A program made the translations under genes and the position numbers. This document shows, in pieces, positions 1 to 26,052 of a stretch of DNA of 26,052 nucleotides (the first letter of the stretch is position 1; every line of letters starts with the position of its first letter). The stretch is from a virus. Under the pieces are notes generated by a model that did not search any database, was not told the DNA's origin, and worked only from the letters and a program-made list of their open reading frames with translations. The DNA lies in the IMG/VR virus record IMGVR_UViG_3300025400_000073, positions 1 through 26,052 of that record, one strand, 5' to 3'.

Positions 1-530
1 TCTATAAATGTAGCATTAATGGATCCATATTCCTGAATCATACTTTGCATCATACTAGCTAATTCTAATTCGTTACCTACACCAGCACTTTTATCTGCTT
101 GTTTGCCTTCATCCTTGACCGACACGTTTACAGGAGAACCATCAAATACAATTACACCGGCACTACTGATTTCTGGAATTATAATTATACGTGGTTTCGC
201 GGCAGGGAATTTTTTTTGAAAATATTGTAAAATATTGTTTAGTACAAGTTGACGATATTTTGTTTTTGCTTGACCGGATGGTATTTGTACTATTGCATGT
301 ACGCGATTTCCATTAACTTTGATCTTTTTGTAACCAGCTTGAGATAGTAGCTGTTGTACTATTTCTTTGTTTATTCTATTAGCACCAGGGTCTTTTGCTG
401 GAGCAGGTTTTGCTTTAGCAACCGGTTTGGGTGCTGATTTAGCAACTGGACTAGTTTCGGGCTTAACCGGTGCTTTAGTTGTTGCAACTGGGGCTTCTTT
501 AAGTAAGTTAATTAGTTCACGCATTCTCAT
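1..530 (-). CDS. Partial gene: protein with head-targeting-like leader and Ala/Pro/Lys-rich linker
   Basis: The reading frame is open from an ATG at 528-530 to the window edge, about 176 codons with the C-terminus missing. The first residues, MRMRELINLLKEAPV, form a short amphipathic helix ending in L-K-E|A. That resembles the T4 capsid-targeting sequence followed by a prohead-protease site. Residues about 13-47 are a low-complexity Ala/Pro/Lys linker. A folded domain follows, with the strand-like stretch PRIIIIPEIS and a VIVFDGSPV segment. I do not recognise this domain. The start is chosen because a late box (538-545) lies 7 nt upstream and no Shine-Dalgarno is present. A second in-frame ATG two codons later is the alternative. 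I infer a packaged or virion-associated protein; the function is unknown. Confidence 0.7.
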   Translation of the reverse strand, partial: MRMRELINLLKEAPVATTKAPVKPETSPVAKSAPKPVAKAKPAPAKDPGANRINKEIVQQLLSQAGYKKIKVNGNRVHAIVQIPSGQAKTKYRQLVLNNILQYFQKKFPAAKPRIIIIPEISSAGVIVFDGSPVNVSVKDEGKQADKSAGVGNELELASMMQSMIQEYGSINATFI

Positions 531-537
531 AGTTAAG

Positions 538-545
538 TATTTATC
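538..545 (-). promoter_or_regulatory. Late promoter box GATAAATA for the left partial gene
   Basis: The minus strand reads GATAAATA, matching the NATAAATA late box of T4-like phages. It overlaps the stop codon of the upstream cytidylyltransferase-cupin gene and ends 7 nt before the ATG at 530. By T4 geometry transcription would start about 2 nt before that ATG, giving an almost leaderless RNA. It would add late expression to a gene at the end of an early operon. Confidence 0.6.
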
Positions 546-1275
546 TACGCTCTATATCTTCTTCAGAGCACTCAGGTCCGTACTGTATTTCTATCATTTT
601 AAGCGGGCTAGGGAATGGGTTAGCTAGTTGATGCCATTCTGTACGTGCTACAAAGTAGCTACCATGTACTCCTAATGTGGTTATACCAGTATCGTTTTTA
701 ATCTGCGCCATGCCCTCAGTTACTTTCCAATACTCGCTACGCATACGATGCCGTTGCATACTTAACTGTTTGCCCGGCTCGACTACTAGTTCCTTAACTT
801 TTGTTCCTGGAATGTCATATAACACTCGGTAATAGCCCCAGGGGCGGTAGGTTTTAGGCGCTTTCCAGTCCTCAAGGATCCAGCTACTACTATTGGCCTT
901 ATCTTCGCCGCCAACGCCAAACACAAACTCCACACCCTCTACTGACATTTCAGGAATGTTTACGGCTGTACGATCTCCGCCGTTGGCAAATACAAACTCT
1001 GCGTAAGGGAATTGCTTTTTAGCCCATTCTAGTAGTTGACAGGCACTTCCGTCGCGGTCGTCAAACCCGTATACTGTATCAACTGATTTGATATTCATTA
1101 GGATCGTTTCACGTTCTAAGAAAGGCATAAATGCACGACCTTTTTTACGTTCTAGCCAAGCATCTGAGTTAAGGCCAACCATTAAAGAATCGCCTAGCTT
1201 ACGAGCCGCATTGAGATAGGCAATATGCCCGGAGTGTATAGGATCAAAGCCGCCTGTGGCGATTACAATTTTCAT
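541..1275 (-). CDS. Bifunctional nucleotidyltransferase-cupin (cytidylyltransferase + type II phosphomannose isomerase-like domain)
   Basis: Residues 1-135 form a cytidylyltransferase-like nucleotidyltransferase of the TagD/RfaE2 class. The nucleotide-binding motif GGFDPIHSGH (8-17) contains HxGH, and NSSSWI (about 128-133) takes the place of the usual C-terminal ISSTxI motif. Residues 137-244 form a cupin like the C-terminal isomerase domain of ManC/type II PMI proteins (KTYRPWGYY, then MQRHRMRSEYW, then WHQLANP and EIQYG). Visible metal-ligand candidates are H176, E181 and H215; the second His of the usual HxH is Met178. Known family chemistry is activation of a sugar or polyol phosphate with CTP and sugar-phosphate isomerisation. 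Which substrate is used here is unknown. The ATG overlaps the methyltransferase stop (TAATG), so translation is probably coupled. Confidence 0.82.
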   Translation of the reverse strand: MKIVIATGGFDPIHSGHIAYLNAARKLGDSLMVGLNSDAWLERKKGRAFMPFLERETILMNIKSVDTVYGFDDRDGSACQLLEWAKKQFPYAEFVFANGGDRTAVNIPEMSVEGVEFVFGVGGEDKANSSSWILEDWKAPKTYRPWGYYRVLYDIPGTKVKELVVEPGKQLSMQRHRMRSEYWKVTEGMAQIKNDTGITTLGVHGSYFVARTEWHQLANPFPSPLKMIEIQYGPECSEEDIERR

Positions 1276-2030
1276 TAGTCTGTTATTTGATAAATGTTTT
1301 TATCTAACCAATTTACTATGGTATCTTCTAGTCTAGCATATCCGTATTTGTTTACGCTGTTTATTATACTATCGTTAACTAAACCTTTATCAGCTAAGTC
1401 ATACCAAGTAGCATCGCTAGTCATCGGTTGATATGGACTTGCGTATGTTGCTGCATATAACCAAGGTGTGTTTGGTTTACGATAAAAATACGCATCCTTG
1501 CAATCAAACCCGCTAACGGCTAGCATGTACATTAAATTTAATATATTGTAACTATAAAATTGATTGTTATAGTTTGATACTGTTAATCTATTATATGTTA
1601 GATAAGTTGTTTGCGGAACAGATAATACCAACATACCATTTTCATTAAGGGACTGTTTCCAAATAGCCAATGTAGATAACGGATTTCTTACGTATTGCAA
1701 ACTATCATGGCACCAAATTAAATCTGCCTTGCGTGGAAGTGCAACATTTTCAAAGTCTTGAGCAAGCGGAACTAGGTTCGGACTTTTAGTTAAAAAATCT
1801 GGCTCAATTTGTTTAATATCTTTGTCAACTGCATAAACTGTATAGTTGCGTGGTTCCGGTGGCTCGTCTCTTGTTTCTAAAGTAGCCCACCAACTGGCAT
1901 CAAATCCAGCACCACAGCCCATATCTGCAATAACAGATAGATTGTCTAAAAAACTATCATAACAATATAATAGGTTTAATACTTCTAGACTGTGTTCGTG
2001 ACTATCGTATGCGTTTCTAAACGGGGCCAT
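1275..2030 (-). CDS. Class I SAM-dependent methyltransferase
   Basis: A 251-aa Rossmann-fold methyltransferase. Motif I is IADMGCGAGFD (about 34-44), the acidic strand-2 end is VYAVDKD (65-71), motif IV is DLIWCHDSLQYV, and the strand after it carries LNENGMLVLSVP. The C-terminal 90 residues are rich in Tyr/Asn and probably form the acceptor-recognition part. The substrate cannot be read from sequence; the layout resembles small-molecule or sugar methyltransferases more than DNA methyltransferases, since there is no DPPY/NPPY motif. It overlaps the upstream small gene by 14 nt, and its stop overlaps the start of the cytidylyltransferase-cupin gene, so the two enzymes are probably made together and may act on the same glycan or metabolite (inference). 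Confidence 0.8.
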   Translation of the reverse strand: MAPFRNAYDSHEHSLEVLNLLYCYDSFLDNLSVIADMGCGAGFDASWWATLETRDEPPEPRNYTVYAVDKDIKQIEPDFLTKSPNLVPLAQDFENVALPRKADLIWCHDSLQYVRNPLSTLAIWKQSLNENGMLVLSVPQTTYLTYNRLTVSNYNNQFYSYNILNLMYMLAVSGFDCKDAYFYRKPNTPWLYAATYASPYQPMTSDATWYDLADKGLVNDSIINSVNKYGYARLEDTIVNWLDKNIYQITD

Positions 2031-2271
2031 TAGTTAATATTTCCATTACTAGTTTTTCTTTTAATCGTTGTAATTTAGGTTCAAGTTGATGACATGCTTC
2101 AGCAATCTCAGTGTCGGTGCCCCAGCCACGTTGTGTAGATAAATGGTATGCCAACTTAGCTACTGAGTCTTTTTCTAATTGTATATCTATAGCATCGTGC
2201 TTGGGCTTTGCCTGACAACAAAGATCAAACTCATCCAATAATTCCGTGGCTCGTTGCTTCCAATCTATCAT
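2017..2271 (-). CDS. Small helical protein, unknown function
   Basis: An 84-aa protein starting MIDWKQRATELLDEFD and ending LVMEILTNGPV. I chose the ATG at 2269-2271 because it forms an ATGA overlap with the stop of the upstream UvsY-like gene. A longer frame back to 2367 would lie entirely inside that gene and is unlikely. The protein looks all-helical and charged, with two adjacent cysteines in DLCCQ and a QRGWGTDTEIA segment. No family recognised. It lies in the recombination operon between a UvsY-like protein and a methyltransferase, overlapping both. Confidence 0.65.
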   Translation of the reverse strand: MIDWKQRATELLDEFDLCCQAKPKHDAIDIQLEKDSVAKLAYHLSTQRGWGTDTEIAEACHQLEPKLQRLKEKLVMEILTNGPV

Positions 2272-2723
2272 GAAACAGTAATATCTTCCATTCCTGCTGT
2301 ACGCAATCGAACAACGTGTCCTAGCATAAAGTTCTTTGACTCTATTCCCTTCATAACACCCAACCATTTGTTACGTAGTAATGCTACTTCGTTAATGATA
2401 GTTTCCATATCAATGACTTCATCTTCGGCCTCAGCATACTTTTCAGCATCGCGGCTTGTTAAAGCTCTTGCGTAGGCTTCCAAATATTTTTTATAGTGCT
2501 TTTGGCGTATCTTACGTAACTGTATATTTAAGTGTTCCAATACTGCTTCGATTTCTTGTAGTTGATTAAAACGGTGTTCTGTTTCGCCGGGTAAGTTGCT
2601 TAGTTCTCGTTCAACTTTACCCTGTATTTTAATGTCGGCTTTAGCCGCAGATAATTCCCGCTCATAATAATCTATAAAAGCGGGAATTTCTCCTAGATTG
2701 CTAACAACCTTATTATACCACAT
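2268..2723 (-). CDS. UvsY-like recombination mediator (tentative)
   Basis: A 151-aa, highly charged helical protein. The central coiled coil (about residues 20-85) is followed by KYLEAYARAL, EVIDMETIINEV and a C-terminal helix, KGIESKNFMLGHVVRLR. The layout of a basic Tyr-rich helix, an acidic turn, a long helix and a final I-x-x-(R/K)-(G/N)-F segment resembles T4 UvsY (137 aa). UvsY loads UvsX onto gp32-covered ssDNA. Position supports this: it is the second gene after uvsX in the same overlapping operon. Sequence similarity judged by eye is weak, so it could instead be an unrelated conserved coiled-coil protein of T4-like phages. It starts at TAATG overlapping the upstream stop. Confidence 0.5.
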   Translation of the reverse strand: MWYNKVVSNLGEIPAFIDYYERELSAAKADIKIQGKVERELSNLPGETEHRFNQLQEIEAVLEHLNIQLRKIRQKHYKKYLEAYARALTSRDAEKYAEAEDEVIDMETIINEVALLRNKWLGVMKGIESKNFMLGHVVRLRTAGMEDITVS

Positions 2724-2953
2724 TACCAGTCGCCGTCTTCGTCTTCTTCATCAACCTCGTCGTCTGCAGAGTACTCTTTAAGAGCTTTCTTTAACGTACC
2801 ATCGGTGCCGCCAAACTCTTTAAGTTCTTGGTCGCCTAACATATCAACCATGACACTCATTAAGTTATCTGCACACTCCTGACGATCCTTTGCAGGAACG
2901 TACTGTTTCATAATAGTATATAGTTCACTGAGAACTTCTACGTCAATTGTCAT
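2723..2953 (-). CDS. Small acidic protein next to uvsX, unknown function
   Basis: A 76-aa protein with an N-terminal helical half (VEVLSELYTIMKQYVPAKDRQ) and a very acidic C-terminal tail ending DEEDEDGDW. The acidic tail with a terminal aromatic residue recalls tails that contact ssDNA-binding or recombination proteins, but no domain is recognised. Its ATG overlaps the uvsX stop (ATGA, 2950-2953), and its own stop overlaps the next start (TAATG). Strict coupling to uvsX suggests a recombination accessory role (inference). Confidence 0.7.
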   Translation of the reverse strand: MTIDVEVLSELYTIMKQYVPAKDRQECADNLMSVMVDMLGDQELKEFGGTDGTLKKALKEYSADDEVDEEDEDGDW

Positions 2954-4083
2954 TCTGTAACTTCCTCTTTCTTAGATTTCTTAGACTTTGTTTCTACTTC
3001 TTCAATAATCTCACCAGTTTCTTCATCAATTGTTACAGGAGCAACTGCTTCTTTGTGATGTGGATTGTCAATAAAGTCTTTCATTACTTTGTCTAAGCAA
3101 TTATCTTCATTACGTTCCCATGCCTTACGGAACTTCTTAATAATTTCGCCGCCTGTAACTGTATAAACTAAACTGTTACCTTCCTTCTTAAGCATGTCTT
3201 TACCTTCAAACAAGTCAACTAGTCCAGAGTAGGGATTCATACCTTCTTCGTACGGAATCTTAACCTGTACTGATTCAAAAGGTTTAGCATAACGAGTTTT
3301 CATAATCTTACAAGCGGCACGGATGCCTTTTACTTCTGAGATCTTGTTGCCATCTTCGTCTTCTTTTAGTTTTAACTTACGCATTGCCACAACGATAGAG
3401 GAAGCGTAGATAAAACCCTGTCCACCGCTGATTTTGTCATCGGGATCAAACATATCCTGTGATGCGTATGTGTGTGCTGTACACACTAGTCCTAGATTCA
3501 AACTACCAAACATATTAACACAGTTACGAACTAGTGCAGCAAGTGCTTTGGGCTTACGACCCATATCGCCTTTCATATCGCCTGCTTCGAATTGGTTAAC
3601 GTCTGTTGGGGTTAGCAACATACCCAATGAGTCAACTACAAACAAGACTTTTGGACGCTCTAACTCGGGTAGTGTTTTGTATTCCTTGACAAACTCGCTG
3701 ATCATCTTACCTACATCGTCGATCATAGCCATATTTAGTTTCAGAAGTTTGTCTTCTGATGTGTCTACATTGAGTGCGTGTAACCACTTTTCATCAAGTG
3801 CGTTTTCGCTATCAACTAGGATAACATAAATGCCTTCCTTCTGTGCATTAGCAACTAAGTTACCCGAACAGATAAACGATTTACCTGCGCCAGATTCTCC
3901 AGCAAACACAGTAACTTTACCTAGTGGCACACCTTTATTAAAGTCGCCACTGATTAGATAGTTAAGAGCATAGTTGTTTGTACTGATCCAGTCTGTAGGA
4001 TCTGTAAAGCCAACGGAGATACCGTCGATACTTTTTGTAATGCTCTTACGAAATTTTGATACGTCAAATGGTTTAGTTGCCAT
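2950..4083 (-). CDS. uvsX: UvsX, RecA-like strand-exchange recombinase
   Basis: A 377-aa protein, close to T4 UvsX (391 aa). It polymerises on ssDNA and catalyses ATP-driven strand exchange for recombination-dependent replication and repair. The Walker A motif is GESGAGKS (62-69); Walker B is VLFVVDSLG with Asp151. The L1/L2 region carries EAGDMKGDMGRKPKALAALVR and SGGQGFIYASS, typical of UvsX. The C-terminal 30 residues are acidic then Lys-rich (KSKKSKKEE), a likely partner- or DNA-binding tail. A good Shine-Dalgarno, AAGGAAAA, precedes the ATG and lies inside the 3' end of the upstream radical SAM gene, which overlaps by 11 nt. Confidence 0.95.
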   Translation of the reverse strand: MATKPFDVSKFRKSITKSIDGISVGFTDPTDWISTNNYALNYLISGDFNKGVPLGKVTVFAGESGAGKSFICSGNLVANAQKEGIYVILVDSENALDEKWLHALNVDTSEDKLLKLNMAMIDDVGKMISEFVKEYKTLPELERPKVLFVVDSLGMLLTPTDVNQFEAGDMKGDMGRKPKALAALVRNCVNMFGSLNLGLVCTAHTYASQDMFDPDDKISGGQGFIYASSIVVAMRKLKLKEDEDGNKISEVKGIRAACKIMKTRYAKPFESVQVKIPYEEGMNPYSGLVDLFEGKDMLKKEGNSLVYTVTGGEIIKKFRKAWERNEDNCLDKVMKDFIDNPHHKEAVAPVTIDEETGEIIEEVETKSKKSKKEEVTE

Positions 4084-5227
4084 GATAGTTTTCCTTGATG
4101 TTATATAAATCTTTAAAAATTTTACTGCTATCTAAATTGCGTCGCTGATCCAGTATATATAGCTGTTCCAACGAACCTGCAAAATCTTTTACAATTGGTT
4201 GATCTAAGTAGTTTAACATATTCTTATAGCTATCTTCAAGTAGATATCCAGGTTGTTTACTAATTCGTTCTACCAATGTTTCCTTAACTGATTGTAACAC
4301 AGAATCTGGTAAATGTCTAATGTTTAGGTGTTCTGGAGTAAGCAATGGACCAATGATAAATGAGTTATTATGGAATCCTAATCCCGTTAGATAATCCACA
4401 CACCCAAATATTGTTTGATAGTTTAATATAAAGTGTAGCATATTAAAACTGATCTTATGGTCTCGCTGTTTAATAGCAGTTAGGTTATCCAAAAAGTCTG
4501 TCCATTTACCGCCATATCTAATGTACTCAAATTCTTCTTCAATAGTTTCTACACTGACAATCCAATGTACATTTTTAAATTCGCAGATGCGATCAAATAC
4601 TCGAGTATCTACTTTACTCAGGTTTGTATTAATACGTAGATTAACATCTGGATCTAATAAGTCTAATAATTCTAAATTCTCTTTCATCAGCAATGGCTCG
4701 CCACCTGCTAGATAAACGTGCTTTAATTGTTTTGCATGTCGAAATATGTACTCTTTAAAGTCGGCACGTTGTTTGTCAGTTGGAACTTGTTGTTGAGTAT
4801 TTAATTCGTCTGCCCACTTACTGCTAAAGCGTGGACCACAATATGTACAAGCAAAGTTACATAGGTTAGTCCAGCGTACATCAATTGTATGTAGATCAAA
4901 GTTGTTAACTCGATATGTATCTAATGGTATTTGTTTAAGTTCTCTAATATAAAATTTACGATCACTAACAATATCAAAACTTGTTTTACCTACTTCCAAA
5001 TTATGACAAGGCTGACAGTTACTAGGCTTTTGTTTATCAATGATCATTGCTTGCCTAGCAACATTAATATTATTAGACAGTATATCTTCTATTTTGTCAT
5101 TACAAATATTTCCCAATCTACTGGCACTACGAATACAGTTCTTAACATCACCGTCAAAGTTGTACATAAGCCCAGTCCAGGGCATAGGACAAAATGCAGG
5201 ATTAGTTAATACGTCTTTAGGTGTCAT
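4073..5227 (-). CDS. Radical SAM protein with N-terminal Cys-rich (twitch-type) auxiliary region
   Basis: A 384-aa radical SAM enzyme. The CxxxCxxC motif that holds the [4Fe-4S] cluster is CNFACTYC (C123, C127, C130), and the SAM-binding GGEP is at 175-178. An N-terminal region has further cysteines (C13, C31, C42, C71, C74), consistent with an auxiliary Fe-S cluster of the twitch/SPASM kind. Family chemistry is 5'-deoxyadenosyl radical modification of a peptide, sugar or nucleoside; the substrate is unknown. It starts at an ATGA overlap with the SDR gene and overlaps uvsX at its end. It is one of two radical SAM genes flanking the SDR gene. Confidence 0.87.
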   Translation of the reverse strand: MTPKDVLTNPAFCPMPWTGLMYNFDGDVKNCIRSASRLGNICNDKIEDILSNNINVARQAMIIDKQKPSNCQPCHNLEVGKTSFDIVSDRKFYIRELKQIPLDTYRVNNFDLHTIDVRWTNLCNFACTYCGPRFSSKWADELNTQQQVPTDKQRADFKEYIFRHAKQLKHVYLAGGEPLLMKENLELLDLLDPDVNLRINTNLSKVDTRVFDRICEFKNVHWIVSVETIEEEFEYIRYGGKWTDFLDNLTAIKQRDHKISFNMLHFILNYQTIFGCVDYLTGLGFHNNSFIIGPLLTPEHLNIRHLPDSVLQSVKETLVERISKQPGYLLEDSYKNMLNYLDQPIVKDFAGSLEQLYILDQRRNLDSSKIFKDLYNIKENYHGN

Positions 5228-5775
5228 TGTTTGCGAAATGGTACAAGTGATATTTCAGGAATCCATAAATCTGGACCAGCCGAATCTAATATTTTAACTA
5301 GAGTTTCTGCCCATACAGCAGGATCTGCCATACCAGGTCTTGGCTCATCGTGAAACTGTGTATTAACTGCGCCTGGGCGCACTAGAATAATTCTAGGACC
5401 TTTTTTACTGTGACGCAGTTGCATACACGCTTCTTCTAGTGCTACTTTTTGTACACGATATTCGTCCATGTCAAATCCCGGAATTGGATTAACTGGCATT
5501 CTAGTCATGTGTGTACTAACTACAATAATTTGTTTCTTAGGTTCTGCGATCCATCGTTGAAATACATCAAACAATAAATCTGTTTGTGCGTATCCTGCCT
5601 GAGCATTGTTAATAAAAATATCAGCTGGTTCTATTTCTGTGGCTATCTTAGGAACACTTTTAATATTGTGTCCATTACTACGACTAAGCCCAATAATTTC
5701 GTGTCCCTGCTCTGCGTAAATTCTAGCAAGCTCTTTACCAATGCCCTGTGAGTGTCCTGTAATTGCTATTTTCAT
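5224..5775 (-). CDS. Short-chain dehydrogenase/reductase (SDR)
   Basis: A 183-aa protein, shorter than the usual ~250 aa SDR but with the core complete. The cofactor loop is TGHSQGIG (6-13), NNA is at 56-58, the likely catalytic Ser is in VVSTHM (S87), and the YxxxK pair is Tyr106/Lys110 in EYRVQKVALE. After the active site comes RPGAVNTQFHDEPRPG, the usual P-G motif. Expected reaction is NAD(P)-dependent oxidation or reduction of a hydroxyl/keto group, for example on a sugar. It has ATGA-type 4-nt overlaps with radical SAM genes on both sides, so the three products are probably made in fixed ratio and may act in sequence (inference). Confidence 0.85.
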   Translation of the reverse strand: MKIAITGHSQGIGKELARIYAEQGHEIIGLSRSNGHNIKSVPKIATEIEPADIFINNAQAGYAQTDLLFDVFQRWIAEPKKQIIVVSTHMTRMPVNPIPGFDMDEYRVQKVALEEACMQLRHSKKGPRIILVRPGAVNTQFHDEPRPGMADPAVWAETLVKILDSAGPDLWIPEISLVPFRKQ

Positions 5776-6707
5776 ATATCTCTCAATAATTCTTGATCTA
5801 ACATAAACCCGTTTAATTCAAGTTGGTTGTTTCTGTCTACTGCAACTTTGCCGGGAATAACATCAGCATAAGGTAATGTCATATTGTTCTTGTACTTAAC
5901 ATTTAATTCGTCTGGCGTATTTAAAAGTGCCCAAGAATGTAGTAAATTGTGTTCTGCTACAAATGATTTAATGTTATCAAAGTCGCTAATGTTTAATGCG
6001 CTGACTGTGGTCCACGTATTTAATTCTGTCAGTGGCATAGACTTGTAGGTCATTAGGTTTGTATAAAACTTATCCCACTTAATGGGCCAACGCACACGAT
6101 CGTGTACTTCCCCAATGCCATCTAAGCTAACTGTAACTGTAACTTCAATACCACGTGCTAGTACTTCTGCCAATTCGTCAATGATTAAACTACAATTAGT
6201 ATTAACTCTGATGCTACGAACATTCTTGGGCAAGTTTGCTAATATTCGTCGATAGTTTTTACTAGCACTAGGTTCACCACCGTTTAAATCTAAATGTACA
6301 ATACGATCTTGCGGTAATGACCAAAAGCCCTGTGTATTATCCACAATAGGATATGTCTTACTAGTTAAGCTACCAATCTTTGTGCTTAGTCCCTCGTGGC
6401 AAGTTAAGCAAGCACTATTACATACATTGTCTAATACTCCACCTACAATTAAATAGTCTGGATTAGTTTGTTTCTTATCGAACTCTATTGCGTTTAGTCT
6501 AATGCTTGTTCCGTTTACTTCTTCTGTTTGCTGACAACGGATACACTCTGCCGGCCAGTCCATGTATCCACGTAAGACTCTATTCCATTTACTAGAATCC
6601 ATGTCCTCTAGTGTACTAAACTTGGGTGCATTAACCATGTGGCCACAACGGCTAACTGTGCCATTGTGATTAAAGCGTACAAAGTGATCTAGTCTAGGAC
6701 AGCGCAT
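5772..6707 (-). CDS. Radical SAM protein (second copy type)
   Basis: A 311-aa radical SAM enzyme with C96, C100 and C103 in CNSACLTC, and LDLNGGEPSAS with GGEP at 143-146. Extra cysteines at C3, C21, C55 and C58 (SRCGH, CIRC) suggest an N-terminal auxiliary cluster, as in the other radical SAM gene of this operon, but the two proteins are quite diverged. Later barrel strands show IRVNTNCS and VTVSLDGIGEVHDRVR, typical of SPASM/twitch enzymes. The substrate is unknown. It overlaps the sulfotransferase gene by 19 nt and the SDR gene by 4 nt. Confidence 0.85.
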   Translation of the reverse strand: MRCPRLDHFVRFNHNGTVSRCGHMVNAPKFSTLEDMDSSKWNRVLRGYMDWPAECIRCQQTEEVNGTSIRLNAIEFDKKQTNPDYLIVGGVLDNVCNSACLTCHEGLSTKIGSLTSKTYPIVDNTQGFWSLPQDRIVHLDLNGGEPSASKNYRRILANLPKNVRSIRVNTNCSLIIDELAEVLARGIEVTVTVSLDGIGEVHDRVRWPIKWDKFYTNLMTYKSMPLTELNTWTTVSALNISDFDNIKSFVAEHNLLHSWALLNTPDELNVKYKNNMTLPYADVIPGKVAVDRNNQLELNGFMLDQELLRDI

Positions 6708-7303
6708 AATTCCTTGCTTCGTAATATTGTTTCTTCGTATAGTAATGGGTACTTCATTTTAATATGAGCAAGTACCATATTCATTTTAACTGCTTGCCCA
6801 AGAAAGTCTTCGCATAGGATTTTATCTAACTGTAAATAGAACCAAAGTTTTTGATTGTTATCAAAGTAATCGACTAGTGCTTGGTCTCGTGTAAGAGTGT
6901 TCCAAGTTTCGCCTAGATCGTTGTCTAGTTCTTTTACAGATTTAAAAGTCATCCATACGTCGGGATTAAACCTAACTAAGTTTACTATCCAATGGAACTG
7001 TAGAGCAAAGTGTCGATCTAAGAACAGGTATTGATCAATCATTGTCAGTGCTGTAGCACGATCAAGATGTGGATTGTAGCGTAAGTATGTTTGTACTCCG
7101 CTTACGTAACGTTCAAACGGATCACGGAGAAATATCTCAACGTGCCCCATTTTAGCAATTCTGTCGGTATTGAGTGTGCTGATAGCTTTTTCAACTAGGC
7201 CACTGCTACCATTTTTATATATAGGATAGACGTAACGATTTGGGGTGAGTTCAATCACCTGGATCTCGTCCGGGAATAATACGGGGTCTAAGTAACCGAG
7301 CAT
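6689..7303 (-). CDS. Sulfotransferase-like protein (PAPS-dependent fold)
   Basis: A 204-aa protein with both PAPS-binding signatures of the sulfotransferase family. The 5'-phosphosulfate loop is IYKNGSSG (about 28-35), and the 3'-phosphate motif is FLRDPFERYVSG (58-69). The rest is helical, as in the Sulfotransfer_2-like group. Expected reaction is transfer of sulfate from PAPS to a hydroxyl, usually on a glycan. Phage proteins of this type have no proven substrate that I can name. It is the first gene after gp32, starts 10 nt downstream of a UUCG-type hairpin, and has no visible Shine-Dalgarno. An active enzyme would need host PAPS. Confidence 0.75.
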   Translation of the reverse strand: MLGYLDPVLFPDEIQVIELTPNRYVYPIYKNGSSGLVEKAISTLNTDRIAKMGHVEIFLRDPFERYVSGVQTYLRYNPHLDRATALTMIDQYLFLDRHFALQFHWIVNLVRFNPDVWMTFKSVKELDNDLGETWNTLTRDQALVDYFDNNQKLWFYLQLDKILCEDFLGQAVKMNMVLAHIKMKYPLLYEETILRSKELCAVLD

Positions 7304-7312
7304 AAAGAAAGA

Positions 7313-7332
7313 GTGGGGACCGAAGCCCCCAC
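7313..7332 (-). terminator. UUCG-loop hairpin between gp32 and the modification operon
   Basis: On the minus strand GTGGGGGC-TTCG-GTCCCCAC forms an 8-bp GC-rich stem (one G-U pair) with a cUUCGg tetraloop. It begins 17 nt after the gp32 stop and is followed by TCTTTCTTT, a poor U-tract. It could be a partial terminator or an RNA-stabilising 3' end that makes gp32 mRNA more abundant than the downstream operon. Confidence 0.7.
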
Positions 7333-7349
7333 ACCCTAATCAGGAAAGA

Positions 7350-8333
7350 TTATTGTTTCTGACGATTACGAATCATTGCCAAAATATCTTCGGCTTTCTG
7401 ACTCGATGGTGTTGCCGCTGGAGCTGCTACAGGAGCAGTTGGAGCTGGTACATCATCTTCATCTTCGGCTACAGGAGCTGGAGCACTTGCCACTGGGGCT
7501 GGTGCATCAGCAGAATCTGCTTTAGGAGCCGCATTAGGAGCATCTACGCCAAATGGCTTGTAGTAAGCACCCCAACGTTCTACGTCGTATGGTTGACCAT
7601 CAACAGAAGCTTCAAACATTTCTTTAATTACTTTGAGTTCTGTTTCGTTTGGTTGCTTTGGCAAGAAGTCTGATAAGTTAAACAAACCATGCTCATCAAT
7701 TGCGGCTTGTTCTTCTGCTGTTAATGCTGACTCTTTGCGTGACCACTTACTTGTTGAGTAGTCTGCGTAGCCACCTTTACTTGTTTTAACGATTTGAAAA
7801 TCCAAACCACGTTGCAAGTCGGTTGGCAACTCTTCCATCTCTGGATCCATTAAGGCCGCTTTAATGATATTAAAGATTTGTGGACTAATAGTGAATCGAC
7901 GAATTGGATTAGCTGGTGCCTTATCATCACTTAGTGCGTTCTCACGAACAAAACCTTGGAATACATAAGACTTCTTCTTCCAATACTTACGACCCATTTC
8001 CTCTAGGGAAGGATCTTTAAACCAAGGGCGTACCTCAGCTAAGATTGGGCAAGCGGCGCCATACATTTCTACGCATGGAACTTGTACTACGATTGGCTTG
8101 CTATCAGATTGTCCTTTGACGCCGGCGAATGGTAAACGAATCATTGCTCGTTCAGCCCAAAAGAAGCTGTTTTTTGTGTTACCGTCTGGGAGGAATCTAA
8201 TGCGTGTTGTGGAACCTTCTGCGATGTTCCAATGTGGATAGATAGCGTTGTCGCCACCTTGTTGTGATTTGCCGCCGCCGCGGTTTTCAGATGCTTGTAA
8301 CTTTGCGCGAATTTCTGCTAATGTTGTTGCCAT
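7350..8333 (-). CDS. gp32: gp32-like single-stranded DNA-binding protein
   Basis: A 327-aa protein (T4 gp32 is 301 aa). It coats ssDNA in replication, recombination and repair, and works with UvsX/UvsY encoded downstream. The OB-fold core shows PHWNIAEGSTTRIRFLPDGN, LPFAGVKG, QVPCVEMYGAACPI and KKKSYVFQGFV. Only two cysteines remain where T4 has a His/Cys3 zinc site, so the zinc ribbon seems incomplete. The N-terminus MATTLAEIRAKLQ is the likely cooperativity segment. A Pro/Ala-rich linker with an acidic patch (AEDEDDV) leads to a conserved-looking tip, EDILAMIRNRQ, probably the partner-binding tail. Shine-Dalgarno AAAGGAAAA lies before the ATG; a sigma70-type promoter lies about 70 nt upstream. 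Confidence 0.93.
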   Translation of the reverse strand: MATTLAEIRAKLQASENRGGGKSQQGGDNAIYPHWNIAEGSTTRIRFLPDGNTKNSFFWAERAMIRLPFAGVKGQSDSKPIVVQVPCVEMYGAACPILAEVRPWFKDPSLEEMGRKYWKKKSYVFQGFVRENALSDDKAPANPIRRFTISPQIFNIIKAALMDPEMEELPTDLQRGLDFQIVKTSKGGYADYSTSKWSRKESALTAEEQAAIDEHGLFNLSDFLPKQPNETELKVIKEMFEASVDGQPYDVERWGAYYKPFGVDAPNAAPKADSADAPAPVASAPAPVAEDEDDVPAPTAPVAAPAATPSSQKAEDILAMIRNRQKQ

Positions 8334-8385
8334 GATGTTTTTCCTTTATAAGATGGTCTTAATGTACTACTTGCCTAGATATACT

Positions 8386-8400
8386 CTAGCACCCTGCTAG
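8386..8400. repeat. Palindrome over the gp32 transcription start
   Basis: CTAGCA-CCC-TGCTAG is a 6-bp inverted repeat with a 3-nt centre. It abuts the -10 element at 8401-8406 and would cover the predicted start site. It could be an operator, or a small hairpin at the 5' end of gp32 mRNA. Confidence 0.5.
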
Positions 8401-8428
8401 TGTATAACAAATGTATTTAGCTTGTCAA
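8401..8428 (-). promoter_or_regulatory. Sigma70-type promoter for gp32
   Basis: The minus strand reads TTGACA (8423-8428), 16 nt, then TATACA (8401-8406), a near-consensus host sigma70 promoter. No late box precedes gp32. This predicts early, host-polymerase-driven expression of gp32 and, by read-through, of the recombination/modification operon. Confidence 0.72.
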
Positions 8429-8441
8429 ACGGTATTTTGTA

Positions 8442-9893
8442 TTATTTTACCAAACCGGCTAAATTACGTAAAAAATCCAAATCGTCGCTTTCGGTAACTG
8501 GTTGGTCCATTGTAGTGTTACCGTATTGATCGTTCGGATGTGATTCTTCTGGACTAACAGGTGCTGTCCAATTTGTCTGTGCGTCACGACTATTATTGTT
8601 TCCAATTTCCATTTTGTCAAGTAAATTAGGCATGTTGTTTACCATCCACTGTTTAACCAATGGTGTAACATCTGCGTCTGGTCCTTGACTTCTTAGCAAT
8701 TGATCAATACCGTCGTTTAACTCATCTGATCCAATGAGTGGTTCTAGTTTGCTTTGTGCATCACTGGCATGGATAGGAGTTTTTAATAATTCTCTTAGAG
8801 CACGAATCTTATCTGCAGAGTCTGGTTTAGCCCAAGTTGACTCTGTTACTTCATTGGCCCATTCAGCTAGTTCATCACCTAGCTGTCCAGCGGCTTCTGA
8901 TTTATATTTTTTGTATGCGTTGTATACAATAGGAAGTGCTTCTGTAAAACGATCATCATAGATCTTTTTAACAAAACGTTCACGTAGTGCATCAACATCA
9001 ACATCATTCTCTTCTAAAGGATTTTCTGCTGGAGTCCAGGTTTCAAAATAACTACGGTATCCACGAGCGCCACGCATTTGGCGTAGTGTACGTTTTAGTT
9101 GATCATAATGATGTACAGCACTACAAGTCATGTCTGCTGTTTCTTGGTCTTCAAATTGGCGATGCTTAGTACTACGCACAAAATGCTTCATTGCCGACAT
9201 TTCTTTAATAATGCCGTCAATATGTTCTGCACGTTCGTCATGCAAATCACCACCAGCATTTAAATGCTCGGCCATAGCATACGCACCGTGTAGGTTTGTG
9301 TGGTTTAATAAGAAGCGTTCGCCGCGTTCTGTTTCCAAAAAGATTTCTTGGATTTGGCGAGCACGGCTTCCGCGAACTTCATCATTTACTTTGTCTTTGT
9401 GACGAATAAGAATTTTAGTGTTGCCTTTGTCAGCAAAACTATTATATGGGCGACCGCCTTTGCCGTATAACTTACTTTCAGTTACTGGGACATCGGCAGT
9501 TGTAAATGCGTCATCTGTTTTAGCTTGTTGTTTTACGTCTTGTAATTCTAAATTAGATTTATTAATATCACGTGTGTCAAATGTTAATAAATTGCGTTTT
9601 GCAAATAGTCTTAGATTGCGTAAGAATTCATACCATTCTTTACGCTGTTCGCGATCCATCTCAGCAGAAATGTTTTGTCCAAAATATACTTTTAAACTTG
9701 TTTCGTCAATTAGACTTATAGTCACTGTGCCAAATTGTGCGCCGTCTTGGCCTGTATAGGTAAAGTTGAAAAACCGTGCGGTTTCGGGATCTGTAGCAGC
9801 CTGAGCTTTTTCGTCGCCCAACGTAACATTGCTGAAACGTGTGCGGATCTTATCAAAAAGTGCTGATGCGATGGATTCTATTTCTTTAGACAT
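8442..9893 (-). CDS. Uncharacterised 483-aa head-type protein with VTE|S sites and C-terminal LAG motif
   Basis: No known fold recognised. Landmarks are a GGRPYNSFADKGNTKILIRHKD block (about 146-167), RQIQEIFLETERGERFLLNHTN (179-200) and a helical second half. Three V-T-E-S sequences (137-140, 349-352, 466-469) match the T4 prohead protease pattern x-x-E|(A/G/S). The last one directly precedes the C-terminal segment DLDFLRNLAGLVK. That segment shares a D-x-L-x-x-L-x-x-LAG-L pattern with two other proteins of this window. The start is preceded by a late box 5 nt upstream and by no Shine-Dalgarno. Position directly after the gp17 terminase and late control suggest a virion or head-internal protein (inference). 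Confidence 0.75.
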   Translation of the reverse strand: MSKEIESIASALFDKIRTRFSNVTLGDEKAQAATDPETARFFNFTYTGQDGAQFGTVTISLIDETSLKVYFGQNISAEMDREQRKEWYEFLRNLRLFAKRNLLTFDTRDINKSNLELQDVKQQAKTDDAFTTADVPVTESKLYGKGGRPYNSFADKGNTKILIRHKDKVNDEVRGSRARQIQEIFLETERGERFLLNHTNLHGAYAMAEHLNAGGDLHDERAEHIDGIIKEMSAMKHFVRSTKHRQFEDQETADMTCSAVHHYDQLKRTLRQMRGARGYRSYFETWTPAENPLEENDVDVDALRERFVKKIYDDRFTEALPIVYNAYKKYKSEAAGQLGDELAEWANEVTESTWAKPDSADKIRALRELLKTPIHASDAQSKLEPLIGSDELNDGIDQLLRSQGPDADVTPLVKQWMVNNMPNLLDKMEIGNNNSRDAQTNWTAPVSPEESHPNDQYGNTTMDQPVTESDDLDFLRNLAGLVK

Positions 9894-9898
9894 AAAAC

Positions 9899-9906
9899 TA
9901 TTTATC
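9899..9906 (-). promoter_or_regulatory. Late promoter box GATAAATA for the 483-aa gene
   Basis: The minus strand GATAAATA starts immediately after the gp17 stop codon. It ends 5 nt (GTTTT) before the ATG at 9893. T4 late-promoter geometry would put +1 on the A of the ATG, giving a leaderless mRNA. Confidence 0.65.
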
Positions 9907-11469
9907 TTAGATCATTATGAAAGGCATGGGTTCGATAAAGGTATCTAAGCTGTCTTTAAGCTCAGAATCTAGCCCAGAATCGAACTGTTGTAGCATCATA
10001 ATCATGCGTATAGCTAACAATGTGCTCATTACTAAGTCATCGTGCTCGCCTATTTTAGCCGCATAACTAGTACCTGCGGCAACAAAGTTCTTTAGTTCGC
10101 TAATCAATGCTTTACTAGCAATAACTAGTCTGCGTGTTTCAACCAAGCTCTTAAATTTAGCACAAGCACTTATTTTGGATTTATTTGTTGTTGTAAAGCC
10201 TTTGCGGTAGCGTACACCCGCGGCTCCTTTTTTAGGCTCACTTAAGAATGTGCCTGGAATGTTTTCTTCGCCAATTTCATTAATAGCTACGAGAGCGGCT
10301 TCGCCTAGAGTATTGTTTTCTACACTATAATAAACATTGTTATTGCCAACTGTGTCTGCTAAGTATTGGCAAATTTCTTTCATAATAACGCATTGACGTT
10401 GTACAATAGTTTTATTGTGACTCCATTCAGCTACTTGTTTTAGTCCAGGCATTTCAAATACCTGTATTGCTGCAGGGTCTGAACCTGTGCCTAAACTAGG
10501 ATCTAATGCTACTACATAAGTCTTATCTCGTTCGGGACGTTTGTACCAGCGTATTTGTCCTTGCTTTTCAATTGGGTCTATACCGCCCATCTCTGCCAAG
10601 AACAATGGATTGATTAGTGTTTCGTCAAAGATAATAAATTCACATTCCATCTCACGGCGGAAACGTTCTTCGCCTAACTGTGCTAACATCTCTGCAGCCC
10701 ACTTCTCGTCGCGGTCTGGGTGTTCTTGCCACTTACTGCGGAATGCTTTAAACCCGTTAACGCCAAGTTCGGTTTCGTTACCAAACTCATCAAAGCACTT
10801 GTTAGCTTGACGCCAAATTTGTGCAAACTGATCTTCGTCTGAGTTTGGTGTTGATGTAATAATACATTTACCACCTGTGGCTAGTGTAGGAGTAATGGAA
10901 GTCCAGAATTCACTCGCAATAGTAGGGCGAACGAACGCAAACTCGTCACAGTATAGTAGTGATAGTGACATACCGCGTCCTGTGTTTTCTGTTGTTGTCT
11001 GACTTACAATACGACTTCCGTTTTCAAAGTCTAGTGATCCTTTGTTATAACTAGTAACACCTGCTCGAATAAAGTCCGGGCAGTTCTCATAAGCATAACG
11101 AACACGTTGCATAATCTCTTGTGCGCCCAAATACTTGTGTGCGGCTACAAGAATAGTAGAATCCGGAACAAACATAGCATACCACAGCAAATATCCCACG
11201 GCACTAGTCGATTTGCCCGTTTGTCTTGGCATTAAGCTGATAGAGTATCTATAATTGTGATATGTATCAATTAGTCGTTCTTGATACTCAAATGGATGAT
11301 ATTGTATAGCACCCTTAGTTGGATGTTGTATAAAGAAATAATTGTCCATAAAGTGCTGTGGGCCCGTGACGGGGTCAGCACAACGGACGAGCTCTTGTAT
11401 TTGATGCTCGGTGTAAGACATCTTTTTATAAGGTGTCTTAATAATTGCAGTTTCTAACTCTTTACTCAT
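9907..11469 (-). CDS. gp17: Terminase large subunit (gp17-like packaging ATPase-nuclease)
   Basis: 520 aa from the ATG at 11467-11469 (T4 gp17 is 610 aa). The ATPase shows Walker A in MPRQTGKS (80-87), Walker B LLYCDEF (D175, E176) and coupling motif TSTPNS (205-210). The RNase H-like nuclease has VVALDPSLGTG (D323), YYSVENN (E384) and GEHDDLVMS (D477/D478). It translocates DNA into the prohead and cuts at headful. A GTG at 11491-11493 would add 8 residues and overlap the divergent HNH gene. I prefer the ATG because ATTAAATA, one mismatch from the late box, lies 7 nt upstream, the layout seen at other late genes here. The gp16 partner gene is about 5.4 kb away, not adjacent as in T4. Confidence 0.95.
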   Translation of the reverse strand: MSKELETAIIKTPYKKMSYTEHQIQELVRCADPVTGPQHFMDNYFFIQHPTKGAIQYHPFEYQERLIDTYHNYRYSISLMPRQTGKSTSAVGYLLWYAMFVPDSTILVAAHKYLGAQEIMQRVRYAYENCPDFIRAGVTSYNKGSLDFENGSRIVSQTTTENTGRGMSLSLLYCDEFAFVRPTIASEFWTSITPTLATGGKCIITSTPNSDEDQFAQIWRQANKCFDEFGNETELGVNGFKAFRSKWQEHPDRDEKWAAEMLAQLGEERFRREMECEFIIFDETLINPLFLAEMGGIDPIEKQGQIRWYKRPERDKTYVVALDPSLGTGSDPAAIQVFEMPGLKQVAEWSHNKTIVQRQCVIMKEICQYLADTVGNNNVYYSVENNTLGEAALVAINEIGEENIPGTFLSEPKKGAAGVRYRKGFTTTNKSKISACAKFKSLVETRRLVIASKALISELKNFVAAGTSYAAKIGEHDDLVMSTLLAIRMIMMLQQFDSGLDSELKDSLDTFIEPMPFIMI

Positions 11470-11484
11470 ATAAGTATATTTAAT
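11469..11484. promoter_or_regulatory. Divergent late-box pair between gp17 and the HNH gene
   Basis: With gp17 starting at 11469 and the HNH gene at 11483, only 13 nt separate the genes. On the plus strand TATAAGTA (11469-11476) ends 6 nt before the HNH ATG; on the minus strand ATTAAATA (11477-11484) ends 7 nt before the gp17 ATG. Each is one mismatch from NATAAATA. Both would give leaderless or near-leaderless transcripts. Confidence 0.45.
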
Positions 11485-12013
11485 GTCGGACACACTTCTA
11501 CTAAATTCTAATTACGAGCCAATTAGCGTATTACCCCTAAGTGTTATTAATTGGCAACATGCAATCAAACTAATGTATCTAGGCAGGGTTCACGTTCTAG
11601 AAACTTACCCAAATTGGATCATACATAGCGAACGTTTAGCATTAAACGTTCCTAGCATCTGCGTGACTAAGGACTACTTCCACTATAAAAAGAACGTTAA
11701 GTTTAGCCGTTATAACTTATATATGCGCGACTTGTTTGAATGTCAGTACTGCGAAGATGTATTTGACTACGAAGAACTAACAATTGATCACGTCGTGCCA
11801 CGTAGTGCTGGCGGCAAGACTAACTGGGAAAATTGTGTTACCAGCTGTAAGAGTTGTAACCATGCTAAGGGTAGCAAACTAATTAAACCCAAAATGAAAC
11901 CATACAAGCCAGACTACTATAGCTTAGTAGGCAAATGGAAGCAGATGCCATTTAATGTTAAACAAGATTCGTGGTATCAATACTTAGGCAGGGATAAGCT
12001 CGAAGCGGCTTAG
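11483..12013 (+). CDS. HNH endonuclease
   Basis: A 176-aa protein on the strand opposite its neighbours. The N-terminal half (LLNSNYEPISVLPLSVINW, IKLMYLGRV) is the typical leader region of the bacterial/phage HNH group with this opening. The C-terminal HNH domain has zinc-type pairs C87/C90 and C122/C125, the catalytic D102-H103 in LTIDHVVPRSAGG, N114/N117 in TNWENCVTSC, and H127. It should be a metal-dependent nicking or cutting nuclease. Location next to gp17 is compatible with a role in DNA maturation or packaging, as for HNH-terminase pairs in other phages; a free-standing homing endonuclease is the main alternative. Its stop overlaps the convergent 131-aa gene by 4 nt. Confidence 0.88.
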   Translation: MSDTLLLNSNYEPISVLPLSVINWQHAIKLMYLGRVHVLETYPNWIIHSERLALNVPSICVTKDYFHYKKNVKFSRYNLYMRDLFECQYCEDVFDYEELTIDHVVPRSAGGKTNWENCVTSCKSCNHAKGSKLIKPKMKPYKPDYYSLVGKWKQMPFNVKQDSWYQYLGRDKLEAA

Positions 12014-12405
12014 GTATTGTCGGTAAATGTGCGAGGGCGATACTCGGGGTGTTGTTTTAAGTAGGCCTCTACTTTATCCCTAACACTCCCGTTTAGATGC
12101 GGCTTAGTAAAGTTAATAATAAACCATAAATCAGTGCCAGGCATGGCGTGATATTCTTTTTCTAATGCATTGCGTGTTTCAGCAGTGACACTAATATTAC
12201 TACCAATTGGGCTTTCAATACCATCTTCAGTTGCTTGTGGTGCAACATTTTGACCTGTATACATGCCTGCCTCAGCTTCTAGCAGTCCTGTAATACCGGC
12301 TAACTTTTTTAATTCGTATAAATCTTTAGAATCCATAACTGCGTCTGCATCACCTGTTTCTCCAGGCAATACAAAGTTTTCGCTAGTTATGCGATATTGT
12401 TTCAT
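12010..12405 (-). CDS. Small head-type protein with LAG motif, unknown function
   Basis: 131 aa. Residues 28-38, DLYELKKLAGI, match the D-x-L-x-x-L-x-x-LAG motif seen in the 671-aa and 483-aa proteins. They are followed at once by GLLEAEAG, which offers L-L-E|A and E-A-E|A prohead-protease-like sites. The C-terminal half (AETRNALEKEYHAMPGTDLWFIINFTK) looks like a small folded domain I do not recognise. It is translationally coupled to the upstream 135-aa gene (ATGA) and overlaps the HNH gene tail-to-tail by 4 nt. I infer a processed virion-internal protein. Confidence 0.68.
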   Translation of the reverse strand: MKQYRITSENFVLPGETGDADAVMDSKDLYELKKLAGITGLLEAEAGMYTGQNVAPQATEDGIESPIGSNISVTAETRNALEKEYHAMPGTDLWFIINFTKPHLNGSVRDKVEAYLKQHPEYRPRTFTDNT

Positions 12406-12809
12406 TTTTTCTTAAGCGCGATTGCGCCAACTTTGCGTGTTGGACTAACTTTATGTACAGATTCAACTTCCGATGATCCATCGGGTGTAAGTTGTGTATG
12501 ATTAGCTTCCCAACCAAAGGCTTTGGCAGCTTGGTCTAGAATTTTACGCTCGCCTTCGGAGTATGCAGCGGCTACTAGTGACTGACCGTTTGGGCCATCT
12601 TTAGCTGGCTCGTGTTCGTACTTGCCATCTGGTGCTCCGGCACCACCTAAGAAATATGCAGCAAAGCGCCACGGATGATATGGGCTAGAGTTGTCTAAAT
12701 GTTTGTGACTACGCAAACCTGGGGTAGCTGTTTGATGGCTATCAGGAATTCCGTCATTATTAGAGTCGTCTTGTACTTTAGCTTCTGTAATGATTTCTGT
12801 AATTTTCAT
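12402..12809 (-). CDS. Small head-type protein with capsid-targeting-like leader and Asp-rich loop
   Basis: 135 aa. The N-terminus MKITEIITEAKV resembles the T4 capsid-targeting sequence (MKxYxxFIxE|A), including an I-T-E|A cleavage site. It is followed by DDSNNDGIPD, an Asp/Asn calcium-loop-like segment, then SSPYHPWRFAAYFLGGAG and GERKILDQAAKAFGW. No enzymatic motif. A perfect late box TATAAATA lies 7 nt before the ATG and there is no well-placed Shine-Dalgarno. It forms a two-gene late unit with the 131-aa gene. The likely role is a protein packaged in or attached to the head (inference from leader and neighbours). Confidence 0.72.
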   Translation of the reverse strand: MKITEIITEAKVQDDSNNDGIPDSHQTATPGLRSHKHLDNSSPYHPWRFAAYFLGGAGAPDGKYEHEPAKDGPNGQSLVAAAYSEGERKILDQAAKAFGWEANHTQLTPDGSSEVESVHKVSPTRKVGAIALKKK

Positions 12810-12816
12810 AGTATAG

Positions 12817-12824
12817 TATTTATA
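12817..12824 (-). promoter_or_regulatory. Perfect late promoter box TATAAATA
   Basis: The minus strand TATAAATA followed by CTATACT and ATG matches the extended T4 late consensus, in which the box is followed by CTATT. It starts 5 nt after the 3' CCA of the tRNA-like element. Predicted +1 is about 2 nt before the ATG. Confidence 0.7.
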
Positions 12825-12829
12825 CCTTT

Positions 12830-12902
12830 TGGAGCAGTCGGGCAGGCTTCGAACCTTCTTCTCAGTTTGGGACTGTGTTTTACCGGGTTAAACTACGACT
12901 GC
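12830..12902 (-). tRNA. tRNA-like gene with shortened anticodon arm (possible degenerate tRNA)
   Basis: A 73-nt element. A perfect 7-bp acceptor stem (GCAGTCG/CGACTGC) is followed by T and an encoded CCA. T8-A9 are canonical. The D-arm is perfect (GTTT/AAAC) with AA..GG..A loop landmarks. The T-arm has GG-TTCGAAG-CC with 4 of 5 pairs and one extra C before the acceptor stem. Between D- and T-arms only 13 nt, CAGT-CCCAA-ACTG, are available instead of the usual 17-nt anticodon arm, and there is no U33. Read as a 7-nt loop, TCCCAAA would place CCA (Trp) at 34-36, but with C at 33. Either a decayed tRNA or an unusual tRNA-like RNA. The 5' end overlaps the SGNH gene. Confidence 0.5.
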
Positions 12903-14191
12903 GTTGTTTCAAATAAGCCAGGTAAGTTGTTTATCTTTTTATAAAAATAATTAGCTATTGCTTGATGCGTTAGTGGCCCAATTGAAGTGTAAATACCAAA
13001 CTCTACTCTATCCAATGGCACACGAGTATCATCCTTGTTAATAGTTAAATCATAAAAAGGTATGCCAAATTTGGCACAAACACTTTCTAACAGTATTCTA
13101 TTTTTGTGGAAATTATAATTGTTACTTTGCCAGTCAATGTGATCCCACCAATCAGCATAAGGTAAATCATAATTCCTGTGCGTGTGTATGTTGCTTTTGT
13201 ATTTTTTACTAACAAACTCTCTTAGACTGGTGTGTGGCCAATGTACGCATACCGCACTAATGGATGTAGGTAATGTAGTAATAGTTTTTACTCCTACCCT
13301 AGTAATTGTGTCGGCACTAATCCCTTTAATTCCCATATTTAATAATACATTGCTGGGCATACGTTCTTGTAATAATTCCGACCATGTGTTGTTATAGTCT
13401 AAGCCAAACCCAAACAAGTCGCTATCGCCTAAGCATAGTATAATGTCTTTGTCTTTAAGAGTGTCTACTGTGTAGTCAAAGTTAGCTCTATATCCAAGAT
13501 TATTGTATTTGTATTCTTTGCCGTCTGATGCATTAACTGTAATATCCTGTAGTGGCTTAAACATTGTATTTTTTGTTCTAGCAGGTATTTCCCAAGCTGT
13601 AGGCAACTCTGTATTAAAAAATAAATTTTTAAACTTGTCTTTGCCAAGATAATACTCAATGTTATCCTCTGCGGACATATTGGGTTTATTTTGTTCTCTT
13701 GTTACGTAGGTTAATTCTTTTCTATACACAACCTGATCAGCCAAAAAGTCTACTACGTCATTGATTGAATCTTCTACAATTACTTTTAGTTTAACTGTTG
13801 CTGTTTGTTCTAATCGTAGTGGCAAGTTAAACCAATTTTTTGTATTAGTAAAATTTGTTGCTGGAATTGATTGAGCATCGTGTCTTAATCTATAATAGAT
13901 ATTTGTATTGTCATTGGCAGTCGGTGGGTATAATAACACAATATCATCGGAGTGTTGTAATGCAGTTGATATAGTAAACGTAACAGTATTATCCGTTATA
14001 ACACCATCATCTACTTCTAGTGTTATAGAATCCGTGGCTTGATTTTCTGCCCAGGTTTGTGAAGCCAAACTAAAACTTTTGGTTATAGATAAATTATAAT
14101 CGGGCAAGCTGACGGTAACCGTGCCTGCGATTGTTTTATTTGTACCAAAATCAGAGATTGCAGAAAAAGGAAAGGTATATAAAATACTCAT
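12893..14191 (-). CDS. SGNH/GDSL-type hydrolase domain protein, catalytic triad apparently incomplete
   Basis: 432 aa. Residues 1-160 are beta-rich and Thr/Ser/Asn-rich, like a virion adhesion or scaffold domain. Residues about 225-425 are SGNH-like: NNLGYRANFD, then block I LCLGDSDLFGFG (Ser257), block II LLNMGIKG (Gly287/290), and a late strand AVCVHWPHTSLREF where block III should be. The block V region reads YTSIGPLTHQAIANYF, so the usual DxxHPGP lacks Asp and His. If active, it would remove acyl groups from glycans; if not, it may only bind them. A perfect late box is 6 nt upstream and there is no Shine-Dalgarno. Its TAG stop is nucleotides 8-10 of the tRNA-like element. Confidence 0.75.
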   Translation of the reverse strand: MSILYTFPFSAISDFGTNKTIAGTVTVSLPDYNLSITKSFSLASQTWAENQATDSITLEVDDGVITDNTVTFTISTALQHSDDIVLLYPPTANDNTNIYYRLRHDAQSIPATNFTNTKNWFNLPLRLEQTATVKLKVIVEDSINDVVDFLADQVVYRKELTYVTREQNKPNMSAEDNIEYYLGKDKFKNLFFNTELPTAWEIPARTKNTMFKPLQDITVNASDGKEYKYNNLGYRANFDYTVDTLKDKDIILCLGDSDLFGFGLDYNNTWSELLQERMPSNVLLNMGIKGISADTITRVGVKTITTLPTSISAVCVHWPHTSLREFVSKKYKSNIHTHRNYDLPYADWWDHIDWQSNNYNFHKNRILLESVCAKFGIPFYDLTINKDDTRVPLDRVEFGIYTSIGPLTHQAIANYFYKKINNLPGLFETTQS

Positions 14192-14197
14192 GTGAAA

Positions 14198-14205
14198 TAT
14201 TTATA
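14198..14205 (-). promoter_or_regulatory. Perfect late promoter box TATAAATA for the SGNH gene
   Basis: The minus strand TATAAATA is followed by TTTCAC and ATG, a spacing of 6 nt. There is no Shine-Dalgarno between box and start. It lies just after the terminator at 14228-14249, so the SGNH gene begins a new late unit. Confidence 0.7.
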
Positions 14206-14227
14206 GTGTGGAATTTTGGGTAATAAA

Positions 14228-14249
14228 AAAGCGCACCTAAGTGCGCTTT
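14228..14249. terminator. Rho-independent terminator after the 671-aa gene
   Basis: AAAGCGCAC-CTAA-GTGCGCTTT, a 9-bp stem with a 4-nt loop, begins 3 nt past the 671-aa gene stop. On the minus strand it is followed by a U-rich tract (TTTTTTATT counting the last stem bases); the other side is also U-rich, so it may work in both directions. Confidence 0.85.
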
Positions 14250-14252
14250 ATT

Positions 14253-16268
14253 TTATTTGCTAACTTTTTTAATACTTTCGTATTCTTCAGCTAACTTAGA
14301 TTCTAACTGTGCTACAGATTTTAATACTTGCTGTGCGTTAGTCATTGGGTTAGCAGCCTTATTAGCTGTACCTGGATCTTGACGCTTTTCACGATTCATA
14401 TCATCACCTTGTGTAGTAATGTTTTTGATTGTACCGTATTTTGGGTCTGGGCTATTAGCTGGCTTCTCAGCAGGTTGATCAACGTCAACTGCTTCTTCAT
14501 CAACTTCTGCTTCTGGTTGGCCAACAACAACAAACTCGGCGCCTTCATCGTCGCCCATTTCTGGTTCAGCTTGTGGCTGTTGTAGTGCTTGTGCAGCTTC
14601 ACCGTTGCCTAGACCAGCGATGCGTAACATTTGTAACAAGCTAGCGGCATGCTCGCCTGTAGCTGTTACTGTAACGTTCTTTTCGCCGTCACTGCTCATA
14701 TTTGTACTAACATTGAATTCGCTAGCATCAGAACCAGGAACTTCCATACCTTCTTTAACAGGATATGTCTTGCCATCAACTTCAACTTTTTCGCCAGGTT
14801 GTACACCGTCGACTTTGGCGTCACGTACTGCTTTACCAAATGGATTGCCTTCTTCCATGTCATCTTCTTCGTCAACTTCCGACTTACTGGCGTTGCCTGC
14901 TACAGGAATATCCTGTTGCCCAAATGCATCAACTGTTGGCTTGCCTGCAGCTTTAGTCTTTAGCCATTGACCGCGCGACTCTTCGGATAAACCAGCTAAA
15001 CGTGCTAGTTCATTTAATTCGTCTGCCATGTCGGTTGTGCCTTCTTCTTTTTCTTCGTAGTAATCACGAGGATTGTTTAAACGATCCATTTTACCAGGAA
15101 CTGGTAAATTACCAGGGATACCAGGTTGAGGATCGCCAATTGCTTCACTCTCTACACCGTAGTCTTCTGCATTGGCAGGATCTTTACCGTAGGCTTTGTC
15201 GGCTAATAGCATATCTAAACGGTCATGAATAAATTCTACTGGGTCACCATCACGTGCTTTTTGTGTACCATATGGCATTTCACCATTTTCACTGTAGTAG
15301 TCAAATAATGCATGATACAAATCAGTGTTGTAAATATCTTCGCCTGCTTCAAATCTTTTAACATCGTGCTTGAAACGATTTAAAATATGATCTAATGTTT
15401 CGCCGCTTTCATCAATTAAACGACCTTCTGTAATTAAATCTTGTGTTAGGTTATTCATTTTATCTTCTAATGTTTCGCCGACCATTTTGTGTACTCGTGT
15501 TTTATCTTTTGGCCACTTCTTAGTTGGATTTGCATCTACTTTAGGTGGGTTACCGCCCCAAGGCATACTAGCCTGTGAACGATCTTTAGTAGCCATCTTA
15601 GGACGTCCACGGCCTTTTTTCTCTGTTGATGCTGCAGGTGCATTATCATCTTTGTCTAGGTCAGGAACATCACCACGACTTAATTCTTTTTCTGTATCAA
15701 CTGTTGCTTTACTCTTATGGATTGTACCTTTAGCAGTTGCAACTTTTTCACCACCAGTGTGTGTAGTTTCGCCTTCTTGCATACCCATTCTTTTTAATTT
15801 TCTTTTAATTTGTTCGTCACTAAGACCATGAAGTTTCATGGATTTAATTGCAGCTGCTTTTTGTGCTGCGGAAACAATAGCATCTCTATCATTGCCTTCT
15901 TGCATACTGTGTAAAGAACATTCGCCCATAGCACAACCAGCGCATTCATCTTTACGTCCAGCAACACTACGACGTGTCATTTCTTTTTGTCCAAGTTTCT
16001 CACGGCCAGCAGCGGCAGTAATAGCATCAGCACTGGCTTTGCTCTTACCTGTTTTTTGAATTGCTGTACTCATCTTACTAAAATCACTTTCAGCAAATGA
16101 CTTGGCTAGTTTAGCTTGAACCGCATCTACGCCGGAAATAATAGATCCTTGGGCTTCTACACTTTCGTAAATTTGTTTTACTGTAGCATCATGCTTTTCT
16201 TGTGCTGTTGGTTTTAGTGCAGCTAGTTTACCTAAGATGGTATATAGATTATCGTCGTGGTGGCTCAT
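14253..16268 (-). CDS. 671-aa low-complexity head-type protein with AT-hook core, LAG motifs and protease-like sites
   Basis: A mostly disordered acidic/Lys-rich protein, not recognised as a known family. A Cys cluster CAGCAMGEC lies at 109-117. An AT-hook core RGRP in KKGRGRPKM (R220-P223) suggests minor-groove DNA binding. DELNELARLAGL (416-427) and LLQMLRIAGL (544-553) are LAG motifs. Sites fitting the T4 prohead-protease pattern are FAE|S (58-61), MQE|G (122-125 and 163-166), ITE|G (279-282), IDE|S (285-288), MEE|G (471-474) and VKE|G (504-507). A helical domain (about 262-360) includes HILNRFKHDVKRFE. Shine-Dalgarno AAAGGAAAG precedes the ATG, 2 nt after the previous gene. The likely role is a processed prohead-core or DNA-associated internal protein (inference). 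Confidence 0.75.
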   Translation of the reverse strand: MSHHDDNLYTILGKLAALKPTAQEKHDATVKQIYESVEAQGSIISGVDAVQAKLAKSFAESDFSKMSTAIQKTGKSKASADAITAAAGREKLGQKEMTRRSVAGRKDECAGCAMGECSLHSMQEGNDRDAIVSAAQKAAAIKSMKLHGLSDEQIKRKLKRMGMQEGETTHTGGEKVATAKGTIHKSKATVDTEKELSRGDVPDLDKDDNAPAASTEKKGRGRPKMATKDRSQASMPWGGNPPKVDANPTKKWPKDKTRVHKMVGETLEDKMNNLTQDLITEGRLIDESGETLDHILNRFKHDVKRFEAGEDIYNTDLYHALFDYYSENGEMPYGTQKARDGDPVEFIHDRLDMLLADKAYGKDPANAEDYGVESEAIGDPQPGIPGNLPVPGKMDRLNNPRDYYEEKEEGTTDMADELNELARLAGLSEESRGQWLKTKAAGKPTVDAFGQQDIPVAGNASKSEVDEEDDMEEGNPFGKAVRDAKVDGVQPGEKVEVDGKTYPVKEGMEVPGSDASEFNVSTNMSSDGEKNVTVTATGEHAASLLQMLRIAGLGNGEAAQALQQPQAEPEMGDDEGAEFVVVGQPEAEVDEEAVDVDQPAEKPANSPDPKYGTIKNITTQGDDMNREKRQDPGTANKAANPMTNAQQVLKSVAQLESKLAEEYESIKKVSK

Positions 16269-16270
16269 TA

Positions 16271-16855
16271 TTACTTTCCTTTTGTTGGGCTAGAGATTTT
16301 GTTTTGTTGCGATCCTACGGGGCTCTTGTCACCCAGTGGTGCTGTATTTGTCGTGGCACCTGTTGCATTACTATCTTGTGCAAAATCAAACTTACGTGAT
16401 TCTAATTCTTTTAACAAACTTCCAACGCGGACCTGCCCAGCTAGTGCTTGAGCTTCTGGCTCATCTTGTAATTCAGTTTCGTCTAGTAGTGCGCCTTCAT
16501 GGTCTTTGCCATGTAGTTCTTGTTCTTCAGTATCAATTGATTCGCCTAAGGTACGCACACAAATCCAATCAGGATTGATGCCAGCACGTTCTTTAAGAGT
16601 TTGGCGGATTGCTGGTACTGTTGTAGGATATGCAACCTTAACATCAAATGTCCAACATTCGCAAGGACCCCATTTTGGAAATTCACGATGTTCCTGAATT
16701 GGGATACTTTTAACAGCACTAACACTTTCAAGTTGATAAGTGTCTAGAGCATTTTTAATTTGGTCCATAACAGTACTTGGATTTACTGTGGCCATTTTAA
16801 TACGAAATTCGTATGGTTTGTTAATTTCAAAAATGTAAGACTGAAACGGTTTCAT
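16271..16855 (-). CDS. Conserved head-type protein with capsid-targeting-like leader
   Basis: 194 aa. The N-terminus MKPFQSYIFEINKPYEF closely resembles the T4 capsid-targeting leader MKxYQxFIxE, though the residue after the Glu is Ile, so cleavage there is doubtful. Residues 18-105 form an alpha/beta domain (FRIKM, ALDTYQLESVSAVK, WTFDVKVAYPTTVPAIRQTL, WICVRTLGE) resembling an uncharacterised protein of T4-like cyanophages. The C-terminus is disordered, acidic then Ser/Thr/Asn-rich. It has a Shine-Dalgarno (AGGAT) and a late box 22 nt upstream. It lies between gp16 and the 671-aa protein and is probably cotranscribed with the latter. I infer a prohead-associated role. Confidence 0.7.
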   Translation of the reverse strand: MKPFQSYIFEINKPYEFRIKMATVNPSTVMDQIKNALDTYQLESVSAVKSIPIQEHREFPKWGPCECWTFDVKVAYPTTVPAIRQTLKERAGINPDWICVRTLGESIDTEEQELHGKDHEGALLDETELQDEPEAQALAGQVRVGSLLKELESRKFDFAQDSNATGATTNTAPLGDKSPVGSQQNKISSPTKGK

Positions 16856-16877
16856 CTTTATAATCCTATATATTGTA

Positions 16878-16885
16878 TATTTATA
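16878..16885 (-). promoter_or_regulatory. Perfect late promoter box TATAAATA upstream of the 194-aa gene
   Basis: The minus strand TATAAATA lies 22 nt before the ATG at 16855, with AGGAT as Shine-Dalgarno in between. This is the standard leadered late-gene layout, in contrast to the boxes here that sit 5-7 nt from a start. It lies just downstream of the gp16 stop (16895). Confidence 0.7.
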
Positions 16886-16894
16886 CTAAATCAA

Positions 16895-17395
16895 TTATTT
16901 GTTTGGCTTGTTAAGGATCTGTTTTAACAATTCGTTGCGATCTAATATCATGCCCTCACCATCAATTGGTTCGTCGTCTTGGGCTTTACCAGTATCTTTT
17001 TTAATCTGATGATCTAGCTTGGCTTTTTGTAGCTGTAAGTTAATCATACGTAACTTTTTATCTAATTTGGCAGTTTTAGCTGTAATAGCGTGACCTAGCA
17101 TTACACCAGCTGTCTGTAGAATAACACCACTAAAACGTGGCTCTACATTCATACCTAAATCTATTAGATCTTCGGCTTTGTCTTTGGCTAGTTTTGCTAG
17201 TTCATCTAGTTCTTCGTCGGCTGTGTCTAAATCACGTACTGTGGGAAGTGCTATATCAATCTTGCTAATAGCGGTGTTAATTTCCGTGATTAAGTCGCGG
17301 TTTTCGTTGACAAAACTGGTACTTTCCTCAACTGTGGGGTCGGGTGTGCCGTCTTGTGGGGGTAGGTTAAATAGTTCTTCTAATTTCTTGGTCAT
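16895..17395 (-). CDS. gp16: Terminase small subunit (gp16-like)
   Basis: 166 aa, nearly the same length as T4 gp16 (164 aa). A disordered N-terminus precedes helices 30-80 (NRDLITEINTAISKID, DELDELAKLAKDKAEDL). A second helical pair reads EPRFSGVILQTAGVMLGHAITAKTAK and LRMINLQLQKAKLDHQIKK, equivalent to the central coiled-coil of gp16 that assembles the DNA-recognition ring. The C-terminal tail EGMILDRNELLKQILN is short and may contact gp17. No catalytic motif, as expected. It is preceded by a late box 5 nt from the ATG and no Shine-Dalgarno, directly after gp4. Identification rests on architecture and neighbourhood rather than a strong motif. Confidence 0.65.
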   Translation of the reverse strand: MTKKLEELFNLPPQDGTPDPTVEESTSFVNENRDLITEINTAISKIDIALPTVRDLDTADEELDELAKLAKDKAEDLIDLGMNVEPRFSGVILQTAGVMLGHAITAKTAKLDKKLRMINLQLQKAKLDHQIKKDTGKAQDDEPIDGEGMILDRNELLKQILNKPNK

Positions 17396-17400
17396 AGCAA

Positions 17401-17408
17401 TATTTATT
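17401..17408 (-). promoter_or_regulatory. Late promoter box AATAAATA for gp16
   Basis: The minus strand AATAAATA overlaps the gp4 stop codon (17404-17406). It ends 5 nt (TTGCT) before the gp16 ATG. The predicted +1 falls on the A of the ATG. Confidence 0.6.
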
Positions 17409-17838
17409 TGCTACGGCCCTGGTGGAAAATCATATCTTCAGTGACTACACGAAATGTTAATCCGTGTGCTCTAGCCCAGGCACGTGCGGCTTCCCATTTT
17501 GCCATATTTAATATAGCACTAGCTTGATCGCGGATATTTTTAGCACCCTCTAAAGTAGTTTCTTTTTTAGGTTTAATTTCAATTAGTTCGGCACGTTGGT
17601 TACCATTGGCATCACCATAGGTAATTAAAAAGTCTGGAACATATATAGTGTTCTTACCCGTTAATGGATTACGGTAGTTGATATGTACTGCTTCACTTGC
17701 CCAATTGATAACATTAGGATTATTGTCACAGAACTGCATGAACACAAATTCCCAACTTGATCTGTAGGTTGGTGTTTTATTCCCTACATACTTTTGTGGA
17801 TTTTGTAATTGAAATTTACCTTGAGCGTATTTTGCCAT
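17404..17838 (-). CDS. gp4: Head completion protein gp4 (gp50/65), PD-(D/E)xK-like fold
   Basis: 144 aa (T4 gp4 is 150 aa). It matches the family in order: KYVGNKTPTYRSSWEFVFMQ, NPNVINWASEAVHI, YVPDFLI, ELIEIKPKKET, and a C-terminal helix plus FRVVTEDM. The residues equivalent to a nuclease core are E30, D69 and E87-I-K89. The fold is TnsA/PD-(D/E)xK-like. The T4 protein finishes the filled head before tail joining, probably by acting on or capping the DNA end. It starts at TAATG overlapping the previous stop and is the last gene of the tube-like gene unit. Confidence 0.9.
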   Translation of the reverse strand: MAKYAQGKFQLQNPQKYVGNKTPTYRSSWEFVFMQFCDNNPNVINWASEAVHINYRNPLTGKNTIYVPDFLITYGDANGNQRAELIEIKPKKETTLEGAKNIRDQASAILNMAKWEAARAWARAHGLTFRVVTEDMIFHQGRSK

Positions 17839-18233
17839 TATAGTAGAATTGTGCGAGTTACGTAAGGGCTAGTTTTTGTTCCGGCATTAATACCAATTAC
17901 ACTAGTAGGAGCACGGTTAATATTTAAAAATGCAATTAGATAATTGTTAAGTTGCCCTGGTGGTAATTTTTGAAAGTCTGCTAATACTGTCAGTGGATCT
18001 AAATTTTGTGCCATTGCTGTGTAAAGTATACTAGCAGAAAGATTTTTAGCGGCAGTTTTATTTGATGTGTACTGTTCAAAAAACGCAGTAATAGCATCAT
18101 TAGTGTCTGCGTTTACACTGAAATTAATAGAATAGAAATTATTAAAATATTTTCTAGTATCAGCATTAGCAGAGGCCGCACTAAGGTCTGGTCCTGTTAT
18201 GTTGGTTGCTGTGGTAAATTGATTAGTTGTCAT
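17838..18233 (-). CDS. Small conserved virion-type protein, unknown function
   Basis: 131 aa, Asn/Thr-rich N-terminus, then SVNADTNDAITAFFEQYT, ASILYTAMAQNLDPLTVLADF, LPPGQLNNYLIAFLNINR and a C-terminal YVTRTILL. It resembles an uncharacterised structural protein of T4-like cyanophages that lies in the tail/neck gene region; the function is not known to me. It begins 2 nt after the tube-like gene and its stop overlaps the gp4 start, so it is translated as part of that unit. Confidence 0.7.
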   Translation of the reverse strand: MTTNQFTTATNITGPDLSAASANADTRKYFNNFYSINFSVNADTNDAITAFFEQYTSNKTAAKNLSASILYTAMAQNLDPLTVLADFQKLPPGQLNNYLIAFLNINRAPTSVIGINAGTKTSPYVTRTILL

Positions 18234-18235
18234 AA

Positions 18236-19699
18236 TTATTCTGGAGTATATGGAACAGAATTATCAATAGTCAATGGAGCTGCCATATTACCATTGTCCG
18301 AGTTCTGTAGCATTTGAAGAGCCGGATCTGACATGTACTGTTGAGGTATTGTTCCGGCATCTATCATGCTATAAGTCTGCTGTGATACCCAAAGTTGTCC
18401 TTCGCCCCAGGCATTTGATATTGGAGTTGTAATATTATTTTGAATTGCGCTAGTTAAACCTTGTTGTAGATTATTAGTCAACGGTGTTAGTAAACTTGTA
18501 ATAGAACCTGCAACAATACCTGTAGCGTATTGAATAGCCATGTTCTCAACTGTTTTTAATGCGGCACTAGGATTGCTAATTGCTGCGGCACCAAGAGCTA
18601 AAATGTTTTGTCCATTGGCGCCAAGGCCTGCGGCAATACCACCAGTGATAGCACCAGCAACCTGACTAGCGGCTCCGCCTACAATGCCAATGCCTGCGGC
18701 ATTTAACTGTTGCCCTAACATAGCACTATTGGTTACACCTTGTGTTAAGCTACCCAAACTTGGAATACTAAATCCGCCACTATTAATTGGCGTTAACGAT
18801 GCGGCACTTGTTGCGCCAGATAATAACGAACTAGCAGACAATGCACCAGACAAACTTGTAGCAGCAATTGCCGAATCGATTCGCAATGCTGGATTGATTG
18901 CTGTTGTGTTATTTGCTAAATCTATAATAGTATCATCTGTACTTAGGTTTGATCCTAACGGACTTGGGCTACGATCATAATGTAAATCAATGAATCCACC
19001 TACAGTATTTTCTGTTACTGTACCTGTTAGGTATTTTACAGTTTCGTACTGTACTGTCATTTCGTGTGACATCAATGCGGTGTTTTCACCATTGGCATGA
19101 TCACTATGTTTAAATGATTGTATAACAGGATTTACTAATTGATATTCGCTAAACTGTCCTTGATATAAACTGTAAATGCGAATAGCTTGTATGTATTGGT
19201 ATGGCTCTACACCATTGGCATTATTATAGCCAACGGTAGGGCGTGGGCTGTAGCCCCAGTCAAAACTTGGACGGCTTTGATATTTGTGTGTTGCTTGATA
19301 CGTAGCATCGGCATAGTCTGGATCACGGAAAAAGAAACTGTAGTAGTCGTACCAAAAGTTTCTTACGTTGTCTGATTGATCGTCGTGGAATGTAATACTC
19401 ACTGGATCGTATTTAATTTTGTTTTGCACAATGTTTACACGGTTGTAAGCGTTGTGTACTTTAGTTTCAATATTAAACTTTGGCAATGTGCATGACTTAA
19501 CTACCATTCCAAGTTCTTGTGCCGCTTGATTGCTTACGTTTGTAATCAATGGATTAAAGTCAAATTCAACATAAAATAGAAAACCGTACTTAGGACTTAA
19601 TCGATATTGACTATCAATGAAAATCTTTCTGCCGTGCTGATAGTCACGTACAATAGTTTGTCCTACAGATCCGTCATCTAATGTTTTGTATAATGCCAT
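18236..19699 (-). CDS. Second tail-tube-like protein with long Ala/Gly/Ser-rich C-terminus
   Basis: 487 aa. Residues 35-230 follow the gp19 tube pattern: YGFLFYVEFDFNP, LGMVVKSCTLPKFNIET, IKYDPVSITFHDDQ and a final strand MSHEMTVQYETVKY, parallel to equivalent segments in the gp19 gene just upstream. Residues 250-430 are Ala/Gly/Ser-rich, with GIGIVGGAASQVAGAITGG (337-355), a glycine-zipper-like stretch. In T4, gp54 and gp48 are tube-fold baseplate proteins, so this may be the tube-initiator or tube-baseplate junction protein. A membrane-active tail-tip function is another option. It has its own late box 5 nt before the ATG, no Shine-Dalgarno, and a terminator between it and gp19. Confidence 0.75.
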   Translation of the reverse strand: MALYKTLDDGSVGQTIVRDYQHGRKIFIDSQYRLSPKYGFLFYVEFDFNPLITNVSNQAAQELGMVVKSCTLPKFNIETKVHNAYNRVNIVQNKIKYDPVSITFHDDQSDNVRNFWYDYYSFFFRDPDYADATYQATHKYQSRPSFDWGYSPRPTVGYNNANGVEPYQYIQAIRIYSLYQGQFSEYQLVNPVIQSFKHSDHANGENTALMSHEMTVQYETVKYLTGTVTENTVGGFIDLHYDRSPSPLGSNLSTDDTIIDLANNTTAINPALRIDSAIAATSLSGALSASSLLSGATSAASLTPINSGGFSIPSLGSLTQGVTNSAMLGQQLNAAGIGIVGGAASQVAGAITGGIAAGLGANGQNILALGAAAISNPSAALKTVENMAIQYATGIVAGSITSLLTPLTNNLQQGLTSAIQNNITTPISNAWGEGQLWVSQQTYSMIDAGTIPQQYMSDPALQMLQNSDNGNMAAPLTIDNSVPYTPE

Positions 19700-19704
19700 A
19701 ATAA

Positions 19705-19712
19705 TATTTATC
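19705..19712 (-). promoter_or_regulatory. Late promoter box GATAAATA for the tube-like gene
   Basis: The minus strand GATAAATA is followed by TTATT and ATG (spacing 5 nt). It starts just after the terminator at 19723-19742, so it opens a new transcript with the predicted +1 at the start codon. Confidence 0.65.
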
Positions 19713-19722
19713 CAATAAAAAA

Positions 19723-19742
19723 CCCGGTGTTTTAAGACCGGG
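19723..19742 (-). terminator. Rho-independent terminator after gp19
   Basis: On the minus strand CCCGGT-(8 nt)-ACCGGG is followed by TTTTTTATT, 22 nt downstream of the tail tube stop. Flanking A/T bases can extend the stem. Confidence 0.85.
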
Positions 19743-19764
19743 CTTTTAATGTTTTAAAACTTAA

Positions 19765-20379
19765 TTAGTTAACTGAGCTACCTGGAGTATTGCTAACTAC
19801 TGATGTACCTACACCACCACCAACTGTTTGGATAGCGTTATCAAAGCGGATGCTCAATGCGATTTGCACTGGATCATTGCTCTTGTAGTCCATGTCACCA
19901 TAGTCTGCACTACTTAGGAAGCAACCATCTAATTCCCATGACTCTAAAATGTTTGGCTGTGTATTACCATTGCCACCGTCTAGGATATCGTATACAAGTT
20001 GGAACTTGTAGTTAATACCAGCAGCCGCACTAGATTGTTCCATGAAGTCAAATTGCTTCTGGATTTGCTCGCCAACCAACTTGCTAACAGCACCAGTGCT
20101 GTCGTCACGTAAGTTAATTGTTGTTTCATCCCACTCTGGTTTACCTTGTAAGTATACTTTACTGTTGTAAACGTCGATAGTGATTGGTGAAAACTTAACG
20201 CTTGGACGCTTAATGTCAACTACTTGCTTGGTCAATTCTGTTGTAGAGTTAGTAACACCAAAGTTAATAAAAGTAGCGCGAAAGCGATACTTTAATTTTG
20301 GCATCAACAGACCTTGGTTGTCTGCGCTCTGGTTGTTTGCCAACGGAACTGTAAATTTGCTTAACGATGCTATCGCCAT
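19765..20379 (-). CDS. gp19: Tail tube protein (gp19-like)
   Basis: 204 aa (T4 gp19 is 163 aa). It forms the hexameric inner tube of the contractile tail through which DNA passes. Tube-fold landmarks are MPKLKYRFRATFINFG, QVVDIKRPSVKFSPITIDVYN, KPEWDETTINLRDD, the central helix SKLVGEQIQKQFDFM, and the C-terminal strands ESWELDGCFLSSADYGDMDY and VQIALSIRFDNAIQ. It ends in a Gly/Ser/Val tail. It directly follows the sheath gene and has a good Shine-Dalgarno (AGGAG) and its own late box, as expected for a highly expressed virion protein. Unlike many late genes here it has a leader of normal length. Confidence 0.9.
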   Translation of the reverse strand: MAIASLSKFTVPLANNQSADNQGLLMPKLKYRFRATFINFGVTNSTTELTKQVVDIKRPSVKFSPITIDVYNSKVYLQGKPEWDETTINLRDDSTGAVSKLVGEQIQKQFDFMEQSSAAAGINYKFQLVYDILDGGNGNTQPNILESWELDGCFLSSADYGDMDYKSNDPVQIALSIRFDNAIQTVGGGVGTSVVSNTPGSSVN

Positions 20380-20397
20380 ATTATTCTCCTATATCCT

Positions 20398-20405
20398 TAT
20401 TTATC
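20398..20405 (-). promoter_or_regulatory. Late promoter box GATAAATA for gp19
   Basis: The minus strand GATAAATA lies 18 nt before the gp19 ATG with AGGAG in between. It sits 8 nt after the sheath stop codon. Standard leadered late promoter layout. Confidence 0.65.
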
Positions 20406-20412
20406 TATATTC

Positions 20413-23400
20413 TTAGGTTGATCTCGCGCCCAAATTAGCAATGGTACCCGAGTTGTAAAGAGCTATAGGAATGTAAATAAATTCTACATCTTTCATTGGC
20501 TCAATTGCTACGTCTACATACAATTGGTTATTAGCGATAATACTTGAAGTATTGTTACTGCTATCGCAAATTACCAAGAAGTCATATAAACCACGCTTGC
20601 TTAACAAATCGTGACATGCGCTTTCAATTTGTGTTGCTAAAGTTTTTCTTGTAATACCATCATTTGGTTCAAATAAGAAACCATTTGCAATTGACTTAAA
20701 CGATGTACGTAAGTAGTTTTCTAAGCGAACAACGTTTACACGGTTACGTGCTGTTGTGTCACCAGACTTAGTTACTTGACCCCATACAACTAAACCTGTA
20801 CCAGGTAATTGTGTAATTGGGTTAATGGTTAACTGATACAATGCATCACGTAGGCCATTGTTGATACCGTTATGGATAAATGCGCCTGTTGTAGCATTGA
20901 TATAACCGATGTCGCTGAAGTTATCAACTAGACCGCGGTGTACACCAGCTGGAGCGAACCACTGATATGCAACATTGTCGTTATACAAGTATGTACGTAA
21001 TACAGCATGGCTAGCTGGAACAACAACTGTGTTACCTGCTAAGTCATTTGTTAAACCAGCTGGATAGTAAACACCTAGGTATGGACTTGCTGTTGCTAGT
21101 CCTGTGCCTGTTGCGTTATTGTTCCATGCGCTAATTGCTGTAGAAGTTGGTTCCAATGTCATTGGTGTATCACCGATAACAAAACCTGTGTTGCCACGAT
21201 CATCGTTTAACATTACTAAGTTGTCAATCAATTCTGGATAACCAGGAGCAACTAATAAGTTAAAGTTGTAATTATCTTCACGAATGTCAACGTTACTGTC
21301 AACTGCGCTTTGTAATGCAGCAACTACTACACCACGTTGTGCAGCAGAACCAGCTTTTAACGAACCATCTTCGTTTAGGCCACTTACGCTTACCCATGCA
21401 TCTTTTTCAGTTACTGTACCGTATGTGTTTGCAGGGAAACTAGTTTCGTTGAAATAATTTGCAACAAATTTCTTAATGTTGTAACCACTACGACGTGTGT
21501 TAAACAATAATGTACCACGTGGGTATAAACGATAATCAGGAGCATCAAAGTCTGTGTAATCGCTTGTTAACAAGTCTGTAATTGCTGGTAAAGCATCGCT
21601 AACAACATTTGTAGAATCATCAGTTGCCCAACGTGCATCAGCAAACACAATACCATTGCTTGATACATGATCTGTGTTGTCAACTGCTACCCAAGTTGTA
21701 CCTGTGTAGCGACTCAATGCTGGATAATTTACTAGGTCGCTAGTATCTAACCATAAGTCGCCAGCTACTAAAACAGTATTATCGCTTTGTGCTGTTGGCT
21801 TAGAAGCAGACATAATAACACCTAGTGGATCAGTTGCAGCAGAACCAGAACCGTTTAATACATAACCACGTGAGTCTGTTGCTACGTTCTTGTAACCACG
21901 CCATGCTGTACCATCATTGATCATGATGTCGACTGTTGTTGGTGTGCTATAATACCAGTATGTACCATCCGCAGGTGCGCTGTATGGAACACTTGTATTA
22001 AATTTAACATTGCTTGTAAATGTTACAAAACTGTTAATAGTAATTGTGCTACCGTTTGTTGTTACGTTTAAGTCAGGTGAGCTTGCAAATCCAGCAGCAG
22101 ATAAAATGCCGTCTGTGTCAGAAATTTGGATTACACCACCCGAAGTATGGCTAATAGTTACTGTTGCATGAGTGCTGTCAACTTGAGTAACTTCTGCTGT
22201 TACGTAAGGAATATTAGCAGCTAAAATGTCAGCTACCAAAGAATCTACAGTTGTTAATGTAGTTGTAATTGTGTAGCCTAAGAAGTTAGTTCTTGCGCCT
22301 GAATCAGATGCTAGTTTAGGAGCATTTGATAAAGCCTTATCAATTGGAGTTGCGCTAGCATACAAGGTAAACGAACCTGTTGGTAAACCTGTTGTGCTAA
22401 CTACGCTACCTGTGCCCTTTGTAATAACATTGTGCATCTTGCTAGCAAGACGGAAATTATTAGCTGTGCTATCAGTAACTTCAATTGATGTAATTACTGT
22501 ATCAAACGGAATATTAATGCCGCCGCCCACTGGATCAAGAACTGTGATTGCATCAACGGATGTACCAACCATTGGTGCAGCTACAGGAACCCAAGAGTCT
22601 GTTGCCAAACTGTATTTTTTCAATGATGGGCTATAACCGCCACCAGTTGATGTTGTTTTCCACCAAATAGAACCTGTTGGGTACACACCCCAGCCATTGC
22701 TTGGCTCTTGTGCAAAAGTGCCATAGAAGAACAATGGTGCATTGTAAGTACCAGCATATATGCCAGTAACTGATAATGCGTTACCTACGCCGCTACTGCT
22801 AAGAACTAACTGTCCATCAGTTGCTAGACTAGTAACATAAAATGCTAATTGGCCCGCTGCGGTTTTTACTGCTTTTACTTCAGTTTCACCGTATGTATTA
22901 ACTAATGTAGTGTTAATAAATGTAGCAAGATCGCCTGCATCTGTGTAGTCGCTACCAAGTGCAATAGTATTTCCGTTAATGGAAATGCTAGTGCCGTTTA
23001 ATGCCTTGTTACTACTAGTAATTGCATTTGTGCCCACAGCAACAGGACGTGATAACTGCCATGTGCGGCTGTTTACTTGTACCCAATTTGCAACACCACC
23101 TGAACCAAATGCATCTTTGCTAGCTTTGAAGAATAAACGAACTGTTTCGCTACCATCAAATACTAGTGCATAGCTACCAACAGCACCAATTTGTGCTTTT
23201 GGTTGTGGAGGTGAGTCTGTTGTTAATTGTGCTGTGTCTGTAATTAATAATAATTTAGACTTAATGTTGCTGAATGTTGATGTTGTAGCATCAGATTCGT
23301 AAATACCAAATTCTGTGTTAGCTAAATCTAACCAGTATGTACCATCAGCGGCATTGCCTGCTGGACGTACACCAGTACCTGTTAATTGTGCTAAGTCAAT

Positions 23401-23733
23401 GTCAGCACGGATAGCAAACAATTGATTTCCTAAACCAAGAGCACTATACGCTGTTAGCAAACCGTATTCGTTTAGTTCGCTACCGTTAATCGGTGTACCA
23501 GCAGAACTTAACTGGAATTTTGGTGTGCCCATTGCTGTTACTAAGTCGCGTTGACTTGTAAATGATAATAATTTACCAGCGTTTGCTTTAGTTGTTCCAA
23601 CAGCCAATGCATTGTTATATGTCTTGTTTTCTGCTGTAGCTACTAAAACTAGTGGGACAGAGCCTACGCTTGAGTTTACGTACTGACTCTGATCGTTTAC
23701 GGAAATCGAAATTCCTGGGGATACTAGTGCCAT
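20413..23733 (-). CDS. gp18: Tail sheath protein (gp18-like), enlarged by insertions
   Basis: 1106 aa against 659 in T4 gp18. The conserved N-terminus MALVSPGISISVNDQS and the conserved C-terminal part (about 800-1106) identify it; the latter shows NFNLLVAPGYPELIDNL, YPAGLTNDLAGN, FAPAGVHRGLV, QLPGTGLVVWGQ, RNRVNVVRLENYL and IEPMKDVEFIYIPI. Between them, residues about 125-760 hold inserted, Ser/Thr/Gly-rich beta material. This includes at least four G-x-x-W motifs (GTYW 131, GSIW 354, GTYW 590, GDLW 658) and two similar domains at about 246-325 and 486-552. Extra domains probably face outwards on the sheath. A late box is 31 nt upstream and the Shine-Dalgarno is AAAGGAA. The reading frame is intact throughout. 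Confidence 0.93.
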   Translation of the reverse strand: MALVSPGISISVNDQSQYVNSSVGSVPLVLVATAENKTYNNALAVGTTKANAGKLLSFTSQRDLVTAMGTPKFQLSSAGTPINGSELNEYGLLTAYSALGLGNQLFAIRADIDLAQLTGTGVRPAGNAADGTYWLDLANTEFGIYESDATTSTFSNIKSKLLLITDTAQLTTDSPPQPKAQIGAVGSYALVFDGSETVRLFFKASKDAFGSGGVANWVQVNSRTWQLSRPVAVGTNAITSSNKALNGTSISINGNTIALGSDYTDAGDLATFINTTLVNTYGETEVKAVKTAAGQLAFYVTSLATDGQLVLSSSGVGNALSVTGIYAGTYNAPLFFYGTFAQEPSNGWGVYPTGSIWWKTTSTGGGYSPSLKKYSLATDSWVPVAAPMVGTSVDAITVLDPVGGGINIPFDTVITSIEVTDSTANNFRLASKMHNVITKGTGSVVSTTGLPTGSFTLYASATPIDKALSNAPKLASDSGARTNFLGYTITTTLTTVDSLVADILAANIPYVTAEVTQVDSTHATVTISHTSGGVIQISDTDGILSAAGFASSPDLNVTTNGSTITINSFVTFTSNVKFNTSVPYSAPADGTYWYYSTPTTVDIMINDGTAWRGYKNVATDSRGYVLNGSGSAATDPLGVIMSASKPTAQSDNTVLVAGDLWLDTSDLVNYPALSRYTGTTWVAVDNTDHVSSNGIVFADARWATDDSTNVVSDALPAITDLLTSDYTDFDAPDYRLYPRGTLLFNTRRSGYNIKKFVANYFNETSFPANTYGTVTEKDAWVSVSGLNEDGSLKAGSAAQRGVVVAALQSAVDSNVDIREDNYNFNLLVAPGYPELIDNLVMLNDDRGNTGFVIGDTPMTLEPTSTAISAWNNNATGTGLATASPYLGVYYPAGLTNDLAGNTVVVPASHAVLRTYLYNDNVAYQWFAPAGVHRGLVDNFSDIGYINATTGAFIHNGINNGLRDALYQLTINPITQLPGTGLVVWGQVTKSGDTTARNRVNVVRLENYLRTSFKSIANGFLFEPNDGITRKTLATQIESACHDLLSKRGLYDFLVICDSSNNTSSIIANNQLYVDVAIEPMKDVEFIYIPIALYNSGTIANLGARST

Positions 23734-23764
23734 GGTTATATTCCTTTATATTACATGTTAAAGT

Positions 23765-23772
23765 TATTTATT
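23765..23772 (-). promoter_or_regulatory. Late promoter box AATAAATA for gp18
   Basis: The minus strand AATAAATA lies 31 nt before the sheath ATG, leaving room for a leader with AAAGGAA. The 112-nt gap (23734-23845) between sheath and the plus-strand gene holds no other clear feature. Confidence 0.6.
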
Positions 23773-23845
23773 ATAAAGGTGCAAAATATGGAGGTTACAG
23801 GAGCCTTTGGGAAGGTTTGTTGCCGCTTGAGCCGCTAAATACAGT

Positions 23846-24196
23846 ATGTTGAAGCGTGACCTATGTCCTATCTGTCAAATAAACCTAGTTGCTGTAAACT
23901 ATATCAGCGAAGGTATTAGACATTACCGCAATAGTTGTAGTGCTTGTATTCGCAAGGGCAAAAAGCTCAAGGCGATCCCGCCAGCTTGGGCCAAGAGTGG
24001 CTATAGGAAGAAGGATCGTTGTGAGATGTGCAACTTTAAAGCTAAGACTTTAAAGCAACTGTTTGTGTATCACGTTGATGGTAACTTAAAAAATGTAAAT
24101 CCGTTCAACTTGAAAACTATATGTGCTAACTGTCAAATTGACATATTAGGATCCAGGGTGCCGTGGAGACCTGCTCCTATAGTACCAGATTTTTAA
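23846..24196 (+). CDS. Small four-CxxC zinc protein, HNH-like C-terminus
   Basis: 116 aa on the plus strand. Four CxxC pairs (C7/C10, C31/C34, C59/C62, C93/C96) suggest two zinc sites. The segment VYHVDGNLKNVNPFNLKTICANC (H76, D78, N80, N88) follows the layout of an HNH motif (H-x-D-G-N...N-L...C-x-x-C), so a small nuclease or a nuclease-derived DNA-binding protein is likely. I recall similar short proteins in T4-like cyanophages, without a known function. There is no Shine-Dalgarno at the start. GCTAAATA, one mismatch from the late box, lies 4 nt before the ATG. Its 3' end overlaps the convergent dNMP kinase gene by 20 nt. Confidence 0.78.
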   Translation: MLKRDLCPICQINLVAVNYISEGIRHYRNSCSACIRKGKKLKAIPPAWAKSGYRKKDRCEMCNFKAKTLKQLFVYHVDGNLKNVNPFNLKTICANCQIDILGSRVPWRPAPIVPDF

Positions 24197-24791
24197 TGCT
24201 AGTATAAAGTTCTTCAATAGTACCGTTGTTATCAATTTCGACATCAAACTTAGTACCAATCCAAGCGGTTTCGCTAACGTGTACTCCCAAGTCCTTAAGC
24301 ATTTCTTGAGCAATAGGAGCACCGGCATTGGCGTTTACTGCTAAATGGTACCATACAGGAATATCGCCACGTTTAACCCAAACAATCTTGCCACCTGCAT
24401 TGCGGATACTGGCTATTTCGTTCGGGAAACGTACATCGCTAATAACAGTATTATCGCTACGTCGGCTTAGACGTGCTTCTAAGGCAGCAATCCAAATATC
24501 GTCATGGAATGCTTTACGGCACACTTCTGTGCCCCAGTATTGTAATACCCACCGTGGAGTTAAGTCTGGCATGTTTAAGCGGTTAGCCCACCATGGATCT
24601 ACTTGTTCGCGCCAAGCACGGGCTTCGGGTGTGCGGCCTTCTAGTAGCTCTCTATCCCAGCCAAATACAGCCGCCACAGCATCTTTAAGTGTGCCAGCAA
24701 AACTATCCCTACGAAATCCATGAAAACCTACTAGATAGTCAGCAATAGTGTCTTTGCCCGACCCAATAAAACCGCATACGCCAATAATCAT
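24177..24791 (-). CDS. Deoxynucleoside monophosphate kinase (T4 gene 1-like)
   Basis: 204 aa (T4 gp1 is 241 aa). P-loop GFIGSGKDTIADYL (7-20); the segment after it, DSFAGTLKDAVAAVFGWDRELL, is typical of phage dNMP kinases. LQYWGTEVCRKAFHDDIWI (83-101) corresponds to the substrate/lid region, and VISDVRFPNE (116-125) is the second conserved block. It phosphorylates dNMPs to dNDPs for phage DNA synthesis, using nucleotides from degraded host DNA. The start is fixed by an AGGG Shine-Dalgarno 7 nt upstream that is part of the terminator hairpin. No late box seen, so its expression may depend on read-through. The 3' end overlaps the plus-strand zinc protein gene. Confidence 0.85.
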   Translation of the reverse strand: MIIGVCGFIGSGKDTIADYLVGFHGFRRDSFAGTLKDAVAAVFGWDRELLEGRTPEARAWREQVDPWWANRLNMPDLTPRWVLQYWGTEVCRKAFHDDIWIAALEARLSRRSDNTVISDVRFPNEIASIRNAGGKIVWVKRGDIPVWYHLAVNANAGAPIAQEMLKDLGVHVSETAWIGTKFDVEIDNNGTIEELYTSIKNLVL

Positions 24792-24796
24792 AAAAA

Positions 24797-24817
24797 AGCC
24801 CTCAATATATAAGGGCT
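24797..24817 (-). terminator. Terminator after gp13 that also contains the dNMP kinase Shine-Dalgarno
   Basis: On the minus strand AGCCCT-(9 nt)-AGGGCT-TTTTT is a terminator for the gp13 unit. The AGGG in its 3' arm is 7 nt from the kinase ATG at 24789-24791, so it is also the ribosome binding site and is paired when the hairpin forms. Confidence 0.8.
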
Positions 24818-24846
24818 ATTTTTACATATTTTAGTTAATTTGTCAA

Positions 24847-25761
24847 TTAACCTGTTATCCAAGTTAACGGCTGGCTTCCGTCTACGTATTCTTTTAGGTC
24901 TTGCTCTAGCTTTTCCATTTCAGCTTGTGCTTCAGCTACCATAGCAGCACCGTTTAGGCTTGCTCCGCCTTGTGGGCCAGCAATACTACTAAACTTACTG
25001 TATGCTTGTCCTAAAATACGTTTAGCAAACGAATACGCATACTCTTGTATCCAAGGGAAAGCATAAGCATCATTAAAAATCATTTGATCTGGCTTGGTGT
25101 TAAACACCCAAAGTAGTACAGATTCTTGTTGATTTAAATCTGGGTTAGCACCTTGCCAAGGCATCTTACGAACAATGGTTAATTTCTTAGTAACCGGATT
25201 AAATGTAAAGTTCATAAAGCCGCCAAACATTTTCATAGCTAACTTTTGATAGTCGACAAATAACTCGTAGTTGGTTAGGCCACCAACACGACCTGCTACT
25301 AACATATATGTGTTTAAGTAGCCTGAGCTAAATGGCTCAAACTGGCTAGCACTTGTACCAGTAACACTACCGATACCACGTCGGAAAATTTGACGTACTT
25401 GCTGTATTTCTTTAGGTAGTATGTACTCTTGTGTCTCAGGAAGCAAACGTAAATTGACGTAACTTTCTTCTGTAGAGTTTTGTGCTTTTTGGCGGTACTT
25501 GACTAGAGCTTGCTTAATGGCCATCTCATAGTGTTCTTTTTCTAACTCAACATCAACAATGCCATCGCCTAAGCGCATACGTACATAGTCTGTAATTTCT
25601 GCACGTTTAGTGTCGGCTGAATCTAGTACAGATCCGTCAAATGCTATGTGAGCACCGGACTGGCTACCTGTATTGGCTTGAAACAGGCTTGGTGCGTTTA
25701 CGTTATTTTGACTATCGTAACCGGTTTCGGCTTGTGGTGTGTTAGGGTATGGTGTGGCCAT
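24847..25761 (-). CDS. gp13: Neck protein (gp13-like head completion protein)
   Basis: 304 aa (T4 gp13 is 309 aa). After a disordered 50-residue N-terminus come DYVRMRLGDGIVDVELEKEHYEMAIKQAL, ESYVNLRLLPETQEYILP and VRQIFRRGIG, the conserved start of gp13-type neck proteins in T4-like cyanophages. FGGFMNFTFNPVTKKLTIVRKMPW and the helix WIQEYAYSFAKRILGQAYSKF follow. It ends EKLEQDLKEYVDGSQPLTWI. It would sit at the portal and connect head to tail with gp14, which is not in this window. Shine-Dalgarno GGAG and a late box 20 nt upstream. Confidence 0.8.
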   Translation of the reverse strand: MATPYPNTPQAETGYDSQNNVNAPSLFQANTGSQSGAHIAFDGSVLDSADTKRAEITDYVRMRLGDGIVDVELEKEHYEMAIKQALVKYRQKAQNSTEESYVNLRLLPETQEYILPKEIQQVRQIFRRGIGSVTGTSASQFEPFSSGYLNTYMLVAGRVGGLTNYELFVDYQKLAMKMFGGFMNFTFNPVTKKLTIVRKMPWQGANPDLNQQESVLLWVFNTKPDQMIFNDAYAFPWIQEYAYSFAKRILGQAYSKFSSIAGPQGGASLNGAAMVAEAQAEMEKLEQDLKEYVDGSQPLTWITG

Positions 25762-25781
25762 TGACTACTCCGTTGTTACAG

Positions 25782-25789
25782 TATTTATT
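25782..25789 (-). promoter_or_regulatory. Late promoter box AATAAATA for gp13
   Basis: The minus strand AATAAATA overlaps the stop of the upstream gene and lies 20 nt before the gp13 ATG, with CGGAG between. Leadered layout. Confidence 0.6.
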
Positions 25790-26052
25790 ACTGAACGCGA
25801 AGTAATACGATATCTGCGTTGATGCGCCCGTTGAGTTTTGTTTCGGATGCTTTAATATCTTCAAGAAACCTACGTAATTGTATCTTAGTAGCCCTAGAGA
25901 ATTCTTTCAATGTATCGGCTGGTTTGCGGAGTGTTTTTGTCACGGATTTATGCTCATCGAAGCCGATAATGCCAGTTCCCTTGACGTTTAGAGGTCCTTT
26001 TAAACTGTCAGCTATATACTTGCCTAACTTGCGAGTTTTAGTGTTATAAACC
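25788..26052 (-). CDS. Partial gene: conserved basic virion-region protein, C-terminal 87 residues
   Basis: The frame is open from the window edge to a TAA at 25788-25790. The visible part starts VYNTKTRKLGKYIADSL, continues with KGTGIIGFDEHKSVTKTLRKPADTL and RRFLEDIKAS, and ends NGRINADIVLLRVQ. It is basic, with a central helix. It resembles an uncharacterised protein of T4-like cyanophages found in the neck/tail region. The N-terminus is outside the window, so length and domains cannot be judged. It precedes gp13 directly, and the gp13 late box overlaps its stop codon. Confidence 0.7.
   Translation of the reverse strand, partial: VYNTKTRKLGKYIADSLKGPLNVKGTGIIGFDEHKSVTKTLRKPADTLKEFSRATKIQLRRFLEDIKASETKLNGRINADIVLLRVQ

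Follow-up and report, generated by a model that had tools for sequence, protein, structure and literature searches.

The window analyzed here, a 26,052-nt stretch of viral DNA (IMG/VR record IMGVR_UViG_3300025400_000073), carries on its minus strand ten genes that run from 7303 down to 541 in the transcription order STase, rB, SDR, rA, uvsX, acidic, UvsY, 84-aa, MT, and NTcup (Table 1). The first four of these, STase-rSAM(B)-SDR-rSAM(A), form a cassette flanked by the gp32-like ssb gene and by uvsX. An earlier note on this DNA described the ten genes as an unbroken overlapping run, and the open reading frames confirm this: overlaps are found at 9 of the 9 junctions within the block, versus 2 of the 14 other junctions listed in the window. 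They measure 19 nt (STase/rB), 4 nt (rB/SDR), 4 nt (SDR/rA), and 11 nt (rA/uvsX) in the cassette and, farther downstream, 4 nt (uvsX/acidic), 1 nt (acidic/UvsY), 4 nt (UvsY/84-aa), 14 nt (84-aa/MT), and 1 nt (MT/NTcup). The 84-aa gene most likely starts at 2271 rather than at the mechanically assigned position 2367. Among non-redundant relatives, the genes overlap in 109 of 121 STase/rB pairs, 102 of 109 SDR/rA pairs, 62 of 119 rB/SDR pairs (with inserts of >200 nt in 46), and 43 of 92 rA/uvsX pairs (with an insert in 22), all these counts being biased toward overlap, as the in-frame start nearest to the upstream stop was taken. Judged from these relatives, the overlaps exceed chance. An Rfam search of the window returned no match.

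Table 1. Genes and other features of the cassette region (window coordinates)
Feature	Position	Strand	Basis
STase, 204-aa sulfotransferase-like protein (predicted)	6689..7303	-	Motifs, PF03567 in relatives, fold of model
rB, radical SAM enzyme	5772..6707	-	NF033640 115.7 bits (below cut-off), invariant Cys
SDR, predicted short-chain dehydrogenase/reductase	5224..5775	-	PF00106, invariant TGxxxGIG and YxxxK
rA, N-terminal-twitch radical SAM enzyme	4073..5227	-	NF033640 234 vs 170 bits, fold
UvsX/RecA-like recombinase; backbone gene bounding the cassette slot on the right	2950..4083	-	PF00154
Small acidic protein, conserved backbone gene	2723..2953	-	Relatives' loci
UvsY-like mediator	2268..2723	-	phrog_231, E 6.8e-15
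84-aa backbone protein, no assigned function	2017..2271	-	Relatives' loci
SAM methyltransferase (MT), separate block, also in cassette-free relatives	1275..2030	-	PF13489
HldE-like nucleotidyltransferase and mannose-6-P-isomerase-type cupin fusion (NTcup), separate block	541..1275	-	PF01467, PF01050
Hairpin marking the left edge of the slot, in the ssb-STase gap; 8-bp stem, TTCG loop, T-rich tail	7313..7332	-	MFE -18.1 kcal/mol, 60-nt stretch
gp32-like ssDNA-binding protein gene (ssb), left border of the slot	7350..8333	-	Vibrio phage 2.275 annotation and position

STase carries the motifs KNGSS (at K30) and RDPFERYxSG (R60-G69), which we take to be PAPS-binding, and an invariant H98, the invariants being drawn from 39 sequences. 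The window protein had no Pfam, PHROG, or NCBIfam match at the limits used and scored below the PF03567 gathering threshold; 9 of the 39 family members match PF03567 weakly (E≤0.1; best E 0.0015). In the structural comparison of its model (pLDDT 88), matches 1 to 29 are all sulfotransferases, followed by a match with a Z score of 3.1, and the top 14 are heparan-sulfate enzymes. The best match is modest (Z 6.9, rmsd 4.5, 144 aligned residues), the Foldseek match is weak (E 0.13), and a PDB sequence search with STase found nothing. The prediction of a sulfotransferase-like protein is based on the fold and on the weak PF03567 matches in relatives. Its nearest solved folds are those of the heparan-sulfate sulfotransferases 3-OST, NDST, and 2-OST, from which it differs in having just 204 aa and 10 to 18% identity across 142 to 153 residues, with Z below 7. 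Phage-borne sulfotransferases are already known from the galactose-3-O-sulfotransferase family phrog_3347; the cassette STase has no match to that family, a member of which is encoded by a second, separate gene in one carrier phage (L318). As STase has no visible Shine-Dalgarno sequence and starts 9 nt after the terminator-like hairpin, its expression could be lower. APS_kinase matches of 25 to 40 bits were detected in 5 of 12 records; the one inspected (L277:18928-19767) is a fusion of P-loop-kinase-like and nucleotidyltransferase-like parts whose score falls well short of the APS-kinase cut-offs. None of the 12 records yielded an APS kinase proper, with one of the five weak matches inspected, and these matches do not count as support for a dedicated phage PAPS supply.

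Both rA and rB belong to the radical SAM superfamily by their CxxxCxxC motifs (C123/C127/C130 in rA, invariant in 35 sequences; C96/C100/C103 in rB, invariant in 38), with fold support from the rA model. Four auxiliary cysteines are likewise invariant in each set (C13, C31, C71, and C74 in rA; C3, C21, C55, and C58, all N-terminal, in rB). With 234.3 bits against the curated cut-off of 170, rA is a member of the N-terminal-twitch radical SAM proteins (NF033640, N_Twi_rSAM; phrog_14086), whereas rB falls below that cut-off and is a shorter relative rather than a member; the respective PF04055 scores are 58.7 and 28.6 bits, the latter just under the cut-off of 29.5. The NF033640 entry states no function; the cassette retains both rA and rB, together with SDR and STase. 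SDR scores 32.9 bits against PF00106 (cut-off, 26.6) over residues 3 to 45 and carries, in 30 sequences, invariant T6, G7, G11, I12, and G13 (TGxxxGIG) and Y106 and K110 (YxxxK), so that by motifs and Pfam score it qualifies as a predicted short-chain dehydrogenase/reductase. An optional fifth gene, 2OG-oxygenase-like and absent from the window, is located between rB and SDR in 39 of 109 full intervals (29 of 78, or about a third of cassettes, once near-copies are removed) and in none of 57 empty ones. H80, D82, H129, and R141 of its product are invariant in 27 sequences, 4 of which weakly match the Asp/Asn hydroxylase family PF05118 (E≤0.1; best 0.0082); a PDB sequence search with it found no match.

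Among the neighboring proteins, UvsX, MT, and NTcup exceed the cut-offs for PF00154, PF13489, and PF01467 and PF01050, respectively; the UvsY-like protein scores under that of PF11056 (17 vs 22.8) and is named via phrog_231. NTcup reaches 68 bits against TIGR02199 (HldE-type heptose-1-P adenylyltransferase), below the cut-off of 181.5. Strong hairpins follow the ssb stop codon in most relatives, whether the cassette is present or absent.

The cassette is a discrete auxiliary unit, probably biosynthetic, in an exchangeable slot between the ssb hairpin and uvsX. Across 173 loci spanning ssb to uvsX, all four genes were found in 109, none in 57, and some in 7; with near-copies removed, 78 of 139 loci are full, 55 empty, and 6 partial. 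Whether anchored on rA, rB, STase, or SDR, the scans converge on this one cassette, the exceptions to the linkage being the seven partial intervals and an SDR gene that stands alone in L322/L323. The borders are sharp: in five pairs of relatives, homology stops no more than 7 nt from the ssb stop codon, and it resumes just past the rA stop codon in one pair (L016/L253) and 0 to 29 nt before uvsX in the other four (L005/L112, L006/L083, L064/L225, and L078/L223). The recombination genes are the same in cassette-free relatives whose flanking DNA is 77 to 88% identical, and the slot also hosts unrelated inserts. In 12 contigs, 8 of them distinct, the two halves, [STase-rB] and [SDR-rA], have traded places within the same slot. 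In the L318 phage, SDR-STase-rB lie ∼26 kb from uvsX, with a DnaB-like helicase gene ∼4 kb away; a search of this contig, run without a positive control, did not detect rA, and a scan for further relocated copies with the L318 rB matched its own contig alone. Because presence is close to all-or-none, the halves are swapped, and a relocated copy exists, the enzymes are linked to one another and simply lodged by uvsX.

Purifying selection acts on all four genes, whose motifs are intact (median dN/dS of 0.08 to 0.11, vs 0.06 to 0.09 for ssb, uvsX, and uvsY). Pairwise distances in 60 loci correlate with those of ssb at 0.71 for STase, 0.39 for rB, 0.35 for SDR, and 0.31 for rA, and at 0.28 to 0.52 among the cassette genes themselves. 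Since these values reveal no single shared history, they do not support strict co-inheritance and indicate that the genes are exchanged singly.

These data bear out the suggestion of the earlier note that the enzymes look like a pathway, as far as the four-gene core is concerned; the opposite pattern that it considered, enzymes scattered independently with the recombination genes alone being fixed, was not found for this core. Its grouping of the enzymes holds for STase, rB, SDR, and rA but not for MT and NTcup, one or both of which are present in 13 of the 18 uvsX-anchored loci that lack the cassette and extend 5 kb or more downstream. Because both occur without the cassette, they are not part of the unit, and a six-enzyme pathway that includes them was rejected. 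The special coupling to uvsX proposed in the note is not supported by the uvsX-anchored loci, the fair sample for cassette presence: among the 65 of 80 that span the interval, 7 are full, 57 are cassette-free, and 1 has STase alone. In three isolates (Vibrio phage 2.275, Phosso, and Atu_ph07), uvsX and the preceding gene, annotated as ssb in the first and unnamed but of similar size and place in the other two, are 51, 78, and 73 nt apart. With the recombination genes kept in cassette-free relatives and isolates, and the enzymes sited elsewhere in L318, a functional tie between the two sets was rejected; the recombination genes are most likely neighbors of the cassette, not partners.

The cassette probably makes a sulfated compound rather than aiding recombination. 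Belief and doubt are about evenly balanced for the more specific proposal of a cargo pathway whose end product is a saccharide, or something similar, that has been sulfated and modified by radical chemistry. Given the overlaps and the slot, the enzymes would be co-expressed with uvsX and uvsY, so that synthesis of the product would coincide with recombination-gene expression. The radical SAM enzymes would activate a C-H position, SDR would reduce or oxidize the intermediate, and STase would transfer sulfate from host PAPS; the product could then modify the virion or the envelope of the infected cell. A saccharide, either a nucleotide sugar or a glycan, would be the most likely substrate because of the closest STase folds, the AprD4/AprD3 precedent, and the sugar genes of one relative, in which a GDP-mannose-dehydratase-like gene, transketolase-like halves, and an FkbM methyltransferase lie beyond NTcup. 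In apramycin biosynthesis, AprD4 is a radical SAM diol dehydratase that acts on a sugar-type substrate with an NADPH-dependent reductase partner, AprD3 (PMC5461906). The likeness is a mechanistic analogy that consists in the pairing of a radical SAM enzyme with a reductase and in the presence of AprD4 (6fd2) among the fold matches of rA. No close sequence relation of this pair to the cassette enzymes was shown, and we know of no sulfotransferase in it.

The fold of rA does not choose the substrate, as its structural neighbors are too mixed, comprising enzymes of peptides, sugars, and nucleotides: SkfB, SuiB, BlsE, anSME, MoaA, AprD4, viperin, QueE, and a sactipeptide thioether enzyme. SkfB, SuiB, anSME, and the thioether enzyme, together with the PF05118 matches of the optional fifth gene, would fit modification of a virion or host peptide or protein, in which the radical SAM enzymes would introduce a crosslink, an epimer, or an oxidized residue, SDR and the optional hydroxylase-like enzyme would act on it, and STase would sulfate a side chain. 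However, the overlapping cassette genes of the window leave no room between them for a precursor-peptide gene, no leader-binding domain was detected in a Pfam scan of its ten proteins, and the STase model resembles tyrosylprotein sulfotransferases (Z 3.8 and 3.4) less closely than the heparan-sulfate enzymes; we consider this explanation unlikely. Quite improbable is nucleotide or DNA hypermodification, which would account for the siting by replication and recombination genes: the slot adjoins ssb and uvsX, the L318 copy is near a helicase gene, and viperin, MoaA, and QueE resemble rA in fold, but the cassette-free relatives retain the same recombination genes.

It is also improbable that the linkage is purely positional, with a recombination-prone slot gathering selfish or unrelated cargo that travels together. 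The near all-or-none presence of the four genes and their retention after permutation, as well as that of three of them after relocation, argue against this, despite the unrelated inserts, the gene-by-gene exchange, and the solitary SDR of L322/L323. Returning to the saccharide pathway, an extended version of it is possible, if rather doubtful: a swappable cassette, expressed with the recombination genes, would yield a novel sulfated radical SAM product (e.g., a sulfated, deoxy, or epimerized sugar) that remodels the virion or envelope, as part of a wider radical-SAM chemistry of the lineage akin in kind to that of Bdellovibrio-type predators.

Phage auxiliary genes are usually treated as single enzymes. 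Here, two radical SAM enzymes, SDR, and a sulfotransferase-like protein form a multi-enzyme module that has stayed together, is exchanged along clean-cut borders, and persists in part at a second site; if it does make a new sulfated compound, it would represent a phage-encoded pathway and not a lone cargo gene, and would provide four defined genes to express heterologously and to start from in studies of radical-SAM-rich phages. The carriers are an uncultured T4-like phage lineage that, by UvsX and terminase, comes closest to jumbo phages among isolates. The cassette, found in many contigs, is nearly without parallel in the GenBank phages searched (50,697 records, with no match to STase, SDR, or rA and one weak match to rB).

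Radical SAM gene cassettes also differentiate a hypervariable region of Pelagimyophages (PMC7029224), and for the Aeromonas giant phage 332-Vera, the finding of eight such genes in the midst of structural ones is termed highly unusual (PMC12390700). The relevant passages, which for 332-Vera are those on radical SAM, do not mention the present cassette, and neither "sulfotransferase" nor "uvsX" occurs in the main text of PMC7029224. The cassette was not recognized in the literature on radical SAM with sulfotransferase, uvsX, jumbo phages, and related terms, within a coverage largely outside subscription journals and preprints. A genome scan with rA yielded 11 loci, namely, 8 Bdellovibrio-type loci (in 6 genomes) and 1 each in a bacterium, an archaeon, and a Nitrospinae genome. 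Most of these are in radical-SAM-dense clusters, where no STase match turned up, which makes the homologs uninformative on function. Within the phage lineage itself, one record has as many as 16 radical SAM matches of the twitch type.

The window, an IMG/VR-class virus record of 26,052 bases, carries T4-type genes for UvsX, a UvsY-like protein, an ssb-like protein, and terminase, and the nearest of the top-listed isolates, judged by UvsX and terminase, have genomes of 285 to 490 kb. Ten genes on the minus strand overlap at all 9 of their junctions (by 19, 4, 4, 11, 4, 1, 4, 14, and 1 nt), as do the genes at 2 of the 14 junctions listed for the rest of the window. ORFs and overlaps bear out the coordinates and gene calls that the earlier note gave for this run, apart from the start of the small gene after UvsY, which most likely has to be moved (see the table).

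Coordinates of features in the window and in related records
Feature	Record	Position	Strand
Run of ten overlapping genes	window	7303 to 541	-
Most likely start of small gene after UvsY	window	2271	-
Hairpin, 9 nt upstream of STase start	window	7313-7332	
HNH-endonuclease-like ORF, strand opposite to neighbors (by eye only)	window	11483-12013	+
ORF with SGNH-hydrolase-like stretch (by eye only)	window	12893-14191	-
HNH-endonuclease-like ORF, strand opposite to neighbors (by eye only)	window	23846-24196	+
Extra twitch radical SAM gene between acidic gene and uvsY (example)	L095	6741-7988	
Genes past NTcup	L278	1-3078	
Distant twitch-type radical SAM relative in Vibrio phage KVP40	AY283928.2	136385-137176	

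Four genes, encoding a sulfotransferase-like protein (STase), two radical SAM proteins (rB and rA), and a short-chain dehydrogenase/reductase (SDR), usually in the order STase-rB-SDR-rA, form a unit in the slot between the gp32-like ssb gene and uvsX. Among loci L001 to L273, fetched with uvsX, rA, rB, and STase queries, 173 contain both ssb and uvsX: 109 carry all four genes, 57 none, and 7 some. Some loci are near-copies or repeats of one contig, and their removal leaves 139 (78 full, 55 empty, 6 partial). The rA, rB, and STase queries are biased towards loci with the cassette, so the fair count comes from the loci anchored on uvsX; there, 65 of the 80 loci span ssb to uvsX, with none of the genes in 57, all four in 7, and STase only in 1 (55, 7, and 1 without duplicates). 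An SDR-anchored scan (42 loci, several on contigs already met; 33 newly numbered loci mapped) returned the same cassette. STase searches gave one strong match per record in 15 of 15 cassette records, with a second copy of 69 bits in one of them (G011), and no match in three cassette-free records. Mapped on a tree of 137 uvsX sequences (cassette present in 79, absent in 55, partial in 3), cassette state needs at least 17 changes, against shuffled means of 43 to 44; with single labels, the starred branches force 5 or 6 changes.

The borders of the cassette are clean and the slot is exchangeable. In five aligned pairs of cassette-plus and cassette-minus relatives, with 77 to 88% identity in the flanking DNA, homology is always lost no more than 7 nt from the ssb stop; it returns directly past the rA stop in L016/L253 and, in the remaining four pairs, 0 to 29 nt upstream of the uvsX start. 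The slot is nearly empty in L005 (51 nt), holds other genes in L006, L064, and L078, and contains an SDR or an unrelated radical SAM gene in some relatives. The gap between uvsX and the preceding gene, annotated as ssb only in the first of these three isolates, is 51 nt in Vibrio phage 2.275, 73 nt in Atu_ph07, and 78 nt in Phosso. A strong hairpin lies 3' of the ssb stop. Its predicted energy is below -9 kcal/mol in 67 of the 78 loci that carry the cassette, 33 of the 36 that hold other inserts, and 18 of the 19 in which the gap is short, a level reached by 43%, 34%, and 34% of the respective mononucleotide shuffles. Alternative inserts in L034, L048, L050, and L069 are uncharacterized proteins, accompanied by an SDR in three of the four; two of these families show, by eye, glycine-rich N-terminal motifs resembling nucleotide-binding loops. 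In many loci, an extra twitch radical SAM gene separates the acidic gene from uvsY; such inserts (46 ORFs) form one cluster and mark a second exchange point within the operon.

The cassette also occurs in alternative arrangements. Its halves are swapped (SDR-rA-STase-rB) in the same slot of 12 contigs, 8 of them distinct (L270, L312, L319, L320, and L328 to L335; of these, L335 stops short of ssb, L331 stops short of uvsX, and in L328 both ssb and the end of SDR are missing). In L318, a 35-kb contig on which rA was searched for and not found, the genes for SDR, STase, and rB lie side by side with overlapping ends, about 26 kb from uvsX. In their vicinity are a methyltransferase gene, a Galactose-3-O-sulfotransferase-family gene, two further radical SAM genes, and, at a distance of about 4 kb, a gene for a DnaB-like helicase. 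L322 and L323 have SDR by itself. A fifth gene (about 157 to 181 aa) lies between rB and SDR in 39 of 109 full cassettes versus 0 of 57 empty intervals; it is called 2OG-oxygenase-like because its HxD...H...R residues are invariant (n = 27) and PF05118 matches it weakly in 4 of 27 sequences.

All four genes are conserved, with median pairwise dN/dS values (pairs of 80 to 97% protein identity) of 0.114 for STase, 0.081 for rB, 0.082 for SDR, and 0.093 for rA, close to those of ssb (0.094), uvsX (0.075), and uvsY (0.063). Across 60 loci, distances correlate with those of ssb at 0.71 for STase, 0.39 for rB, 0.35 for SDR, and 0.31 for rA, and at 0.28 to 0.52 among the cassette genes, which speaks against one shared history; the genes are swapped singly inside a fixed arrangement. 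That arrangement could be maintained either by function or by homologous recombination in the flanks.

Family alignments show invariant C96/C100/C103 plus C3, C21, C55, and C58 in rB (n = 38), C123/C127/C130 plus C13, C31, C71, and C74 in rA (n = 35), TGxxxGIG and Y106/K110 in SDR (n = 30), and K30, R60, R65, G69, and H98 in STase (n = 39), of which K30 and R60 are presumably PAPS-binding. With a cut-off of 170 bits for the twitch radical SAM family NF033640, rA passes (234) and rB does not (115.7). The window STase itself had no family match in Pfam, PHROG, and NCBIfam searches; PF03567 weakly matched 9 of 39 family members. In VIA alignments of its predicted structure (pLDDT 88), rows 1 to 29 are all sulfotransferases, led by heparan-sulfate 3-OST-5 (Z 6.9, rmsd 4.5, 144 aligned), and the first unrelated row has Z 3.1. 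Because Foldseek alone found nothing significant (E 0.13) and Z below 8 can reflect a common arrangement, we call the protein sulfotransferase-like. The rA model matches SkfB, SuiB, BlsE, anSME, MoaA, AprD4, and viperin, a range of predicted fold matches that does not decide its substrate.

The analysis shows that the four genes form a conserved unit with defined borders and alternative arrangements; its substrate, product, timing, and role we infer. The cassette is best read as a cargo pathway: the radical SAM enzymes would activate a substrate, most likely a saccharide, SDR would perform a redox step, a hydroxylation would be optional, and sulfation with host PAPS would complete the product. 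Passages of PMC5461906 offer AprD4/AprD3 as a precedent for a radical SAM-plus-reductase step. Radical-SAM-rich phages are already on record in passages of PMC12390700 and PMC7029224, which lessens the surprise here; those passages do not describe the cassette module.

Searches of 50,697 GenBank phage records (tblastn, E 1e-3) gave a single weak match for rB, covering 43% of its length at 27.6% identity; STase, rA, SDR, and the fifth gene had none. Cultured Vibrio phages hold more distant twitch-type relatives, with 4 records matched by an array-type radical SAM query and 36 by a bacterial one, KVP40 included; KVP40 and its relatives are an accessible test system for such enzymes. Eight cassette records above 130 kb, of which G001 and G007 look like near-copies, have 10 to 16 NF033640 matches (E ≤ 0.001) in six cases and 9 and 6 in two; cassette-free records have 13 in one and 1 each in two, and 14 of 14 control genomes have matches, none above the cut-off. 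Five or six twitch-type genes stand in tandem in L274, L275, L276, and L277, which belong to records G002, G004, G006, and G001 (13, 15, 10, and 16 matches in total, respectively). Judged by eye, tail-fiber-like and SGNH-like genes lie near these arrays; L277 has a Pfam-confirmed carbamoyltransferase gene (PF02543/PF16861) there as well. Bacterial relatives of rA, mostly at 23 to 29% identity, come chiefly from Bdellovibrio-type genomes, and within that phylum, 16 of 59 genomes have matches above the NF033640 cut-off. Bdellovibrio-type loci L280 to L288 carry dense clusters of the same family as the phage arrays (17 to 27 radical SAM matches in each of four genomes, three of them Bdellovibrio-type) and share with them an uncharacterized glycosyltransferase-like family (about 37% identity, about 250 to 266 aa). 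Past NTcup, an HldE-like nucleotidyltransferase-cupin fusion encoded downstream of the cassette, L278 has GDP-mannose-dehydratase-like, transketolase-like (as halves), and FkbM methyltransferase genes, neighbors that hint at a place for the NTcup block in nucleotide-sugar metabolism.

Follow-up and report, generated by a model that had tools for sequence, protein, structure and literature searches.

Three otherwise unrelated late proteins encoded around the terminase gene of a jumbo phage, and the end of the gp22-like prohead scaffold of its relatives, share, judging from their sequences, one short motif, which its carriers have at either terminus or internally. Its form, h-x-x-h-x-x-L-[AS]-G-[LIM] (where h is hydrophobic), is that of a short amphipathic helix, and we call it the LAG motif. 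We put at roughly 60% the probability that, in this clade of jumbo T4-like phages, the LAG helix docks proteins, the scaffold and passengers alike, into the prohead core.

Origin of the window

The window, that is the whole stretch of 26,052 nucleotides analysed here, is a 26-kb IMG/VR virus fragment whose source, as its genes indicate, is a freshwater jumbo T4-like phage akin to PA5oct, RaK2/GAP32 and Atu_ph07. The large subunit of its terminase (gp17-like, recognised by profile and sequence matches; 9907..11493, minus strand), a landmark lying between the motif carriers, is at most 54% identical to the terminases of PA5oct and of Sinorhizobium phage Phosso, those of the RaK2/GAP32/121Q types being more distant. 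The gene order (sheath, tube, gp4-like nuclease, 194-aa protein, terminase, 483-aa protein, SSB, UvsX) is the same in PA5oct, and this order together with related terminase, gp22 and gp23 proteins places the phage in the RaK2/PA5oct/Atu_ph07 type. Searches of PHROG and Pfam with the 671-aa, 135-aa and 131-aa proteins gave weak matches and nothing useful, and among isolated phages no relatives of the 671-aa and 131-aa proteins turned up by tblastn. Hence the loci used for comparison, and with them the relatives of the window proteins, were taken from scans of IMG/VR.

Copies of the motif in the window

The initial annotation had described a D-x-L-x-x-L-x-x-LAG-[LI] pattern in three proteins, with a looser fourth copy, and every copy was recovered where it had been placed. 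DLDFLRNLAGL (8451..8483, minus strand) spans residues 471-481 of the 483-aa protein, where just VK remains before the stop codon; DLYELKKLAGI (12292..12324, minus strand) forms residues 28-38 of the 131-aa protein; DELNELARLAGL (14988..15023, minus strand) forms residues 416-427 of the 671-aa protein, which also holds the looser copy LLQMLRIAGL at residues 544-553 (14610..14639, minus strand). The D-x-L beginning turned out to be loose, two copies reading DL..L..LAG and one DEL..L..LAG. A scan of the window in six frames returned these four copies and one non-coding match. The proteins of the window contain three strict copies of L..L..LAG[LI], against a mean of 0.0029 and never more than one in 20,000 shuffles per protein; this pattern was picked after the data had been seen, and the real test is its occurrence elsewhere. 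The recurrence of the motif in the window is real and not due to chance.

Conservation in the three carrier families

The motif is kept in 80 of the 86 near-full-length IMG/VR homologues of the 131-aa protein (12010..12405, minus strand) and in 64 of the 67 of the 671-aa protein (14253..16268, minus strand), although these counts, like all family counts and site excesses given here, overstate independence, as the database rows share descent. L-A-G is invariant among 45 aligned sequences of the 131-aa family, and relatives of only 64-77 aa carry the motif at their N-terminus. In the 671-aa family the motif is the most conserved window of ten residues (mean pair identity 0.74 among 46 aligned sequences, against 0.22 for the protein as a whole and 0.09 and 0.11 for the motif flanks); on this alignment it is a conserved island within a fast-evolving protein. 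The looser copy, whose conservation window scores 0.42 (91st percentile), recurs in relatives as L[LM]QML[KR][IL]AG[LM].

The 483-aa protein (8442..9893, minus strand) belongs to phrog_13484, a family of virion structural proteins. Among 97 distinct C-termini of this family, 69 end with LAG and seven with LSG; five further members stop at NMTY, NITY or NMTF, where the motif tail would start, and of the remaining 16 about half have looser variants of the tail (for example EREQMKKLAGLK) while a few have no tail. Since five members stop where others continue into the motif, the tail looks like a removable C-terminal module. Loss of the tail by frameshift was considered and rejected, as no downstream frame encodes it. 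The PA5oct homologue, gp278, is without the tail and yet was detected in virions by mass spectrometry (MS), so that the tail is dispensable for the incorporation of this family into virions. The homologue in Phosso carries the motif at its C-terminus.

AlphaFold2 (AF2) models the motif of the 483-aa protein, with modest confidence, as a short helix following a disordered linker, and that of the 131-aa protein, with low confidence (mean pLDDT 65), as a helix at residues 25-34 with a disordered linker after it. In both models the motif helix would thus be set off from the folded part by a disordered linker, an arrangement that suits a linear docking motif. In a fold search of the PDB, no match to the 483-aa model fell below an E value of 0.18, and its matches in a viral library are uncharacterised phage proteins. 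We also considered reading the motif as an ssrA-like C-terminal degron and rejected this, because internal and N-terminal copies exist.

The C-terminus of the gp22-like scaffold

Whole-genome scans of relatives revealed a fourth carrier, encoded outside the window: a gp22-like prohead scaffold of 368-373 aa, whose gene sits between those of the gp21-type protease and of the gp23-type capsid protein, and which is annotated as a gp22-like scaffold in 121Q. The motif (...VFEMKRLAGLN or similar) forms its extreme C-terminus in 49/49 close relatives. It also ends gp22 in eight more distant phages: PA5oct (VEELRRLAGIK), Atu_ph07 (INDLKRLAGIKK), Phosso (IHELRRLAGIEK), Vibrio 2.275 (LDRLTKIAGIRK), GAP32 (LDEIAKLSGMDKKR), 121Q (LKELDVLSGINKK), XacN1 (AKNMMKLAGIKG) and G013 (IVNIKRLAGLRS), the last of which was found independently, its gp22 being absent from the search pattern. 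Across nine gp22 proteins with a median identity of 36%, the glycine of the motif is invariant. The motif is not a property of the gp22 of any T4-like phage, an idea that we rejected, for the gp22 of cyanophages, of KVP40-like phages and of RL38J1 ends otherwise. The end of T4 gp22 (IVSVYAKVASRF) may hold a faint echo of it, which was not counted. The PA5oct scaffold, gp330, is not among the proteins that the record annotation gives as MS-detected in virions, as expected if the scaffold is degraded.

A helix at the end of a scaffold could also serve the self-assembly of the core, the carriers co-polymerising with gp22 through core-core contacts and the motif having no part in binding the shell. 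The hxxhxxL spacing fits helix packing, and the internal proteins of T4 are reported to co-purify with gp22 (PMC9026906). However, the motif lies at the extreme C-terminus of gp22, past a variable linker and apart from the long body, and it is through this position that herpesvirus scaffolds are described as binding the capsid protein (PMC12474303). We regard a core-core helix as rather unlikely.

Occurrence in other proteins and genomes

Strict matches number 3-6 in each of four freshwater jumbo genomes against about 0.5 after shuffling, most of them in gp22 and the three families of the window. A position-weight scan gave 7-8 matches per freshwater jumbo genome against 0-3 after shuffling, the top ones being again gp22 and the window families. 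The motif is not equally common elsewhere: two cyanophage genomes showed it at chance level, with no excess over shuffles. In GAP32 and XacN1 it is convincing in gp22 only, and hence its sharing with other proteins depends on the lineage. A match in the PA5oct ATPase gp149 and regular-expression matches in GAP32 look accidental and lie in unrelated proteins.

In PA5oct, gp281, which occupies the gene position of the 671-aa protein, has two LAG copies, at residues 4 and 245; it and gp249, both late LAG carriers, are recorded in the genome annotation as found in virions by ESI-MS/MS. With gp278, which was detected as well, albeit without the tail, PA5oct virions contain both the homologue of the 483-aa protein and the protein encoded in the position of the 671-aa one. 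Phosso has further proteins with the motif besides its 483-aa homologue. Atu_ph07 carries it in gp111 (MDIERLKILAGL) and in gp257, a Nudix domain (hydrolase) with MNIDKLKKLAGI as an N-terminal extension that holds the motif. When N-terminal copies were sought with a DNA pattern, four contigs matched, an earlier and very strict pattern having had no matches. One of the four is G013, where a protein of 670 aa ends with ...LERIQMLAGLFHSEKE and the next protein starts with MDLEYLKKLAGI; two others encode 71-aa proteins starting with MDIDTLKRLAGI; the fourth looks like a chance match.

It could be argued that Leu-rich helices ended by Ala-Gly are low-information caps which arose by convergence and have no common partner, as the motif is short and a few of its matches in unrelated proteins look accidental. 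We consider this very improbable in view of the excess over shuffles, the island-like conservation, the same design of the scaffold C-terminus and the modular gain and loss of the tail.

Protease-like sites beside the motif

The initial annotation had also noted protease-like sites next to three of the copies. VTES directly before the 483-aa tail (8487..8498, minus strand), which resembles a gp21 cleavage site, and LLEA after the 131-aa copy (12274..12285, minus strand) are as it described them; EEG is present before the 671-aa copy and shows no sign of conservation. We searched for [LIVM]-x-E↓[ASGNT] (the arrow marking the cut) in the 12 residues beside the motif, taking distinct flanks and shuffling each of them. 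A site occurs upstream of the motif in 35/74 flanks of the 483-aa family (6.2 +- 2.4 in shuffled flanks), and downstream of it in 29/80 flanks of the 131-aa family (7.8 +- 2.7) and in 19/63 flanks of the 671-aa family (5.0), where the sites cluster as LAGLxVxE↓S/N/G. For gp22, the 12 residues ahead of the motif show no such enrichment (1/39 against 4.1 in shuffled flanks). The association thus stands above local shuffles in the three families of the window and does not extend to gp22. The N-termini of gp23 in the clade have a plausible L-x-E↓(S/N/T) maturation site (MLRE↓SATAG in GAP32, MLAE↓NASAG in the relative G001). With the specificity of the protease inferred in this way, cleavage of the passengers beside the motif is plausible.

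Such clustering, upstream of C-terminal copies and downstream of internal ones, would also follow if the motif recruited the gp21-type protease, or presented the substrate to it, so that adjacent sites get cut, with no role in targeting; T4 gp22 is indeed reported to be a substrate of the protease (PMC9026906). Against this, sites close to the motif are not in excess in gp22, its strongest and most widespread carrier, and many copies in the 131-aa and 671-aa families have no such site. Protease recruitment as the sole role is, in our judgement, quite improbable.

Comparison with known targeting peptides

The closest functional parallels of the LAG motif are, by analogy, the capsid-targeting sequence (CTS) of T4 and the scaffold tail of herpesviruses. 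The CTS is described as a short peptide of hydrophobic pattern which brings the unrelated internal proteins IPI-IPIII into the prohead core and adjoins a gp21 site, its residues 4 and 7 directing targeting and its residues 8 and 10 processing; the same source has T4 gp22 cut into multiple fragments (PMC9026906). It is reportedly not conserved in other core proteins (PMC9958956). The LAG motif resembles it as a short patterned peptide in unrelated proteins; protease-like sites beside it are enriched in the three window families and not in gp22. It differs in sequence from the CTS (MKTYQEFIAEA) and in being mostly C-terminal or internal and present on the scaffold as well, whereas the CTS takes up about ten residues at the N-terminus; the copies in the window are C-terminal or internal, and N-terminal ones were found only in the mini-relatives and in Atu_ph07 proteins.

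The tail of the herpesvirus UL26/UL26.5 scaffold is described as an extreme C-terminal segment that the scaffold protein has in common with the protease-scaffold precursor; it attaches to the major capsid protein, and the maturation protease clips it off (PMC12474303). Like it, the LAG tail is a conserved extreme C-terminal peptide of a scaffold, as gp22 of the 49 close and eight distant relatives attests; unlike it, the LAG motif has only about ten residues and occurs on non-homologous proteins. The likeness is functional, with capsid binding conjectural, and no sequence relationship is claimed. T4 Alt and the SPN3US protease have C-terminal propeptides which the prohead protease removes, and a targeting role has been proposed for that of the SPN3US protease (PMC9026906, PMC7411985); with 64 residues the latter is much longer than the LAG motif, and the passages on these propeptides describe no LAG motif. 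We found no description of the motif in the open-access literature, and an earlier report elsewhere is possible.

Two proteins of the same cluster have N-termini like the CTS itself. The 135-aa protein starts with MKITEIITEA (12780..12809, minus strand; family consensus MKI.EIITE[ASGD]), which contains I-T-E↓A and resembles the start of T4 IPIII, MKTYQEFIAEA. The 194-aa protein (phrog_14802, virion structural protein) starts with MKPFQSYIFE (16826..16855, minus strand), and its PA5oct homologue, gp282, was detected by MS. Among the MS-detected proteins of PA5oct, N-termini like the CTS show no significant enrichment (3/93 against 3/345, p=0.11). Judging from the LAG carriers and these two N-termini, genes for the prohead core seem to be clustered between 12 and 17 kb.

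Discussion

Its presence in three unrelated late proteins and at the scaffold end of relatives makes it probable that the motif acts as a reusable tag by which proteins dock as they enter the immature head. The earlier proposal for the window, one signal shared for docking or packaging in the prohead, is well supported by the gp22 C-terminus across the clade and by the carriers in PA5oct virions. Under docking into the prohead core, scaffold and passengers would share a receptor surface, for which the inner face of gp23 or its propeptide region is the likeliest candidate and the gp22 core or the portal a less likely one, and the motif would carry the passengers into the assembling prohead. More speculatively, the gp21-type protease might then cut the adjacent hydrophobic-x-E↓(S/A/N/G) site, which would free the passengers for the mature head, the scaffold being degraded.

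We advance more tentatively, as something short of an even chance, that the shell-binding peptide of the scaffold was copied, or converged, onto unrelated proteins, including the Nudix hydrolase of Atu_ph07. It would be a position-independent cargo tag, by which chosen proteins are loaded through mimicry of the scaffold end, beside a separate CTS system of T4 type in the same cluster.

A peptide common to scaffold end and passengers would give a concrete and testable docking code. The motif points to uncharacterised proteins of jumbo phages which are likely to lie in the prohead core, and it could serve as a packaging tag.

Gene order between the terminase and the 671-aa protein

An HNH endonuclease gene (11483-12013, +), probably that of a homing endonuclease, is inserted on the opposite strand with the terminase gene on one side and the 131-aa gene on the other. 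The gene of a 432-aa protein (12893-14191, -), for which we found no family match, is flanked by the 671-aa and 135-aa genes. It looks like an insertion, since in the relative G001 the 671-aa gene directly overlaps the 131-aa gene.

N-terminal and C-terminal sequence patterns

Two proteins begin like the T4 capsid-targeting sequence: MKITEIITEA (12402-12809, -) and MKPFQSYIFE (16271-16855, -). Similar starts (MKLRELFEA, MRLTKLFEA, MKITEILQE) are seen in many adjacent genes of the related contigs L452, L454 and L455, one of them on a nucleotidyltransferase-like protein. Cyanophage gp22 (L406:1943-2965 and L409:1820-2923) ends in a pattern of its own, GSMxxY[VL]..., which is confined to gp22 in the two cyanophage genomes scanned.

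Enzymes and the LAG motif

In one product of the window (541-1275, -), a cytidylyltransferase-like domain is fused to a mannose-6-phosphate isomerase/cupin domain. Four genes (all -) form a cluster downstream of the gene for SSB and around uvsX: 4073-5227 codes for a radical SAM/SPASM protein, 5772-6707 for a product with a second, weak radical SAM match, 5224-5775 for a short-chain dehydrogenase-like protein and 1275-2030 for a methyltransferase.

In relatives, the LAG motif, the candidate prohead-core docking tag, has further carriers. Two small proteins starting with M[RK]A[SA]EILR.[ML]AD.I hold a copy (G001:238410-238811, -; G003:141046-141345, +), and both have a large, variable protein as neighbour; their positions are syntenic. 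The Nudix hydrolase gp257 of Atu_ph07 (L451:2574-3020, -) carries the motif in an N-terminal extension, MNIDKLKKLAGIKKDE, and may be an enzyme cargo bearing the LAG tag.
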